Below, in pieces: positions 1-64,000 of a stretch of 64,000 bases of DNA (position 1 is the first letter of the stretch; each line of letters begins with the position of its first letter). This DNA is from Parapedobacter koreensis (GTDB lineage: Bacteria > Bacteroidota > Bacteroidia > Sphingobacteriales > Sphingobacteriaceae), in the NCBI RefSeq assembly GCF_900109365.1, contig NZ_FNZR01000004.1, forward strand, positions 248,001 to 312,000, given 5' to 3'. A program made the translations under genes and the position numbers. The notes under the pieces were generated by a model. It was given only the letters and a program-made list of their open reading frames with translations, ran no database searches and had not been told where the DNA came from.

Positions 1-301
1 AACATCATATTTATGAGCCAGAGAAAATACGGGCGGAAGCTATCAGTAAGCATTTCGGCATCTCAGGACATTACCTGGGCGGTATTTCAAGAAACATTGT
101 GGCGAGACGATGCAATCTTACATCATCAATTACCGGTTGAGCTTAGTAGAGCATTGTCTCAAATATAGCGACAAACGGGTCAATGAAATCGTAGCAGAAC
201 TGGGCTTTACGGATGAAAGCCATCTCAATAAGTTTTTCAAACAGCAGAAGGGCATCAGCCCCAAGGCCTTCAGGAAGTCATTGCTGACTGTTTCAGAATA
301 A
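1..301 (+). pseudogene. AraC-family regulator, C-terminal part, frameshifted
   Basis: This is the DNA-binding end of an AraC/XylS-type transcription regulator whose 5' part lies outside the window. Read from base 3, the frame gives a first helix-turn-helix (IRAEAISKHFGISGHYLG) up to about base 80. The protein then continues (YFKKHCGETMQSYI, then NYRLSLVEHCLKYSD and a second helix-turn-helix ending KGISPKAFRKS) only in the frame that starts at base 83. The bases at 81-82 stand where an Arg codon is expected, so one base is missing. The first frame runs on into out-of-frame sequence, and the second frame alone would start at ATG 110, in the middle of the domain. The end overlaps the 3' end of the convergent HxlR gene by 32 bases. 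Either the gene is broken or there is a sequencing error; the family call is firm. Confidence 0.75.
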
Positions 302-635
302 CGGAACGCAGGTATTCTTCATGGTCATCGCCCCATTGCCCTAGGGCGGAAATGACGGGAATAAGGGTTTCCCCGAATTCGGTAAGGCGATATTCCACTT
401 TTGGCGGAACCACGGGATAGATTTTTTTTGAGATCAACCCGTGTCCTTCCAATTCCTTTAGCTGCACATTCAATACCCGCCGGGATGCATCGGGTATTTT
501 GCGCTGCAATTCGCTCGGGCGTAGATGCCCTTGGTTAATAAACCATAACAACCGGATTTTCCACTTACCATATAGGACTTCCCCAATCAAGTCAAGCCCG
601 CAATTCAAATTCAATGGTATCTTCCGTTCATACAT
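270..635 (-). CDS. HxlR-family winged-helix transcription regulator
   Basis: A 121-residue member of the HxlR family, small winged-helix regulators that often sense electrophiles or oxidants through a conserved N-terminal cysteine. It begins MYERKIPLNLNCGLDLIGEV, and Cys12 sits at the usual position. The recognition region (LRPSELQRKIPDASRRVLN) and the wing (GLISKKIYPVVPPKVEYRLT) are typical, and the length is normal. I place the start at 635, not at an in-frame Met at 671, because a good promoter -7 box lies at 641-648, between the two. The gene is divergent from the SDR/NTF2 pair, so it probably controls that pair and itself; this role is inferred from position. Confidence 0.88.
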   Translation of the reverse strand: MYERKIPLNLNCGLDLIGEVLYGKWKIRLLWFINQGHLRPSELQRKIPDASRRVLNVQLKELEGHGLISKKIYPVVPPKVEYRLTEFGETLIPVISALGQWGDDHEEYLRSVILKQSAMTS

Positions 636-640
636 TAGTA

Positions 641-672
641 CAAATATAACCCATTGCCCCGATCTGGGCAAT
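641..672 (-). promoter_or_regulatory. Promoter of the hxlR-type gene
   Basis: On the minus strand, ATTG is followed after 20 bases by TATATTTG, matching the Bacteroidota TTTG-N19/20-TAnnTTTG pattern with one mismatch. Transcription would begin about seven bases after the -7 box, practically at the ATG at 635, so the mRNA would be leaderless or nearly so. Confidence 0.55.
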
Positions 673-712
673 AGGAGAAAAAGTTATCCCTATTCGATTC
701 GGTTTTCCGTAC

Positions 713-733
713 TTGTGTATACTGCCCATACAA
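713..733. promoter_or_regulatory. Inverted repeat, candidate operator between hxlR and SDR genes
   Basis: TTGTGTAT and ATACAA flank a seven-base spacer in the divergent intergenic region. A short dyad here is where an HxlR dimer would be expected to bind, but the match to any known operator is not established. Confidence 0.3.
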
Positions 734-776
734 CCGATTTTTGTACAAAAAGAAATGGAAAATGGAACAGGAATTT

Positions 777-1556
777 ATGTTCAATAACGAATTGTCGGGA
801 AAAGTCGCACTGGTAACGGGTGGCACGAAAGGAACGGGACAAGCCATTGCAAAGCGACTCTTGCAGGCGGGTGCAACCGTCATCATTACAGCAAGGAACA
901 AACCTGAAGAATCGAATCCCGGTTTACACTTCGTCGCAGCCGATCTGAGCAGGGCAGAAGGCACCCAACGTGTGGTGGAAACAGTGTTGGCCGATTATAG
1001 CAGGCTTGATATTTTGGTAAACAACCTGGGTAGCTCTGAAACGCCGGGCGGTGGTTTTGCTGTATTGACCGACGAAGACTGGGTCTCCACCATACAGGCA
1101 AACCTGTTGGCGCCTGTCCGTTTGGATAGGGGTTTTTTGCCTCAAATGATCGAACGAGGCAGCGGCGTGATCATCCACATTGCCTCCATCCAAGGTAAAT
1201 TACCTTTGTATGATTCCACGCTACCTTATGCTGCTGCCAAAGCAGGATTGATCAATTATAGCAAAAGTTTGTCCAATGAGGTCTCGCCCAAAGGCGTCCG
1301 CGTGTTGACCGTTTCGCCTGGATGGATTTTTACAACGTCCGCAAAACGGATGGCACAGCGGATCGCTGAAAGTGCCAGCATGACCGTGGAGCAAGCTACC
1401 CAAAGTATCATGGATGCCTTGGGTGGCATACCTTATGGCAGGCCTGCCAAACCCGAGGAAGTCGCCGAATTGGTGGGTTTCTTGGTTTCTCCACGAGCAG
1501 GTTACCTCACCGGAACCGAATACATAATAGATGGAGGGACAGTTCCGACAATTTAA
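777..1556 (+). CDS. Short-chain dehydrogenase/reductase (SDR)
   Basis: A 259-residue classical SDR oxidoreductase, NAD(P)-dependent, probably cytosolic. The cofactor motif TGGTKGTG is at residues 14-21, NNLG at 82-85, catalytic Ser137 lies in IASIQG, and Tyr151/Lys155 form the YAAAK signature. The C-terminal part (SPGWIFTT, then GYLTGTEYIIDGG) is the usual substrate and oligomer region. The substrate cannot be read from the sequence. I chose ATG 777 because it begins right before the conserved fold; ATG 762 would add five residues. The gene is divergent from the HxlR regulator and followed after 30 bases by an NTF2-like gene, an arrangement common for small oxidant- or electrophile-induced operons. 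Confidence 0.9.
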   Translation: MFNNELSGKVALVTGGTKGTGQAIAKRLLQAGATVIITARNKPEESNPGLHFVAADLSRAEGTQRVVETVLADYSRLDILVNNLGSSETPGGGFAVLTDEDWVSTIQANLLAPVRLDRGFLPQMIERGSGVIIHIASIQGKLPLYDSTLPYAAAKAGLINYSKSLSNEVSPKGVRVLTVSPGWIFTTSAKRMAQRIAESASMTVEQATQSIMDALGGIPYGRPAKPEEVAELVGFLVSPRAGYLTGTEYIIDGGTVPTI

Positions 1557-1586
1557 ATTTGATCGCTAATCTTAAATAAGAAAATA

Positions 1587-1910
1587 ATGAATTTACCAAA
1601 AGCAATAGCCGATTTAGTAAAAGCGCAGGACAACTTTGACAGTGTTGCCTATGCGAATTGTTTCACAGAAGATGCCGTGGTACATGATGAAGGCCATAGC
1701 TATACAGGAAAATCCGAAATCCAGCAGTGGATTGAAAAAGCGAACGAAAAATACAACACGGTCATGCAACCTATCGACCTTGAAGAAACAGGGGCAATCC
1801 GTATACTCACCGCCCGTGTTTCAGGGACATTCGACGGAAGTCCTGCTGTGTTGCGTTATCACGTTGAATTAAAAGACGGACTAATCCAATCTTTGAAGAT
1901 AACGGGTTGA
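1587..1910 (+). CDS. NTF2-like / SnoaL-type small protein
   Basis: A 107-residue protein with the cone-shaped alpha/beta fold of the NTF2/SnoaL superfamily. An N-terminal helix (ADLVKAQDNFD) leads into CFTEDAVVHDEGHSYTGKSEIQQWI, the classical opening of the family, and the end (LRYHVELKDGLIQSLKITG) forms the curved sheet. Members act as small isomerases, hydrolases or binding proteins, and the activity here cannot be told. It lies 30 bases behind the SDR gene on the same strand and is almost certainly in its operon, so it may act on the same substrate. Confidence 0.8.
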   Translation: MNLPKAIADLVKAQDNFDSVAYANCFTEDAVVHDEGHSYTGKSEIQQWIEKANEKYNTVMQPIDLEETGAIRILTARVSGTFDGSPAVLRYHVELKDGLIQSLKITG

Positions 1911-1987
1911 TATGTTGTAAACCTTCGTTATATGGAACATATTTGTAATTTTACAAGTCATTGTAAATCTTAAACGACGTGTGCAAT

Positions 1988-3139
1988 ATGTCCATTAGAA
2001 ATATACTACCCCTTTTATTCGTGGGAATGCTGGCGGCTTGTAACGGGCCTCAACCCGGGTCTCAAATAACTAAGTCCGGACTGGATAGACGAAACTTTCA
2101 GACAATCGTTGATGGCGATTCGACTGACTTGTTTACCCTGGGCAATTCAAGGGGCATGGAGGTCTGCATCACGAATTACGGTGGGCGCATTGTGTCTTTG
2201 ATGGTACCTGATACAGCTGGCGAATTTCGCGATGTGGTATTGGGCTTTGATCACATCGATGAATACACGGCCCAGCCATCATCTTTTGGTGCAACGGTGG
2301 GACGCTATGCCAACCGTATTGATAAAGGACGTTTTTTGTTTGATGGGGATACGATTCAGTTGGCGGCCAATAGTGGAGTACATACCATTCATGGGGGATA
2401 CGAAGGATGGCAATACAAAGTCTTTGATGCCCAGCAGCCGAACGATAGCACGCTGGTGCTTTCCTACGTGTCACCCGATGGAGAAGGAGGATTTCCCGGT
2501 GAAGTGCGTGTAGACGTGTCGTACGCTATTAATCCGTCAAATGAACTGGTTATCAGTTATGAAGTGCAGACAACGGAAAAGACCGTCATCAATGTCACCA
2601 ACCATAGTTTTTTTAACCTTTCCGGTGATCCCGGCAATAACATACTGGACGATGTGCTTTATGTAAATGCAAGCCAATACACGCCGCTTGACACGACATT
2701 GATCACCACCGGAGAGGTGTTGCCCGTGACCGGTACACCTTTTGACTTTACCAAAGCCATCCCTATCGGTGATGGCATGGCCCGCGATAGCACGCATGCT
2801 CAATTGCAGATCGCTAAAGGCATAGACCATAATTTTGTATTGAACAGCGGAGGGAATATCAACGAACTGGCCGCCCGTCTTTATTCACCCCGGAGTGGTA
2901 TCACGCTGGAGGTATATACCAATGAACCCGGGATCCAAGTGTATACAGGCAATATGCTGGATGGTTCTCGGGTAGGAAAAAGCCGGATACCATACCATAA
3001 GCAAGCCGCAGTTTGCCTTGAAACGCAGCATTTTCCTGACTCACCAAATAAACCCGAATGGCCTTCCACGGTGCTGGAACCAGGAGCAACCTATAAAAGC
3101 ATATGCACCTACCGATTTCTTGCAGAAAATGGAAATTGA
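1988..3139 (+). CDS. Aldose 1-epimerase (galactose mutarotase), lipoprotein form
   Basis: Interconverts alpha and beta anomers of aldoses such as galactose or glucose. The 383-residue protein begins with a lipoprotein signal whose lipobox ends LAAC (Cys18), so it is probably anchored on the periplasmic side. Family motifs are clear: GRYANRI, the catalytic histidine region VTNHSFFNLSG, IDHNFVLN, PGIQVYTGN, and CLETQHFPDSPN with the catalytic Glu. I used ATG 1988; a GTG at 1979 would add three residues. No other sugar gene is adjacent, and the next gene is 166 bases away. The periplasmic location suggests it prepares sugars released outside the cytoplasm. Confidence 0.92.
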   Translation: MSIRNILPLLFVGMLAACNGPQPGSQITKSGLDRRNFQTIVDGDSTDLFTLGNSRGMEVCITNYGGRIVSLMVPDTAGEFRDVVLGFDHIDEYTAQPSSFGATVGRYANRIDKGRFLFDGDTIQLAANSGVHTIHGGYEGWQYKVFDAQQPNDSTLVLSYVSPDGEGGFPGEVRVDVSYAINPSNELVISYEVQTTEKTVINVTNHSFFNLSGDPGNNILDDVLYVNASQYTPLDTTLITTGEVLPVTGTPFDFTKAIPIGDGMARDSTHAQLQIAKGIDHNFVLNSGGNINELAARLYSPRSGITLEVYTNEPGIQVYTGNMLDGSRVGKSRIPYHKQAAVCLETQHFPDSPNKPEWPSTVLEPGATYKSICTYRFLAENGN

Positions 3140-3305
3140 ACGGCTTCAAATGTAAAAAAATGTTAAAAAATGGGTGGTTATTCAATAAAATCGTTTTATT
3201 TGCGTTTAATGTGTGTAATGGAGCGCTGGTGACGTTGTTTTAGTCGCCATAAACTTAAATAAACACTGAATCAACTTTGGAGATTCTAACTACCTGTACT
3301 AAAAA

Positions 3306-4661
3306 ATGATTTTAAAAAAGAATGTGCTTGCACTTGTTGTGCTTGTTGTGGTTGCATTGGGTGCCAGTTTCATTTTCCTTTCTTCTTTTGAGGCTACGCC
3401 TGCACATGTATCATCAACCGTTGAGACCGAAGCTGACGCTGTTCCCGAACTTCTTTATGGATTGGCAGTCGATGGGTATGCCATCGAGACAAAGCCTGTA
3501 GGCCGTAACGAGTTCCTTTCTGATATTCTCCAACGCTATCAAATTGACTTGCCAAGCATTTCAATCCTTGCCGATAAGTCAAAATCGATATTCGATGTAA
3601 GGAAGATTGCGGTGGGGCATGACTATACGGTATTCAAGGATACAGCGGGTAGAGCCGCTTACTTTATTTACCAACCCAATGCAATCGATTATGTCGTCTA
3701 TGACTTGCGGGATAGCATTGCTGTGTATAAAGAACAAAAGGCCGTAGACACCAAGATTGAATCGGTGGCTGGCGTTATCGAAAGCTCATTGTACCAAACG
3801 CTGGAAGCAAATGGGGCCAGTCCTGATTTAGCGATCCAACTTGCTGAAATATACGGATGGGCGGTTAATTTTTATCGCATTAATAAAGGAGACTGGTTTA
3901 AGCTGATATACGAACGCAACTATATCGATGGAGTTCCAATCGGCCCAGGTAGAATACAATCCGCTATATTCGGCCACAATGGAAAAGAATACCAAGCTTA
4001 TTATTTTGAGGCAAATGACGGTAAACCGGGCGCTTACTATGATGAAAATGGGAAAAGCCTTCGCAGGACATTCCTCAAGGCACCACTGAAATATAGCCGC
4101 ATATCTTCCCGTTTTACTATGCGTAGGTTCCATCCTGTGCAACGCCGATGGAAAGCCCATTTGGGAACTGACTTTGCCGCACCGCATGGCACCCCCATAG
4201 TAGCCACGGCTGCCGGCGTGGTTACAGAGTCAGCATTCAATGGGGGCAATGGCAACTATGTCAAAATCCAGCATGATAATGTTTACACCACTCAATACTT
4301 GCACATGAGCAAACGAGCAGTAAGAAGGGGGCAACGGGTTGCGCAGGGAGAGGTGATCGGTTATGTAGGAAGTACAGGCCTTGCAACCGGACCGCATGTA
4401 TGTTACCGGTTTTGGAAAAATGGTAAGCAGGTGGACGCCCTTGCGCAGGTGTTTCCTCCATCTGAACCCATCAATGAAAACTATCGTGTAGCATTCGATA
4501 GAATCCTCAACATGCAACAACAGACCTTAGCCTCGGTAGGGTTTGAAAAACAAAGCAGCCTGCAAGTTTATAGCGCACTTGCTTTTACAATGGAACGTCT
4601 ATTTGAGACCACTGAAAATAGTGATCGCATCTTAACGGGCTTTTCGGCCCAGATGCTTTAA
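3306..4661 (+). CDS. M23-family metallopeptidase (LytM domain), membrane-anchored
   Basis: A 451-residue probable cell-wall peptidase or regulator. One hydrophobic segment (about residues 5-27) anchors it; a middle domain is followed by the LytM domain at about residues 270-385. Metal-site residues visible are His285 and Asp289 (HLGTD), His333 (YLHM) and His364 in TGPHVCYRF. The second His of the usual HxH motif is Cys366. The sequence is otherwise intact, so this looks like a subfamily feature and not decay. I recall the same PHVCYRF form in other Bacteroidota M23 proteins, but could not check it. Activity would be cleavage of peptidoglycan cross-links in the periplasm. The gene stands alone and is followed by a hairpin terminator at 4697. 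Confidence 0.88.
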   Translation: MILKKNVLALVVLVVVALGASFIFLSSFEATPAHVSSTVETEADAVPELLYGLAVDGYAIETKPVGRNEFLSDILQRYQIDLPSISILADKSKSIFDVRKIAVGHDYTVFKDTAGRAAYFIYQPNAIDYVVYDLRDSIAVYKEQKAVDTKIESVAGVIESSLYQTLEANGASPDLAIQLAEIYGWAVNFYRINKGDWFKLIYERNYIDGVPIGPGRIQSAIFGHNGKEYQAYYFEANDGKPGAYYDENGKSLRRTFLKAPLKYSRISSRFTMRRFHPVQRRWKAHLGTDFAAPHGTPIVATAAGVVTESAFNGGNGNYVKIQHDNVYTTQYLHMSKRAVRRGQRVAQGEVIGYVGSTGLATGPHVCYRFWKNGKQVDALAQVFPPSEPINENYRVAFDRILNMQQQTLASVGFEKQSSLQVYSALAFTMERLFETTENSDRILTGFSAQML

Positions 4662-4696
4662 TAGAAATAAAGAAACCTGCTTTTCTTATAAAAATA

Positions 4697-4726
4697 AAAC
4701 CCCGGTGATTCACATCAGCGGGGTTT
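4697..4726 (+). terminator. Hairpin terminator after the M23 peptidase gene
   Basis: AAACCCCG and CGGGGTTT form the stem, extended by GTGA/TCAG with one mismatch, around a six-base loop. A T-containing tail follows. It may also serve transcripts coming from the opposite strand. Confidence 0.7.
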
Positions 4727-4895
4727 CTACTAACTAAACTAAACAACTATATAAAACAAACCATATATAGACCTTGGTTAACGTTCGTCCTATGCCTCAA
4801 AGATATAAATTATTTAGAAAGATTATAAATAAAATCCATAACAATGTTTAAGTTGTTGATTTTTAGGATTATATTTTAAAAAAAAGAAGAGGAAA

Positions 4896-5066
4896 TTATT
4901 TTTTCTGGCTGAATAGCAACCTGTTTCCGAACGGATCTCTGACAGTCATGGTAAGGGAAATTATCCCCAAAACGGTACCCCAGTTAACTTGGAACCCGAG
5001 CCAATCAATATAAAACTCAACGGCTTTGTCGTGGTCGAAAATCCGGAGGATGGGAATAGCTTTCAT
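4896..5066 (-). pseudogene. Glyoxalase/bleomycin-resistance (VOC) protein remnant with internal deletion
   Basis: A 56-codon open frame. It begins MKAIPILRIFDHDKAVEFYI and DWLGFQVNWG, the N-terminal strand-helix of a roughly 120-residue VOC-family protein, and ends DPFGNRLLFSQKK, the C-terminal strand of the same family. About 60 residues in the middle are missing and replaced by a short out-of-family stretch (TVLGIISLTM). The reading frame is still open from ATG to stop. A half-domain this small cannot form the paired beta-alpha-beta modules of the fold, so I call it a deletion pseudogene. It lies directly downstream of the haem gene hmuS on the same strand. Confidence 0.7.
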
Positions 5067-5135
5067 TGAAGTATCAAGATAGCACTACGAAGCTGGAAGG
5101 ATGCGGGAGCATCACTTCCAGCTTGTCGTTTTGTG

Positions 5136-6161
5136 TTATTGGATGACAGCGTAGTCAGCAATGACCTGCCGCCAATCTTCGCGTTCAGGGATACGAGGTT
5201 TGCGTTTGCCAAAAAATTGAACGATGACGTTGCCATCCATATCAAATGCCTCAAGGCTGGTGACAATGCCATCTTCCGTCGGCTTTCTGACAAGCCATAC
5301 ACTTTCAATACCGTCCTCACGCAGGTGCATATTGAACGCTGGATCCAACACATTAAACCATGGGCCGGTTTGCAGCAATTTTTTCACCTTTCCGGTATGG
5401 ATTTGGATACAGCCACGACTGCCAATAAACACCATGATTTCCAAGTCACGTTCGGACACACCTTCCAAGATGCGCTTTAGGGAAGGTATGGTGATTTGTA
5501 TTGCATGCCCTTCAGGCGCTAAACGCATCGCTTGGCGGCGCGCCACGCCGAAATCACGCAACAGTCCAAAGAAATTGTGGGTGTCTTTAAGGTCGAGCCA
5601 GGCTTGGCGGAATCCAGCCGCCTCGACATCATTGTCAGGACTTTCCACTATCGATTTATCAATAGGGGTAGTTTGTAGTGTCCCGTTTTGAATAGGAGCT
5701 CTATATTTTTCAATCAATACTTCATAAGCCTGCATGTCACTTTGCTCAGTGAGGTAGATTTTATGCACTGCCTCGCCATCCTTATCAAAGAACTGGAGAC
5801 TTTGTCGGTCACCTTCTTGTACGGCAAAACCAAAATGCCAGGCATTCATGAACAATCGGAGGTCGATATCGGGATTGACTACAAGACCGATATGTCCGTT
5901 GAACGTTGCCTTGGTGTAGACACCCTTGCGCTCATGTACAGCATGGTCATTACGTGTAAGCGCCATCACGTGGCCCAACGAACTGATTTCTTTGAGGATA
6001 TCCTCAAACTCGGGTTTAAGCGAGATATTGTGGTCACCCGTAGCGACTAAATCGGCTTCAGAGACACCCAGTTGCCTTGCCGCATCGCGGATGCGTACTT
6101 TGGGATTTTCTGTTTTGAACGATTGATATTGTTCCTTAAGTGAAACGGTTGTATTTTCCAT
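5136..6161 (-). CDS. hmuS: HemS/HmuS-type haem-degrading protein
   Basis: A 341-residue cytoplasmic haem-binding and haem-degrading factor of the HemS/ChuS/HmuS family, near the family's usual length of about 345. The two repeated halves are visible: an N-terminal half with a helical start (IRDAARQLGVSEADLVATG) and LGHVMALTRNDHAVHERKGVY, and a second half with LEIMVFIGSRGCIQIHTGKVKKL, GPWFNVLDPAFNMHLRED and SVWLVRKPTEDGIVTSLEAFD. The proximal His is probably in one of these NDHAVHE or NMHL segments. It is the last gene of the haem locus, 12 bases behind hmuV, and would receive imported haem. It is not the CobN-like protein that carries the same name in Porphyromonas. Confidence 0.92.
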   Translation of the reverse strand: MENTTVSLKEQYQSFKTENPKVRIRDAARQLGVSEADLVATGDHNISLKPEFEDILKEISSLGHVMALTRNDHAVHERKGVYTKATFNGHIGLVVNPDIDLRLFMNAWHFGFAVQEGDRQSLQFFDKDGEAVHKIYLTEQSDMQAYEVLIEKYRAPIQNGTLQTTPIDKSIVESPDNDVEAAGFRQAWLDLKDTHNFFGLLRDFGVARRQAMRLAPEGHAIQITIPSLKRILEGVSERDLEIMVFIGSRGCIQIHTGKVKKLLQTGPWFNVLDPAFNMHLREDGIESVWLVRKPTEDGIVTSLEAFDMDGNVIVQFFGKRKPRIPEREDWRQVIADYAVIQ

Positions 6162-6173
6162 GTTATTTTGTAT

Positions 6174-6965
6174 TTATACTTGTTCTGATACCATCATAGC
6201 GGGGATAACCAAAGGGCAATTGAACGCGTCGTCGTTGAGTAGCCGCACCTGGATATTGAATGCTTGATAGATGTTTTCCTGGGTAATTACTTCTCGCGGA
6301 CGGCCGAATGCGATTCGTTTCCCCTTTTTTAGTATTAATATGTTGTCTGCATACCGTGATGCAAAATTAATGTCATGCAAGATGCTTACCACGCAGTATC
6401 CGCGGTTGGCCAAGCTTCGCGCCAACACTAAGATTTGTTGCTGATAAAGCAAATCCAACCCATTCGTGGGCTCATCGAGAAAGAGCAAGCCCTGGGGTTG
6501 ATCATAGATTTGTGCGATTACACGGGCCAATTGCACCCGCTGCTGTTCACCGCCGGAAAGTGTATTATAGTCGCGGTTGGCAAATTCGCTGATACCGGTT
6601 TCATCCATAACGGCCTTGACGATCCGGATATCGTTGTCCTTCGGCTGATTATCAAAATGGGGGTACCTGCCCATCATGACCAGCTCATGTACTTTAAAAG
6701 ATATGGACAGCGTGTTACTTTGCGCCAAAACCGAACGGAATTTTGCCAAATTTTCCAATTTGTAGGCTCCGATTGGCTGGTCACGGATGGAAATGCTGCC
6801 TGTTGAAGCTTGTATCTCCCTGCATAGAAGTTTGAGTAATGTACTCTTACCTGCACCGTTTGCGCCGATAATGGCCAATAATTCGCCAGGCTGCACATTA
6901 AAGCTGATGCCGTCAATCAATTTTGCCGAACCCGCTGAATAATGAATATTGTTGACTTCAATCAT
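6174..6965 (-). CDS. hmuV: Haem ABC transporter ATP-binding protein
   Basis: A 263-residue ABC ATPase that powers haem import across the inner membrane. Walker A GANGAGKST is at residues 34-42, the signature LSGGE at 136-140, Walker B LLFLDE at 160-165 and the switch His197 in SILHDIN. Downstream specificity features (RYADNILILKKGKRIAFGRP) match the haem/siderophore subgroup. It lies between the permease gene hmuU and hmuS. A 132-base gap separates it from hmuU, so a second promoter for hmuV-hmuS is possible, though I see no good one. Confidence 0.94.
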   Translation of the reverse strand: MIEVNNIHYSAGSAKLIDGISFNVQPGELLAIIGANGAGKSTLLKLLCREIQASTGSISIRDQPIGAYKLENLAKFRSVLAQSNTLSISFKVHELVMMGRYPHFDNQPKDNDIRIVKAVMDETGISEFANRDYNTLSGGEQQRVQLARVIAQIYDQPQGLLFLDEPTNGLDLLYQQQILVLARSLANRGYCVVSILHDINFASRYADNILILKKGKRIAFGRPREVITQENIYQAFNIQVRLLNDDAFNCPLVIPAMMVSEQV

Positions 6966-7098
6966 TGTTTGGGACGTTGGTCTTTTTAGACGATGCTAAA
7001 CACTTTGCTCAGACCGTGCTTCAATCTTACTAAAATCAAGTTAAAATTAATAATTTCAATGACATATCGATAATTGTGCATTGAAAATCTGCAATTTG

Positions 7099-8166
7099 TT
7101 ACCTGCCGATGCCCCGCCTTCGCCGCTCTGCCAAGATGATGTAAATAAATACCGGTGAGCCGATAATGGCTGTAAGTATGCCGATAGGCAATTCGGCCGG
7201 TGCGAAAATCGTACGTGCAATGACATCCGCTAATACCAGTACCGTGGCACCCAGTAAAGCAGCACCCGGCACGACCAAACGATGGTCTGCCGAAAAAGCC
7301 ATCCGCAAGATGTGCGGAATGACCAGCCCCACAAATCCAATCATACCCGATACGGCCACCGAAGCGCCCACGCCCAGTGTGGCCATGACGATGGCTAGTT
7401 TTTTGAGCAAGCCCACGTTGATGCCCATGTGCCCAGCCTGGGATTCACCCAGGGCCAATGCATTCAGCGATTTACTGAAAAACGGCAAGGTCACGAGCGA
7501 TATCAATACGAAGGGCAGGATGCCGGTGACTGTCTTCCAACTGGCGCCACCCAAACTGCCCAGTGTCCAGAAAGTGATGTTGCGCAATTGCTCATCCGTG
7601 GACATGTAGGTGAGCAACCCGGTGAATGAACCAGCCAATGCGTTGATGGCGATGCCTGCGAGAAGGAGCGTGGTGATATCGGCTTTTCCATTGCCAACCG
7701 CCAAACGGTATACGAAAAATGTGGTGGTACAAGCACCAATGAACGCTGCGATGGCCAACGCATGGTAGCCGAACGCCGAGGTCATGAAGCTGAAAAAACG
7801 GTGCTCCAGCACAATCATCATCACCGCAAAGAGCGATGCACCTGAGGAAATGCCGATAAGCCCCGGCTCTGCCAAAGGGTTGCGGAAAAGCCCCTGCAAG
7901 GAAGCCCCGGCAATGGCCAGCGTACTTCCGACCAACACCCCCAAAAGGACACGTGGCAGACGGATATTGAGCAATACGGCTTCTTGTTGCGGAGTAAAAC
8001 CACTATGGCTGCTCACACCAATCCGATTGGTGATGATAGACCATAGTTCCGAAGCGCTTATTTTTACCGCGCCTACACATACAGACAATACACAGGCTGC
8101 TATCAACACCACAAAAAGCAAAGTGAGAAGGAGGCTATAACTTTTCACGGCTCCCGACTTGTTCAA
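7099..8166 (-). CDS. hmuU: Haem ABC transporter permease (FecCD family)
   Basis: A 355-residue inner-membrane permease of the FecCD/BtuC family with about ten hydrophobic segments. The first follows the short cytoplasmic start MNKSGAVKSY. Family landmarks include LPRVLLGVLVGSTLAIAGA, GLFRNPLAEPGLIGISSGA, MGINVGLLKK and the late GFVGLVIPHILRM and FAPAELPIGILTAIIGSP. It forms the channel fed by HmuT and driven by HmuV. Its start codon overlaps the hmuT stop by four bases, a sign of translational coupling. Confidence 0.94.
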   Translation of the reverse strand: MNKSGAVKSYSLLLTLLFVVLIAACVLSVCVGAVKISASELWSIITNRIGVSSHSGFTPQQEAVLLNIRLPRVLLGVLVGSTLAIAGASLQGLFRNPLAEPGLIGISSGASLFAVMMIVLEHRFFSFMTSAFGYHALAIAAFIGACTTTFFVYRLAVGNGKADITTLLLAGIAINALAGSFTGLLTYMSTDEQLRNITFWTLGSLGGASWKTVTGILPFVLISLVTLPFFSKSLNALALGESQAGHMGINVGLLKKLAIVMATLGVGASVAVSGMIGFVGLVIPHILRMAFSADHRLVVPGAALLGATVLVLADVIARTIFAPAELPIGILTAIIGSPVFIYIILAERRRRGIGR

Positions 8167-9029
8167 TGTATCTTCTCGGCTAATTCTACAATGGCCTTTC
8201 CCAAGCGCGGGCCAAAACCCGTGAGGAATTGGCCATCCATTTCGACTACTTTACGGTTTTTGCCTGCATTGGTCTGGCTAATGCCCTGCACCTGTAGCAA
8301 TCCATCGATGCCTCCGAGACTAGAAAGCCCGCTGTCAAACAAGAGGATGACGTCAGGATTGGCAGCCACCAGGGCCTCTGCCGTCAATGGCTTGAAGTCC
8401 GTAAATCCCTGAATGGCATTTTCGCCACCGGCAAGTTTAATCATTTCATCCAATTGCGTACCCTGGCCGGATACCATCATGGTTCCCGTTCCCCGGGCGT
8501 AAATAAACAATACTTTAGGTTTGCTGGACGATTGGGTTGTAATGGAGTCGGCTGTAGCCAAATCCATATCCAACGCTGCGAGGAGCGAATCGCCTTTGGT
8601 GGTCTGTCCAAGACTATCAGCCACAGATCGGATGAGTTGCTTAGCGCCGTCCACCGAATATTCATGGTCAAAAAGTTGCAGGGTGGTGCCTGTGGCACGG
8701 ATTTGCTCTGCCACTTCCGGCTTCACCATGTCGGTGACGCCCACCACCAGGTCGGCACCCAAGGCAAGCACACCTTCTGCGGAGATATCACGGTTGTGCC
8801 CGATTTTTGGTTTTTGCTGTAGGCTGGCAGGATAAGTACTGGCCACGTCCACGCCCACAATGTTGCCTTCAAAGCCGAGAGCCACCAGGATTTCCGATAA
8901 GGTACCGTTGGTGGATACGATTTTCGTCGAGTCGGATACGCCGTCCTGTTGCGTGGTGGATACATTGCAGGAGCTGAAAGCAACCACCAACACAACGGAA
9001 AGACTTGTAAAAAGGATGTTCTTATTCAT
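8163..9029 (-). CDS. hmuT: Haem-binding lipoprotein of the ABC transporter
   Basis: A 288-residue substrate-binding protein of the haem/B12 class. A lipoprotein signal ends at SSC (Cys21). The body matches HmuT proteins: GTLSEILVALGFEGNIVGVDVASTYP, KPKIGHNRDISAEGVLALGADLVVG, and ALVAANPDVILLFDSGLSSLGGIDGL. It would take haem in the periplasm and pass it to HmuU. It overlaps hmuU by four bases. Upstream, a 147-base gap with a hairpin separates it from the unknown lipoprotein gene. A TATATTTA box close to the start may give hmuTUVS its own promoter. Confidence 0.92.
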   Translation of the reverse strand: MNKNILFTSLSVVLVVAFSSCNVSTTQQDGVSDSTKIVSTNGTLSEILVALGFEGNIVGVDVASTYPASLQQKPKIGHNRDISAEGVLALGADLVVGVTDMVKPEVAEQIRATGTTLQLFDHEYSVDGAKQLIRSVADSLGQTTKGDSLLAALDMDLATADSITTQSSSKPKVLFIYARGTGTMMVSGQGTQLDEMIKLAGGENAIQGFTDFKPLTAEALVAANPDVILLFDSGLSSLGGIDGLLQVQGISQTNAGKNRKVVEMDGQFLTGFGPRLGKAIVELAEKIH

Positions 9030-9074
9030 ATTGTAAATATACGGATTGTATTGAACTACTCGTTTTTAAGTACT

Positions 9075-9101
9075 AAATGCAGCCCGATTAGAGCTGCATT
9101 T
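9075..9101 (-). terminator. Hairpin between the unknown lipoprotein gene and hmuT
   Basis: A nine-base perfect stem (AAATGCAGC with GCTGCATTT) around a nine-base loop. The run of T that follows is weak, so it could be an attenuating or processing hairpin rather than a full terminator. Confidence 0.45.
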
Positions 9102-9176
9102 AATTAGCTTTAATTTTGCGAAATTGCTAATAAATAGAAGTGTCAATAACAATATTTCGATAAAAAACAGACGCAC

Positions 9177-10796
9177 TTAGTAACTATTAATAATATTCCA
9201 TCCTTGTGCTGGATCAGTGACAGAATATCCTCCCCGTTTGATTGGAGTTACTAATAATGATATCATTCCAGTATTTGACCCTCTTAATTGGTAATACGGA
9301 GGGTCCCAAACCCAATCCGCCCAAGGATTAGATGTAATAAATGCTCTGCCACCAACAACAATAGGATCATAAAAAGATAATAGGGCCTCTCCTAATGGCG
9401 CTGAATTAATGGTTGTCGTTAATTCTATGACGGTATGTGATGTTGTATAGCCTCCGGATCCATAGCCAGCAGTTATTTTCAATCCGTCTATTTCAGGTAT
9501 TCCAATATCTACTTTTACGTTATTAGAATAATGGGAAGTGATGTCTGTCGTAATTTTTTTTGTAGTACCTGGGTTATACTCTTCAATAGAAAATTTCCAA
9601 GTATCTCCATAATCTTGTAATCTCCATGGAGTAATCTCAATGGGTGGAATACGGTAAAACAAGGTGTGTTTTTGTCCATTCTTTATGAAAAATAAATCGG
9701 TTTTATTGCAAGTAAAACCTTGCCTTAATGTTGAGCCAACTCCATTCTTATTAATAAAGATGGTAGTTATAAAAATTTCAAGATTACCTTCAGTCCAATC
9801 GCTATTATGTTGAGCTAAATAGGTTTCTGTATTTGGATTATTAATGTAGAAACCACAAATCGCCTCGGAATAACTGTTGTTAAATTTGCCTGTATCCGTA
9901 TCTTGTTTTATATCGTAATAAATGAAATCTCTTTCATAGGTGTTTTGATATCTTAAATAATGTGCCATTAATTTTAGGTTATACATACTTGGTGGCAAAC
10001 CTGGGAATACTCCTGGATTTACCGTTGGTGAATTATTATTAGCAGACACATAAATTGCCGATTGCAAGTCTAAATTTGAGTTGGCACTATATTCCTCCCT
10101 AGGTTCCTCATCGTTATTAATAAATCCTTTTGAAAGAAAAGACAATTTACCATCAGATATTTGAAGCATTAGACTCTCGTTTTCTAAATCACTTCGCTCT
10201 TCGACTATTTGCTTATTGTCATTCAATTGAATTCTTTCGTTGTTTTTTATGACAATAACTGGAATATCGGGCTCTTTTGTATAAGAAAGAAGAATCTCTT
10301 TGTCAGTTTGATTAAAAGCTAACAGGGGAGCGTTTTTAAGAATATCTGATTCCACTCTTATGCTTACAATAGGTGTTTGTGTGTCTGTATCCCAATTTTC
10401 TGGACTAAATTTCGATAGAGTAGGGACAAATACAGTTAACAGAGGGGAATTATTTATTGCATCTATAAAATCTGTTTTAGACACCTCAGAATAATCAGCT
10501 ATGGCATCTAGAAAAGCTTCGTTGGTTGACAATTTGTAATCTTTAATTTTCTGAACTAACACGTCGTGATCTTTGTCAAACTTTTTGAGAGACTCTTCCT
10601 TTATAATTTCTCTTATTTCCTTATTGTTCAGAGCTTTTGCTAATGCTTTTCCAAAAAGAGTATTAGCATAATAGTCAGAATTTAAATCCACATCTGTTTG
10701 GTTGTTGTTATCAATCCCAGATATATTTTCCTTTGAGCATGATGATGCAAACACATATAGTGTTATGGCAAAGAAAAAAAGCGTTAATTTGTTCAT
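9177..10796 (-). CDS. Unknown lipoprotein inside the haem locus
   Basis: A 539-residue protein I do not recognise as a named family. The lipoprotein signal ends ASSC (Cys20), so it is probably surface- or periplasm-anchored. Residues about 45-110 form a charged helical region (FGKALAKALNNKEIREIIKE, then KKFDKDHDVLVQKIKDYK) that resembles the N-terminal module of other uncharacterised Bacteroidota lipoproteins. The rest is rich in beta-forming segments, Asn, Thr and aromatic residues. Its DNA is clearly more AT-rich than its neighbours, with many Asn, Lys and Ile codons, which suggests transfer or faster change. It sits 35 bases behind hmuY on the same strand and is therefore probably co-transcribed with the receptor and HmuY. 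A haem-related role is inferred from position only. Confidence 0.75.
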   Translation of the reverse strand: MNKLTLFFFAITLYVFASSCSKENISGIDNNNQTDVDLNSDYYANTLFGKALAKALNNKEIREIIKEESLKKFDKDHDVLVQKIKDYKLSTNEAFLDAIADYSEVSKTDFIDAINNSPLLTVFVPTLSKFSPENWDTDTQTPIVSIRVESDILKNAPLLAFNQTDKEILLSYTKEPDIPVIVIKNNERIQLNDNKQIVEERSDLENESLMLQISDGKLSFLSKGFINNDEEPREEYSANSNLDLQSAIYVSANNNSPTVNPGVFPGLPPSMYNLKLMAHYLRYQNTYERDFIYYDIKQDTDTGKFNNSYSEAICGFYINNPNTETYLAQHNSDWTEGNLEIFITTIFINKNGVGSTLRQGFTCNKTDLFFIKNGQKHTLFYRIPPIEITPWRLQDYGDTWKFSIEEYNPGTTKKITTDITSHYSNNVKVDIGIPEIDGLKITAGYGSGGYTTSHTVIELTTTINSAPLGEALLSFYDPIVVGGRAFITSNPWADWVWDPPYYQLRGSNTGMISLLVTPIKRGGYSVTDPAQGWNIINSY

Positions 10797-10831
10797 GTTT
10801 TAATAAGTTAAGCTGATAGAAAAATATACTA

Positions 10832-11419
10832 CTATTTCAAATTCGTTGACCCATCTGGTTGTACAACATAGTTGAATGTATATACTCTACTTTGCGGCCG
10901 GGTTTCCAGATTGATAAATGCCTCTGAGTTGGTGTCTGGATTTCCCACATAATAACTAATCAATTCTATCTTTGCGTATTTATTGTCATGTGTCTTTACT
11001 ACCAATATGCGGCCCGGAGTCGGTAAGACGGCATGTTGTGCTCCGCTTGCTGCTTGGCCTGTATAAGTATAAAGGCTTCCAATCCCCGCAAGGTCATCTG
11101 CAGAATAACCAGATGCAGGGGCTACAACATAGTTTTCAAATATACCTTCAATTACTTGTCCCTCAGCACCGTTTCCAAATGAAAAGTTGCTACTGTTAAA
11201 CTTAATATCCCATGTAGTTGCAGATTCCTGTACTGCGGTTCCGGTTGACAAGCTGAAGAACACTGGGCCTTGGGATCCGTCTAAGTCTTCGACGGTTTTT
11301 ACTTCCAGTTCCGGTACTACATTATTGTCTTCATCGTCATTACTGCATGATGATAACGTGATAGCTCCTGCAATAAAAACAATAGCTAAAAATTTTGATG
11401 TGTTAAATTTTGTTTTCAT
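10832..11419 (-). CDS. hmuY: HmuY-family haem-binding lipoprotein
   Basis: A 195-residue lipoprotein (signal ending LSSC, Cys25, followed by an acidic stretch SNDDEDNN, a common export tag of surface lipoproteins in this phylum). The body follows the HmuY pattern: VFFSLSTGTAVQ, TTWDIKFNSSNF, GRILVVKTHDNKYAKIELISYY, ending in YTFNYVVQPDGSTNLK. HmuY proteins bind haem outside the cell and hand it to a TonB-dependent receptor. The receptor gene lies 35 bases upstream on the same strand. The order receptor-HmuY is reversed compared with the Porphyromonas hmuYR locus. Confidence 0.88.
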   Translation of the reverse strand: MKTKFNTSKFLAIVFIAGAITLSSCSNDDEDNNVVPELEVKTVEDLDGSQGPVFFSLSTGTAVQESATTWDIKFNSSNFSFGNGAEGQVIEGIFENYVVAPASGYSADDLAGIGSLYTYTGQAASGAQHAVLPTPGRILVVKTHDNKYAKIELISYYVGNPDTNSEAFINLETRPQSRVYTFNYVVQPDGSTNLK

Positions 11420-11454
11420 GGTTATTGATAATTTGAATTATAATGATAAAAGAA

Positions 11455-13548
11455 CTATTTGTTAAAACTGTACGAAATTCCTCCATATAGCAGTCTGCCA
11501 GGTAAGTAGCTGATATACGCTTTATCGGTAAAATTGAGTATATTATCTGCCGTAAATTGTAAGCGGAGCTTGTTATTGAGCAGTGATTTAGACAACGAGC
11601 CATTGAATAGCGAGTATCCTTTTACATATTCATTTTCGAGGTTGACAATGCCGTTGCCATCTGTATCACGGATACCATATCTTCCTCTATAGTTCCATCG
11701 GAAAGATAAACGGATCCCCGTATACGTCTCATAGTAGGATACCCTTGCGTTGGCCATATACTTAGAGCGGTTAAGCAAGCCGCCGTATTCGCTTTTTTTT
11801 ACGGCTATAGTCCGTCCTGTTTCGAGGTCGCGTGTATAAGCACGGCCTTCCTTGACCATATTCCATTCATCAACGTCTTTGGCTTCAAGGTATTGAAGCC
11901 CTCCACCAACTTCCAATGTGTTAGACAGCAGGTAGGTGAGGTCAGCTTCCGCTCCTTGAGTGAATACTTGGTTACGATTAAAATAGGAAAATACCGACTG
12001 ACCATTGGCTTTTATAGCAATACTGGCCGTGGAGATAAGGTTATCCACGTCGTTACGGAATACATTGATGTTAGCGGTCATTTTGTCTATTGGCTGCATA
12101 CGAATACCAATGTTGTATGCCCAAGAGCTTTCGGCATTAAGCTTGGATAAACTGGCCGGATCTATCAGTATTTCTCGGATTTGCCCTTCGTTTTGGAGGC
12201 GCTGAAGGTTTTCTTTAAGATCTTCATAACCAAATACGCTGTAACCCGCAACAGCATTGGTAAAGTTCAAATAGAGCTGCCTAAAATCAGGCGCTTTATA
12301 TCCCCGGCTTACTGAAGCGAGGAAAGTGATATTGTTATTCAGTTTATAGCTTGCTGCCAATTTAGGACTGAATTGCGACTTGTAAACGTTGTGCATATCA
12401 TAGCGGCCCCCTGCAATAATGTTGAAGCGCTCGAAAAATTTCCAATCGGCCTGGATGTAGCCATATCCTGAGTTAAAGCTTTTTTTTTCATCATACCGTG
12501 TGGCCTCCACAGTTTCATATTGGTAACCAACACCACCGGTGAAGACTAAATTTGGAAAAACTCGATAATCGTGTTGAAATTCGCCTCTGCTGAAGGCCTG
12601 GTCAAAATATGTCTCATCATATAACTCTTTGGTGTCTTCGTAGCTAATAGAAGATTCCGTATTGTAAGTGGCTCTGTAGAAACGTAACATGGAAGTATTA
12701 GCGTCTGAGAATCGATGTGTCACGCTGGGGAATATACTGAAATCGCGTTGAAGGCCCTTGCCTGATACAATCCGGTTTTCTATTCCATAACGATCATCCT
12801 GCGTGTTGTCGTAATAACGGAAGGAAACATTCAGATCGGTTTGATTGGAAATTTTGTACCCTGCCTTCGCGGTAGCGGTATAGGCAGCAAATGGAGCTAC
12901 CGTTTGAAAGCCGGATTCAGGCACAAGACTATACCCTTCATTACTGAATCGGTTCAGAAAGCCCGAGAATGTAAATTTGTCTGCCCGATAGGCTCCATCA
13001 ATACTAATGTCTGCGGACTGGTTTGTCCCATAGCGCGTAGCTACCCCCGCTGACACACCCGATGGTGGTGTTTTCGTGATGATATTAATCACGCCAGCCA
13101 TAGCCTCACTGCCATACAAAGAAGAAGAAGGCCCTTTGACAATTTCGATGCGATCGATATTACCCATGGTGATACGGGAAAGCTCCAGTGTCCCCGAGGT
13201 ACGCCCAATCACAGGCTCACCATCAATTAATATCATGGTATACTGTGCATCGAATCCCTGCATCTGTACACCCGTTCCATGATCTCCAACCAGTGCGAGG
13301 CCCGTTTGCTCAGCTAGGATTTCATTAAGCCTCACGATACCCCTATTTTGAATTTCGCGTGATGAAACCGTAGTGATAGGTATAGGAAGCTCTTCAATTT
13401 TTTTATCTGTACGAGTGGCGGTTACAACCACTTCCTCCAGCGGGTTTTGTTTAAGCGTATCCGTTGGAATATTAACAGTTTCTTGCGCCATCAAGGATGA
13501 TGTTGATAATAGCAGTATGCAACAAATAAGGTTCAGTTCATTATTCAT
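11455..13548 (-). CDS. hmuR: TonB-dependent haem receptor
   Basis: A 697-residue outer-membrane receptor. A signal peptide (about residues 1-21, ending MAQ) is followed by a TonB-box-like segment (LEEVVVTATR), a plug domain (LPIPITTVSSREIQNRG, MQGFDAQYTMILIDGEPVIG, IDRIEIVKGPSSSLYGSEAMAG) and a 22-strand-type barrel ending in the aromatic-containing strand GGISYSFNK. Partnership with HmuY and HmuTUV points to haem as substrate. It is the first gene of the locus, about 20 bases after a promoter that fits the phylum consensus well. The symbol is given by locus context. Confidence 0.9.
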   Translation of the reverse strand: MNNELNLICCILLLSTSSLMAQETVNIPTDTLKQNPLEEVVVTATRTDKKIEELPIPITTVSSREIQNRGIVRLNEILAEQTGLALVGDHGTGVQMQGFDAQYTMILIDGEPVIGRTSGTLELSRITMGNIDRIEIVKGPSSSLYGSEAMAGVINIITKTPPSGVSAGVATRYGTNQSADISIDGAYRADKFTFSGFLNRFSNEGYSLVPESGFQTVAPFAAYTATAKAGYKISNQTDLNVSFRYYDNTQDDRYGIENRIVSGKGLQRDFSIFPSVTHRFSDANTSMLRFYRATYNTESSISYEDTKELYDETYFDQAFSRGEFQHDYRVFPNLVFTGGVGYQYETVEATRYDEKKSFNSGYGYIQADWKFFERFNIIAGGRYDMHNVYKSQFSPKLAASYKLNNNITFLASVSRGYKAPDFRQLYLNFTNAVAGYSVFGYEDLKENLQRLQNEGQIREILIDPASLSKLNAESSWAYNIGIRMQPIDKMTANINVFRNDVDNLISTASIAIKANGQSVFSYFNRNQVFTQGAEADLTYLLSNTLEVGGGLQYLEAKDVDEWNMVKEGRAYTRDLETGRTIAVKKSEYGGLLNRSKYMANARVSYYETYTGIRLSFRWNYRGRYGIRDTDGNGIVNLENEYVKGYSLFNGSLSKSLLNNKLRLQFTADNILNFTDKAYISYLPGRLLYGGISYSFNK

Positions 13549-13575
13549 TATTTAGATCATTTTTAAATAACAAGG

Positions 13576-13607
13576 CAAACTTAGATGTTATTAAGACCAA
13601 TTACAAA
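13576..13607 (-). promoter_or_regulatory. Promoter of the haem locus
   Basis: On the minus strand TTTG is followed after exactly 20 bases by TAAGTTTG, a full match to the TTTG-N19/20-TAnnTTTG consensus. The leader would be about 20 bases. I see no convincing Fur-type palindrome overlapping it, so iron control is not shown. Confidence 0.7.
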
Positions 13608-13688
13608 TAATATTTTAATTAATCTTTGTATCTTTTTTATAGATGGGGCAGATAACCCAGTCAGTGTAAGAGAAAACGCTATTTTGTT

Positions 13689-13696
13689 TACCTTTG
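13689..13696 (+). promoter_or_regulatory. Possible -7 box of cutC
   Basis: TACCTTTG fits TAnnTTTG and lies 24 bases before the cutC ATG. No clear TTTG lies 19-20 bases upstream, so it is only a candidate. Confidence 0.4.
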
Positions 13697-13720
13697 GCAC
13701 CGGAAAAATGTTCAACAATC

Positions 13721-14455
13721 ATGAATAAACCGTATCAACTGGAAATATGTGCGAATTCGGTGGCATCTGCCTTAGCGGCGCAGGAGGGGGGGGCAGATCG
13801 GGTAGAGTTTTGCCAAAACTTAGAAATGGGGGGAACTACCCCCTCGCTGGGTCAGATTTGGCTTACCCGGGCGGGATTGAAGATCGGGATGCATGTCCTC
13901 ATTCGTCCGAGGGCGGGGGATTTCCTGTATTCCGATCTGGAGGTACAGGAAATGAAAGCGGATATTATGTTTTGTAAAGAAGCGAGGTGTGATGGGGTGG
14001 TGATTGGTTTGTTGGATGCTGATGGGCATGTGGATAAGGAGCGTACTTCAGAACTGGTCGCTTTGGCCAGGCCCATGCACGTGACGTTTCATCGTGCTTT
14101 TGACGTATGCCGTGATCCGTTTGAAGCCTTGGAAGTCATTATCGCCTGCGGTTGCGACCGGTTGCTTACCTCGGGAATGGAAAATACCGCCTTCGCGGGA
14201 GCAGATTTGATTAAAAAGCTTGTAGCACAGGCAGCAGGAAGAATAGAAATTATGCCCGGTTCGGGTATCAATGAAATGAATATTGCCCAGATTGTTGGAT
14301 TGACGGATGCAACAGCGTTCCATTCTTCTGCAAAAATAATGCTGCCGAGCGGTATGCATTATACAAACGAAACGGTGGAAGGCATGGGGGGGGATACATG
14401 GATATCTTCAAAAGAAAAAATCCGCCAAATGGCGGATATATTGAAAAGCCTATAA
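13721..14455 (+). CDS. cutC: CutC-family protein
   Basis: A 244-residue TIM-barrel protein of the CutC family, annotated elsewhere as a copper homeostasis protein; the true biochemical role is unclear. Signature segments are QLEICANSVASALAAQEGGADRVE, the ENLEMGGTTPS-type loop (QNLEMGGTTPSLG), MHVLIRPRAGDFLYS, GVVIGLLDADGHVD, VTFHRAFDVCRDP and GCDRLLTSG. I chose ATG 13721, right before the conserved barrel; a TTG nine codons upstream is unlikely. The gene is divergent from the haem locus and ends ten bases before the end of a convergent small gene. Confidence 0.92.
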   Translation: MNKPYQLEICANSVASALAAQEGGADRVEFCQNLEMGGTTPSLGQIWLTRAGLKIGMHVLIRPRAGDFLYSDLEVQEMKADIMFCKEARCDGVVIGLLDADGHVDKERTSELVALARPMHVTFHRAFDVCRDPFEALEVIIACGCDRLLTSGMENTAFAGADLIKKLVAQAAGRIEIMPGSGINEMNIAQIVGLTDATAFHSSAKIMLPSGMHYTNETVEGMGGDTWISSKEKIRQMADILKSL

Positions 14456-14465
14456 AGACGGCTTA

Positions 14466-14648
14466 TTATTTTTTCAGTTCGGCTTCCAGTTTTGCCAATA
14501 CGTCGTTGTTCTTAACAATTTGGCTATTGGCAGGCATCTTTGAGCGGCTGCCCGTTTCCAAGTTGCGGCCAAGTTTCAAAAATTGCACTTCGTTTTTTGC
14601 CACCACTTTATTTTTCCTGTCTTTCCTTTTTAAGCGTGTAACTCCCAT
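14466..14648 (-). CDS. Small basic protein of 60 residues, unknown function
   Basis: A 60-residue protein, very rich in Lys, Arg and Asn (MGVTRLKRKDRKNKVVAKNE, ending DVLAKLEAELKK). It has no signal peptide or membrane segment and would be nucleic-acid-like in charge. I do not recognise a named family, although the composition resembles small ribosome- or RNA-associated proteins. I chose ATG 14648; a longer frame would run into the tRNA gene just upstream. It follows tRNA-Cys by 30 bases on the same strand and probably shares its transcript. Its end nearly touches the end of convergent cutC. Confidence 0.65.
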   Translation of the reverse strand: MGVTRLKRKDRKNKVVAKNEVQFLKLGRNLETGSRSKMPANSQIVKNNDVLAKLEAELKK

Positions 14649-14678
14649 TTTCTTTATTTTTTTAACCGTTGTAAAACG

Positions 14679-14749
14679 AGGTCGGAAGCGGATTCGAACC
14701 GCTGTAAAAGGTTTTGCAGACCTCTGCCTAGCCACTCGGCCACCCGACC
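14679..14749 (-). tRNA. tRNA-Cys (anticodon GCA)
   Basis: A 71-base cloverleaf on the minus strand. The acceptor GGTCGGG pairs with TCCGACC, the anticodon loop is CTGCAAA (anticodon GCA), and the T arm is AGCGG-TTCGAAT-CCGCT. The discriminator base is T(U), as usual for Cys. CCA is not encoded. Confidence 0.95.
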
Positions 14750-14766
14750 CTCTTTCTAAAGGACTG

Positions 14767-14774
14767 CAAAACTA
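14767..14774 (-). promoter_or_regulatory. Likely -7 box of the tRNA-Cys gene
   Basis: TAGTTTTG on the minus strand fits TAnnTTTG and ends 18 bases before the mature tRNA. The upstream -33 element is poor (TTTC at 19 bases). Confidence 0.45.
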
Positions 14775-14994
14775 AGATAAATTATTGACAATTGAAAGTG
14801 ATGCAAGCAGATAAATAATCACAATTGCGCATTATCCAGTTTTCCGTTATAAGTGTATAATAATCCATACACTTCACACGCCGATACCAAGGGCTATTAA
14901 TTTATTGATAATTAAGTATTTGATGAATTAGTTAACACAATGGCTCATATCTTGTACATTGTTCTATCGTTTAAACGCTATTAAATTGATTAAA

Positions 14995-15000
14995 AAGGAG
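14995..15000 (+). promoter_or_regulatory. Shine-Dalgarno-like site before the outer-membrane barrel gene
   Basis: AAGGAG lies nine bases before ATG 15010. Strong Shine-Dalgarno sites are uncommon in this phylum; this one fixes the start at 15010 rather than at the in-frame codon at 14959. Confidence 0.5.
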
Positions 15001-15009
15001 AGTATAGAC

Positions 15010-15648
15010 ATGAAAAAGTTAGTATTAGCAATAGTAGCAGTAAGCATTTCGGCAGCGGCCTTTGCTCAGGGACAACCCTTGGGCTTTGGTATAAAAGCGG
15101 GGGTTAATTTCCCGAAATACAATTGGGCGGGCAATAGCAGCAGCTATGAAACTAAAGCATCGACCAATTTCCATGTGACAGCGTTTCTGGATGCGCCGAT
15201 AGCAACCAACTGGTTTTATATTCAACCGGGCGTTTCCCTGCAAGGAAAGGGGGCAAAGTTTATCGATACAGACGACCTTGAGGCAACGCAAAACACCATG
15301 TGGATCGAAGTGCCGGTAAATTTCGTTGCGAAGTTTCCTGTGCAAACAGCTGGAAGCTTTTTCTTGGGTGCCGGTCCGTATGTAGCTTTTGGTATTTCGG
15401 GCAAGAATAAGTACGACTCGAATTGGGGTTCTACAGAGACCGACTTTGAGTTCGATAGGGATGGCACATTGAAGGGCACCGATTTTGGTCTTAACTTTAT
15501 CGGTGGTTTCCAGTTTGCCAATGGTTTAATGATCCATGGCGGTTATGGCATGGGGCTCACGGATATCCGTGGATCTAACAATGAGTTTTTTCCCGACGAA
15601 CGCTTGACCAACCGCGTATGGACGGTAGGTTTGGGATTTGCGTTATAG
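15010..15648 (+). CDS. Small outer-membrane beta-barrel protein (PorT-like)
   Basis: A 212-residue protein with a cleavable signal (MKKLVLAIVAVSISAAAFAQ) followed by the outer-membrane barrel pattern common in Bacteroidota. It starts GFGIKAGVNFPKYNW and has alternating strands (NWFYIQPGVSLQGKGAKF, MWIEVPVNFVAKFP, FFLGAGPYVAFGISGK, DFGLNFIGGFQF, MIHGGYGMGLTDI), ending in VWTVGLGFAL with the usual terminal aromatic strand. Eight strands are plausible. The function is unknown; such proteins are often abundant small porins or structural barrels. It stands alone, with a 260-base upstream region and a strong palindromic terminator downstream. Confidence 0.85.
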   Translation: MKKLVLAIVAVSISAAAFAQGQPLGFGIKAGVNFPKYNWAGNSSSYETKASTNFHVTAFLDAPIATNWFYIQPGVSLQGKGAKFIDTDDLEATQNTMWIEVPVNFVAKFPVQTAGSFFLGAGPYVAFGISGKNKYDSNWGSTETDFEFDRDGTLKGTDFGLNFIGGFQFANGLMIHGGYGMGLTDIRGSNNEFFPDERLTNRVWTVGLGFAL

Positions 15649-15673
15649 GGCCAATAAGGTATACTTCTACCGT

Positions 15674-15715
15674 AAAACAAAACGGCTCGCCATGCATGGC
15701 GAGCCGTTTTGTTTT
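15674..15715. terminator. Perfect 42-base palindromic bidirectional terminator
   Basis: A 21-base stem with no mismatch, centred between 15694 and 15695, flanked by A-runs on the left and T-runs on the right. It can stop both the barrel gene (plus) and the str operon ending with rpsJ (minus), whose last codon lies only 15 bases away. Confidence 0.92.
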
Positions 15716-15730
15716 TGAAACCTGAAACCA

Positions 15731-16036
15731 TCACACTTTGATTTCCACTTCCACGCCGCTAGGCAGTTCGAGTTTCATCAGGGCGTCTACTGTTTTTGAA
15801 TTGGAGCTATAAATATCCAATAACCTTTTGTAAGCACAGAGCTGGAATTGCTCACGCGCTTTTTTGTTCACGTGTGGCGAACGCAAAACGGTGTATACTT
15901 TCTTCTCGGTAGGCAAGGGGATAGGACCACTTACCACAGCGCCTGTAGGTTTTACAGTTCTAACGATTTTCTCGGCAGACTTGTCCACCAAGTTGTAATC
16001 GTATGATTTCAATTTGATTCTGATTCGTTGGCTCAT
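15731..16036 (-). CDS. rpsJ: Ribosomal protein S10
   Basis: A 101-residue 30S subunit protein, normal length, with the family core [40 protein letters not shown] and [16 protein letters not shown]. It is the last gene of the str operon, 64 bases behind fusA. In most related genomes rpsJ is followed by rplC and the rest of the S10 cluster. Here a strong terminator follows at once and no rplC is present. Confidence 0.98.
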
Positions 16037-16100
16037 GATATTTAGTTAAAGTTTGGGCCGCCTATTAGAGCTATTTACAACAGGCAAACCGGGATTTATA

Positions 16101-18215
16101 TTAAACGTTTACTTTGCCCTTTGCTTTAGCAATGACTTCTTCCTGAATGTTCCTTGGCGCTTCCGCGTAATGATCAAATTCCATGGTGGAGGTAGCCCTT
16201 CCGGAGGTGATGGTACGCAATTGCGTCACATAGCCAAACATTTCGGACAACGGCACAAGTGCTTTAATGACTTGTGATCCTGCACGGGTATCCACGCCTT
16301 GCAGTTGGCCACGGCGGCGGTTCAAGTCGCCCATGACGTCACCCATGTTTTCTTCCGGTGTAAGCACTTCGATTTTCATGATGGGTTCCATTAATACGGG
16401 CCTACATTTTGGCAACGCCTCGCGGAATGCCGTACGGGCAGCGATTTCAAACGACAGCGAATCGGAGTCCACCGCGTGGAATGAACCGTCTATCAAACGT
16501 ACTTTCATGCTTGACAACGGATAGCCTGCCAATACACCATTGACCATCGATGCTTCGAAACCTTTCTGTACCGACGGGATATATTCTTTCGGGATAGAAC
16601 CACCCACAATCTCGTTCACCCACTGAAGCGGTGATTTGGTGAGGTCGTAATCGGCATCCACAGGGGAGATGACCACCTGGATGTCAGCAAATTTACCACG
16701 ACCACCGGTCTGTTTCTTGTACACTTCACGGTGTTGTGTGGTGCCTGTGATAGATTCTTTATAAGCCACTTGCGGCGCGCCTTGGTTTACTTCCACCTTA
16801 AATTCGCGTCTCAGGCGGTCGATCAGGATATCCAAGTGAAGTTCGCCCATACCGGAGATAACAGTCTGGCCGGTTTCTTCATCCGTTTGTACACGGAATG
16901 TAGGATCTTCTTCAGCCAATTTACTCAACGCGATACCCAATTTGTCTACGTCCGCTTGTGTTTTCGGTTCGATGGCCAAGCCAATCACGGGTTCTGGGAA
17001 TACCATGGATTCCAGCACAATAGGGTGCTTTTCATCACAGAGTGTATCCCCGGTTTTGATGTCCTTGAATCCTACTACAGCGCCGATATCGCCTGCACCG
17101 ATATTTGGAATCGGGTTTTGCTTGTTGGCGTGCATTTGGAAGATACGCGAGATACGTTCTTTGTTGTCTGAACGAGCATTATACACGTATGAGCCAGCTT
17201 CTAAGTTGCCCGAATATACCCGGATGAAGCAAAGGCGGCCCACAAAGGGGTCTGTAGCAATTTTAAAGGCCAACGCAGCGAAAGGCTCTTTTACGTCGGG
17301 TTTGCGGATAATTTCTTGCTCCGTACGCGGGTCGGTTCCTTTGACGGCTTCCTGATCCAACGGAGAAGGCAATAATTCCATCACCAGATCCAGCATGGTC
17401 TGTACGCCCTTGTTTTTGAAGGAAGAACCGCATACCATCGGTACGATGGAATTGTCGAGTACAGCTTTGCGCAATGCGTCCAGTACTTCCCGTTCAGTGA
17501 TCGTGTCCGGATCGTCGAAGAATTTCTCCATCAATGACTCGTCGTAGCTGGCTACCGATTCCAGTAATTTTTCGCGCCATTGGGCCACGTCGTCTACCAT
17601 ATCGTCAGGAATAGGCACTTCTGTGAAGGTCATTCCCTTGTCGTGTTCGTTCCATACGATGCCACGGTTGTTGATGAGATCCACCACACCTTTGAAATTG
17701 TCTTCAGCTCCGATAGGCAATTGCAAAGGCACAGCTTCAGCGCCAAGCATTTCTTTCACTTGCTTTACGACATTCAGGAAGTCAGCTCCCGAGCGATCCA
17801 TCTTATTGACGAAACCGATACGCGAAACTTTGTAATTGTCGGCCAAGCGCCAGTTCGTTTCCGATTGCGGTTCTACACCGTCTACGGCTGAAAACAAAAA
17901 CACCAACCCATCCAGCACCCGGAGTGAGCGGTTTACTTCCACGGTAAAGTCCACGTGGCCCGGGGTGTCGATGATATTTACCTGATACTTGTCGCCACGG
18001 TAGTTCCAGAATACGGTGGTAGCAGCGGAGGTGATGGTGATACCACGTTCGGCTTCTTGTACCATCCAGTCCATGGTCGAAGCCCCTTCGTGCACTTCGC
18101 CGATTTTGTGGTTTACACCAGCGTAGTAGAGGATACGTTCGGTGGTAGTGGTCTTACCGGCATCGATGTGTGCCGCAATACCAATATTTCTTGTGTATTT
18201 TAAGTCTCTTGCCAT
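16101..18215 (-). CDS. fusA: Translation elongation factor G
   Basis: A 704-residue GTPase that drives ribosomal translocation. The G1 motif [17 protein letters not shown] begins near residue 15, DTPGHVDF is G3 and [10 protein letters not shown] is G4. Later domains carry [14 protein letters not shown] and the C-terminal region [20 protein letters not shown]. The length and sequence are those of the housekeeping form rather than of a tetracycline-resistance or mitochondrial-type paralogue. It lies between rpsG and rpsJ on the minus strand. Confidence 0.98.
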
Positions 18216-18321
18216 GTTGTTATCTATTGTTCACTTGTTCGCTAAAAAAATCACACCGATTTTACTGGATGTTGATGTTTCCTTCAAATCGGTGTAATTT
18301 CATAGGCTATTTTGCCAAAAT

Positions 18322-18789
18322 TTAGAACCTGAAGTGTGAGAACGCCTTGTTCGCTTCTGCCATCCGGTGGGTGTCTTCTTTTTTCTTCACCGCTGCACCT
18401 TCACCTTTGGATGCCGAGATAATTTCAGCTGCCAATTTTTCGTACATGGTCTTTTCACCTCGTTTACGGGCAAAGCTGATCAGCCATTTCATACCCAAAG
18501 CAATCTTACGCTCCGGGCGTACCTCGGTAGGTACTTGGAAGTTGGCACCGCCCACGCGACGGGATTTAACCTCTACGGCAGGCATGACATTATTCAACGC
18601 TTTTTTCCAGGTGTCCAAGCCGTTTTCATTGGTTCGCTTTTCCACCAATTCCATTGATTTGTAGAATATGCTATAGGCAAGGGATTTCTTGCCGTCAATC
18701 ATCATGTTATTGACAAAGCGGGTTACCTGAACTTCGTTAAACTTCGGATCAGGCAAAATGATTCTTTTCTTTGGTTTTGACTTTCTCAT
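18322..18789 (-). CDS. rpsG: Ribosomal protein S7
   Basis: A 155-residue 30S protein of normal length that organises the 3' domain of 16S rRNA. Core segments are [57 protein letters not shown] and [11 protein letters not shown]-type [19 protein letters not shown]. It lies 19 bases behind rpsL and 106 bases before fusA. Confidence 0.98.
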
Positions 18790-18808
18790 CTTATTGTCCT
18801 CCGTTTAA

Positions 18809-19222
18809 TTACCTTTTCTTGCCTTTTGTGGGAGCTGCTGCAACCTGTCCGGGTTTAGGCCGCTTTGTGCCATATTTAGAACGGCGTTGGTTACGCCCTG
18901 CAACACCGGAAGTATCCAATGCACCACGGATGATGTGGTAACGTACACCCGGAAGGTCTTTTACCCGACCGCCACGGATCAATACGATGGAGTGTTCTTG
19001 CAGGTTGTGACCTTCACCGGGGATGTATGCGTTTACCTCTTTTCCGTTGGTAAGGCGTACACGGGCCACTTTACGCATTGCTGAGTTGGGTTTCTTAGGG
19101 GTAGTGGTATACACACGGGTGCATACGCCTCTTCGCTGTGGACAGCTGTCCAACGCTGGGGATTTACTCTTGTCCTCCAGAGCTACTCTACCTTTTCTAA
19201 CTAATTGTTGAATAGTAGGCAT
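18809..19222 (-). CDS. rpsL: Ribosomal protein S12
   Basis: A 137-residue 30S protein at the decoding site. It begins [12 protein letters not shown] and carries the accuracy-determining segment [20 protein letters not shown] with the conserved Lys linked to streptomycin response, and [19 protein letters not shown] with the second conserved site. The Lys and Pro residues are in the normal, streptomycin-sensitive state as far as the sequence shows. It is the first gene of the str operon, about 43 bases after its promoter. Confidence 0.98.
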
Positions 19223-19271
19223 TTACAGTTTTTTAATTTATGCTTTTATCCTAAACTTATTTTAAGGACGG

Positions 19272-19303
19272 CAAAGGTAGTGAGTTTATTTTTGATTATC
19301 AAG
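19272..19303 (-). promoter_or_regulatory. Promoter of the str operon
   Basis: On the minus strand CTTG is followed after 20 bases by TACCTTTG, matching the phylum consensus except for one base in the -33 box. Confidence 0.65.
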
Positions 19304-19346
19304 GGGTTTCAAAAAAATAATAATGCTCAGGATGAATTCCCGAAGC

Positions 19347-20045
19347 TTAAATTTCCTCAAGGACAACCTCAATGAGCGAATAATATAGTGTGGTCCGGCC
19401 TTCGAAGCCTGAATCCGTCCCTATGATGGCCCATAAGACACCTTGATGATCGGTCGTTGCCGTAAATTCCCCTGAGCGTTCAATCAAGGTATAGACATAT
19501 TCCTCGGTGCCATTAGCAATGTCACCAATCACGACCATATCATTGCCATCTGTGCAACATTGTTGAATTTTATCGATGTTCATCCGATAAAAATTGTTTT
19601 CATCGGGAACAGATAGGGGTTCATCGATCGTAAGCCCAACACCAAGGCCGACTGATTCACCGGGGGCGCCGCCGGCACCTACTCCGCCACTCCGGGCGTC
19701 AGAAGCAAGTTGCAATGTAAACCGCCCACGATATGTCGTGTTCGGTCGGAAACCTTGCACACGTTTAGTGAGATACATAAAAAGGTCGTCGCTGCGATTG
19801 ACTCCGGAAATGCGATAAGCAGACTTGCTTTCGTCCAAAGGTGGCGGCAGTGGTGTGATACCTTCTTCCAATTCATAAATATCCGAATTTTCGCCGCTGT
19901 ATTCTGAAAATCCGGCCTGCCAACCATCTTTGCCATCTGAGAAGTCGGAATAAATCGTGATGGTTTGGTTTTGATCGTCGTCTTTTTCACAGGATGCCCC
20001 AAACAATAACAAAATGGCTGTCGCACTGAAAAGCAACCGTCGCAT
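19347..20045 (-). CDS. Unknown lipoprotein, 232 residues
   Basis: No named family is recognised. The signal ends GASC (Cys19), followed by an acidic tag (EKDDDQNQ), so it is probably exported to the surface. The body has alternating beta segments (TITIYSDFSDGKDGWQAGFSEY, YRISGVNRSDDLFMYLTKRV, TTYRGRFTLQLASDA), a Gly-rich turn (GGVGAGGAPGESVGLGVG), a CC pair (IQQCCTDGNDM), and a C-terminal strand TLYYSLIEVVLEEI. The pattern resembles a jelly-roll or carbohydrate-binding-like fold, which is only a guess. The gene is on the minus strand, directly upstream of the str promoter, and divergent from the Crp-family gene. Confidence 0.7.
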   Translation of the reverse strand: MRRLLFSATAILLLFGASCEKDDDQNQTITIYSDFSDGKDGWQAGFSEYSGENSDIYELEEGITPLPPPLDESKSAYRISGVNRSDDLFMYLTKRVQGFRPNTTYRGRFTLQLASDARSGGVGAGGAPGESVGLGVGLTIDEPLSVPDENNFYRMNIDKIQQCCTDGNDMVVIGDIANGTEEYVYTLIERSGEFTATTDHQGVLWAIIGTDSGFEGRTTLYYSLIEVVLEEI

Positions 20046-20292
20046 AATCGTCCTCCTCTTTATCAGTTAACAATCGCTATCTGTTAAGTAAACGGCTAGG
20101 ATAGGGGATTGTTTGCGAAAGGTATAATTTTGGAGGGATTGGCTGCAGCGCATATGGCTGCTTCTTACTCGTTTTAAGGGCGAAGAACGCTTTGAGGTAG
20201 TTAAACTAATCATCACTTAACGGCGAAATCTGTTCGATATATTTAGATTCCAATAGCTATCTTTATGAGCAATTAAATCGATTAGGAGCAAT

Positions 20293-20853
20293 ATGGAAGC
20301 ATATTCATACGTCAATAAATCATTGGAAGAAATAGGCAATTTTTCTACTTACGAGTTGGACTTAATCCACAAGCGTGCTACTTACCGGCGGATAAAAAGG
20401 AATGAGGTTTTGCTTACAGAGGGCCAAATTTGTCAATCAATTTACTTCTTAATAACTGGAGCGCTCTATCAATATAGGATGGATGACATCGACGAAAATA
20501 TCATTGAGTTACATTCGGAAAATGAATGGTTTTTGAATAGTCCAAGTTTTATCTCACAGAAACCTTCCGTCGATACTATCAAAGCGTATGCCGACAGTGA
20601 AATCCTTGAACTGACGATTTATTCAATCCATCAATTAATCGGACTTTCGCCCGTATTTTTTCAGTTAGGAAAACTGTTACAACCGGCCAACCCGAGGTCT
20701 CAGTTTTTCGATAATATCATGACCCCAGCCGAAAAATACAAGCACATTATGGAGGAAAGACCACTGCTATTGCAAAAGTTCCCCTTGAAATACATTGCCT
20801 CCTACCTGAAAACAACCCCCGAAACATTAAGTCGAATAAGATCCCGACGGTAA
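20293..20853 (+). CDS. Crp/Fnr-family transcription regulator
   Basis: A 186-residue regulator with an N-terminal cyclic-nucleotide-binding-type barrel (RRIKRNEVLLTEGQICQSIYFL, ITGALYQYRM) and a C-terminal helix-turn-helix (FPLKYIASYLKTTPETLSRIR). The cAMP-binding Arg-Ser pattern is not evident, so the ligand is unknown, as for most Bacteroidota members of this group. It is followed after 77 bases by a membrane protein gene on the same strand, which it probably controls. Confidence 0.85.
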   Translation: MEAYSYVNKSLEEIGNFSTYELDLIHKRATYRRIKRNEVLLTEGQICQSIYFLITGALYQYRMDDIDENIIELHSENEWFLNSPSFISQKPSVDTIKAYADSEILELTIYSIHQLIGLSPVFFQLGKLLQPANPRSQFFDNIMTPAEKYKHIMEERPLLLQKFPLKYIASYLKTTPETLSRIRSRR

Positions 20854-20930
20854 TTTTCATTTCTTGATTTCAATCAAGTCCGTTTAAGTGCCAAAAATGT
20901 GATTTTTGTTCGGACATCAATCATTAAACG

Positions 20931-21590
20931 ATGGAATATGCATTCAGAAAAACTACAGGTATTAGTCTCGTCGTGGGTTCCCTGCTTATGGTACTGACCA
21001 TGATACTGCACCCAAGCGGTGGTTCAATGGAATATATTTTAAAAATCAGGCCGATATTAATTACGTCACATTCCATAGCCATCTTGAGCCTTCCCTTTAT
21101 CACGTTTGGCTTCTATGGATTATCAATCGCTTTACTGACCGAAGATAAAATCTCGATGCTTTCATTTATCATATCCTGTTTCGGCATAATTGCCGCCATG
21201 ATAGCAGCCCTCATTAACGGATTAACCTTACCATTGTTCCTTTCCGGCATTTCAACAGATACGGTAGACCAAAAGGTGGTAAATACCGTACGCACTTATG
21301 GCAACTACATCAATATTCCGATGGGTTATATCCTTTTAGCAGCATTTACACTTGCTATCGGTATATGGTCAGGTTTGATAATCCGCAGCAGTGTATTTCC
21401 GAATTGGATTGGATACTTGGGGCTTGCCGTGGTATTTCCTTGTATATCCGGGCTGTTTTTCCCATATGATTTCTTAGGTTTGTTCGGATTTAGAATCGTT
21501 GTATTAGGAATCGTCACTTGGATTATAACGACCGACACGTTTATAATATTCACGGAAATAAAAACCTTCAGGTGGAAGCATAATGGCTAG
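20931..21590 (+). CDS. Unknown membrane protein with about six helices
   Basis: A 219-residue inner-membrane protein. Hydrophobic segments are near residues 12-28, 45-68, 78-102, 127-147, 157-174 and 181-203. An early HPSGG motif follows the first helix. No enzyme or transporter signature is visible. It lies 77 bases behind a Crp-family regulator gene and 106 bases before a VOC-family gene on the same strand. Such regulator-membrane protein pairs are frequent in this family and often act in stress response, but no function can be assigned. Confidence 0.75.
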   Translation: MEYAFRKTTGISLVVGSLLMVLTMILHPSGGSMEYILKIRPILITSHSIAILSLPFITFGFYGLSIALLTEDKISMLSFIISCFGIIAAMIAALINGLTLPLFLSGISTDTVDQKVVNTVRTYGNYINIPMGYILLAAFTLAIGIWSGLIIRSSVFPNWIGYLGLAVVFPCISGLFFPYDFLGLFGFRIVVLGIVTWIITTDTFIIFTEIKTFRWKHNG

Positions 21591-21696
21591 GTCTCTGTTA
21601 AACTGTAAATTTTGAACATTTATCCGATAGTTAACCCATGAGATCTTCCGTATCCGAAGCAGGAAGCTGCCTTACTAATAAATAATTTTACAGCAA

Positions 21697-22059
21697 ATGA
21701 ATTTTGAAAAGTTAGTGCCAAATATTTTTTATGCTAACATTAATGAGGGACTAAAACTGTTTGTCGACTGTCTAGGTTTTCATATTGGACACGATGAATT
21801 GCAATCCAGGCAACCATTTTGTGTATTGGAAAGAGATGGGCTTAGGATAAATCTATTTGAAAATGCTGAACTTGCCAAAGAACACAATCCCGAATTTAGA
21901 TTAGTGACTAAAGATATTGAAGAAGTTTATAGAAAAGTCTCAGAATCTCATCCTGAATTTCTACATCCAAATCTTAAAGAAATTACATTTCGTCCGTGGG
22001 GTGCAAAAGAGTTCGCATTGATGGATAAGCAGTTGGGAATCGTTATTCAACAATGGTAG
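21697..22059 (+). CDS. VOC-superfamily (glyoxalase/bleomycin-resistance-like) protein
   Basis: A 120-residue protein with the paired beta-alpha-beta-beta-beta layout of the VOC fold: LVPNIFYANINEGLKLFVDCLGF, then FCVLERDGLRINLFENAE, FRLVTKDIEEVYRKVSESH, and WGAKEFALMDKQLGIVIQQW. The metal-binding residues of true glyoxalases are not clearly present, so binding or another activity is as likely as catalysis. It is intact, in contrast to the deleted VOC gene at 4896. It lies near the Crp-family and membrane protein genes and may be co-transcribed. Confidence 0.8.
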   Translation: MNFEKLVPNIFYANINEGLKLFVDCLGFHIGHDELQSRQPFCVLERDGLRINLFENAELAKEHNPEFRLVTKDIEEVYRKVSESHPEFLHPNLKEITFRPWGAKEFALMDKQLGIVIQQW

Positions 22060-22138
22060 AATAACGAGTACTTCCTGCACAAGTTTTCATTTGAAGCTGC
22101 CGGTTGTCTATGTTTACACTCCTGATCGCGGCCACCTC

Positions 22139-22203
22139 TTTTGTTGTTTCCCGTCTTTGCTGAAGCAGGGCTTCGCAAAGCCTGTAAAACAACAAAACCC
22201 GGC
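22139..22203. repeat. 65-base direct repeat, copy 1
   Basis: Identical over about 65 bases to 22308-22372. The unit has an outer inverted repeat (TTTTGTTGTTT with AAAACAACAAAA) and an inner one (CAGGGCTT with AAGCCTG, one bulge), so it folds as a long hairpin. The match in copy 2 runs into the tmRNA terminator stem. Confidence 0.85.
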
Positions 22204-22212
22204 TGTTAGGGA

Positions 22213-22260
22213 GGGATTGGCTGCGTCTCACGACCCCGCACTCGTGGCCGCAGCCATCCC
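22213..22260. repeat. Inverted repeat (hairpin) between the two direct repeats
   Basis: GGGATTGGCTGCG pairs with CGCAGCCATCCC with one bulged T, and an inner CACGA pairs with TCGTG. The whole forms a long stable hairpin of a REP-like kind. Confidence 0.7.
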
Positions 22261-22307
22261 TTGGTGGGGGATTCAAACCAAAAGAAACTATTCGCTACGC
22301 TCATTTA

Positions 22308-22372
22308 TTTTGTTGTTTCCCGTCTTTGCTGAAGCAGGGCTTCGCAAAGCCTGTAAAACAACAAAACCCGGC
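22308..22372. repeat. 65-base direct repeat, copy 2
   Basis: Second copy of the unit at 22139, offset by 169 bases. Its right end includes the left arm of the tmRNA terminator stem, so copy 1 carries a partial duplicate of that terminator. Confidence 0.85.
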
Positions 22373-22385
22373 GAGAGCCGGGTTT
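22364..22385 (-). terminator. tmRNA terminator
   Basis: A nine-base stem (AAACCCGGC with GCCGGGTTT) and a GAGA loop, followed on the minus strand by TTGTTGTTTT, about ten bases after the tmRNA 3' end. Confidence 0.8.
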
Positions 22386-22393
22386 CTTTTGAG

Positions 22394-22758
22394 TGGAGTC
22401 GGAGGGATTCGAACCCTCGTCCAGACATGGTACTGTATACGCTTTCTACATGCTTAGCTTCCGTTTCATTGTCGGGAAAGGGAAGGCCGGACGCTTGCCT
22501 ATACCGTTTTCCTTAGTTGCTGTTTCTCGTCGGTTCGTCACAACGCCAAACCAACCAGTTCCGTGATTCGATGCCCCGGATGCTACGCTACGGAACCAAG
22601 CGTGAGCGGGACAAAAGCTAAACTAATTCTAAATTAGGCAGCTAAGGCGTAGTTATTTTCGCCATTTATAAGTCTGAAAGTTGAGATTAAAGCGCCATAC
22701 TCCCAACGCGCTGCATGCTTACATAACCGTCTCCATCCTGTCAATTCCGGTCGACCCC
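22394..22758 (-). ncRNA. ssrA: Transfer-messenger RNA (tmRNA)
   Basis: A one-piece tmRNA of 365 bases that rescues stalled ribosomes and tags their products for proteolysis. The tRNA-like ends pair: GGGGTCG at the 5' end with CGACTCC at the 3' end, and a T arm (AGGG-TTCGAAT-CCCT) lies next to the 3' end. The tag frame inside reads GENNYALAA and stop, as in other Bacteroidota. CCA is not encoded. Its promoter lies at 22776-22806 and its terminator at 22364-22385. Short open frames overlapping the 3' end are artefacts. Confidence 0.96.
22634..22663 (-). other. tmRNA tag-peptide reading frame
   Basis: GGC is the resume codon, and the frame encodes GENNYALAA followed by TAA. With the alanine charged on tmRNA, the tag is AGENNYALAA. 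The C-terminal LAA is the usual protease signal. Confidence 0.95.
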
Positions 22759-22775
22759 GATTATGAAATAGCCTA

Positions 22776-22806
22776 CAAAATTACGAAAAATTTTATCCAT
22801 ATCAAA
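22776..22806 (-). promoter_or_regulatory. Promoter of tmRNA
   Basis: TTTG, 19 bases, TAATTTTG on the minus strand: a full match to the phylum consensus. The start would be about ten bases before the mature 5' end. Confidence 0.75.
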
Positions 22807-22845
22807 ATGTGGCGTTAAAACCACCGCTCATCTAAAACCACACGT

Positions 22846-24138
22846 TCATCGCAACCGCAATGAAACCGCATTTTTATGCGCCTGTAAACCTTCCAATTCA
22901 GCCAACACTTCCACTGTCGGGCCAATGTTTCGTAAGCCTTCGGCCGTGATATGCTGGAATGTGATTTTTTTGACAAATGCATCCACCGATACGCCGGAGT
23001 ACGAGCGGGCATATCCGCTTGTGGGTAAGGTGTGGTTGGTGCCCGAGGCATAATCCCCGGCGCTCTCCGGAGTAAGGTGCCCCACAAAAACCGACCCGGC
23101 GTTGCTGATTTTCCGCAGTAGGGACTGCCACTCGTCCGTCTCGATGATGAGGTGCTCCGGTGCATATCGATTGCTGAATGTAATGGCCTCGTTGAGATTG
23201 TCACATAACACAGCATAGGAGTTGGCAAGGGCCTTTGCAGCGACTGCTGCACGAGGCAGCTGGGTCAATTGGTCTTCCAAAGCGGTCTGAACCCCGTCAA
23301 TCAAGCGTTGGTCAGTACTCACCAATATCGCTTGGCTGTCGGCTCCATGCTCAGCCTGTGCCAGCAAATCGGCTGCAACGTATTCCGGATTGGCCGAGCC
23401 ATCTGCAATGACGAGCACCTCGGAGGGGCCAGCAGGCATGTCGATACTGACACCAGCAAGGGCCTGCACCAAGCTCTTTGCCTTTGTGACGTATTGGTTG
23501 CCAGGGCCAAAAATTTTATCGACCCGGGGTACACTTGGGGTGCCATAAGCCATGGCCGCTACCGCTTGTGCGCCACCGACCAGGTACACCCTGTCGATTT
23601 TAAGCAATTGCAGGCAATAGGCGACATAGCCGTTGATCTTGCCATCTGCCTGTGGCGGTGAGCAAACGACGATTTCTTTGCAGCCTGCGATACGGGCAGG
23701 TACACCGAGCATCAATAGCGTACTCGGCAATACCGCTGAACCACCGGGAATGTACAGCCCCACTTTTTCGATTGGGCGAGGCTCACGCCAGCATTTTACG
23801 CCGGGCATGGTCTCGATGCTCCGTTCTTTGCGCAACTGCGTCTCGTGGAAGCGGTAGATATTAGCAAAGGCAATTTCCAACGCCCGCTGCTGCTCACGGC
23901 CGATAGACGACGCCAAGGCAGCGATTTCATCTGCCGTGAGAAACAGGCGTTCCAATTGGACGCGGTCCAATTTTTGGGCATAAGCCCTGAGTGCGGCATC
24001 TCCATCGGTCTTTACGTCATTGATGATTTCCATCACCACATGATGAACGGCTTGGGAAGGGTCCGCATTACGTGTGAGGAGCTGCTCGTATTCCCGTTCT
24101 TCGAGCAAATAATAGTCGTAAGTCTTTAATATCGACAT
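22846..24138 (-). CDS. hisD: Histidinol dehydrogenase
   Basis: A 430-residue enzyme of normal length. It performs the last two oxidations of histidine synthesis, from L-histidinol to L-histidine, using NAD and zinc. Visible motifs are GLYIPGGSAVLPSTLLM, FGPGNQYVTKAK, DMPAGPSEVLVIAD, LLAQAEHGADSQAILVS with the catalytic Glu-His pair, and the C-terminal GTNHTLPTSGYARSYSGVSVD region. I placed the start at 24138, one base after the hisG stop. An in-frame start 12 codons upstream would overlap hisG. No hisC or later his gene follows; the tmRNA gene lies 88 bases downstream. Confidence 0.96.
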   Translation of the reverse strand: MSILKTYDYYLLEEREYEQLLTRNADPSQAVHHVVMEIINDVKTDGDAALRAYAQKLDRVQLERLFLTADEIAALASSIGREQQRALEIAFANIYRFHETQLRKERSIETMPGVKCWREPRPIEKVGLYIPGGSAVLPSTLLMLGVPARIAGCKEIVVCSPPQADGKINGYVAYCLQLLKIDRVYLVGGAQAVAAMAYGTPSVPRVDKIFGPGNQYVTKAKSLVQALAGVSIDMPAGPSEVLVIADGSANPEYVAADLLAQAEHGADSQAILVSTDQRLIDGVQTALEDQLTQLPRAAVAAKALANSYAVLCDNLNEAITFSNRYAPEHLIIETDEWQSLLRKISNAGSVFVGHLTPESAGDYASGTNHTLPTSGYARSYSGVSVDAFVKKITFQHITAEGLRNIGPTVEVLAELEGLQAHKNAVSLRLR

Positions 24139-24139
24139 A

Positions 24140-24991
24140 TTACATGATGATTTTTTCAACGGGCATGACCACAATACCCTGGGCCCCCGCTGCCCTCAGC
24201 TTATTGATTTTGTCCCAGAAATCCTGCTCAGCAATGACCGTATGCACGGCCACCCAGTTTTCTTCGGCCAATGGTACAATGGTGGGACTTTTGACGCCCG
24301 GAAGCAGACTGATGATTTCGTCGAGGTTGTCACGTTCTACATTGAGGACTACGTATTTGGTTTCGGCAGCACGGAGCACAGATTGGATACGTTGCATAAG
24401 CTCGCGTACCACGGGATTGCTGTCAATACCGTTTTTGCTGATAAGGATAGCTTCGGAAGCCATCACATCAGCAAAAGGCTTCAGGCCGTTGCTCCGGAGC
24501 GTGCCACCGGTAGAGACAATATCAAAGATGGCATCGCTCAGTTCCAAAGCAGGGGAAATCTCCACCGAACCGGAGATGATGCGTATATCGGCTGATACAC
24601 CGTTTTCATCAAGGAATTTCTTTAGGATGGTGGGATAGGAGGTGGCAATGGCCTTTCCATCTAAATCGGCCAACGTCCTCGCTTCACTCTGATTGGGTAT
24701 GGCGATTTTGAGGGTACATTTACCAAATCCAAGCCGTTGGAGATACCGTACATCGGCTTCGGTTTCTGCGATTACATTTTCACCGACAATGCCCAGGTCG
24801 GCAATGCCATCCTGTACGTATTCTGGGATATCATCATCCCGCAAAAACAAGATTTCCAGCGGGAAATTGGAAACCGTCGTAATGAGCGAGCTTTTATAGT
24901 TTTCAAAGTTTAGTCCGCAGTTTTTCAACAACTGCACTGATTTTTCGTTGAGCCTGCCTGATTTCTGGATGGCTATTTTCAGATTCTTCAT
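24140..24991 (-). CDS. hisG: ATP phosphoribosyltransferase, long form
   Basis: A 283-residue enzyme that commits ATP and PRPP to histidine synthesis. It is the long form: an N-terminal catalytic part (KIAIQKSGRLNEKSVQLL, DDIPEYVQDGIADLGIVGEN, DIVSTGGTLRSNGLKPFAD) and a C-terminal ACT-like regulatory domain (about residues 210-283, PTIVPLAEENWVAVHTVI, GAQGIVVMPVEKIIM), where histidine inhibits the enzyme in the family. It does not need the separate HisZ subunit. The gene follows a histidine-rich leader peptide by 141 bases and precedes hisD by one base. Confidence 0.96.
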   Translation of the reverse strand: MKNLKIAIQKSGRLNEKSVQLLKNCGLNFENYKSSLITTVSNFPLEILFLRDDDIPEYVQDGIADLGIVGENVIAETEADVRYLQRLGFGKCTLKIAIPNQSEARTLADLDGKAIATSYPTILKKFLDENGVSADIRIISGSVEISPALELSDAIFDIVSTGGTLRSNGLKPFADVMASEAILISKNGIDSNPVVRELMQRIQSVLRAAETKYVVLNVERDNLDEIISLLPGVKSPTIVPLAEENWVAVHTVIAEQDFWDKINKLRAAGAQGIVVMPVEKIIM

Positions 24992-25086
24992 CCGTATAGT
25001 GATAAATTGCTTTAAGTGGCAATGAAGCTTGCTTGTGAGTAGCGTTCATGCAAGGTTCAATGGGTGTTAAAATTATTAATTATTAG

Positions 25087-25092
25087 AAAAAA
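25087..25092 (-). terminator. U-run of a possible his attenuator
   Basis: Six U in the RNA after CCCCGAUG, between the leader peptide and hisG. A CAUCG segment in the leader could pair with CGAUG to form a weak terminator stem; I could not resolve a better one. Confidence 0.3.
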
Positions 25093-25131
25093 CATCGGGG
25101 TTACAAATTGCTTCACGTAGAAACATACAAA

Positions 25132-25200
25132 TTATACATCGCCGCAAAGGCGATGATGGAAATGTACGCGATGAACAAAAGCAATCTGTATGTTTTCCAT
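25132..25200 (-). CDS. hisL: His operon leader peptide
   Basis: A 22-codon frame that reads MENIQIAFVHRVHFHHRLCG and DV. Four of seven consecutive codons (residues 10, 13, 15 and 16) are His, the hallmark of a histidine attenuation leader. It starts 17 bases after a consensus promoter (25224-25255) and ends 140 bases before hisG. The RNA at the His codons contains a seven-base hairpin (CAUCGCC with GGCGAUG, 25137-25155). The start of the frame (plus-strand 25179-25193) can pair either with 25123-25133 or with 25103-25113, each over 11 bases. Stalling at His codons when charged tRNA-His is scarce would choose between these structures. The frame is too short for ordinary gene finding. The control itself is inferred. 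Confidence 0.75.
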   Translation of the reverse strand: MENIQIAFVHRVHFHHRLCGDV

Positions 25201-25223
25201 TAATAATCCACAAAGTTGGTCGG

Positions 25224-25255
25224 CAAATATATAAGGTAAATATGGTCTTTGCAAA
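25224..25255 (-). promoter_or_regulatory. Promoter of the his leader and hisGD
   Basis: TTTG, exactly 20 bases, TATATTTG on the minus strand: a full consensus match. The start would be near 25217, 17 bases before the leader peptide ATG. Confidence 0.75.
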
Positions 25256-25466
25256 TTTTTATCCAAAACGTCCAACCTATTAATATGTAGCAACTCATTG
25301 ATAATTAGTGTCTTTATTGTTTTTAGTTAATTTGTAATGAGATAAATTGTTTTAAATACTCAAAAAATGTACTTTGGCTAAAAAAAAGTGCACTTCTAAA
25401 GGTACCGCTTTGTGCAGCGCACGGACGGGTTTTTAGTGGTTATGCAAATAACAAGGCGATTACTTT

Positions 25467-27923
25467 ATGGCGAAGGATTTGATTAAACAACAAGAAACAG
25501 ACACGTTAAGCACGACCCAAGTATTAGACGATGGGATACACCATGTAAACAATCCGGTATTGGACTTGCCGGAGATTGTCAAAAATTACTTAGGGCCGGT
25601 TGCTGGATTCCACCAAGAAAACAATAACTATTATTTTACCGATGGGGGTGCAAGCGTCGAGATTAAAGTGGTGAGTGACGAAATCATCCGGGTCCGGTTG
25701 GCCCCCAAGAGCCAATTTTTGGAAGACTTTTCTTACGCCGTGCCACAGTCAGACCAGCATGTAGCGGTATATACTTTTGAGGAAGATCAGGAGGCCTATC
25801 GGGTAAAAACCAATACCGTGACGTGCGTTATCCGTAAAGCTGATTTTTTGATAGCTTTCGAAGATCGCGAGGGCAAGGAATACAACAAGGATTATTCGCC
25901 GATGCACTGGGAAGAAAATCCCGATTTCGGTGGCTATTATGTGTACTGCACCAAAGTAGCGCAAGCCAATGAGGCATTTTATGGTTTGGGAGACAAACCC
26001 ACCCACCTGAATGTCCGTGGAAGACGGTTTGCCAATTGGAATTCGGATACGTATTCATTCCAGTTTAACCAGGATCCCTTATACAGGAGCATCCCTTTTT
26101 ATATTGGGCTACACGAGGGTGATGCATATGGCATCTTTTTCGACAATACGTTCAAAACCTATTTTGACTTTGCTGCGGAGGCTTATGACCAAACGAGCTT
26201 TTGGTCCGAAGGCGGGGAACTTCAATATTATTACATCCATGGTCCGCATATGATGGATGTAGTGAAGCGTTATCACAGCATTACCGGTACCCATTATTTG
26301 CCTCCTTTGTGGGCATTGGGTTTCCATCAGTGCCGCTGGAGCTACTACCCCGAAAGCAAAGTGAGAGACCTCGCCCGGAATTTTCGCGAACGTCAGATTC
26401 CATGTGATGCCATTTACCTGGATATCGACTACATGGATGGCTACCGTTGCTTTACGTGGAACAAGCGCTATTTTCCGGATCCGAAGAAAATGATCAAGGA
26501 ATTGGCGGATGATGGCTTCCATACCGTGGTCATCATCGATCCGGGCATCAAGGTAGACGAAAATTATTGGGTATTCAAGGAAGGCAAGAAAAACCGCTAT
26601 TTCTGCCGTAGGGGCGACGACTATTTCATGGAAGGGTATGTATGGCCGGGTCGTTGCCAATTTCCGGATTTCACCAATCAGGAAGTTCGCGAGTGGTGGG
26701 GAGGATTGTTCAAAGGCCTGGTAGAAGCCGGGGTGGCTGGTGTGTGGAATGATATGAACGAGCCTGCGGTATTTGGTAGGGGTACTTTCCCCAATGACGT
26801 TCGCCATAATTTCGACGGTTATCGTGGATCGCACCGGAAAGCGCACAATGTATATGGTATGCAGATGGTGCGTGCTACCTATGAAGGCTTGAAGAACCTG
26901 TTCCAGAAAAAACGTCCATTTACCATTACACGTGCTGCGTATGCGGGTACGCAACGGTATGCTTCCGTTTGGACGGGTGACAATGTAGCCACATGGGATC
27001 ACCTGCGCCTTGGCGCGCTGCAACTTCAACGGCTCTCGGTATCGGGCATGCCGTTCTGTGGCACGGATATCGGCGGGTTCAGTGGCGAGCCGGATGCCGA
27101 GCTGTTTACCCGCTGGATACAATTCGGGGTATTTTCTCCGTTTATGCGGGCGCACTCGGCTGGGGATACCGCAGAGCGCGAGCCCTGGAGCTTCGGGCCG
27201 GATTATGAGGCGCTTAACCGGAAATTTATCGAATTGCGGTACCAACTGCTTCCGTACATCTATTCGGTATTTTGGGAGCACACCAAGTACGGTTTTCCTA
27301 TCTTGCGCCCCATCACCATGGTGGAACAGCGCTTGGATACCAACATCCCGCGCGAAGAAGAATTCTGCTTTGGCGACAAGCTATTGGTATCACCCGTCTT
27401 GTACCAAGGACAACAACGGAAAATGGTCTACCTGCCCGCAGGTGGGTGGTATTATTATTGGGATGATAGCTCATTTGAAGGGGGCAAAGAGCATGAAGTA
27501 AATACACCGATGGATGAGATGCCCCTTTTCGTCAGGGCAGGGACGGTGCTGCCCGAATACCCGGTAATGCAGCACGTCTATGAAAAGAAAATAGAGTCGC
27601 TCAAATTGTTGGTCTACTATACGGCGCAAGAAGCCAATTCGTATATGTACGAGGACCATGGCGATACGTTTGCGTATGAGCAACAGATTTACTTGGAGAA
27701 AAAATTCGTGGTAAAGGGAGCCGCGAAAAGCTTAAAAATCACGCAGTATATTGACGGCTTGTATTCCGAGCGATACGATACATATGATCTGCATTTGGTG
27801 GCGCTACCATTTAAGGTCAGTCGTGTAATGGTAGATGACAAGCCCGCTATAGCGACACAAGATAACCAAGGCCGGTATGTGGTAAAGGTACCGAAGGATT
27901 TCAAAAACATTATCGTTACCTGA
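25467..27923 (+). CDS. GH31-family alpha-glucosidase
   Basis: An 818-residue glycoside hydrolase of family 31 that releases glucose from alpha-linked oligosaccharides. An N-terminal beta-sandwich (about residues 45-270) is followed by the catalytic barrel. The nucleophile Asp429 is in VWNDMNEPAVFG and the acid/base Asp505 in WTGDN; other family motifs are GFHQCRWSYYP, DAIYLDIDYMDGY and GTDIGGFSGEPDAELFTRW. C-terminal beta domains follow. There is no signal peptide, so the enzyme acts in the cytoplasm. It stands 48 bases ahead of glgB, in a glycogen/maltodextrin operon, and probably trims alpha-glucans. The substrate is inferred from the context. Confidence 0.93.
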   Translation: MAKDLIKQQETDTLSTTQVLDDGIHHVNNPVLDLPEIVKNYLGPVAGFHQENNNYYFTDGGASVEIKVVSDEIIRVRLAPKSQFLEDFSYAVPQSDQHVAVYTFEEDQEAYRVKTNTVTCVIRKADFLIAFEDREGKEYNKDYSPMHWEENPDFGGYYVYCTKVAQANEAFYGLGDKPTHLNVRGRRFANWNSDTYSFQFNQDPLYRSIPFYIGLHEGDAYGIFFDNTFKTYFDFAAEAYDQTSFWSEGGELQYYYIHGPHMMDVVKRYHSITGTHYLPPLWALGFHQCRWSYYPESKVRDLARNFRERQIPCDAIYLDIDYMDGYRCFTWNKRYFPDPKKMIKELADDGFHTVVIIDPGIKVDENYWVFKEGKKNRYFCRRGDDYFMEGYVWPGRCQFPDFTNQEVREWWGGLFKGLVEAGVAGVWNDMNEPAVFGRGTFPNDVRHNFDGYRGSHRKAHNVYGMQMVRATYEGLKNLFQKKRPFTITRAAYAGTQRYASVWTGDNVATWDHLRLGALQLQRLSVSGMPFCGTDIGGFSGEPDAELFTRWIQFGVFSPFMRAHSAGDTAEREPWSFGPDYEALNRKFIELRYQLLPYIYSVFWEHTKYGFPILRPITMVEQRLDTNIPREEEFCFGDKLLVSPVLYQGQQRKMVYLPAGGWYYYWDDSSFEGGKEHEVNTPMDEMPLFVRAGTVLPEYPVMQHVYEKKIESLKLLVYYTAQEANSYMYEDHGDTFAYEQQIYLEKKFVVKGAAKSLKITQYIDGLYSERYDTYDLHLVALPFKVSRVMVDDKPAIATQDNQGRYVVKVPKDFKNIIVT

Positions 27924-27971
27924 CGGTAGTTCATTTGGTATCACCACTGATAACTAACAATCCCATTCGCT

Positions 27972-30002
27972 ATGCAGCACACGGTAGAAAACTATTCATT
28001 GTTCACTGATTTTGACGTTAGCCTCTTTCGGGCAGGCAAGCATTACAAACTTTATGAAAAGTTTGGTTCACATGCCCTATTCCACGAAGGGCGATCCGGT
28101 ACTTACTTTGCCGTGTGGGCACCCAATGCCGAAGCTATTTCAGTAGTCGGCAATTTCAACGGATGGAATCCCTATTCGCATGCCTTGCATGTGCGGTGGG
28201 ACGGCTCGGGCATCTGGGAAGGCTTCATCCCCAATATCGGTGTAGGTGAGCTATATAAATACCGTATCCGGTCGTACCAGGGGGAAACGTTGGAAAAAGG
28301 CGATCCCTTTGCACTCCAATGGGAGCAATCGCCGGGAACGGCGTCAGTGGTCTCCACGACATGGTATGAATGGAAAGATGAAGCATGGATGCGTGCAAGA
28401 CACGAGCGTAATGGCCTCAACAAGCCTGTCTCCGTCTACGAGATGCACCTGGGTTCTTGGATACGTAGTCCCGACGATCCGGACAAGTTGCTGGACTATC
28501 GCGGTATCGCGGATAAGCTGGTACCCTATATCAAGGATGCTGGATTCACCCATGTGGAATTATTGCCCGTCATGGAGCATCCGTATTATCCATCCTGGGG
28601 TTACCAAATCACCGGTTATTTCGCCGCTTCTTCGCGTTATGGGTCGCCGCAGGACTTGATGTACCTTATTGAGCAATTGCACCTGAATGATATCGGCGTG
28701 TTATTGGATTGGGTGCCTTCCCATTTTCCGGGGGACGCGCATGGGCTGTACCGTTTTGATGGCACGCATCTATATGAGCATCAGGATCCCCGCCAAGGTT
28801 ACCATCCCGATTGGAGTTCTTACATCTTCAATTATGGACGCAATGAGATACGTTCATTTCTCATCAGCAACGCCATCTTTTGGTTGGAAAGGTACCATGC
28901 GGATGGCCTGCGTGTAGACGCCGTAGCCTCGATGCTGTACCTCGATTATTCGCGCAAGGAGGGCGAATGGATACCCAATGAATACGGTGGCAGGGAAAAC
29001 CTGCAAGCCATTGGTTTTCTTAAAGAATTGAATGAAGCAGTGTACCAGCATTTCCCGGATGTACAGACCATCGCCGAAGAGTCTACTTCGTGGCCGGGCG
29101 TGAGCCGCCCGGTTTACAGTGGCGGCTTGGGTTTTGGCATGAAATGGATGATGGGTTGGATGCACGATACATTGCAGTATTTCAGCCGCGATCCTTTGTT
29201 CCGGCAGCATCATTATGGGCAGCTCACCTTCAGCATGTTGTATGCTTTCCATGAAAATTTCATGCTACCACTTTCGCACGATGAAGTCGTACACGGCAAA
29301 GGATCCATGGTCTATAAAATGCCCGGTGATGAATGGCAGCGGTTTGCCAACCTGCGCGCACTATACCTATATATGTATACACATCCAGGCACCAAATTGT
29401 TATTTATGGGGTGCGAATTTGGGCAGACAGCCGAATGGAATTATAATCAGTCCCTGGATTGGCACTTAGTGCAATACGAACCACATCAAGGTGTTTTTGA
29501 GTTTATCAAATCACTGAATCGTCTATACCGCAACGAGCCGGCGCTTTATGAGCACAGCTTCAGTCCAACGGGTTTTGAGTGGGTAGAGGGCGGTGACGCG
29601 TACAACTCCGTATTGGCCTATGTAAGGAAGGGGATTAGGCGGGAAGACGATGTGTTGGTTGTTTTAAATTTAACACCGATTGTACGTTATTTTTACCGCT
29701 GTGGTTTACCTTCACATGGGGAATGGATAGTGTTGCTCAACTCGGATGATCGGGGTTATTACGGCAGCGGCATTGAACAGTCTGCGGTGCAAGCAGAGCC
29801 TATTCGCTGGATGAACCAAGATTGGTCAGCCCAGCTCACCTTGCCACCGTTGGGAGGCCTCGTGCTAAAGCGGAATCCTGAAAGGCAGGGGGGCAGCACG
29901 GAAGTTCAACAAGAAGTAGTAGCGCCGGTAAAGGCTATACAAGCGAGCAAACCCGCTAAAGCGCGACGCAAAGTAAAAAAAGATCCGGATAACGAAGCAT
30001 GA
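27972..30002 (+). CDS. glgB: 1,4-alpha-glucan branching enzyme
   Basis: A 676-residue GH13 enzyme that makes the alpha-1,6 branches of glycogen. An N-terminal CBM48 domain (about residues 35-130, TYFAVWAPNAEAISVVGNFN) precedes the barrel. Nucleophile Asp316 is in GLRVDAVASMLYLDYSRKEG, the acid Glu369 in IAEEST, and the HDE motif in LPLSHDEVVHGKGSM. The C-terminal 40 residues are an extension rich in Lys, Ala and Pro (KPAKARRKVKKDPDNEA) that is not part of the enzyme core. It stands four bases before glgA. Confidence 0.95.
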   Translation: MQHTVENYSLFTDFDVSLFRAGKHYKLYEKFGSHALFHEGRSGTYFAVWAPNAEAISVVGNFNGWNPYSHALHVRWDGSGIWEGFIPNIGVGELYKYRIRSYQGETLEKGDPFALQWEQSPGTASVVSTTWYEWKDEAWMRARHERNGLNKPVSVYEMHLGSWIRSPDDPDKLLDYRGIADKLVPYIKDAGFTHVELLPVMEHPYYPSWGYQITGYFAASSRYGSPQDLMYLIEQLHLNDIGVLLDWVPSHFPGDAHGLYRFDGTHLYEHQDPRQGYHPDWSSYIFNYGRNEIRSFLISNAIFWLERYHADGLRVDAVASMLYLDYSRKEGEWIPNEYGGRENLQAIGFLKELNEAVYQHFPDVQTIAEESTSWPGVSRPVYSGGLGFGMKWMMGWMHDTLQYFSRDPLFRQHHYGQLTFSMLYAFHENFMLPLSHDEVVHGKGSMVYKMPGDEWQRFANLRALYLYMYTHPGTKLLFMGCEFGQTAEWNYNQSLDWHLVQYEPHQGVFEFIKSLNRLYRNEPALYEHSFSPTGFEWVEGGDAYNSVLAYVRKGIRREDDVLVVLNLTPIVRYFYRCGLPSHGEWIVLLNSDDRGYYGSGIEQSAVQAEPIRWMNQDWSAQLTLPPLGGLVLKRNPERQGGSTEVQQEVVAPVKAIQASKPAKARRKVKKDPDNEA

Positions 30003-30006
30003 TGCT

Positions 30007-31455
30007 ATGGACAATGAGATAATCAGCCACACTTCCAAACCTATCATCCATTTAAGTGCCGAATGCTATCCGGTGGCAAAGGTTGGCGGCCTTGGGGACG
30101 TGGTCGGCGCGTTGCCCAAATACCTGCAAGCAGCCGGGCTATACACTTGGGTGGTCATGCCCTGGTACAACAAGCCGTTCGTCCAGCAACATGACTTTGA
30201 AGTCGTGTACAGCGGCGCTTTTTATCAAGGATCAAGACCATTGACGATAACGGTGTATAAGGAGAAAGACAACGTATTGGGCTTTGGGCTATACCTGATT
30301 AAAATTCCGGGATTGTTGGATAGGGACGAACCCTATGGATATGCCGATGAAAGCGAACAGTTCATCGCTTTCCAGCATGGCTTCCTGCACTGGCTTACGG
30401 AGACCGGTATTATGCCTGATGTGGTGCACTGCCATGACCACCACACCGGGCTCATTCCATTTTTGATGTACTACGGCGAAAAATTTGCTTCCCTGCGGCA
30501 TGTACCTACGGTAGCTACCGTGCATAATGGGCAGTACCAAGGGTGGATGAACTGGAACCAAGCGATTTTATTGCCTGCTTTTGACACGTGGAGATGGGGA
30601 TTATTGGATTGGGATGGGATTATCAATCCGTTGGCGGCGTTGATAAAATGCTGCACCGTGTTTACCACCGTGTCAGAAGGATACCTTCAGGAATTGATGG
30701 AGCAAGCCAACGGGCTGGAACGCCTATTCGCGATGGAACGTGCCAAAAGCGTAGGTATCGTCAATGGCATCGATACCACGATATGGAACCCAGGGGAAGA
30801 TACCATGCTGCATCGAAACTATCACATTACCGATGTGCAATCCGGCAAACGAGCCAATAAGGTGTTCCTGTGCGATGCATACGGATTGGATGCCGAAAAG
30901 CCGTTGCTGGCCTATATCGGTCGGTTTGCCGGTGAGAAAGGAGCTGATCTTTTGCCGGAAATCATTGAAAACATATTGGGCGATGAGCGTGTTGAACTAA
31001 ATATTATGGTATTGGGATCGGGAGACCCACAGGTGCAGTCGGCCATGGCTGATTTAGCAGCGCAATATAAAGGGAGGCTGGGCGTATACATCGGTTATCA
31101 AGAAGATTTATCGCATCGCATCTATGCGGCCGCAGATTTCCTGATCATGCCTTCGCGGGTGGAGCCTTGCGGGCTGAACCAGCTTTATTCCATGCGATAT
31201 GGCACCATTCCCATTGTGCGAAAGACGGGCGGCCTGCGGGATACCGTACCGGATATCGACGAGCCGGATGGATACGGCATCACGTTTATCAATGCCATTG
31301 CCGCTGACGCGGTAGCTGCCGTATACAGGGCTTTGGAATTATATAACGATAAAAGCAGGATGCATCAACTACAAGAACAAGTCATGCGGCTTGATTTCTC
31401 CTGGGACAAATCGGCAGCTAAGTATATGGAAATTTACCAAAATATAACCGCATAA
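30007..31455 (+). CDS. glgA: Glycogen synthase (ADP-glucose)
   Basis: A 482-residue GT5 glycosyltransferase that extends alpha-1,4-glucan from ADP-glucose. The nucleotide-sugar motif KVGGLGDV begins at Lys25. Others are HCHDHHTGLIPFLM, TVHNGQYQGW, FTTVSEGYLQEL, NGIDTTIWNP and the acidic SRVEPCGLNQLYSMRYGTIPIVRKTGGL region with the catalytic Glu. The long insertion in the N-terminal half (residues about 60-110) fits the bacterial form. Glycogen synthases are regulated allosterically, but nothing in the sequence shows how here. The gene lies between glgB and glgC with almost no spacing. Confidence 0.95.
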   Translation: MDNEIISHTSKPIIHLSAECYPVAKVGGLGDVVGALPKYLQAAGLYTWVVMPWYNKPFVQQHDFEVVYSGAFYQGSRPLTITVYKEKDNVLGFGLYLIKIPGLLDRDEPYGYADESEQFIAFQHGFLHWLTETGIMPDVVHCHDHHTGLIPFLMYYGEKFASLRHVPTVATVHNGQYQGWMNWNQAILLPAFDTWRWGLLDWDGIINPLAALIKCCTVFTTVSEGYLQELMEQANGLERLFAMERAKSVGIVNGIDTTIWNPGEDTMLHRNYHITDVQSGKRANKVFLCDAYGLDAEKPLLAYIGRFAGEKGADLLPEIIENILGDERVELNIMVLGSGDPQVQSAMADLAAQYKGRLGVYIGYQEDLSHRIYAAADFLIMPSRVEPCGLNQLYSMRYGTIPIVRKTGGLRDTVPDIDEPDGYGITFINAIAADAVAAVYRALELYNDKSRMHQLQEQVMRLDFSWDKSAAKYMEIYQNITA

Positions 31456-31458
31456 ATT

Positions 31459-32730
31459 ATGATTAAGCACAATGTGATTTCTGTCGTATTGGGAGGGGGG
31501 AAGGGTACCCGTCTTTATCCACTGACGCACCAGCGTTCCAAGCCTGCTGTTCCCATAGCGGGCAAGTATCGGTTGGTGGATATTCCCATTTCTAATTGCC
31601 TCAATTCGGGCTATAACCGGATTTTTGTATTGACGCAATACAATTCGGCCTCATTGAATTCGCACATCAAAAACACTTACAATTTCAGCGTGTTCAGCAA
31701 AGGGTTTGTGGAGATTCTGGCTGCCGAGCAGACCAACGAAGGAGAAAGATGGTATCAAGGTACTGCCGATGCTGTACGGCATTTGCAGCGCTACCTGCAA
31801 CACCATGATTATGAACACTTGCTCATCCTTTCAGGCGACCAGCTGTATCAAATCGATTTCCAGGAAATGATTGAGGCCCATATCGAAACCGGGGCGGAAA
31901 TCTCGGTAGCGACCATTCCGGTCAACGCCAAAGACGCCACGTCTTTCGGCATCCTCAAATCCGATGAGGGAGGAAACATCACGTCATTTATCGAGAAACC
32001 GAATAGCTCGCTGCTGCCGCCATGGGAGTCTGAAGTAGACGAAGATATGAAAGCAATGGGCAGGGTGTACCTGGCATCGATGGGTATTTACGTATTCAAC
32101 AAAAATATACTGAAACAAATTCTTGAGGAAAGCGAAGGCGTGGATTTCGGTAAGGAACTACTACCTGAAGCAATCGGGAACTACAAAATACATAGCTATC
32201 AATATCCAGGGTACTGGACAGATATCGGCAACATTGATTCTTTTTTCGAAGCCAATATTGGGCTTACGGATGATATCCCGCAATTCAACCTGTTTGATAG
32301 GAACACGATATTTTCCCGCGCCCGGATGCTGCCGCCGTCCAAAGTATCGGGCACTACCCTTGACAAAGTGGTCATAGCCGATGGTTGCATCGTGGCCGCG
32401 GAGCACGTCGAGCGCTCGGTGATTGGTATCCGATCGCGTATCGGCACAGGTTCTATCATCAAAACCACCTACATGATGGGGAGTGATTTTTACCAGACCC
32501 TGCATGAGATTGAAGACGCCCGGGCTAACGGTTTTCCACTTGTTGGTGTCGGCGAAAATTGCTACATCGAAAATGCAATATTGGATAAAAGCTGCTGCAT
32601 CGGAGATAATGTGCGTATCACGGGGGGGACGCACCTTGCCGATGGCGATTTCGATACCCATGCTGTCAGGGATGGTATCGTAGTCGTAAAAAAGCGGGCC
32701 GTGTTACCTGCGGGTACGGTCATTGGGTAA
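31459..32730 (+). CDS. glgC: Glucose-1-phosphate adenylyltransferase
   Basis: A 423-residue enzyme that makes ADP-glucose, the substrate of GlgA. The N-terminal nucleotidyltransferase motif is GGGKGTRLYPLTHQRSKPAV, followed by LVDIPISNCLNSGYNRIFVLTQ, the GDQLYQIDF metal region and the Glc-1-P binding stretch FIEKP. The C-terminal part from about residue 290 is the left-handed helix (VVIADGCIVAAEHVERSVIG, CCIGDNVRITGG) that carries allosteric control in the family. It closes the GH31-glgB-glgA-glgC operon; mnmE begins 22 bases later with its own possible promoter. Confidence 0.96.
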   Translation: MIKHNVISVVLGGGKGTRLYPLTHQRSKPAVPIAGKYRLVDIPISNCLNSGYNRIFVLTQYNSASLNSHIKNTYNFSVFSKGFVEILAAEQTNEGERWYQGTADAVRHLQRYLQHHDYEHLLILSGDQLYQIDFQEMIEAHIETGAEISVATIPVNAKDATSFGILKSDEGGNITSFIEKPNSSLLPPWESEVDEDMKAMGRVYLASMGIYVFNKNILKQILEESEGVDFGKELLPEAIGNYKIHSYQYPGYWTDIGNIDSFFEANIGLTDDIPQFNLFDRNTIFSRARMLPPSKVSGTTLDKVVIADGCIVAAEHVERSVIGIRSRIGTGSIIKTTYMMGSDFYQTLHEIEDARANGFPLVGVGENCYIENAILDKSCCIGDNVRITGGTHLADGDFDTHAVRDGIVVVKKRAVLPAGTVIG

Positions 32731-32739
32731 AAGTATTCG

Positions 32740-32747
32740 TACCTTTG
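32740..32747 (+). promoter_or_regulatory. Possible -7 box of mnmE
   Basis: TACCTTTG lies five bases before the mnmE ATG. If used, the mRNA would be leaderless. No clear -33 element is present. Confidence 0.35.
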
Positions 32748-32752
32748 CCCTT

Positions 32753-34114
32753 ATGGCAAACAACGATACCATAGTCGCCTTGGCTACGGCCACCGGCAAC
32801 GGCGCAATCGCCGTGATCCGGCTGTCCGGCGCTGAGGCGATAACCATAGCCAATCAGGTTTTCAAAGGCAAAGATTTAACCAAGCAACCGTCCCATACTA
32901 TCCATTTTGGTACCATCCGCGATGGGGACGATATATTGGATGAAGTCTTGGTATCTCTTTTTGTCGCGCCGCATTCCTATACGGGCGAACAGGTGGTAGA
33001 GATTTCAACCCACAATTCCCGGTATATTATCGAGCGGATTATCCAACTGCTGATCCGGCATGGTGCCCGTGCAGCCCAACCCGGCGAGTTTACCTTGCGG
33101 GCATTTCTTAACGGCCGGATGGATCTTTCACAAGCGGAAGCCGTGGCAGATCTCATCGCATCTACATCAGCGGCATCCCACCAAGTAGCGATGCAGCAGA
33201 TGCGGGGTGGTTTTTCCAATATCCTGAAGCAACTACGTGAGCAGCTTATCCAGTTTGCTTCGTTGATAGAGCTCGAACTGGACTTTTCCGAAGAAGATGT
33301 GGAGTTCGCCAACCGTGGGCAACTTAGCGCACTCGTTGTCGAAATCAATAGCATCATCCAAAAGCTAATTGGCTCGTTTGAGCAGGGAAACGTGCTGAAA
33401 AATGGCGTGCCGGTGGTCATTGCGGGCAGACCCAACGTGGGCAAGTCTACATTGCTCAACACGCTGCTAAATGAGGAGCGGGCTATCGTTTCAGACATTG
33501 CAGGCACCACACGCGATACCATCGAAGATGAAATCAACATTGATGGCGTGATGTTCCGTTTTATCGATACTGCGGGTATCCGGGATACACGGGATGTCAT
33601 CGAAGCAAAAGGCGTAGCGCGTACCCGGGAGAAAATGCGGCAAGCACGGCTCATCATCTACTTGGCCGATCCGCAACAAGACGATAGGGCGGAAATAGAA
33701 AGTCAGGTAGCTGAAGTCGCCCAGTTGAACGTGCCTTTTGTGGTCGTGGTCAATAAAGTGGATTTGCTCAAACAGGATCAGGTGGATACCCTCCTTGCCA
33801 TCGAACCGTTGTTTATCTCTGCCAAAAACAAGGTAGGTGTGGAGGAGTTGAAGCACGAATTGTTACGCAAGGTAAACTTGCATAACCTCGATATGGACGA
33901 TGTCTTGGTGACCAACATCCGCCATGTGGAGGCCTTGCGGAAAACGGAAGACGCGCTGCAACGCGTGCTGCAAGGTATTGATAACGCCGTGACATCCGAT
34001 TTCCTGGCGATGGACATTAGGCAGGCACTGCACCACTTGGGTGAAATCACCGGACAAGTCAGCACAGATGATTTACTGGATAATATTTTCAGCAAGTTCT
34101 GCATCGGCAAATAG
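32753..34114 (+). CDS. mnmE: tRNA modification GTPase MnmE
   Basis: A 453-residue GTPase that, with MnmG, modifies the wobble uridine of several tRNAs to the carboxymethylaminomethyl series. The N-terminal folate-binding part (about residues 1-115) contains HNSRYIIERIIQLLIRHGARAA. The G domain has G1 GRPNVGKST near residue 225, the DTAG G3 and NKVD G4. It ends with the universal FSKFCIGK, where the Cys is catalytic. I chose ATG 32753 (MANNDTIVALATATGNGAI), the family start. It overlaps nothing and ends two bases before the convergent unknown gene. Confidence 0.97.
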   Translation: MANNDTIVALATATGNGAIAVIRLSGAEAITIANQVFKGKDLTKQPSHTIHFGTIRDGDDILDEVLVSLFVAPHSYTGEQVVEISTHNSRYIIERIIQLLIRHGARAAQPGEFTLRAFLNGRMDLSQAEAVADLIASTSAASHQVAMQQMRGGFSNILKQLREQLIQFASLIELELDFSEEDVEFANRGQLSALVVEINSIIQKLIGSFEQGNVLKNGVPVVIAGRPNVGKSTLLNTLLNEERAIVSDIAGTTRDTIEDEINIDGVMFRFIDTAGIRDTRDVIEAKGVARTREKMRQARLIIYLADPQQDDRAEIESQVAEVAQLNVPFVVVVNKVDLLKQDQVDTLLAIEPLFISAKNKVGVEELKHELLRKVNLHNLDMDDVLVTNIRHVEALRKTEDALQRVLQGIDNAVTSDFLAMDIRQALHHLGEITGQVSTDDLLDNIFSKFCIGK

Positions 34115-34116
34115 CG

Positions 34117-34986
34117 CTACCTTTTTGGCGCTTTTGTTTTTAAACGTAATACTCGATGTGAGATTCGTTCCCTGGTATCTCCAAAAGAAGAAAAATCATC
34201 AGCTGACGGTGGCTGGAGTAGATCGCGCGCTCCCGATGCCGCCATTTCAGGGGTTACATGGAAGGCGTCAAGGATGATGGAGGGGTAGAAGTCGTTGTTG
34301 GTAGTTTGGGTACGCTGCCCCAGCCAATTCAATGAGAAATAACGCAGGCATAGCACCACGAGTACAATATACCCTTCGGGCAACAGTTTGTTGCACTGCC
34401 AGTCGATTTCGGTAGGGGCATGGTCCGTTTCTGCAACGTCGAATCCCGCACAATCAACGATTTGCACGTTTCCTTTTCGGAAGTTGAATGCGACGACAAA
34501 GATACTGAAACTGCCGTTCGGCCGGAAGAAGTTCGGTGGATAGACGATGTTATCACCAGGGACGAAAGGCCCCAGTTGGAACCGGATGGAGCCGTTGGCC
34601 GCCACATCAAGCTTAGGCGACACCGCTACCAGTTTCTCGAATGGAGCCTTCTCATTAAACGAGAATCCCTTCAATTGTCCGAGGTCGGCATCATGAAGGT
34701 CGCGCTCGCCTATTTCATTTTCAGCGGTACGGATACAGGCGGCAACGGTTGCTGTGAACCGCCGTACCATGTTGCCATCACATTCCTCATATACATTATG
34801 AAAAACGTCGCGCATGAATTTGGCTTGCCTGGCAGCCAGCCCGAATTCGAGCGCACTCAGCTTTGAGGAAAGCGTCTGTTTTACCCGTTTGGGCGATATC
34901 TGCATAATTTGCTTGTCTTTGTAGCCCCGATAAACGATGTTGTCGATTTTCCCCCTTATTTTTCCATTTTTATCCCGTGATGCCAT
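34117..34986 (-). CDS. Unknown protein, 289 residues
   Basis: I do not recognise the family. There is no signal peptide or membrane segment. The N-terminal part is basic and Gly-containing (KNGKIRGKIDNIVYRGYKDK, then SPKRVKQTLSSK), reminiscent of the opening of some uncharacterised Bacteroidota proteins (DUF6266-like; only a resemblance). The middle has helices (FGLAARQAKFMRDVFHNVYEE), and the rest is mixed with beta segments rich in aromatic residues (VYPPNFFRPNGSFSIFVVAFNF). It is convergent with mnmE, ending two bases away, and its upstream region carries phased repeats and a plus-strand promoter. It may be an accessory gene. Confidence 0.65.
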   Translation of the reverse strand: MASRDKNGKIRGKIDNIVYRGYKDKQIMQISPKRVKQTLSSKLSALEFGLAARQAKFMRDVFHNVYEECDGNMVRRFTATVAACIRTAENEIGERDLHDADLGQLKGFSFNEKAPFEKLVAVSPKLDVAANGSIRFQLGPFVPGDNIVYPPNFFRPNGSFSIFVVAFNFRKGNVQIVDCAGFDVAETDHAPTEIDWQCNKLLPEGYIVLVVLCLRYFSLNWLGQRTQTTNNDFYPSIILDAFHVTPEMAASGARDLLQPPSADDFSSFGDTRERISHRVLRLKTKAPKR

Positions 34987-34996
34987 GGTAAATGAT

Positions 34997-35027
34997 TTTG
35001 AAGTGGTTTAAATTATTGCTATCTTTG
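34997..35027 (+). promoter_or_regulatory. Orphan promoter pointing into a gene-free stretch
   Basis: TTTG, 19 bases, TATCTTTG on the plus strand: a full consensus match. No gene of more than about 15 codons follows on this strand before the convergent transglutaminase gene. A non-coding transcript over the repeats at 35141-35217 is possible. Confidence 0.45.
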
Positions 35028-35140
35028 ATATAGCTACCTACCGTTTGTCCCCTTTCTTATTTTTCTTCCTACCGTATCCAGACCCTCCTGGTATCCGATT
35101 CGCTATGTATTCGCCATGTCTCAATTTAGTATCATCAAAT

Positions 35141-35158
35141 AGTCCATAATGACTCCAT
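35141..35158 (-). repeat. Two 11-base repeat units, inverted orientation
   Basis: On the minus strand this reads ATGGAGTCATTATGGACT, the same two-unit pattern as the array at 35174-35217 with one mismatch. It can pair with the array as an 18-base stem with a 16-base loop. Confidence 0.7.
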
Positions 35159-35173
35159 GAAAACTGCCGGATT

Positions 35174-35217
35174 AATGGACTCATTATGGACTGTTTATGG
35201 ACTCATTATGGACTCAT
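35174..35217 (+). repeat. Four tandem 11-base repeats (TATGGACTCAT)
   Basis: The units are AATGGACTCAT, TATGGACTGTT, TATGGACTCAT and TATGGACTCAT, without spacers. The 11-base period is about one DNA helical turn. Two more units lie in inverted orientation 16 bases to the left. It looks like a cooperative protein-binding array or a structured RNA element. Its use is unknown. Confidence 0.8.
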
Positions 35218-35466
35218 CCCGAAGAAAGTCCCGGAAAGTCTTAGAGCGGGTGTATCTATTGTAGCAAACAATCATCAGTACGTTCAGGAACATCGGTAGA
35301 TGCTTACCCAAAAATAAACAATCGTTGCTGATTATCCTAATCTATTTCAAAAAGTGGTCAGTTTAATCTTACTCTAATTTTTAATCATTGATTCCGATAC
35401 ACTGCATTGCTCTCGAAATGGTTGACAGAACCATGAAAAAGAAACTATGTGACTATCTTTTAGCAA
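35218..35466. other. Rest of the gene-free stretch
   Basis: From the end of the repeats to the transglutaminase gene I find no open frame of note, no RNA gene and no promoter. A short string near 35354 (AAGTGGTCAGTTTAATC) looks like the edge of an insertion-sequence end, but it is too short to support that. Confidence 0.5.
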
Positions 35467-36261
35467 TTATAACCAGGATGGCGAAGTTTCTTTCACATCA
35501 ACGGTCATCCGGCTGAGTTCCGCGTTTCCAAAATGGGTGACAAATGCGACATCTGCGGCATCCCGCCCATATGCCATGGATATACGGTTGCCCTTCGGTT
35601 CGGCTTGCGTGGCATCAAAGCTATACCAACGTCCACCCACATAAGCTTCAAACCATGCGTGTAGATCCATTGGCTTTAACCCAAGCAGGTATCCGGTAAC
35701 CATCCGGGCGGGAATATCCAATGCCCTGCACAAGGAAATGCCAACGTGTGTGAAATCCCTGCATACACCGGTTTTTGTGGCCATGACGTCCAAGGTAGAA
35801 GATCTACTATCCGTCACGCCATATTGGTATTGAAAATGGGTATAGATCCAACGCCGGATAGTTTCCACTTGTTCATATCCGTGGTTACAGCCTATGGTAA
35901 TCGCTTTTGCCTCTTCGCTTAATTTATCGGATTCACAATACCGGCTCGGCAAAAGGAAGTGAAGTATGGGATCAGGCAAGTCTACGATAGGGGTCCATCC
36001 AGCGGTGAAATCCACATCAATGGTATCTGCGCAAGCTGCTACAATGCTGCTTTGCAGCTTGACTTTCCCAGCGGGCATTACCAGTCGTTGGCACAAGTTG
36101 CCATATGTGTCGGAAAATTCCGTCATGGCGAGGTAGGGAGTGATCTGGAAGTCTTCCCGTAATACGAACTGGCTAAGGCCACTTTTGGGACGCAACATGA
36201 ATATACTGGGCGTTGGCAATTCACACGTGAACTCAAGAATGCAGGAGGCTTGTATGAACAT
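35467..36261 (-). CDS. Transglutaminase-like protein
   Basis: A 264-residue protein of the transglutaminase/protease-like superfamily. The catalytic triad is visible: Cys167 in TGVCRDFTH, His201 in DLHAWFEAY and Asp216 in YSFDATQ. An N-terminal domain (about residues 1-110) with beta segments precedes it, as in the bacterial two-domain form often found near circularly permuted ATP-grasp genes, none of which is present here. Activity is probably a cysteine peptidase or amidase. There is no signal peptide, so it is cytosolic. It lies 62 bases behind tamB on the same strand, but a functional link is not evident. Confidence 0.88.
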   Translation of the reverse strand: MFIQASCILEFTCELPTPSIFMLRPKSGLSQFVLREDFQITPYLAMTEFSDTYGNLCQRLVMPAGKVKLQSSIVAACADTIDVDFTAGWTPIVDLPDPILHFLLPSRYCESDKLSEEAKAITIGCNHGYEQVETIRRWIYTHFQYQYGVTDSRSSTLDVMATKTGVCRDFTHVGISLCRALDIPARMVTGYLLGLKPMDLHAWFEAYVGGRWYSFDATQAEPKGNRISMAYGRDAADVAFVTHFGNAELSRMTVDVKETSPSWL

Positions 36262-36323
36262 GTGAGAAAAATACGAAAAATAACGGATAACACAGTTTAG
36301 GTAGGCTTATTTTTTTTGGTTTT

Positions 36324-39300
36324 TTAAAACATCTTATCCGGTGCATCGCTACGAGCTTCTCCTGTTTCCTCTTCTTCGTCCACCGTTTTCCGCCGTAGTG
36401 TAAACAATCTTCGAAAATACTCCTGAAACGTATAAAACTCCTGCCGGTATACCAGTCCGAGGGCGCTCACGTAGTTTTCATTCATCGTCAGCGGCAGAAA
36501 GTTACGACTATTCAGCCGGTTTGAACCGCGCAATACCAATCGCCCGTCTTTGCGGATTAGGTACAGCAATTCGGCATCTGTGACTACACGGTCACTGAAT
36601 ACATTGAGATCATTGAGGTTCCGCCTGTCGGTAACCCCGCCGGTAAAAACCAAGCGATCATTGAAAAACCTAAACGACGCGCTGGCATCGTTGAGCGAGC
36701 GGATATTCAGGTCTATGAAATTGAGGTTGAGTGATTGGGCAATGAGGTTGTTGAGCTGGTTAAAAGCCAATTCCGTGCCAGCACTCAACAAGGTATTATT
36801 CAGCTCCCTGCTGAAGTCTGTGGCCGCCCCGGGAGCAAAGCTACGGCGCACGATGAGGCTCAGTGCTTGCTGATTTATATTGTTGACGTCGCTGAGGTAG
36901 CTTTGGAGTTCGTCCTTTACGTAAGGGTCATTCGGAAAATGGAGTGCAAATGTAATATCGGGGCGCATCAGGTTGCCGTTGAGGTTCATGATAGCTTGGG
37001 CCAGTACACGCTGTTCCACAGTTTCCCTTCCGGCGGCGTTGTATAAAGGCGCAAGGCTCGTGCGTTGCCCATATACCGCCGTGAGGCCAATGGTGGCGTC
37101 AGTAGGCTGCCCTGTCCAACGGATCGTGCCCCCTTGGTTGATGTCAAATATTTTATTGATGAAGTCTTGTGCAATGAATGTAAATTTACCGGCATTGATT
37201 AGGTAATCACCGAACATTTCAAAATCACCAAGGCTGGAAATGCGTAATGATAATAGCCCCTCTCCCCGTCCAGATAGCTCACCCAAGTCGGTATATAGGC
37301 TGGCTTCTGCCTCGGGCGTGATTTGTAAATCCATGTTCATGCTTAATCCCTTCAATAAGCGCGATTGGGCATGCTGTGCATCCAATGTGTCGTGGCTTAC
37401 AAACCGGATGAAATCGTTGTCGCTCACGGTGCCCACGGCATTGAGCGGTATGTGGAAGCTGGTGGATTCGTTGGTGCGTGCCTGGATGTCGATGGTTATC
37501 GCATTTGTTGGGCCACGAAAAGCAAATCTTCCTGTGCCGTACGCTGTACCATAGTACGATGAGTTGTCGCGGAATGTCGTATTGAGCAGAAGAAAATCGG
37601 TTGCATCAATGACCACATCGATATCAGGTACCAATAGGTTGCTCATGTCTACTTTTCCATTGGCAATAGCTTGATTGTTTTCTGGATCGTTGATTTTAAG
37701 ATTGTTGAGAATGATGGTGCTGTTTTCAAGCGCCACCTCATCATTAATGCGGTAGGGTGTCTTCAGGTAATTTACCGTAAATCCGGCGTTGTGTAGAAAG
37801 CAAGTGCCGCTTACTTGGGGTGCCAGGACTGATCCAGTGATGCGGAGGTTGGCAGATACCGTTCCATTGATATCCGAGACGAGTTTGCCGAGGAACGGTT
37901 GGAAAACCAGCAATTCACTCTGGTTGAGTGTCGCTTTCACATTCAATTTGTCCGTTTCGGCGGCGGCATTATAGGTGCCCGTGGCTGTCAATGTGTTTAC
38001 GTCACCATTTACCACTTCCAATCGTACGTTTACCAGTTCGCTGGTCTGGTCAAAGTCGGCTTGCAAACGCACGTTGCCGATTTGGGTATGGTTAAAGTGT
38101 ACGCTGCTAGCTTCTATATCCGCCAAAGCATACGGGTTTTTTAAAATAGACGACACGTCCATTCGGCCATTCAATACCCCTGAAAGCTCGATGCCTGATG
38201 GCAGGGTAATGGAATTAAGGGTGTTGAGGTTGAAATTTTTGAAAGTCAAGGCGGCATTGTCGTCCGCGTCGGGTGAGATGTTGCCTTCCAACTGGACAAC
38301 CTGATGGTTATTTGAAATTTCGAGGCCTTGTACGGTAAGCCTACCTTCGTTAAAATAAAGTCGGGCATTTTCGTCAAGTTGCCAGGATTCCTTGTTCAAT
38401 ATCAGCGAGGAGGGGAGCAACTGCATTTGCAGCAGTGCGTTCTTTTCAAAATTGACCAATCCGTTTAAGTCCAGTTGATTGTTGGCGGTCACATCAGCAA
38501 GCTTCAGGTTGAAATGGAGGCTATCGTTTAAGATGACATTCGATAGGTTAATGTTATTGACATATAAGCTGTCAGTCAGGCTCATCCGATCAGCGGTGAC
38601 CGATAGCCGCAATGCGCCGTCCCGTGTAGATTCATCGACAATTAGCCGTTTCACCTTCACGTTGCCATAGGACAACTGCGGCACAAGGAGGTTGAAGTAA
38701 CTCAGCGTGTCTGCCGTGGAAAAATGGGCGTTCATCGATACGTCTTCGGGCAGGGTAAGCCGTGGCATGAACAAAGCGGCAAGAGGCGCAAAGTTTTTCA
38801 GTGTCAAATCGAAATCAAATGCCTGTCGGCCCACCTTTCCCACATCCCACCCTAAAGAAGGGGCAAAACGCATGGCAACCGATTTGAAATAATTACCCAG
38901 CGTGGTCAGGTCTACCGTGCCGGCCAAGCTTGCATCCGCCAGGGTTGAACGTAGCCGGAGCGTGCGTTGCCCTTCATAGCCTGTAGCGGCAAGTATCAAC
39001 GAATCTACGGTGTGTGTATCGGCCCCTACCTGGAAGCTGATGCCGCGAATGGCAATATTTCCCTGAAGGTCGTTCAGTGTTTTACCTCCGAAATCAGCAG
39101 CAACATCCGCCCCATTGATGATCACCCGTTCCTTTCCATAAAGTCGGATATTAGGCAGGTGAGCGTGTCTCACATTGGCATGAAACGCATATTGGGGCCA
39201 TTCGGGGCTGAAGTCGATGCCGCCCTTAGCAGTTAACCGTAGGTTAGGATCGCGTATACCGATGTCGCCCATGACGCGCAGCTTGGCAAGCTCACTTTGC

Positions 39301-40763
39301 AGGTCAATGTTGGTATATCGGTATCCCCGAAAATCCAAATGGCCAATGCGACCTGCCACGTTGCTATGCATATCGCGGAAGGTAAAGCCTGTACCCGTCA
39401 CGGTGAGGTCAAAGCTGGCCTGTCCAAGTTGCGTTTGCGGGAATAAGGGCTCCAAATTGAACGCATCAGCCGATAATCGCCCCGAATAGCGGCCGCCTTC
39501 GCGGATGTTGAGGTTCATGTCCACATTGGCCAATCCAAGGGCTGTTTCAAAAGTGCCGTTGGCCATGAAGTCGTAATAGAAGCCCTTGAGTGTGCCTTGG
39601 TACGTCACATTTTCCAAACGGTCGAATGAGGCTGGCAGATCCAATGCAGGCAAGTTGCCCAATTGCGGCACTAACGATTCAATTGCCTCACTGTTGGTGG
39701 TCAATCGCTGGATTTGCATGTCAAAAACGGTTTGGTTGATATCGGGCAATCCGGTAACGCTAAAATCGCCCTGTACGTGCGTGGCACTGCCCAGTTGCAT
39801 GGCGACGCGCTTGGCCACGAAAGCAGCTATTGTGCCGCTGAATGTGCCGGATAAGACTGCATCAAAATGCGTAGCGGCTACTTTCGGTGCAAAAAACTCG
39901 ACGTCGCGGGAATCGATCTGTGCGTGGTCCAGGTTTAATTCGATGGCAACGTCCTTCATGAAATTGCTGAAAGCGGAAAAATCGGGGTATTCAAGCCGGA
40001 GACGGTTCCGCAGTAGGCTTCGGTTGGTCGCGATGTACAACTTTTGAAGCTCAATGCTGGTAGTATCTACCACAGCTATGGCGTCCATCTCGCGGAGCAG
40101 GAATCCACTTTTTTCGCGGAATGAAAGGTTTTTGATGGTCGATTTGAACAAATGGCTGGTGAAATCGATATCGGTAAAATTGCCCGAAACCTGCGCCAAC
40201 TGGATGTCTTTGAAGTTGATGCCTGCTGCCGGTGAATGGTTTGCGGCCTGTTTGTATGCAAATGTAATATTGGAAAGATCAAGCGAATGGACAGCCAATG
40301 ATATGCGTTGCTGCGATGGCTGTAGGGGAGCGGTGGGACTGAAGTAATCAATGATAAACGATAGGTTGGTGCCTTTTTCGAAACGCTTGAGATAAAAGCT
40401 TCCATCCGAAAGCTTCGCATGTTTGACAATCACCCGTCCATTGCGCAGCTTCCACAAATCTACTGCCGCTGTCAGCTGGTGGGCATACAGTAGGGTATCG
40501 CCGGCAGCATCCGCAATGAATAACCCATTAAGGACCAGGGATGAAAAGGGCTGGAAATATAAGCCATCAACCGACACGGTGGTATGGAGTTCGCGCGATA
40601 AATAGGAGGCAGCCTTTTTTGCAAAATAGGTTTGTACCGGCTGGTATCGAAGCGAATAGGTCAAGCCTGCGAGAAGGAGCAACAACCCAACCAGTACCCA
40701 AAGCGTTATTTTTAATATTTTTTTGATATTTTTGCTTTTGTTTAAACGTGTCCAATATCGCAT
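36324..40763 (-). CDS. tamB: Translocation and assembly module protein TamB
   Basis: A 1479-residue protein, the Bacteroidota form of TamB (DUF490 at the C-terminus). One membrane helix (about residues 17-39, KITLWVLVGLLLLLAGLTYS) is followed by a long run of AsmA-like beta repeats that form a periplasmic bridge. The C-terminal DUF490 part has the family features (MNLNGNLMRPDITFALHFPN, LNDASASFRFFNDRLVFTGG, LLYLIRKDGRLVLRGSNRLN). TamB proteins move lipids or help outer-membrane protein assembly between the two membranes. The gene is long and unbroken. Its start codon lies three bases from the divergent tsaD start. Confidence 0.92.
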   Translation of the reverse strand: MRYWTRLNKSKNIKKILKITLWVLVGLLLLLAGLTYSLRYQPVQTYFAKKAASYLSRELHTTVSVDGLYFQPFSSLVLNGLFIADAAGDTLLYAHQLTAAVDLWKLRNGRVIVKHAKLSDGSFYLKRFEKGTNLSFIIDYFSPTAPLQPSQQRISLAVHSLDLSNITFAYKQAANHSPAAGINFKDIQLAQVSGNFTDIDFTSHLFKSTIKNLSFREKSGFLLREMDAIAVVDTTSIELQKLYIATNRSLLRNRLRLEYPDFSAFSNFMKDVAIELNLDHAQIDSRDVEFFAPKVAATHFDAVLSGTFSGTIAAFVAKRVAMQLGSATHVQGDFSVTGLPDINQTVFDMQIQRLTTNSEAIESLVPQLGNLPALDLPASFDRLENVTYQGTLKGFYYDFMANGTFETALGLANVDMNLNIREGGRYSGRLSADAFNLEPLFPQTQLGQASFDLTVTGTGFTFRDMHSNVAGRIGHLDFRGYRYTNIDLQSELAKLRVMGDIGIRDPNLRLTAKGGIDFSPEWPQYAFHANVRHAHLPNIRLYGKERVIINGADVAADFGGKTLNDLQGNIAIRGISFQVGADTHTVDSLILAATGYEGQRTLRLRSTLADASLAGTVDLTTLGNYFKSVAMRFAPSLGWDVGKVGRQAFDFDLTLKNFAPLAALFMPRLTLPEDVSMNAHFSTADTLSYFNLLVPQLSYGNVKVKRLIVDESTRDGALRLSVTADRMSLTDSLYVNNINLSNVILNDSLHFNLKLADVTANNQLDLNGLVNFEKNALLQMQLLPSSLILNKESWQLDENARLYFNEGRLTVQGLEISNNHQVVQLEGNISPDADDNAALTFKNFNLNTLNSITLPSGIELSGVLNGRMDVSSILKNPYALADIEASSVHFNHTQIGNVRLQADFDQTSELVNVRLEVVNGDVNTLTATGTYNAAAETDKLNVKATLNQSELLVFQPFLGKLVSDINGTVSANLRITGSVLAPQVSGTCFLHNAGFTVNYLKTPYRINDEVALENSTIILNNLKINDPENNQAIANGKVDMSNLLVPDIDVVIDATDFLLLNTTFRDNSSYYGTAYGTGRFAFRGPTNAITIDIQARTNESTSFHIPLNAVGTVSDNDFIRFVSHDTLDAQHAQSRLLKGLSMNMDLQITPEAEASLYTDLGELSGRGEGLLSLRISSLGDFEMFGDYLINAGKFTFIAQDFINKIFDINQGGTIRWTGQPTDATIGLTAVYGQRTSLAPLYNAAGRETVEQRVLAQAIMNLNGNLMRPDITFALHFPNDPYVKDELQSYLSDVNNINQQALSLIVRRSFAPGAATDFSRELNNTLLSAGTELAFNQLNNLIAQSLNLNFIDLNIRSLNDASASFRFFNDRLVFTGGVTDRRNLNDLNVFSDRVVTDAELLYLIRKDGRLVLRGSNRLNSRNFLPLTMNENYVSALGLVYRQEFYTFQEYFRRLFTLRRKTVDEEEETGEARSDAPDKMF
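40727..40734 (+). promoter_or_regulatory. Possible -7 box of tsaD inside the tamB start
   Basis: TATTTTTG lies 32 bases before the tsaD ATG, inside the first codons of tamB. The -33 box is unclear. Confidence 0.4.
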
Positions 40764-40766
40764 TTC

Positions 40767-41768
40767 ATGCCCATCATCCTCGGTATCGAATCATCTTGTG
40801 ATGAAACGTCTGCAGCCATTAGTATAGACGGAAAAATCCATTCGAATATTATTGCGAACCAAACCATCCATGAAAAATTTGGTGGGGTGGTCCCGGAATT
40901 GGCTTCGCGCGCGCACCAGCAAAACATCATCCCCGCCGTGGATCAGGCTATCCGCGAGGCAAAAATACATAAAAATGAGATAGCTGCGGTGGCTTTCACG
41001 CGGGGACCGGGTTTATTGGGATCGTTGCTGGTAGGGACGTCATTTGCCAAGGCGTTTGCACTTGCCCGCAATATCCCGCTGATTGAGGTTAATCATATGC
41101 AGGCACATATCCTTGCGCACTTTATTGAAGATCCAGTACCTGCGTTTCCCTTTTTATGCCTGACTGTTTCTGGCGGGCATACGCAGTTGGTATTGGTGAA
41201 CGGTTATTTTGAGATGGAGCTTCTGGGATACACGCTTGACGACGCAGCGGGGGAAGCGTTTGATAAAACGGCCAAAATCCTTGGTCTTCCTTATCCCGGC
41301 GGGCCGCTGATCGATCGCTATGCGCAGCAGGGCAATCCCCAGGCGTTTACCTTCCCCGAACCGCAGATTCCGGGGCTTAATTTTAGTTTCAGTGGCCTGA
41401 AAACGGCTATTCTCTATTTTGTGCAGCAAAAAGAACGGGAAGTCCCGGGTTTTTTGCAAACACACCTCGGTGATATCTGTGCCTCTGTGCAGGAACGCAT
41501 TGTCTCCATCCTGCTCAATAAACTCAAACGGGCGGCACGAGAAGTCGGCGTGCAGGATGTGGCCATTGCTGGTGGAGTCTCGGCCAATTCGGGGTTGCGC
41601 AATGCGCTCATCGCATTGGGAGAGCAGCAGGGGTGGCGGGTATTCATTCCGCGCTTTGAGTACTGTACAGACAATGCAGCCATGATAGCCATTGCAGGAC
41701 ATTATAAATACCTTGCTCGTGATTTCGTGGGACAAGACGTAGCACCGCTGGCACGATACAACGTGTAG
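40767..41768 (+). CDS. tsaD: tRNA threonylcarbamoyladenosine transferase TsaD
   Basis: A 333-residue ASKHA-fold enzyme that moves the threonylcarbamoyl group to A37 of tRNAs reading ANN codons, with TsaB and TsaE. The start ILGIESSCDETSAAI is the family signature, and metal ligands His110 and His114 are in NHMQAHILAHF. The other motifs are LTVSGGHTQLVLV, DDAAGEAFDKTAKILGL, GLNFSFSGLKTAI and AIAGGVSANSGLR. The length is normal. It is divergent from tamB with only three bases between the start codons. A short gap of 71 bases separates it from the aldo-keto reductase gene. Confidence 0.97.
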   Translation: MPIILGIESSCDETSAAISIDGKIHSNIIANQTIHEKFGGVVPELASRAHQQNIIPAVDQAIREAKIHKNEIAAVAFTRGPGLLGSLLVGTSFAKAFALARNIPLIEVNHMQAHILAHFIEDPVPAFPFLCLTVSGGHTQLVLVNGYFEMELLGYTLDDAAGEAFDKTAKILGLPYPGGPLIDRYAQQGNPQAFTFPEPQIPGLNFSFSGLKTAILYFVQQKEREVPGFLQTHLGDICASVQERIVSILLNKLKRAAREVGVQDVAIAGGVSANSGLRNALIALGEQQGWRVFIPRFEYCTDNAAMIAIAGHYKYLARDFVGQDVAPLARYNV

Positions 41769-41839
41769 CGCGTTGAATGGATGAAGTAATCGATAGCTGA
41801 AAGCGGATAGCCGACAGCCAAAATATAAATCAAAACACA

Positions 41840-42871
41840 ATGAACTGGAAACCCAATGCCGACCGTTATGAAAACATGGTATTCAACCGTTGTGGCAGGA
41901 GCGGGCTGAAGCTCCCTGCTATTTCACTCGGTTTATGGAACAATTTCGGTGATGATGTACCGCATCGCACCAAGCAAGCAATATGCCGGCAAGCACTTGA
42001 CTTTGGAATTACTCATTTTGACTTGGCCAACAACTATGGCCCTCCGCCGGGAAGCGCCGAATTGGCTTTTGGCCGGATACTGAAAGAGGATTTTGCGGGG
42101 CTTCGTGATCAGCTGATCATTTCGTCAAAAGCCGGATACGACATGTGGCCCGGGCCTTATGGCGAATGGGGTAGTCGTAAGTATTTGATAGCCAGTTGTG
42201 ATCAGAGCCTGAAACGCATGGGTTTGGATTATGTGGATATTTTTTATTCTCACCGCTTCGATCCGGAGACACCGCTGGAAGAAACCATGATGGCGCTCGA
42301 TCACATCGTGCGTTCGGGCCGGGCACTTTACGTGGGTATCTCTTCATACAATACAAACCGCACACGGGAGGCGATGGCTATCCTGAAGGAATTGGGCACA
42401 CCCTGCCTCATCCACCAGCCCAGCTATTCCATGCTCAATCGTTGGGTAGAGACGGACGGACTGTTGGATGCGCTTGACGAATTGGGCATCGGATCCATTG
42501 TCTTTTCTCCCTTGGCCCAGGGCTTGCTCACAGATAGGTACCTAAATGGCGTCCCCGCAGACAGCCGCGCCAACACCAGGGGATTTTTCCGGCGCGAGTT
42601 CCTTAGCGAACAAAACCTGGCTAATGTGCGGGCACTCCATGCCATTGCGCAGCGGAGAGGGCAAACACTTGCCCAAATGGCCATCGCATGGGTACTGCGG
42701 GGCGGGCGTGTTACTTCCGCATTGATAGGGGCCAGCAGGCCTGAGCAAGTGGTCGATTGCATGGGAGCGCTCAAGAAATTGGATTTTTCCGCTGACGAAT
42801 TGGCCGAAATAGATAACTATGCAAAAGAGGGGGCCATCAATATCTGGGCAAAATCGGCAGAGCTTGAATAG
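41840..42871 (+). CDS. Aldo-keto reductase (YghZ/glyceraldehyde-3-phosphate reductase type)
   Basis: A 343-residue NADPH-dependent aldo-keto reductase barrel close to the YghZ (L-glyceraldehyde 3-phosphate reductase) and Kv-beta-like group. The catalytic residues are visible: Asp in HFDLANNYGPP, the Tyr of the same motif, Lys in IISSKAGYDMWPGPYGEWG and His in FYSHRFDP. The cofactor region (LAQMAIAWVLRGGRVTSALIGASRPEQV) is complete. Its physiological substrate is not shown by the sequence; methylglyoxal or glyceraldehyde phosphate is typical. It follows tsaD by 71 bases and ends four bases before the convergent lutB. Confidence 0.9.
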   Translation: MNWKPNADRYENMVFNRCGRSGLKLPAISLGLWNNFGDDVPHRTKQAICRQALDFGITHFDLANNYGPPPGSAELAFGRILKEDFAGLRDQLIISSKAGYDMWPGPYGEWGSRKYLIASCDQSLKRMGLDYVDIFYSHRFDPETPLEETMMALDHIVRSGRALYVGISSYNTNRTREAMAILKELGTPCLIHQPSYSMLNRWVETDGLLDALDELGIGSIVFSPLAQGLLTDRYLNGVPADSRANTRGFFRREFLSEQNLANVRALHAIAQRRGQTLAQMAIAWVLRGGRVTSALIGASRPEQVVDCMGALKKLDFSADELAEIDNYAKEGAINIWAKSAELE

Positions 42872-42875
42872 GCTA

Positions 42876-44255
42876 TCATTGTTCACGTTCTTTCCATTGC
42901 TGGGCGAATGACTTTGGGGCAACCTGGGGCAGGTTCCGGTGCTTGCCCCATGCCTTTTTGAAAAACCGATGCAGTATTAGATTTTTCAATTTTCCGCCAA
43001 ATAGGTCAATGATCCGGCGTTTCGTGATGGCGAAAGTAAAACCTTTCCACGCTGTTTTCTCCGTTTTGGAGACCATGCCGTTGGCCACAGCATCACGCCG
43101 GTTGAGCAGCAGCATTTGGTGGATATCTATTTTCACGGGACATACTTCCGTACACTTGCCACATAGGCTGGAAGCATAGCTTAAGTGTTTGAACGCTTCC
43201 ATCCCACGGAGGTGGGGGGTAATAATGGAGCCAATCGGGCCACTATACGTGGTATTGTAGGTGTGGCCACCCACGTTTTTATAGATAGGACAGCCGTTGA
43301 GGCAGGCACCGCAACGGATGCAATACAGGCCTTGGCGCTGCTCCTTCTGTGCCAGCAAGTCCGTGCGGCCGTTGTCCAGCAATACGACATACATTTCCTC
43401 CGGCCCGTCGGTCTCGCTTTCCTGCCTTGGCCCGCCAATGATGCTGTTATATACCGTGAGCCGCTGCCCCGTACCATGCGTCGCGAGCAAGGGCCAAAAA
43501 AGGTCGAGGTCTGCAAGGGAAGGGATGATTTTCTCAATACCTGCGATAGCGATGTGTATCTTGGGAAATGTGGTGGTCAGCCTCGTGTTGCCTTCATTTT
43601 CGGTGAGTGCAACGCTACCTGTATCTGCAATGAGGAAATTCGCACCGGTAATGCCCACATCAGCTGTCGTATACTGTTGGCGCAGAAGCTTGCGTGCCTG
43701 CAACGTCAGTTCCTGCGCGGTTGCGTCCGGCGGCGTGCCGAAATGCTGATGGAAAAGCGCCGCGATATCTTGCAGGCTCAGGTGCATCGCCGGCGTTACG
43801 ATGTGGTAGGGTTTTTGGTTGAGCAATTGCACGATATATTCGCCGAGATCGGTTTCCACCGTTTTCACACCCTTGCCCTCCAGGAAATGGTTCAATTCAA
43901 TTTCTTCGGTAGTCATCGATTTGGACTTCACCACGGTCTTAGCCCCGGCACGTTCCATGATTTTCCAAATCTCTTGCCGGGCTTCTTCCGCATCGTTGGC
44001 CCAGATGACTTTTCCACCTTTCCGCAGAAAATTGGATTCAAACTCGGGCAATAGCTTGTCCAAATTTTCCATCACCTTCCATTTGATGATATGGGCTTTC
44101 CGCTTGGCGTTTTCGAGGTGCTGGAACTGCAACATGCCGCTTTGGACGGCAACATCGTATTTGTCGATGTTATAATTGATGATTTGCCTGTGGCGCATGT
44201 CAAACGCCTTAGCAGCACTGTCTTTCAGAAAAGTGGATTCTTGCGTAGACGGCAT
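42876..44255 (-). CDS. lutB: LutB-type iron-sulphur protein
   Basis: A 459-residue subunit of the LutABC-type L-lactate oxidation complex. The N-terminal part is the LUD/YkgG-type domain (LNHFLEGKGVKTVETDLGEY, TGANFLIADTGSVALTENEG), and the C-terminal part carries two 4Fe-4S cluster motifs, CIRCGACLNGCPIYKN near residue 315 and LCGKCTEVCPVKID near residue 365. The usual partners LutA and LutC are not adjacent: aspS lies 84 bases upstream and the aldo-keto reductase converges downstream. The partners may lie elsewhere, or this protein may have another electron partner. The family call is firm; lactate is inferred. Confidence 0.88.
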   Translation of the reverse strand: MPSTQESTFLKDSAAKAFDMRHRQIINYNIDKYDVAVQSGMLQFQHLENAKRKAHIIKWKVMENLDKLLPEFESNFLRKGGKVIWANDAEEARQEIWKIMERAGAKTVVKSKSMTTEEIELNHFLEGKGVKTVETDLGEYIVQLLNQKPYHIVTPAMHLSLQDIAALFHQHFGTPPDATAQELTLQARKLLRQQYTTADVGITGANFLIADTGSVALTENEGNTRLTTTFPKIHIAIAGIEKIIPSLADLDLFWPLLATHGTGQRLTVYNSIIGGPRQESETDGPEEMYVVLLDNGRTDLLAQKEQRQGLYCIRCGACLNGCPIYKNVGGHTYNTTYSGPIGSIITPHLRGMEAFKHLSYASSLCGKCTEVCPVKIDIHQMLLLNRRDAVANGMVSKTEKTAWKGFTFAITKRRIIDLFGGKLKNLILHRFFKKAWGKHRNLPQVAPKSFAQQWKEREQ

Positions 44256-44339
44256 AGCGACGTTTTGTTATTATCCTGATCTAATAACGTTAATTGTTGT
44301 AAAGTGTTGTTGCCACAACCCGAGCGACGGATTGCTGGG

Positions 44340-46082
44340 CTATTTTACAGCAATAGACAGTTCGGCCAATTGTTCGTCCGAAATCGGGGCAGGAGAATCA
44401 ATCATTACATCCTTTCCTGAATTGTTTTTCGGAAACGCAATCACATCGCGTATGCTGTCTATGCCCGCAAATATGGCTACAAGCCTGTCAAAACCGAAGG
44501 CAATGCCACCATGGGGCGGAGCACCGTAGGTAAATGCATCCAGCAGAAATCCGAACTGTTTCTGGGCCTCCTCCGGTGTAAACCCGAGGTGCTTAAACAT
44601 CAACGATTGCAATTCGCGGTCGTGTATCCGGATAGAGCCACCACCTATTTCCGTACCGTTGATGACCAGATCATACGCATTGGCCCGTACGTCTCCCGGC
44701 CGGCTATCCAGCAACGGGATATCTTCAGGTTTCGGAGAGGTAAAGGGATGGTGCATGGCATGGTAGCGGCCACTTGCTTCATCCCACTCCAGCAGCGGAA
44801 AATCGACCACCCACAGTGGTGCATAATTATTTTTGTCTCGTAATCCCAATTGCGCAGCCACCTCCAGCCGTAGCTCGTTCAATTGTTTGCGTACTTTGTC
44901 GGTTTGTCCGGCCATCACCAACAGCAGATCGCCCGGCTTTGCGCCGAATGCCTGTGCCCATTGCTGGAGCTGCTCGGAGCCATAGAATTTGTCTGCCGAT
45001 GACTTGAGTGATCCATTTTCGTTGTAGCGGAGGTAGATAAGCCCAGTTGCACCGATTTGGGGGCGTTTTATAAAATCCGTCAGCGCGTCCAGCTGCTTGC
45101 GGGTGTAGGACGCACATCCCACAGCATTGATGCCCACTACCAGTTCGGCATTATCGAAGACGGGGAATCCTGCACCTTTGAGGATATCGTTAAGTTCGAC
45201 AAAGGGCATCCCAAAGCGAAGATCAGGTTTGTCAGAGCCATATAGCCGCATCGCTTGATCGTAGGTCATGCGGGGAACCTCACCGAGGTCGATACCCTTG
45301 ACCGTTTTGAACAGGTGTTTCACCAGCCCTTCAAAGAGATTGAGGATGTCTTCCTGCTCTACAAAAGCCATTTCGCAGTCTATTTGGGTAAACTCCGGTT
45401 GCCTGTCGGCCCGTAGATCCTCATCCCGAAAGCATTTGACCAACTGGAAATAGCGATCAAAGCCCGACACCATCAACAATTGTTTGAATGTTTGGGGAGA
45501 TTGGGGCAAGGCATAAAATTCACCGGGATTCATACGGCTTGGCACTACAAAATCACGGGCACCCTCGGGCGTAGATTTGATTAGTACGGGTGTCTCTACC
45601 TCCAAGAAGTGTTGCAAATCGAGGTATTTTCGTGTTTCTTGCGCCAACCGATGCCGCAGTACCAAGTTGTTGCGTACCGGATTGCGGCGGAGATCCAAGT
45701 AGCGGTATTTCATCCGAAGATCATCGCCACCATCCGTATCATCTTCAATGGTAAAAGGCGGGAGTTTGGCCGCGTTGAGTACGTCGAGCGACGAGACTTT
45801 GATTTCAATTTCTCCTGTAGCTAACTTGGGATTCTTGCTCTCCCGTTCGATAACCCTTCCTGTGACCTTAATGACATACTCCCTGCCAAGTTCCCTTGCC
45901 TTGCTGCGCAGTGTTTCATCATCGGCGGTGTCAAAAACCAGTTGGGTCACGCCGTACCTATCCCGTACGTCGATAAATGTCATCCCCCCCAAATCGCGGG
46001 ATTTTTGGACCCATCCACTCAATACCACTGTCTTGCCCAAGTCTGCCAGGGTCAACTCGCCACATGTATGTGTTCTATGCAT
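44340..46082 (-). CDS. aspS: Aspartyl-tRNA synthetase
   Basis: A 580-residue class II synthetase of the bacterial type. The N-terminal anticodon-binding domain ([44 protein letters not shown]) is followed by the catalytic core: motif 2 [21 protein letters not shown] and motif 3 [15 protein letters not shown]. The inserted GAD domain is present between ([21 protein letters not shown]). I chose ATG 46082, because the in-frame codon eight codons upstream is a TTG inside the promoter box. It charges tRNA-Asp; whether it also charges tRNA-Asn cannot be told here. Confidence 0.97.
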
Positions 46083-46103
46083 TTTTACCGTTGTCTTAGG
46101 CGG

Positions 46104-46111
46104 CAAAAATA
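46104..46111 (-). promoter_or_regulatory. Likely -7 box of aspS
   Basis: TATTTTTG fits TAnnTTTG, 21 bases before ATG 46082. The TTG of the longer reading frame is part of this box. Confidence 0.45.
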
Positions 46112-46169
46112 GCGGTTTTTCGGAAGAACACGCAGTGGTTATAAGCGGAATTTTTCTGAATAATAACGA

Positions 46170-46853
46170 TTAATACAAGCAACCGGCATAAGCCCGGCCC
46201 AATGGCACGTTTTCGCCGTTGTTTAATAAGATGTTAGAAGCGCTGCGTGCACGGATAGCATCCCTGTTGATTAGGTATGACTTATGTATCCTGACGAACT
46301 TCTTGTTGTTCAATATGGTTTCGGAAACTTCTTTCAGGCATTTACGGAGCACGATTTTGCGCTTTGTGGTAATAAATGTCGTGTAGTTTCCCTCAGCATG
46401 GGCATAGATCATTTCGTCGATGTGGATTTTAGTTTTGTGTTTCCCATCGGGAAGAAAAATGTTTGAATTTTCATCGCGCATTTCAATATTATTGAAAGCG
46501 ATTTCAATGGAAGCGTATACATCATTCCGGTTGAATGGTTTCACGATGTATCCAGCTGGTTTGGTAGATTTGGCAGCCTCAATCGTACCACGGTCGGCAT
46601 GAGACGTCAGAAAGATAAAGGGAATGCGAAACGTGCTATTGATTTTATGCGCAAGGTCAATTCCTGTTTTTTCGCCAGAGAGGATGATATCAATCAGGAT
46701 TAAATCCGGTTGGCTGCTTTTGATGGCTGATACTGCATCTTCATAGGTTGTAGAAACGCCACATACTTGATAGTTCAATTCTTCAAGCATGTACTCCAAA
46801 TCCATGGTGATGATGAGTTGATCTTCTACAATAAGTATTTTTTTTCTTTTCAT
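46170..46853 (-). CDS. LytTR-type response regulator
   Basis: A 227-residue two-component response regulator. The receiver has phosphorylation site Asp55 (LILIDIIL), Thr83 (FLTSHAD) and Lys105 (VKPF). The C-terminal LytTR DNA-binding domain spans about residues 133-227 (IYAHAEGNYTTFITTKRKIVL, FVRIHKSYLINRDAI, NGENVPLGRAYAG). No histidine kinase is adjacent, although most LytTR regulators in this phylum lie next to a HisKA-type or 7TM kinase gene. The regulon is unknown. Its divergent or upstream region shows no clear promoter. Confidence 0.9.
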   Translation of the reverse strand: MKRKKILIVEDQLIITMDLEYMLEELNYQVCGVSTTYEDAVSAIKSSQPDLILIDIILSGEKTGIDLAHKINSTFRIPFIFLTSHADRGTIEAAKSTKPAGYIVKPFNRNDVYASIEIAFNNIEMRDENSNIFLPDGKHKTKIHIDEMIYAHAEGNYTTFITTKRKIVLRKCLKEVSETILNNKKFVRIHKSYLINRDAIRARSASNILLNNGENVPLGRAYAGCLY

Positions 46854-47007
46854 GTGGTAATTCGGTTATGCTATGTGATTATTCAATTTCAACATTCATT
46901 TAATTATGAATCTAAAGTAGGCAGGTTGTATTTAATTTGTTGTAGGAATATGACTACATTGTTGTAATTTATTCATAATCATGTTGTTGAATGGATTTCT
47001 GTAGGGA

Positions 47008-47415
47008 TTATTCGCAAACACCGTCCTTTAATATCCAGACCTTGGAAACACTGCTGCTCGCCATGCCTGAGGCATCGTTATGTTCCTGTACTTCGTAAGT
47101 CAAAATAATACTCCCATTTTTGGGATTGCCTTTTGCAGTCAGTGCCATGGTTTCGCCTTTCTCCAATTCAACGGTTGTTCTGAATGGAAGTTCGGGGTTG
47201 TGGGTGGTCACCGCACCGGAGCTTGTCTTGTAGGTAATGGATGAGACCGAAGCCCCTTCATGGGCAAAAACCTCATAGGTGACCGAACTCGATCGGGAAA
47301 GCTGTGCCACATCGATATTGCAGTTGCATTGCACGGGAAACATATCCATGTTTTTATCACAAGACAAAAACGGGAATAGTATAAAAGATAACAGTTTTAT
47401 AATTGCTAAACGCAT
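47008..47415 (-). CDS. Small unknown lipoprotein
   Basis: A 135-residue protein. The start at 47415 gives MRLAIIKLLSFILFPFLSCD with a lipobox ending LSC (Cys19); an in-frame start 19 codons upstream would be outside the signal. The mature part has beta segments (SSVTYEVFAHEGASVSSITY, FRTTVELEKGETMALTAKG, GSIILTYEVQEHN) that suggest one immunoglobulin-like or similar beta-sandwich. Mid-chain CNCN in the early part is notable. I do not recognise the family. It stands between the response regulator gene and mraZ. Confidence 0.65.
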   Translation of the reverse strand: MRLAIIKLLSFILFPFLSCDKNMDMFPVQCNCNIDVAQLSRSSSVTYEVFAHEGASVSSITYKTSSGAVTTHNPELPFRTTVELEKGETMALTAKGNPKNGSIILTYEVQEHNDASGMASSSVSKVWILKDGVCE

Positions 47416-47600
47416 AGTCGTACACAGGTATTTAACGATACAAAGATGTTGATAAAACATCCTGAAAATCAATAAATCCTGTCGCTATTTTTTGTTTTGT
47501 AGTCGTTCAACTACAACGTGTCTTCGGTCTTCATTACCGGCTTAAAAATCGGCCTGGTGAATACCGGAACCCCTTGAAACTAAATGTGGAAAACTTTTTT

Positions 47601-47625
47601 GTGGGGAAAAGTGGGAGAAAGTGGA
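47601..47625 (+). promoter_or_regulatory. MraZ boxes (10-base phased GTGGG repeats)
   Basis: GTGGG at 47601, GTGGG at 47611 and GTGGA at 47621 repeat with a 10-base period, the pattern bound by MraZ upstream of its own operon. A further GTGGA lies at 47586. Confidence 0.75.
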
Positions 47626-47670
47626 GTAAATATCTACTTTTACATCAGTTTTTATGGGTAAAGTGCACTT

Positions 47671-48141
47671 ATGGGCCATTTGATCGGTGAATATGATTGC
47701 AAGTTAGATGCAAAGGGGAGGATAGTCTTCCCGGCGGCGCTCAAGAAGCAGATAGCTGATGTTGAGCGTGAGGGGCTTGTTATCAGCCGGGGTTTTGAGA
47801 AAAACCTGGTGCTTTATCCAAGGAGTGAGTGGGATAAGATTAGTCGTAAACTAGCGAAATTGAATCAATATGTGGCAAAGAATAGGAAGTTTATCCGTGA
47901 TTTCACGCGGGGTGCCACAGAATTAGCGTTGGATTCAGCGGGGCGCGTATTGCTGCCCAAATCGCTGCTCGAATATGGGGGGATTGAAGCAGATATCAAA
48001 CTTTTATGCCAGTTTAACAAGATAGAGGTGTGGTCAAAGGCGGCATACGATAAGTTGTGGGAGGACGGCGAGGATGATGATTTCGTGGAATTGGCAGAAT
48101 CGGTAATGGGTAATGATATCATGGGCGATGATGACGAATAG
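47671..48141 (+). CDS. mraZ: MraZ, transcription regulator of the division cluster
   Basis: A 156-residue double AbrB-like protein: two repeats, MGHLIGEYDCKLDAKGRIVFP and the second with ATELALDSAGRVLLPKSLLE. It binds the GTGGG boxes upstream and represses the dcw cluster in species studied. The acidic C-terminal tail (WEDGEDDDFVELAES, ending GDDDE) is a family trait here. It is the first gene of the cluster; its stop overlaps the rsmH start by 11 bases. Confidence 0.95.
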   Translation: MGHLIGEYDCKLDAKGRIVFPAALKKQIADVEREGLVISRGFEKNLVLYPRSEWDKISRKLAKLNQYVAKNRKFIRDFTRGATELALDSAGRVLLPKSLLEYGGIEADIKLLCQFNKIEVWSKAAYDKLWEDGEDDDFVELAESVMGNDIMGDDDE

Positions 48142-49051
48142 CGAATACCATGTGCCGGTGATGTTGCGCGAATGCATGGATGCGTTGGCGATTAAAGCCG
48201 AGGGGATTTATGTGGACGTCACATTTGGAGGAGGGGGGCATTCCAGGGAACTGTTGAAATACTTAGGGGGAGCAGGGCGATTATATGCTTTTGATCAGGA
48301 CCCCGATGCGTTGCGAAACGCCATAGATGATGAGCGGTTTGTGCTTATCCATCAAAATTTTAGGTTTTTGAAAAACAACCTGAGGCTCCATGGCATAAAG
48401 GCAGTGGATGGTATCCTGGCCGATTTGGGGGTTTCTTCGCATCAGTTTGACAATGCACAACGCGGCTTTTCAACGCGTTTCGATGCCGAGTTGGATATGC
48501 GTATGGGCCAAATTGGTGAACTGGATGCCAAACACATACTTAATGCGTATTCAGAAGCAGATCTCCATCGCATTTTTGGAATGTATGGTGAGCTGCAGAA
48601 TGCGCGGACGCTGGCCAAGGTCATTGTAACTGCCCGTATCAAGCATCCCATCAACACGGTTGGGGCGTTAAAAACGGTCGTACAAGACATCGTACCCAAG
48701 GGCAAATCGCATAAGTACTATGCCCAATTGTTTCAGGCCTTGCGTATTGAAGTGAATAAGGAATTGGAAGCATTGGAGGAGTTTCTTCAGCAAAGCGTTG
48801 CGGTGTTGAAACCGGGTGGAAGGTTGGTCGTCCTGTCTTACCATTCATTGGAAGATCGGTTGGTGAAGAATTTCATGGCGAAAGGAAAGTTCAGGGGTGA
48901 AGTGGATAAAGATTTTTATGGCAATGAATTAAAGCCCTTGAAAGTCATTAGCCGCAAGGCGATTACGGCAAGCGAAGATGAGATAAGCCATAATAACCGG
49001 GCGCGAAGCGCAAAATTAAGAGTGGCGGAAAAAGTTGGTGAGCTATGGTAA
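48131..49051 (+). CDS. rsmH: 16S rRNA (cytosine-1402-N4) methyltransferase
   Basis: A 306-residue SAM-dependent methyltransferase that modifies C1402 in the ribosomal P site. Motifs are EYHVPVMLRECMDAL, VDVTFGGGGHSRELL, YAFDQDPDAL, GILADLGVSSHQFDNAQRGF and the C-terminal LVVLSYHSLEDRLVKNFM. I chose ATG 48131, which overlaps mraZ by 11 bases; an ATG one codon earlier is also possible. It overlaps ftsL by seven bases at the end. Confidence 0.96.
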   Translation: MTNSEYHVPVMLRECMDALAIKAEGIYVDVTFGGGGHSRELLKYLGGAGRLYAFDQDPDALRNAIDDERFVLIHQNFRFLKNNLRLHGIKAVDGILADLGVSSHQFDNAQRGFSTRFDAELDMRMGQIGELDAKHILNAYSEADLHRIFGMYGELQNARTLAKVIVTARIKHPINTVGALKTVVQDIVPKGKSHKYYAQLFQALRIEVNKELEALEEFLQQSVAVLKPGGRLVVLSYHSLEDRLVKNFMAKGKFRGEVDKDFYGNELKPLKVISRKAITASEDEISHNNRARSAKLRVAEKVGELW

Positions 49052-49452
49052 AAAATGCATACAAACAGCAGCCGTTGAGCGATGAGCAACAAGCCGAATT
49101 GCAGGAGACTGTGGAGGAAAAAGCTGACGCTACACGTACCTTTTTTCAGTCGCTGTTTTCTTCGGATCGGTTTTCATCCTCGGCATTTGTGGGTTACATC
49201 CCATTTATTGCTTTCGTCGGCTTGCTTGCTATCCTGTATATCGCAAATCGGCATTATGCGGAGCGGACTGTGCGCGAAATCGACCGTTTGGGCAAGGAAG
49301 TAAAAGAGATGAATTGGGATTACAAGTCACTTTCAGCGGATCTGATGAAACTGACCACCCAAACGGAAATAGCCAAACGGACGGATAGCTTGGGCTTGAA
49401 GGAGCGGACAGAGCCGCCAAAAAAGATAGTTGTTGTAAAACCAAAAAAATAG
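49045..49452 (+). CDS. ftsL: FtsL-like cell division protein
   Basis: A 135-residue bitopic protein. A cytoplasmic part of about 50 residues, one membrane helix (GYIPFIAFVGLLAILYIANRHYA) and a coiled-coil-like periplasmic part (TVREIDRLGKEVKEMNWDYK, LSADLMKLTTQTEIAKR) are visible. FtsL joins FtsB-like and FtsQ proteins in the divisome and activates septal synthesis. Sequence similarity in this family is weak; position between rsmH and the class B PBP and the topology support the call. Confidence 0.82.
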   Translation: MVKNAYKQQPLSDEQQAELQETVEEKADATRTFFQSLFSSDRFSSSAFVGYIPFIAFVGLLAILYIANRHYAERTVREIDRLGKEVKEMNWDYKSLSADLMKLTTQTEIAKRTDSLGLKERTEPPKKIVVVKPKK

Positions 49453-49476
49453 GGGAAGTATTTAATCATACGTGGC

Positions 49477-51570
49477 ATGAATATCAGGACGGACATACTG
49501 CTTAGGGTGTATTTGTCATTTGGGCTGATTGTCCTTTTTGCGATAGCGGTATTAGCCAAGCTTTTTCACCTGCAATATGTTGAAGGCGAAGCATGGCGCG
49601 CCATGGCTGATAGCCTTTCCACGCGTTATATCGATGTAGAGGCGGTACGGGGTAATATTTTTTCAAATGATGGCAGCCTGTTGGCTACGTCTATACCGGA
49701 GTATGATTTGCGGATGGATATGCTGGCCCCTGGTATCGAGACCGATGAGGATTTTTATTCCAAAGTAGATTCGTTGGCGGCTAAACTTTCCGCATTTTTC
49801 AACGATAAATCTTCCGCGCAGTATGCCCGTTTACTGAGAGAGGCACGGAAGAACAAAAACAGGTATTATTTAATCAAACGCAATGTAGGCCATCAGGAGC
49901 TGAAGCAAATCCGGGAATTTCCCGTTTTCAACCTGGGCAAGTATAAAGGAGGGTTGATAGCCGAACGCAAGAACAAACGGATACTTCCGTTCACAAACTT
50001 GGCGGCACGGACTATCGGGTATAAAATACCCGCGGAAGACGTGAATGTGGGATTAGAAGGGGCGTATGGCGAATACATTGACGGCAAGAGCGGCAAGCGT
50101 CTGGTACAGCGGATTGCCGGCGGTGTGTGGATGCCGGTGAATCGCGAGGTTGAAGTAGCGCCCGTAGATGGCGCAGATATCATATCCACCATCGATGTCA
50201 ACATACAGGATATGGCCCAACGGGCCCTGGAAAAGCAGCTTATTGCCAGCGACGCAGACAATGGTTGTGTGATATTGATGGAAGTGGCGACAGGTGAAAT
50301 ACGGGCGGTAGCTAATTTCACGAGGGATACTGATGGTAGCTATCGCGAGAAATTCAATTATGCCATTGCGCAAAGCGCCGAGCCGGGCTCTACGTTTAAG
50401 CTGGCATCCTACCTCGTCGCGTTGGATGATGGAAAAGTGGATACGAATACCATCGTGGAGACAGGCAATGGGACTTATCGCGTGCACCGGCATACCATCA
50501 AAGACACCCATGCGTACGGTACGGTGACGGTGAAGCAAGCTTTTGAATTGTCTTCCAATGTAGCCATTACGAAAATCATCAATACACATTACAAAGACAA
50601 TCCAGCAGCATTCACCAAACGCTTGCATGCCTTACACCTCAATGAGCCGCTGGGTTTGCAAATACCGGGTGAGGGCAATCCGCTGATCAAGACCCCCAGC
50701 AGCAAGAGTTGGAGCGGGCTCTCCTTGCCACAGATGGCTTATGGCTATGAGTTGAAAATGACGCCCCTTCAGATGCTTACGCTATATAATGCCGTGGCCA
50801 ATAATGGCAAGATGGTGGCACCCTTGTTTGTAAAAGAGATTCGGCACCTGGGCAATACCGTTGAACGATTTGAAACCCGTGTAATCGAAGAACGGATAGC
50901 ATCAGACCGTACAATTGGCAAGTTGCGTGCGATGCTGGAAGGTGTGATGCTGGAAGGTACGGGCAAGCGGCTGCGCAACCCGCAGTTTGCTACCGCCGGT
51001 AAGACCGGTACTGCACAGATGGCCGATGATGCGGCTGGATATAGCGCACGCCGGTATCAATCGTCATTTGCTGGATATTTTCCGGCAGACAACCCGAAAT
51101 ATTCAATGATTGTCGTCATCAGGAATCCACGCAACGGATATTATGGCGCTTCCATAGCCGGGCCTGTATTCCGCGAAATGGCCGACATGGTTTATGCGAA
51201 TGATCTCAACCTGCACCAGGATTTTGAGCGGATGCGGTTCGTAGGAAACACCGAGCCGCTCCCTTCGCTTAAAGGGTCAAAAGCAGCCACGTTGCGGGTC
51301 TTCGATGCACTGGGTGTCAAAACAACTTATGCATCATCGACACCGATGCAGCATATCGATACCGTAAAGGGTATCCCCTTTTCAGATGAAGAGATTAGCG
51401 AAGGGATGGTGCCCGATGTAAAGGGTATGGGGCTCATCGATGCCCTGTATGCCCTTGAAAATTCGGGCTATCGGACCAAGGTAAAAGGCAAGGGGAAAGT
51501 GATCACACAGTCATTGCCCGCAGGGCAAAAAGTAAAAATGGGTGCATCTGTATTGATTGAATTGAACTGA
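49477..51570 (+). CDS. ftsI: Class B penicillin-binding protein with PASTA domain (FtsI-type)
   Basis: A 697-residue septal transpeptidase. A membrane helix near residues 13-33 is followed by the dimerisation domain and the penicillin-binding domain. The active-site Ser305 is in STFK, Ser359 in SSN, and KTG is at residues 509-511. The last 65 residues are a PASTA domain (VPDVKGMGLIDALYALENSG, ending MGASVLIELN). The enzyme cross-links peptidoglycan at the septum and is the target of beta-lactams. A PASTA domain on a division PBP is normal for this phylum. The gene ends two bases before murE. Confidence 0.93.
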   Translation: MNIRTDILLRVYLSFGLIVLFAIAVLAKLFHLQYVEGEAWRAMADSLSTRYIDVEAVRGNIFSNDGSLLATSIPEYDLRMDMLAPGIETDEDFYSKVDSLAAKLSAFFNDKSSAQYARLLREARKNKNRYYLIKRNVGHQELKQIREFPVFNLGKYKGGLIAERKNKRILPFTNLAARTIGYKIPAEDVNVGLEGAYGEYIDGKSGKRLVQRIAGGVWMPVNREVEVAPVDGADIISTIDVNIQDMAQRALEKQLIASDADNGCVILMEVATGEIRAVANFTRDTDGSYREKFNYAIAQSAEPGSTFKLASYLVALDDGKVDTNTIVETGNGTYRVHRHTIKDTHAYGTVTVKQAFELSSNVAITKIINTHYKDNPAAFTKRLHALHLNEPLGLQIPGEGNPLIKTPSSKSWSGLSLPQMAYGYELKMTPLQMLTLYNAVANNGKMVAPLFVKEIRHLGNTVERFETRVIEERIASDRTIGKLRAMLEGVMLEGTGKRLRNPQFATAGKTGTAQMADDAAGYSARRYQSSFAGYFPADNPKYSMIVVIRNPRNGYYGASIAGPVFREMADMVYANDLNLHQDFERMRFVGNTEPLPSLKGSKAATLRVFDALGVKTTYASSTPMQHIDTVKGIPFSDEEISEGMVPDVKGMGLIDALYALENSGYRTKVKGKGKVITQSLPAGQKVKMGASVLIELN

Positions 51571-51571
51571 A

Positions 51572-53029
51572 ATGATAGCGCTTAAAGACATACTTCATGG
51601 CATTCCGGTGCGTCAGGTCATGGGCAACTTGAATGTGGCCGTATCAGACCTGTGTTTTGATTCGCGGAAAGTGGTGCCCAATGGTATGTTTGTGGCGGTG
51701 CTTGGTTTACATACAGATGGGCACGCATACATCGATGCAGCCATAGGCCTTGGGGCAACGGTGGTGATCTGCGAAAAATTGCCTGAAGCAATCCATGATG
51801 ATGTCACCTATATTCAAGTAGATGATAGTGCGTTTGCGTTGGGTGTGTCGGCTTCCAATTATTTCGGAAATCCTTCCAAGAAGCTGCGCCTTGTTGGCGT
51901 CACCGGCACCAATGGAAAAACCACGATCGTTACGCTGCTCTACAAGCTGTTCCGGAAATTGGGATACGAGGCTGGTTTACTCTCCACCGTACACAACCTC
52001 GTAGGGGACAACGTCGTAGCGGCTACACACACGACACCGGATCCGTTGGCCTTGAATAAACTTTTGCACGAAATGGTTGAGGCGGGATGCGACTATTGCT
52101 TTATGGAAGTGAGTTCGCATGCCATCGTGCAACAACGGATAGCTGGCCTGAATTTCGCTGGCGGAATATTTTCCAACATTACGCATGATCACTTGGATTT
52201 CCACAAAACATTCGATGAATACATCAAGGCTAAGAAGGCCTTTTTCGATGGACTTGATCGGTTTGCTTTTGCGCTGTCCAATGCCGATGACAAGCACGGC
52301 TCGGTGATGCTCCAAAATACATTTGCCCATAAAAAAACCTATGGCATCAAGAGCATGGCCGATTTTAAGGCAAAAGTCATCGAAAGCCATTTTGATGGTA
52401 TGTTGCTTAATCTCGATGGCCAGGAAGTGTGGGTGAAGCTGGTGGGCAATTTCAATGCTTATAACCTATTGGCCGTTTACGGCGCAGCCATCTTGCTTGA
52501 GCAGGAGACGATGAAGATCCTGACCGCGCTAAGCAATATCACTGGAGCCGAGGGCCGTTTTGATACCACCATCTCGAAGAATGGTGTGATTGGCGTGGTG
52601 GATTACGCCCATACGCCCGACGCGGTACAAAACGTGCTGGAGACCATTCAGGGCTTGCGTAAAAACAAGACACACATCATCACGGTATTGGGATGCGGTG
52701 GTGACCGGGACAAAACAAAGCGGCCGGCAATGGCGGCTGTCGCCGTGAAACATAGCGACAAGGTAATCATTACCTCGGACAACCCACGCACGGAAGATCC
52801 CCTGCAGATTATCCACGATATGGAAGCCGGCATCTCTAAAGACGAGCGGCGCAATGTGTTTTCCATCGCAGATCGGCGTGAGGCGATACGTGCGGCATGC
52901 CACTTGGCCCAACCCGGAGATATTGTATTGGTAGCAGGTAAAGGGCATGAAAAATACCAGGAAATTAATGGCCAACGCCATGATTTCGATGACAAAGCAG
53001 TTTTGATGAACGCATTTAACGAGCAATAA
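51572..53029 (+). CDS. murE: UDP-MurNAc-tripeptide synthetase, meso-diaminopimelate type
   Basis: A 485-residue Mur ligase that adds the third residue of the peptide stem. The ATP motif [15 protein letters not shown] is near residue 111, a middle domain has [14 protein letters not shown] and the DHLDFH motif, and the C-terminal domain holds DNPRTEDP near residue 403. The DNPR form is the mark of meso-diaminopimelate, so the peptidoglycan is of the Gram-negative type. It directly follows the PBP and precedes mraY by eight bases; murF, usual here in Proteobacteria, is missing. Confidence 0.96.
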
Positions 53030-53037
53030 CGCGCGAT

Positions 53038-54282
53038 ATGTTATATTATTTATTTACCTGGATAGAAGAGTACACACATATTCCCGGATCGGGTTTATTC
53101 CAGTATATCTCATTTCGCACAGCCATGGCTGTTATTGTGTCGTTGGTCATCACTACGGGCTACGGCAGCCGCTTGATCCGCATTCTGCGGGCTAAGCAGG
53201 TGGGGGAGACCATCCGGGATTTGGGGCTTGAGGGCGAAAAGCAGAAACAGGGCACGCCCACGATGGGTGGATTGATCATCATAGCTGGCATCATGCTGCC
53301 CACCTTGTTATTTGCCAAATTGGAAAACATCTATGTCATCCTGATGCTGATCACCACCGTGTGGATGGGTACCATTGGCTTCGTAGATGATTATATCAAG
53401 GTATTCCGCAAAAATAAAGAGGGCCTAGCCGGTAGGTTCAAAATCGTAGGCCAGGTCGGATTGGGTGCTATTATCGCTTGCACCATGTACTTCCATCCCG
53501 GTATCGTCGTACGGGAGCAAGTGACAAATCCTGCCCCGAATAGCGAAGTACAGCTGCGCGTACAGGAAGATACGGGCCGGAAGTTTTATACGAGAGATAT
53601 AAAATCGACCAAAACGAACATACCCTTTTACAAAAATAATGAATTCGACTATGCCAAAGTGCTCAGTATATTCAATCTCAATGACCCTACACTCACCTTT
53701 ATCGTTTTTTTAGTATTTATCGTTTTTATTGTAACAGCCGTATCCAACGGCGCCAACATCACCGATGGGATCGATGGGCTCGCTACGGGCACATCGGCTA
53801 CCATTGGTGGTACCTTGGCAATTTTGGCTTATGTGTCGGGGAATGTCATTTTTTCGGATTACCTGAATATCATGTACATCCCCAATTCAAGTGAGCTGGT
53901 AATTTTCGCCGGAGCATTTGTGGGCGCTTGCACTGGATTTTTGTGGTACAATTCCTATCCCGCTCAGGTATTCATGGGCGATACGGGCAGCCTGGCAATT
54001 GGTGGTATTATTGCCGCCTTTGCTGTATTGATTCGTAAGGAATTGCTCATTCCCATTTTATGCGGTGTATTCCTCATTGAAAATCTTTCGGTGATCATGC
54101 AGGTTTCCTATTTCAAATACACCAAAAGAAAATATGGTGAGGGACGGCGGATTTTCAGGATGTCGCCCCTGCACCACCACTATCAGAAAAAAGGGTACCA
54201 CGAGGCAAAAATCGTCACGCGGTTTTGGATTATAGGCGTTATCTTGGCGATTTTGACCATCGTAACATTAAAAGTGCGCTAA
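53038..54282 (+). CDS. mraY: Phospho-MurNAc-pentapeptide transferase
   Basis: A 414-residue membrane enzyme that attaches the UDP-MurNAc-pentapeptide to undecaprenyl phosphate to give lipid I. About ten helices; conserved loops are [56 protein letters not shown] and the C-terminal [16 protein letters not shown]. The Bacteroidota form has an insertion of about 55 residues between helices (residues about 155-215, [18 protein letters not shown]), which accounts for its length against the usual 360. It lies between murE and murD. Confidence 0.96.
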
Positions 54283-54296
54283 ACGTAAAATAGTAC

Positions 54297-55670
54297 ATGG
54301 CTGCTATACCTACATATCACTATCCACAGCGCGGCAAACTTGCGGTACTGGGTGCCGGGGAAAGCGGCGTGGGAACGGCTATGCTGGCCCAGAAGCTGGG
54401 CTTTGACGTTTGGGTATCCGATGTAGGGCATATTGCTGACCATTACAAAAAACAATTGGAAGATGCACAGCTGCTTTATGAGGAGGGCAAGCATAGTGAG
54501 GAAAAGCTATTTACTGCGGATTTAGTGGTAAAAAGCCCCGGAATACCGAACACGGCCCCTATCGTACAGCAATTGAAAGCCAGGCACATACCGGTAATAG
54601 CCGAGATTGAGTTTGCCGCCCAATACACCGATGCCAAGTTGATATGCATCACTGGTTCCAATGGCAAATCCACGACGACCATGCTTACTTGGCATATCCT
54701 CAGCCAAGGCGGGCTAAACGTAGGATTGGCGGGCAACATCGGGAGGAGTTTCGCTTTGCAGGTCGCCCGCGAACAATATGACTATTACGTGTTGGAACTG
54801 AGCAGCTTTATGCTGGATGATATGGAACATTTCCGGGCAGATGTGGCCGTATTGCTAAACATCACACCGGATCACCTGGATCGCTATGATCACAAGCTGG
54901 AAAATTACGTGGATTCCAAGTTCCGTATCATCCGCAACCAACAACCTGAGGATCTCTTTATTTACTGCATGGATGATCCAATTACCAAGGATGGGCTGCA
55001 ACGGCATAAACCCGTGGCAACGGTGTTGCCTTTTAGCCTTACGGAGCGGGTTGAGCCTGGAGCTTACCTGAATGAAGAAAACGAATTAGTGATTAACGTA
55101 CCACATCAAGATACTTTTGCGATGGATATCAATGAACTTTCCCTTCAGGGAAAACACAACATCTACAACAACATGGCTTCCGGATTGGTGGCCAAAGCAC
55201 AGGAACTCCGGAATGCCTCCATGAAAGAAAGCATGGGGTCATTCAAAAACATTCCGCACCGGCTGGAGTTTGTCGCCTGCATAGCAGGAGTCAATTACAT
55301 CAATGATTCCAAAGCTACGAATGTCAACGCCGTGTGGTATGCTATGGAGAGCCTTGCCCCCCAAATCGTGCTGATCATGGGGGGCGTAGACAAAGGCAAC
55401 GATTACGATATGCTCCGGGATCTCATCCGGACCAAAGTACGGGCAATCGTATGCATCGGAAAAGACAATTCGCGCATATATGATTCACTGGAAGATGATG
55501 CGCGGATTATCGTAAACAGTTCAAGTATGCGTGACGCAGTGGAAATTGCCTCGCACCTGGCGCAAAAGGGAGATACGGTATTGCTTTCACCAGCTTGTGC
55601 AAGTTTTGACTGGTTTAAAAATTTTGAAGATCGTGGCAACCAATTTAAGGAAGCTGTGATGGATTTGTGA
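54297..55670 (+). CDS. murD: UDP-MurNAc-L-alanine:D-glutamate ligase
   Basis: A 457-residue Mur ligase that adds D-glutamate, the second residue of the stem. The N-terminal Rossmann part has LAVLGAGESGVGTAMLA, the ATP motif ITGSNGKSTTTMLTWHIL, a central LNITPDHLDRYDH, and the C-terminal INDSKATNVNAVWYAMESL and SPACASFDWFKNFEDRG. The length is normal. It follows mraY by 14 bases and precedes ftsW. Confidence 0.96.
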   Translation: MAAIPTYHYPQRGKLAVLGAGESGVGTAMLAQKLGFDVWVSDVGHIADHYKKQLEDAQLLYEEGKHSEEKLFTADLVVKSPGIPNTAPIVQQLKARHIPVIAEIEFAAQYTDAKLICITGSNGKSTTTMLTWHILSQGGLNVGLAGNIGRSFALQVAREQYDYYVLELSSFMLDDMEHFRADVAVLLNITPDHLDRYDHKLENYVDSKFRIIRNQQPEDLFIYCMDDPITKDGLQRHKPVATVLPFSLTERVEPGAYLNEENELVINVPHQDTFAMDINELSLQGKHNIYNNMASGLVAKAQELRNASMKESMGSFKNIPHRLEFVACIAGVNYINDSKATNVNAVWYAMESLAPQIVLIMGGVDKGNDYDMLRDLIRTKVRAIVCIGKDNSRIYDSLEDDARIIVNSSSMRDAVEIASHLAQKGDTVLLSPACASFDWFKNFEDRGNQFKEAVMDL

Positions 55671-55684
55671 TTGAAACAAAGACT

Positions 55685-56860
55685 ATGGAACAGGCATTTT
55701 CAAAGTTAAAAGGCGATCGATGGTTGTGGATCATCGTCATCGTGCTGTCCGTATGGTCGCTATTAGCAGTGTATAGTTCGGTGGGGACGTTGGCTTATAA
55801 AGAAGGCAAGGGCACCGAAGTTTACCTCATCAAACATACCTTGCTGATATTTGGTGGCTTTGCATTAATGTACATTTCGCATTTGCTTGATTACCGGTGG
55901 TACGCCGGGATCTCCAAGATTTTGATGGCAATTACCATCCCGCTTTTGCTGTATACGTTGGTCTTTGGAGATACCATCAATGAGGCAAATCGCTGGTTGA
56001 CCATCCCCGTCATCAATCAGACGTTCCAGACGTCAGATTTGGCCAAGCTGGCCCTGATTACTTTTTTGGCGAGGACGCTGACGCGCAAGCAAGAAAATAT
56101 TAAAGACGTAAAAAAGGCATTTCTGCCCATCATGGGTTCTGTTTGCCTCATCTTCGCCCTTATTGCACCTGCGAACCTTTCAACCGCGTTGATGCTGTTT
56201 GGCGTAAGCGTGTTGTTATTGATCATTGGCCGCATTAGCATCAAGCAGATTATGTATGTGTGCTTGGGTGTTTTTGTGTTGCTCATCTTGATCGTGGCAC
56301 TGGGTCCCCGCCGACAGACGTACATGTCACGGGTGGAAACGTATCTCAACGGAGAGACTGCCGACGACGATAAATCTTTCCAGGCAGACCATGCCAAGAT
56401 TGCCATCGCATCGGGCGGGCTATTCGGCAAGGGGCCCGGCAACAGCACGCAGCGCAATGTATTGCCACATCCGTACTCGGATTTCATTTTTGCCATTATT
56501 ATCGAGGAATATGGCGCGGTAGGCGGTTTTGTGTTGGTATGCCTCTATGTGGCACTCATGTTCCGATGCATCCGTATCGTAACACTCAGCCCCAAGGCAT
56601 TCGGGGCGCTGCTGGCAGCAGGACTGGGGTTCAGCCTTACGTTGCAGGCGTTTGGCAATATGGCCGTGGCAGTGGGCCTGGGCCCAGTGACGGGTATCCC
56701 ATTACCACTCGTGAGTATGGGCGGGACGTCCATCTTATTTACCAGCGTGGCTTTTGGCATTATTTTAAGCGTGAGCCGCAACATTGACGAGATGAAAGAA
56801 AAAGTGATCGTAGAACGGAATAAAAAAGTAATTGTAGGCGAAATTCCAGTCATGGAGTAA
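55685..56860 (+). CDS. ftsW: FtsW, lipid II polymerase of the divisome
   Basis: A 391-residue SEDS-family membrane protein with about ten helices that polymerises septal glycan with the class B PBP. Conserved segments are VYSSVGTLAY, YRWYAGISKILM, EANRWLTIPVINQTFQTSDLAK, GPGNSTQRNVLPHPYSDFIFAI and the late GLGPVTGIPLPLVSMGGTS. I chose ATG 55685 (MEQAFSKLKGDRW). A GTG at 55667 would overlap the murD stop. It lies between murD and murG. Confidence 0.94.
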   Translation: MEQAFSKLKGDRWLWIIVIVLSVWSLLAVYSSVGTLAYKEGKGTEVYLIKHTLLIFGGFALMYISHLLDYRWYAGISKILMAITIPLLLYTLVFGDTINEANRWLTIPVINQTFQTSDLAKLALITFLARTLTRKQENIKDVKKAFLPIMGSVCLIFALIAPANLSTALMLFGVSVLLLIIGRISIKQIMYVCLGVFVLLILIVALGPRRQTYMSRVETYLNGETADDDKSFQADHAKIAIASGGLFGKGPGNSTQRNVLPHPYSDFIFAIIIEEYGAVGGFVLVCLYVALMFRCIRIVTLSPKAFGALLAAGLGFSLTLQAFGNMAVAVGLGPVTGIPLPLVSMGGTSILFTSVAFGIILSVSRNIDEMKEKVIVERNKKVIVGEIPVME

Positions 56861-56889
56861 GCTACGGGTATCATTAATTAAACAGCAGC

Positions 56890-58005
56890 ATGGCGGGTAC
56901 CAGGACAAAACGAGTTATCATCAGCGGAGGGGGTACGGGGGGGCACATCTTTCCGGCTATAGCGATTGCCAATGCACTGAAGCGATTGGCACCCGATACC
57001 GAGCTGTTGTTTGTGGGGGCCAATGGCAGGATGGAAATGGATAAGGTACCCGCTGCAGGGTATGAAATCATTGGCTTGGATATCCAAGGGATCAACCGGA
57101 AATCGTTGTGGAAAAACCTCACCTTGCCATTCAAGTTGTACAAAAGCATCCGGAAAGCCCGACAAATTGTCCGTGATTTCAAGCCCGATGTTGCGGTAGG
57201 CGTAGGTGGATATGCTTCAGGCCCGTTGCTCCATACCGCCGTCCAATTGGGAATCCCCTGCCTCATTCAGGAACAAAACTCGTACGCAGGTATCACCAAT
57301 AAGCGATTGGGAGCCAAAGTGGATAAGGTATGCGTCGCTTTTGAAGGCATGGAAAAGTTTTTCCCCAAAGAAAAAATCCTGCTGACCGGGAATCCCATCC
57401 GGCGCGAATCGGTGGATATCCAAAGCAAACGGTTCGAGGCCGCAGAGCTGCTGAGCCTCTCACCGCATAAAAAAACCATCTTATTGACGGGTGGGAGCTT
57501 GGGGGCACGCACGTTGAATGTGTGTATGCGCGAGGGGCTGGAGAAGCTGATAGCGGCCGATGTACAGGTCATTTGGCAGTGTGGTGGGTATTACTATGAT
57601 GAGCTCCGTGCAGTGATTGGCAATGCATACGAAAATAGCGTGAAGCTGACAGCCTTCCTTCACCGGATGGATCTCGCCTATGCGGCGGCGGATGTAATCA
57701 TTGCCCGGGCCGGGGCGGGTACCATCGCTGAATTGTGTGCGGTAGGCAAGCCTGCCATTCTGGTGCCCTCGCCTAATGTGGCCGAAGATCATCAGACAAA
57801 AAATGCGAAGGCCTTGGTCGATAAAGCTGCAGCGTTGATGGTGAGCGATATGGAGGCTCCCCAGCAATTGGTAGATACCGCATTGGCTTTGCTCCACGAC
57901 GAGAAACGCTGCAAGGTACTGCGGACAACTATCAGCAAATTGGCAATATGGGACGCAGATGAGGTGATTGCCCGGGAAGTACTAAAACTGGCAGGAGAGA
58001 ATTAA
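56890..58005 (+). CDS. murG: UDP-GlcNAc:lipid I N-acetylglucosaminyltransferase
   Basis: A 371-residue GT28 glycosyltransferase that adds GlcNAc to lipid I and completes lipid II on the inner face of the membrane. Visible parts are the glycine-rich loop SGGGTGGHIFPAIAIANAL, PDVAVGVGGYASGPLLH, CLIQEQNSYAGITNK, LLTGGSLGARTLN, the donor-binding ARAGAGTIAELCAVGKPAILV and the last PSPNVAEDHQTKNAKAL. Length and order are normal for the cluster. It precedes murC by 11 bases. Confidence 0.97.
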   Translation: MAGTRTKRVIISGGGTGGHIFPAIAIANALKRLAPDTELLFVGANGRMEMDKVPAAGYEIIGLDIQGINRKSLWKNLTLPFKLYKSIRKARQIVRDFKPDVAVGVGGYASGPLLHTAVQLGIPCLIQEQNSYAGITNKRLGAKVDKVCVAFEGMEKFFPKEKILLTGNPIRRESVDIQSKRFEAAELLSLSPHKKTILLTGGSLGARTLNVCMREGLEKLIAADVQVIWQCGGYYYDELRAVIGNAYENSVKLTAFLHRMDLAYAAADVIIARAGAGTIAELCAVGKPAILVPSPNVAEDHQTKNAKALVDKAAALMVSDMEAPQQLVDTALALLHDEKRCKVLRTTISKLAIWDADEVIAREVLKLAGEN

Positions 58006-58016
58006 GGTTTAATAAT

Positions 58017-59372
58017 ATGAACATAGATAACATCAAGCAGGTATATCTTATCGGAATTGGCGGCATCGGCATGAGTGCACTGGCGCGTTATTTCCGCCAT
58101 TTGGGTTGCTTGGTGGCTGGGTATGACAAAACAGAAACTACGCTGACGATGCAACTGGTGGCCGAAGGGATTCCGGTGATTTATTCCGATGATTTCAGCC
58201 AGGTAGATGATGCGTTCAAGATAGCGGGCGAAACTACGCTTATCATCTATACGCCCGCTGTGCCCAGCGGATTGGGCATCCTCAATCAATTCAACGCGCT
58301 GGGACATACATTATTCAAACGTTCGCAGGTGCTCGGACTCATCAGCCAGCGCAGGTTTACCATCGCGGTGGCTGGTACACATGGCAAGACCACTACATCC
58401 ACGCTTGTCGCACATTTGCTGAAAGATAGCGGATACGACTGTTCGGCATTTCTCGGCGGCATCAGCACCAACTATAATAGCAATGTACTCTTCTCGGATA
58501 ATAATGTGGTGGTCGTGGAAGCGGATGAGTACGACCGATCGTTCTTGACGTTGCATCCCGATATTGCAGTGGTGACGTCTGCGGATGCAGACCACCTCGA
58601 TATCTACGGTGATAAAGGGCATCTTGAAGAATCGTTCAGTTTATTTCTGCATCAAGTGCAAGCTGATGGGACAACCATCGTGAAAATCGGCTTGCCCTTT
58701 GAAGCAACGATACGTTATGCGGCGGATAGGCCTACGGATGCGTATGCCGAAAACATCCATATTGCAAATGGCACGTTCTATTTCGATTACGTGTGGCATG
58801 GCGGAAGGATGGATAACCTCCATTTGGGCGTGCCCGGACAGCACAATATTGAAAATGCCGTGGCCGCCATCACCATCGCGCATCAGCTGGGTATTGGGAC
58901 GGGTGACATACGAAGCGCGCTGTCGTCATTTGCGGGCGTGAAGCGCCGCTTTGAATACATTGTAAATACGGACGGGACGGTATATATCGATGATTATGCT
59001 CATCATCCCGAGGAGTTGCGGGCGTTTTTGACTGCCGTGAAACAGCTTTATCCATCAAGTACACTTACAGCAGTTTTCCAACCCCATTTGTATACTCGTA
59101 CCCGGGATTTTGCTGATGGGTTTGCCGAAGCATTGTCCATGGTGGATACCTTGTTGCTGATGGATATCTATCCGGCAAGGGAGTTGCCCATAGCAGGTGT
59201 GGATTCACAGATGCTGCTCGATAAGGTGGCGCTAAAAGACAAACGTTTAGCCACCGCCGATGAAGTGAAGGAGTATGTCCGCATAAATCGTCCCGGGTTG
59301 TTGGTGACCATGGGAGCAGGCGATATCGATTTATTGGTGAAACCCTTGAAAACGATTTTAACACATGTTTAA
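58017..59372 (+). CDS. murC: UDP-MurNAc:L-alanine ligase
   Basis: A 451-residue Mur ligase that adds the first residue, L-alanine. The N-terminal part reads VYLIGIGGIGMSALARYFRH, the ATP motif GTHGKTTTSTLVAHLL, the central VVEADEYDRSFLTL and ITSADADHLDIYG-like VTSADADHLDIYGDK, and the C-terminal DDYAHHPEELRAFL. It overlaps the ftsQ start by eight bases, so the two are translationally coupled. Confidence 0.97.
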   Translation: MNIDNIKQVYLIGIGGIGMSALARYFRHLGCLVAGYDKTETTLTMQLVAEGIPVIYSDDFSQVDDAFKIAGETTLIIYTPAVPSGLGILNQFNALGHTLFKRSQVLGLISQRRFTIAVAGTHGKTTTSTLVAHLLKDSGYDCSAFLGGISTNYNSNVLFSDNNVVVVEADEYDRSFLTLHPDIAVVTSADADHLDIYGDKGHLEESFSLFLHQVQADGTTIVKIGLPFEATIRYAADRPTDAYAENIHIANGTFYFDYVWHGGRMDNLHLGVPGQHNIENAVAAITIAHQLGIGTGDIRSALSSFAGVKRRFEYIVNTDGTVYIDDYAHHPEELRAFLTAVKQLYPSSTLTAVFQPHLYTRTRDFADGFAEALSMVDTLLLMDIYPARELPIAGVDSQMLLDKVALKDKRLATADEVKEYVRINRPGLLVTMGAGDIDLLVKPLKTILTHV

Positions 59373-60231
59373 GCAACTATCCAACCGGATTTTCTGGCAT
59401 AGGCTACTATACAGTGTAGTGGCGCTGATCGTCTTGGGGGGATTGGTGACGCTCATGGGCTTTATCAAAGGCAAGAGCAGCGAGCAAGCCTGTACCGAAG
59501 TGCGCATTGTGGTACTTGGTGCCGAATCGTTTATCGAACAGCAAGATATCATGGCCATGTTGGTGGAAAAATACGGTGAGTTGGAAGGTCGCACGCTTGA
59601 AGATATTCCCACCCATGAAATGGAAAAAGATTTGCGCCAAATTCCCTTCGTGTTCTCGGCCATGGTGACCATTGATATGGATGGCGTGCTTGCGGTACGC
59701 ATTGTGCAGCGGGAAGCCGTGGTGCGTGTCATCAATAACAAGGGGCTTGATTTCTACATTGACAAGGAAGGACACAAGATGCCGGTGTCGTTGAAGTATG
59801 TGCCACGCGTGCCTGTGGTCAATGGCCATATTACCGAGCCCTATAATGGCGCGCTTGATAGCATGGAAACCCAGCTGGTAAAAGATATCTTCAAAACCGC
59901 CCAGTTTATCAATGCGGATAGCGTGTGGAGCAGCCAGGTCGTGCAGTTGTATGTAAACGAATACCAAGATATTGAGTTGGTACCCCGTGTGGGCAATCAA
60001 CAAATTATACTGGGCAATGCTGATTCATTGGAACGCAAATTTGAAAAACTCATGCTGTTTTACAATAAGATTGTACCTAAAACAGGTATTGACGCATATA
60101 CGTCCGTCAACCTGAAATTCGCTGGCCAGATAGTTTGCGAACGGGACGAACGGTTCAAACCCGAAGAGCTAATCAGCATGCCGGATTCCACCCTTGACAA
60201 TACACCAAATAATAGCATCAATACACAATAG
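59365..60231 (+). CDS. ftsQ: FtsQ-like cell division protein
   Basis: A 288-residue bitopic protein with a short cytoplasmic start, one membrane helix (about residues 13-33, LLYSVVALIVLGGLVTLMGF) and a periplasmic part with a POTRA-like module (VRIVVLGAESFIEQQDIMAM, LEDIPTHEMEKDLRQIPFVF) and the FtsQ domain (VQLYVNEYQDIELVPRVGNQ). It links FtsL-type proteins with the cytoplasmic division machinery. Sequence similarity in this family is low, but position between murC and ftsA and topology are decisive. Confidence 0.88.
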   Translation: MFKQLSNRIFWHRLLYSVVALIVLGGLVTLMGFIKGKSSEQACTEVRIVVLGAESFIEQQDIMAMLVEKYGELEGRTLEDIPTHEMEKDLRQIPFVFSAMVTIDMDGVLAVRIVQREAVVRVINNKGLDFYIDKEGHKMPVSLKYVPRVPVVNGHITEPYNGALDSMETQLVKDIFKTAQFINADSVWSSQVVQLYVNEYQDIELVPRVGNQQIILGNADSLERKFEKLMLFYNKIVPKTGIDAYTSVNLKFAGQIVCERDERFKPEELISMPDSTLDNTPNNSINTQ

Positions 60232-60233
60232 TT

Positions 60234-61580
60234 ATGAAGACAAAAATAACAGCAGAAAAAGACTCGCCAATCGTCGTGGGACTTGATATTGGTACTACGA
60301 AAATATGCGTTACCGTAGGCAGGCGAAGCGGTGCCAGCAAAATTGAGATTTTGGGGGTGGGCAAAGCCGAATCATCCGGTGTAAGCAGGGGCGTAGTGGC
60401 CAACATACAGAAAACGGTCAACAGCATCATGCAGGCTGTCGAGGAAGCCAGTGGACAATCCAATGTTGATATCAAAGTGGTCAATGTCGGCATAGCCGGC
60501 CAGCACATCAAAAGTATCCAGCATCGGGGTATCCTGACGCGCAGGGATGACAATGAGATCAGCCGGATGGACATTGAGCGGCTCATCGAAGACATGTATA
60601 AACTGGTGCTTCCTCCGGGGGAAGAAATCATCCATGTCCTGCCACAGGAATTCACGATTGACAATGAACCCGGCATCAAGGATCCCATTGGCATGGCGGG
60701 TAGGCGGATGGAGGCCAACTTCCACATCATCTCGGGCCACGTGAGCGCTATAAAAAACATCAAGAAATGTATTGATAATGCATCACTGGAAGTGCAGGAT
60801 CTTATCTTGGAACCATTGGCATCTTCCGAGGCGGTACTCGACGAAGCCGATAAAGACGCTGGCGTTGTGCTTGTCGATATTGGCGGTGGCACCACCGACG
60901 TAGCGATTTTCCACGAAGGCATCATCCGGCATACCGCAGTGATCCCCCTGGGAGGCAATATTGTGACGGAAGACATCAAGCAAGGTTGTTCCGTATTGCG
61001 CAATCAGGCTGAGCTGCTAAAAATCCGTTTCGGTTCAGCCCTTGCTGACGAAAATAAAGAAAATGAAGTCATCTGTGTACCTGGCCTACGGGGACGTGAA
61101 CCCAAAGAAATTTCCGTTAAGAACCTTGCCTATATCATCCAGGCAAGGATGGAGGAAATCATCGAGCATGTGTATTATGAAATCAAGTCTTCGGGCTATG
61201 AAAATAAACTCATCGGCGGTATTGTAATTACCGGTGGCGGAGCCCAGCTGAAGCATCTGGTGCAGTTGGTCGAATACATCACCGGCATCGACTGCCGCGT
61301 GGGCTTTCCCAATGAGCACTTGGCCAAAAACGAAGTACTCCCCAAGAACATCTACGATGAACTGAAAAGCCCGTTGTATGCCACCGGCATCGGCTTGCTG
61401 ATCAAGGGTATTCAAACCGAAGAAGAGCAGGCAGAAATGAACGAAAAACACAGTACTCCGATATCCGTAAAAGATATCACCGAAAAGGGTTATAAAGAGA
61501 AAGGCTTCTTCAAATGGTTCAAAGACATCATCAAAGATGGTAATGAAATTGATGATGAAACGTATTTGGGCAAGAAATAG
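60234..61580 (+). CDS. ftsA: FtsA, membrane anchor of the Z-ring
   Basis: A 448-residue actin-like ATPase. The phosphate-1 motif is VGLDIGTTKICVTVGR, the SHS2-like 1C insertion lies at about residues 85-170 (NVGIAGQHIKSIQHRG), the second phosphate motif is VLVDIGGGTTDVAIFHEG and the adenosine motif GGIVITGGGAQLKHL. The C-terminal end GFFKWFKDIIKDGNE carries the amphipathic membrane-targeting helix. It ties FtsZ polymers to the inner membrane. It begins two bases after ftsQ. Confidence 0.96.
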   Translation: MKTKITAEKDSPIVVGLDIGTTKICVTVGRRSGASKIEILGVGKAESSGVSRGVVANIQKTVNSIMQAVEEASGQSNVDIKVVNVGIAGQHIKSIQHRGILTRRDDNEISRMDIERLIEDMYKLVLPPGEEIIHVLPQEFTIDNEPGIKDPIGMAGRRMEANFHIISGHVSAIKNIKKCIDNASLEVQDLILEPLASSEAVLDEADKDAGVVLVDIGGGTTDVAIFHEGIIRHTAVIPLGGNIVTEDIKQGCSVLRNQAELLKIRFGSALADENKENEVICVPGLRGREPKEISVKNLAYIIQARMEEIIEHVYYEIKSSGYENKLIGGIVITGGGAQLKHLVQLVEYITGIDCRVGFPNEHLAKNEVLPKNIYDELKSPLYATGIGLLIKGIQTEEEQAEMNEKHSTPISVKDITEKGYKEKGFFKWFKDIIKDGNEIDDETYLGKK

Positions 61581-61719
61581 TTTTCAACATCTGTTGTTTT
61601 TTCCACATTGTTAACACTTGTGGAAAACTATTGTGTAAAAAGTGCTATTATTACGCTACGAATATAGGGTCGAAATGGTTTTTGTATCACGCTCTGTTGG
61701 AGCAAAATACGATTGAGAT

Positions 61720-63390
61720 ATGTCTTTTAAGTTTGAAATGTTAAAGGAACAGTCGGCAATTATTAAAGTAATTGGCGTGGGTGGTGGCGGAGGAAACGCA
61801 GTGAACCACATGTATAAGCAAGGGATTAGCGGTGTGGATTTCATCGTTTGCAATACCGATGCCCAAGCGCTTGAGTTGAGTCCAATACCCAATAAAGTCC
61901 AGTTGGGTGCTAGCCTTACCGAAGGGATGGGCGCTGGGGCTGATCCGATGGTCGGCGAAAATTCGGCCATTGAAAGCATCGAAGATATCAAACGCATGCT
62001 GGGGTCCAACACGAAGATGCTGTTCATCACAGCGGGAATGGGGGGCGGTACCGGAACAGGTGCAAGCCCGGTGTTGGCCAAAGCAGCGAAAGAACTCGGG
62101 ATTCTTACGGTAGCCATTGTGACTACCCCCTTTGCTTTTGAAGGTAAAAGACGGCGCGTCCAAGCCGAGGAAGGATTAGGTGAATTGCAGAAATATGTCG
62201 ATTCCTATTTGGTGATTTCAAATGATCGGCTGCGCGATATTTTCGGCAACCTCACCATGACGGCAGCCTTTGCCAAGGCTGACGATATCCTTACTACTGC
62301 GGCAAAAGGTATCGCCGAAATCATTACCATACCCGGCTACGTCAACGTTGATTTTAAAGATGTGCGTACGGTAATGAACGATAGTGGCGTGGCTATTATG
62401 GGCAATGCCATAGCCGAAGGTGAGCAACGTGCGCTACGTGCAGTCGAAGGGGCGCTTGCTTCCCCGTTGCTTAAAGACAATGAAATTGAAGGGGCACGTT
62501 ATATTTTGCTCAATATCACATCGGGCAAGCAGGAGGTGACCATGGATGAAGTCACCGTTATCACGGATTACATCCAGGAGAAAGCCGGATTGTCCGCTGA
62601 TTTGATTTGGGGCAATTGCATCAATGAATCACTGGAAAATGAATTATCGGTAACCATTATTGCTACCGGATTCCAGACCTCTGAAGAACGCAAAAAGGAA
62701 AAAGAAAACGAGCGTATTGAGATACCGCTTACGCCGGAAGAGCCCAAGGCGCCTTACGTCAGGCCTATCAACCAATTTGTTCAGAAAGAAAAAAGTGTGG
62801 CAGACGCCGAGCCGGTGACCGTGGTCAAACCCGCAACGGAAGAACCCAGCATACGGCCCGTTGCCCAGCAGGCAGACTTGTTCAGTGCGCCTTCTTCATC
62901 AAAACCTCAATTGCGGAACACTACCCCTGATAATGATGGGATTATCCGCCATACGTTGACTCCCCAAGAAGCGCAACAGCAACCCCAAGAAGATCGGGCC
63001 GAAGATGGATTCGAGGTGAAAGTGACGGCTTCGCCGTTCCACTTTGAATTGCCCGCTGCTGGCAGTGAAATTCGCCAAGAGGAGAAAGAGCCAGAGGAAG
63101 TCGAAAAAGTTGGCAACACCAGCGATCATAGGACACCGGAGGAAGTGGAGAAAGAATTACTGACGGTCAAGGATCGCATTTTCAGGCTCAAGCAATTGAG
63201 CCTGAAACTGAAATCGGCCAATGGCCTTCAGGAGTTGGAGACGGAGCCCGCATACAGACGCAAACAGCTGGCCTTGGATGACGTGCCGCACTCTTCTGAA
63301 TCCCAAGTTTCCAGGTTTACCCTTTCCACGGAGGAAGGCATTACTGAAATCAGACCAAACAATTCATTTCTACATGATAATGTAGATTAG
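61720..63390 (+). CDS. ftsZ: FtsZ, tubulin-like division GTPase
   Basis: A 556-residue protein that forms the Z-ring. The GTPase core (about residues 1-325) has the tubulin signature GGGTGTG near residue 109 (AGMGGGTGTGASPVLAKAAK), IGVGGGGGNAVNHM-type VIGVGGGGGNAVNHM, and PFAFEGKRRR. A long acidic, Pro- and Glu-rich linker (about residues 326-515) and the conserved C-terminal peptide (EITEIRPNN-type TEIRPNNSFLHDNVD) follow; this long linker is usual in the phylum. A 139-base gap separates it from ftsA, so a separate promoter is possible. It is followed by a terminator at 63422. Confidence 0.97.
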   Translation: MSFKFEMLKEQSAIIKVIGVGGGGGNAVNHMYKQGISGVDFIVCNTDAQALELSPIPNKVQLGASLTEGMGAGADPMVGENSAIESIEDIKRMLGSNTKMLFITAGMGGGTGTGASPVLAKAAKELGILTVAIVTTPFAFEGKRRRVQAEEGLGELQKYVDSYLVISNDRLRDIFGNLTMTAAFAKADDILTTAAKGIAEIITIPGYVNVDFKDVRTVMNDSGVAIMGNAIAEGEQRALRAVEGALASPLLKDNEIEGARYILLNITSGKQEVTMDEVTVITDYIQEKAGLSADLIWGNCINESLENELSVTIIATGFQTSEERKKEKENERIEIPLTPEEPKAPYVRPINQFVQKEKSVADAEPVTVVKPATEEPSIRPVAQQADLFSAPSSSKPQLRNTTPDNDGIIRHTLTPQEAQQQPQEDRAEDGFEVKVTASPFHFELPAAGSEIRQEEKEPEEVEKVGNTSDHRTPEEVEKELLTVKDRIFRLKQLSLKLKSANGLQELETEPAYRRKQLALDDVPHSSESQVSRFTLSTEEGITEIRPNNSFLHDNVD

Positions 63391-63421
63391 CGCATTCTCG
63401 TCTGCCTATTTAATATGTACA

Positions 63422-63466
63422 ACTGTTTGGTGAGGATTCAGTAGAATCGTGAGCCAAGCAGTTTTT
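63422..63466 (+). terminator. Terminator after ftsZ and the dcw cluster
   Basis: ACTG/CAGT, TTGG/CCAA and GATTC/GAATC pair around a four-base loop with internal mismatches, followed by TTTTT. Confidence 0.7.
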
Positions 63467-63516
63467 ATGTTTATGTAGGAAGCCCAGCGACCAAGTCCGG
63501 TAAATAGCCAGAGCGA

Positions 63517-63548
63517 GTTGGTAGCATTTGATTTAAAGTTTATCTTTG
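63517..63548 (+). promoter_or_regulatory. Promoter of the aminotransferase gene
   Basis: GTTG, 20 bases, TATCTTTG on the plus strand, one mismatch to the phylum consensus. The start would be about 28 bases before the TTG start codon. Confidence 0.6.
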
Positions 63549-63582
63549 CAACAATTTTTGTACAATTTATTAAGCAACAGCA

Positions 63583-64000
63583 TTGGACTTATTTGATAAA
63601 ATTGCGAAAAATCTTGGGCCAATCGGCCAGCACTATGAATGGTCACACGGTTATTTTTCCTTCCCTAAATTGGAGGGCGAAATTGCACCCCGTATGTTAT
63701 TCAACGGAAAGGAACATTTGGTTTGGAGCCTCAACAACTATTTAGGGTTGGCCAACCATCCTGAAGTCAGGGAAGTGGATGCCAAGGCTGCGGCAGACTT
63801 TGGTATGGCATATCCCATGGGTGCCCGAATGATGTCTGGAAATAGTGTGTATCATGAAGAGTTGGAGCAAGAGCTCGCCACGTTTGTAGGCAAGGAGGAC
63901 GCTTTTTTGCTCAATTACGGATACCAGGGGATGATATCAATTGTCGATGCATTGCTGGACCGTAATGATGTAGTGGTTTATGATGCAGAATCCCATGCCT
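63583..64000 (+). CDS. Class I/II aminotransferase of the KBL/8-amino-7-oxononanoate synthase type, 5' part
   Basis: The first 139 codons of a pyridoxal-phosphate enzyme of the alpha-oxoamine synthase group, cut off by the window end. The start LDLFDKIAKNLGPIGQHYEW is followed by WSLNNYLGLANHPEVREV, MAYPMGARMMSGNS and FLLNYGYQGMISIVDALLD, up to DAESHA at the end, where the His stacks on the cofactor. The start is TTG 63583: an in-frame stop lies four codons upstream, and no ATG is in frame before the conserved sequence. The product class (serine palmitoyltransferase-like, KBL or BioF) cannot be settled without the C-terminus. Confidence 0.88.
   Translation, partial: MDLFDKIAKNLGPIGQHYEWSHGYFSFPKLEGEIAPRMLFNGKEHLVWSLNNYLGLANHPEVREVDAKAAADFGMAYPMGARMMSGNSVYHEELEQELATFVGKEDAFLLNYGYQGMISIVDALLDRNDVVVYDAESHA

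Follow-up and report, generated by a model that had tools for sequence, protein, structure and literature searches.

How does a short histidine-rich reading frame upstream of hisG act on the his genes of Parapedobacter koreensis? In the window, the 64,000-nucleotide stretch of P. koreensis DNA analysed as a whole, hisG is preceded on the minus strand by a leader ORF (MENIQIAFVHRVHFHHRLCGDV) that carries His at codons 10, 13, 15 and 16 (Table 1). A preliminary description of this DNA had listed a 22-codon frame with His at four of seven consecutive codons and a distance of 140 bases to hisG. Both are borne out by the sequence: the four His codons fall within codons 10-16, and 140 nt separate the leader stop from the hisG start. 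The promoter before the leader was identified by TTTG/TAnnTTTG, which we take to be the Bacteroidota promoter consensus. The ORF had been placed 17 bases after a full consensus promoter. The promoter is indeed present, but the -7 box lies 23 nt from the ATG, and 17 nt would be right only for a count that begins at a start site some 6 nt past this box. All 76 distinct leaders, that of P. koreensis included, have TAnnTTTG at 20-90 nt upstream of their ATG.

The his genes are split in the P. koreensis genome. hisG and hisD stand alone, and hisB (PF00475) is located on another contig (C6:70000-76500) beside ORFs that were read from their translations as putative hisC, hisH and hisA. This hisB-bearing cluster lies behind unrelated genes and has no His-rich leader. 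In the related loci L050, L063 and L041, the translations of ORFs past hisD resemble hisC, hisB and hisH, and in L063 and L041 also hisA. Downstream of hisD in P. koreensis, a tmRNA gene occupies positions 22391-22758 of the minus strand (RF00023, 125 bits). Beside the leader, a divergent plus-strand cluster (25467-32730) starts with an alpha-glucosidase-like gene that scores below curated cut-offs, followed by ORFs that, judged from their translations, resemble glycogen branching enzyme, glycogen synthase and glucose-1-phosphate adenylyltransferase.

Table 1. Features of the hisG leader region of P. koreensis, in window coordinates
Feature	Position	Strand	Description	Basis
Promoter	25224..25255	minus	Bacteroidota type: TTTG from 25255, 20 nt, TATATTTG at 25231-25224	sequence
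P1a, 5′ arm	25201..25208	minus	directly before leader start codon; pairs with 25085-25078	predicted fold
P1b, 5′ arm	25191..25198	minus	overlaps leader start region; pairs with 25094-25087	predicted fold
Leader ORF	25200-25132	minus	22 codons, ATG to TAA	sequence
P2a, 5′ arm	25178..25190	minus	leader codons 4-8; pairs with 25114-25102	predicted fold
P2b, 5′ arm	25163..25169	minus	His-codon region; pairs with 25129-25123	predicted fold
His hairpin	25137..25155	minus	rod tip; 5′ arm, His codon 16 and next codons; 3′ arm, ORF end	
Hairpin E (conserved element)	25110..25124	minus	GUUUC-UACGU-GAAGC; 3′ arm also pairs with leader ORF (P2a)	
P1b and P1a, 3′ arms	25078..25094	minus	anti-leader-start segment	predicted fold
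Apparent relic of ancestral hisG start	about 25046-25060	minus	UUGAACC..., now a 4-codon frame ending TGA	comparison of sequences
hisG	24140..24991	minus	ATP phosphoribosyltransferase	NCBIfam TIGR00070, 194 bits; TIGR03455, 107 bits
hisD	22846..24138	minus	histidinol dehydrogenase; ATG 1 nt past hisG stop	NCBIfam TIGR00069, 536 bits

The preliminary description had proposed to look for conserved His codons and covarying stems upstream of hisG in relatives. We compared the best 80 of 490 hisG loci, which come from Parapedobacter, Olivibacter, Daejeonella, Pedobacter, Mucilaginibacter and others. A leader was called when a short ORF upstream of hisG contained at least 3 His codons within 8 codons or, in a later run, within 9. 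In 78 of these 80 relatives a His-rich leader ORF precedes hisG, so the clustered His codons are kept; the exceptions are L049, which has only two His codons together, and L090, which is covered by only 20 nt upstream. Because of this conservation a chance origin of the leader is excluded, and the histidine leader before hisG is confirmed as real. A second set of family loci, partly from the same species, gave a leader in 34 of 36. A covariance model, R1, built from 50 leaders, matches 119 of 151 family genomes. Of the 133 family genomes with hisG, 119 have the match in the same orientation as hisG and at most 298 nt before it, one of them only at E 0.08. Elsewhere in family genomes R1 has four matches, three at E > 0.05 and a strong one on a second contig of G098. 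Ten of the 14 hisG genomes without an R1 match still have a His-rich leader, and an eleventh has a weak one (G132, L021). No credible leader was found in G008, G067 and G122; a distant ORF with 3 His codons in G008 satisfies the rule by the letter. Among 239 other genomes of the class R1 has no strong match and seven weak ones (best E 0.0011). Another genus of the same family (L217-L220) has a His leader of a different kind (MITKQHIALHHHTHLHHGHHHHCA and related sequences); it lacks a strong terminator, and a long-range complement between leader and hisG is conserved (GCAGCGAGUUUUA / UAAAACUGCGG).

Classical attenuation requires a terminator. Our test asked for a T-tract behind a short hairpin with an energy of -8 kcal/mol or better, and it was positive in only 5 of the 78 leader-bearing family loci among the best 80 of 490; all five hairpins overlap the leader ORF itself. 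In the second set it was passed by 3 of 34 leaders. The strict test gave no terminator for the P. koreensis leader (L001), and a consensus terminator scan returned one terminator-like site there, the His hairpin within the ORF with the tail TATAATTTGT. As a general feature the His hairpin was rejected as a terminator, its tail being rarely a U-tract (the terminator test is passed by 5 of the 78 loci), and U-tract enrichment is small (best 8-mer with 6.38 T compared to 5.88 in shuffled sequences, 74 loci). Outside the family hisG was found in 244 genomes, and 82 of these loci were examined (22 returned, 60 chosen for spread). A His leader is present by our rule in 71 of the 82; a few of these ORFs are probably fortuitous. 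A strong intrinsic terminator, for example AAACCCGTTTGAGTACATCAAACGGGTTT followed by TTTA, accompanies 52 of the 71. The family therefore has the sensor but not the usual effector. No Rfam family was matched at gathering by any of 18 other-family loci, and these textbook-looking his attenuators outside the family seem to be uncatalogued. Ten loci of one family outside the class (L143, L170, L176, L178, L188, L191, L194, L195, L201 and L202) have leaders in which many His codons are spread out, several of these leaders with a GTG start. Our test found no terminator in them, and they perhaps represent another terminator-free type.

For the original proposal of his attenuation this means that the leader peptide with His codons stands, as do mutually exclusive covarying pairings (see below), but that classical attenuation as written is not supported, since the usual terminator is absent. 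The locus could still be a classical attenuator whose terminator escaped the test, or transcription could end by Rho between leader and hisG. Regulatory codons in a leader peptide are indeed what classical his attenuators have, and an excerpt of one study weakly suggests a Rho-dependent stop for mycobacterial cys leaders that have no obvious terminator (PMC1262725). However, the test that found no short terminator in 73 of the 78 family loci was positive in most of the other-family leaders, and the gap of 52-88 nt between leader and hisG in 71 of the 78 is short for Rho. We regard both variants as improbable.

An RNA of 251 nt covering the P. koreensis leader folds better than 200 of 200 dinucleotide shuffles (z -4.15). 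The alternative pairings that had been claimed for it are present, as 25195-25183:25133-25121 by reading and as 25190-25178:25114-25102, the latter with 13 bp in the predicted fold. In this fold a single rod is built from P1a, P1b, P2 and the His hairpin stacked on one another, with the leader ORF as its 5′ arm. The conserved element past the leader stop has the form UAUGUUUC-UACGY-GAAA in the majority of species; Pedobacter, Pelobium and kin have GUUUUG-UACGU-CAAAAC or GUUUUG-UACUU-CAAAAC. A regular expression for it is met in 74 of the 78 leader-bearing loci of the best 80 of 490 and in 31 of 34 leaders of the second set; outside the family it is met in none of 71. The idea that the element is a general motif was dropped: the P. 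koreensis genome contains one exact 18-base copy and four at 3 mismatches, and a reversed-pattern control gave two. Its 3′ arm pairs with the leader ORF in different forms (P2a; UUUUCAC with GUGAAAC, UUUUGAC with GUCAAAAC, UUUUGAA with UUCAAAAC). Further downstream, a segment before hisG complements the leader start region including the start codon, for example AUGAACGG with CCGUUUAU in Mucilaginibacter and AAAUGAAAAG with CUUUUCAUUU in Pedobacter.

Pairing within a species was compared to pairing across species in 25 family representatives below 75% similarity. The leader start pairs with the post-leader region of its own species at -14.75 kcal/mol and with that of other species at -10.33 kcal/mol, a difference reached by 0 of 1000 permutations. 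In 62 representatives of other families no species-specific pairing of the leader start was observed (-12.33 vs -11.99; 174/1000), and within our family the leader body showed no own-species signal with the post-leader region (506/1000). The region upstream of the promoter gave 10/1000 with the post-leader region, which indicates a mild same-genome composition effect. In a simple duplex test the pairing of P. koreensis itself is near background (-10.8 vs -10.2 kcal/mol cross-species). The same was observed for P. luteus L031 (-11.3 vs -9.5 cross-species, shuffled -12.5), for Olivibacter L037 and L042 and for L045, L083, L087, L098, L100, L103 and L109.

Mapping 45 segment pairs in 22 family representatives resulted in four that were reached by 0 of 2000 permutations. 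These are P1a (preAUG:post2), P1b (AUG:post1), P2 (ORFmid:element) and H0, a 5′ hairpin between the 5′ end and the pre-AUG segment that competes with P1a. The next best pairs were the AUG segment with hisG codons 13-30 (28/2000), mid-ORF with the hisG start (46/2000) and the AUG segment with the element (70/2000). A pairing of the element with the hisG start, seen by eye in Mucilaginibacter, was dropped (elem:cds1 own -4.63, permuted -4.67), in a test that is weak as both segments vary little. The two arms of hairpin E covary (1/5000 with 19 representatives, 0/5000 with 34), and the 3′ arm of the element also covaries with leader codons 3-10, that is P2a (0/5000 in both sets). P2b is weaker, with 135 and 72 of 5000 for the ORF against the pre-element segment and 270 and 182 of 5000 for the later part of the ORF. 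One strand is thus kept complementary to two partners, as is characteristic of a switch. As the correlations go with clades, they represent several events, fewer than 19 to 34 independent ones.

In a column-wise analysis 93.9% of cells are paired for E. For the His hairpin 80.8% of cells are paired over 62 sequences, with one pair A-U in 31 and G-C in 28 and the outermost pair unpaired in 45 of the 62. The columns of alignment A1 for the His hairpin and E together have a covariation score above 500 of 500 shuffles; a change on both sides was counted for only 2 of their 12 pairs, fewer than the 2.4 that shuffles gave on average. A reading as classical 1:2, 2:3 and 3:4 stems was rejected, as the His hairpin has no second downstream partner (of 2000 permutations, 1983 reached the value for HisHP:post1 and 1742 that for HisHP:post2). 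Covarying stems are thus found upstream of hisG, as mutually exclusive pairings that the permutation tests show to be kept in the family. As far as comparison of sequences can tell, the leader, the two mutually exclusive folds and the absence of the usual terminator are supported.

To these folds ribosomes were added in silico, in the 71 close-spaced loci of the best 80 of 490. The leader start region has 18.9 pairs in the free RNA, 0.8 with a ribosome starting the leader, 11.3 with a ribosome on the first His codon and 17.9 with a ribosome at the stop; in other families it has 4.2 in the free state (68 loci). A stalled ribosome would thus hinder the rod and a finished one let it close. Since a ribosome on the first His codon leaves about 11 of 19 pairs in the equilibrium folds, a switch of this kind would need to work kinetically. 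In partition-function folds the openness of the hisG start region (-20..+12) was the same whatever the ribosome state (0.59-0.62 unpaired), and no masking was seen, which speaks against the model below.

Together these data suggest the following model. The His-rich ORF would be translated as soon as it is transcribed. When histidyl-tRNA is short, the ribosome should stall on the first His codons, within the 5′ arm of the potential rod. The rod could then not close, hairpin E would form instead, and H0 could keep the region before the leader start. With plentiful histidine the ribosome would finish and leave, allowing the rod of P1a, P1b, P2 and His hairpin to form; it would bury the start codon of the leader and, where the spacing is close, also the stretch just upstream of hisG. 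Closing of the rod would presumably lower expression of hisG (and hisD), because histidine shortage is the condition under which the operon should be expressed. The general statement, a histidine-sensing leader-peptide switch with a rod armed by the ORF that is particular to Sphingobacteriaceae among the sampled genomes, has in our estimate as much for it as against it.

The spacing and start codon of hisG bear on what the rod may act on. In the close-spaced loci, P1a′ lies directly upstream of hisG. hisG starts with TTG (43) or GTG (28) in 71 of the 72 loci within 90 nt of the leader and with ATG in all seven loci beyond 90 nt (both from the best 80 of 490). This count includes L049, which has no called leader, among the 72 and leaves out L090; five starts were extrapolated from alignments that begin later. 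ATG is also the hisG start in P. koreensis and in four further loci at 117-122 nt. The start-codon contrast follows two clades and therefore reflects few events. We favour initiation of hisG translation from a weak start codon as the main output, rather than transcription termination. The phylum generally makes little use of Shine-Dalgarno sequences. Our fullest proposal is that an ancestral terminator-type attenuator became terminator-free. Its rod, with the ORF as one arm, would hide the leader start and the pre-hisG region, and translation of hisG from its weak UUG or GUG, without a Shine-Dalgarno sequence, would need the rod to be kept open by a ribosome stalled on His codons. In this complete form the proposal is tentative, and we consider it somewhat more likely to fail in some part than to hold.

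P. koreensis and five further Parapedobacter species differ in that hisG is displaced, with an ATG start 140-319 nt past the leader. As hisG of P. koreensis starts with ATG at 140 nt, the output may be different there. At the old place the displaced loci retain (A)UUGAAACC or a close form, an apparent relic of the ancestral hisG start that is recognized by comparison with P. indicus L033 and P. defluvii L038. The relic appears to be kept in P. koreensis, L031, L032 and L034-L036, where hisG now lies some 70-250 nt further downstream; for the rest, the spacers show hardly any alignment by eye. L031 has an in-frame ATG also 12 codons upstream of the aligned hisG start. A mobile repeat as the origin of the P1′-hisG spacer was dropped, as no second copy was found in the genome. 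Whole-leader folds of the six displaced species, P. koreensis included, still pair the leader start region (10-28 pairs). With hisG at such a distance, a purely local translational effect does not explain these species.

The retained pairing would be expected if the rod were itself an unusual intrinsic terminator, with the leader ORF as its 5′ arm, a U-rich stretch behind P1b′ and the stalled ribosome as the antiterminator. That relatives in other families use terminators also fits, and in long-range folds a U-rich 8-mer directly past a helix of at least 6 bp is found in 12 of 25 representatives, compared to 19% of shuffles. However, in nine of the 25 not even a 4-bp helix precedes a U-rich stretch, eight of these nine having no site at all, and in many species the base helix consists largely of A-U pairs. 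The pairing of P1a′ is conserved, yet P1a′ follows the U-stretch and would be missing from a terminated RNA. Of the 62 other-family representatives 40 were put through the same search at 6 bp, and 35 of them pass, most with short strong hairpins. A terminating rod is therefore a possibility that we think unlikely, though it deserves serious consideration. A further explanation would be that the rod only shuts off translation of the leader or protects the 5′ end of the mRNA, with histidine control of hisG weak or absent. P1b covers the leader start codon and no effect of the folds on the hisG start was seen, as this explanation would predict. On the other hand, a mere stability element would not need clustered His codons, whereas their cluster is kept in divergent leaders (78 of 80 among the best 80 of 490), and two competing folds are both kept. 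We give this explanation little credence and continue with translational control of hisG as the preferred reading.

Leader-peptide attenuation is a textbook mechanism that is thinly documented outside Proteobacteria and is mostly viewed as a terminator switch. In the window, Rfam at gathering gave only the tmRNA and a tRNA, with no match to RF00514 or the T-box; at E<=5 the region 24900-25470 had no his-leader match and one chance match on the other strand. For the phylum, the view that such attenuation is little described needs some correction. Excerpts of a 2021 study of Flavobacterium psychrophilum mention ‘strong clues’ that leader peptides attenuate amino-acid operons, and also a conserved 5′ element in front of hisG in Flavobacteriaceae, without an Rfam hit (PMC9723704), and classical-looking leaders are common outside the family in our own sample (52 of 71). 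Leader-like sORFs are mentioned for Bacteroides in a passage of another paper (PMC7366714). Leader peptides without obvious terminators, including the LEU element, are described for Actinobacteria (PMC1262725, excerpt), and according to part of a further article the terminator of some attenuators is replaced by a structure that hides the ribosome-binding site (PMC9413887). In literature searches, of which the longer lists were covered at their top, no title listed concerned a his leader in Sphingobacteriaceae, and on this ground we take the leader as a new form of leader-peptide attenuation. Nearly the whole family keeps a His-codon sensor without the usual terminator and has a different, covarying fold in its place. 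Together with the terminator-bearing families it forms a natural pair for asking how a regulatory RNA changes its output. It also raises the question of RNA folds that gate start codons in bacteria that initiate without Shine-Dalgarno pairing.

Several known systems share parts of this arrangement. In translational attenuators of the ermC type a stalled leader ribosome changes the downstream fold, as proposed here; ermC differs in that a drug is sensed and the fold hides the start region of the resistance gene. In distal masking at trpL, the ribosome-binding region of the leader is bound by a segment far downstream, which resembles the pairing with the leader start side in our family, but trpL keeps its terminator. 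The leaders of other Bacteroidota families share the gene, the position and the His-rich ORF (71 of 82 loci). They differ by a strong hairpin with T-tract in 52 of 71, by the absence of the family element and by the lack of species-specific leader-start pairing. The LEU element of Actinobacteria, in the portion of the text that describes it, likewise combines a leader peptide of regulatory codons before a biosynthetic gene with competing folds, one of which reaches the ribosome-binding region of the gene; there, the run of leucine codons pairs with the leuA Shine-Dalgarno box and a pseudoknot is formed (PMC1262725). Here, in contrast, the leader start region pairs with a segment before hisG, and start masking was not seen in the folds. 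A further parallel is the enterobacterial hisL leader (RF00514), which also has a short His-rich ORF before the his genes and competing folds between which a stalled ribosome would choose. Compared to hisL, the family leader does without the usual terminator, includes the leader start region in the alternative helix and uses the ORF itself as the 5′ arm of the rod.
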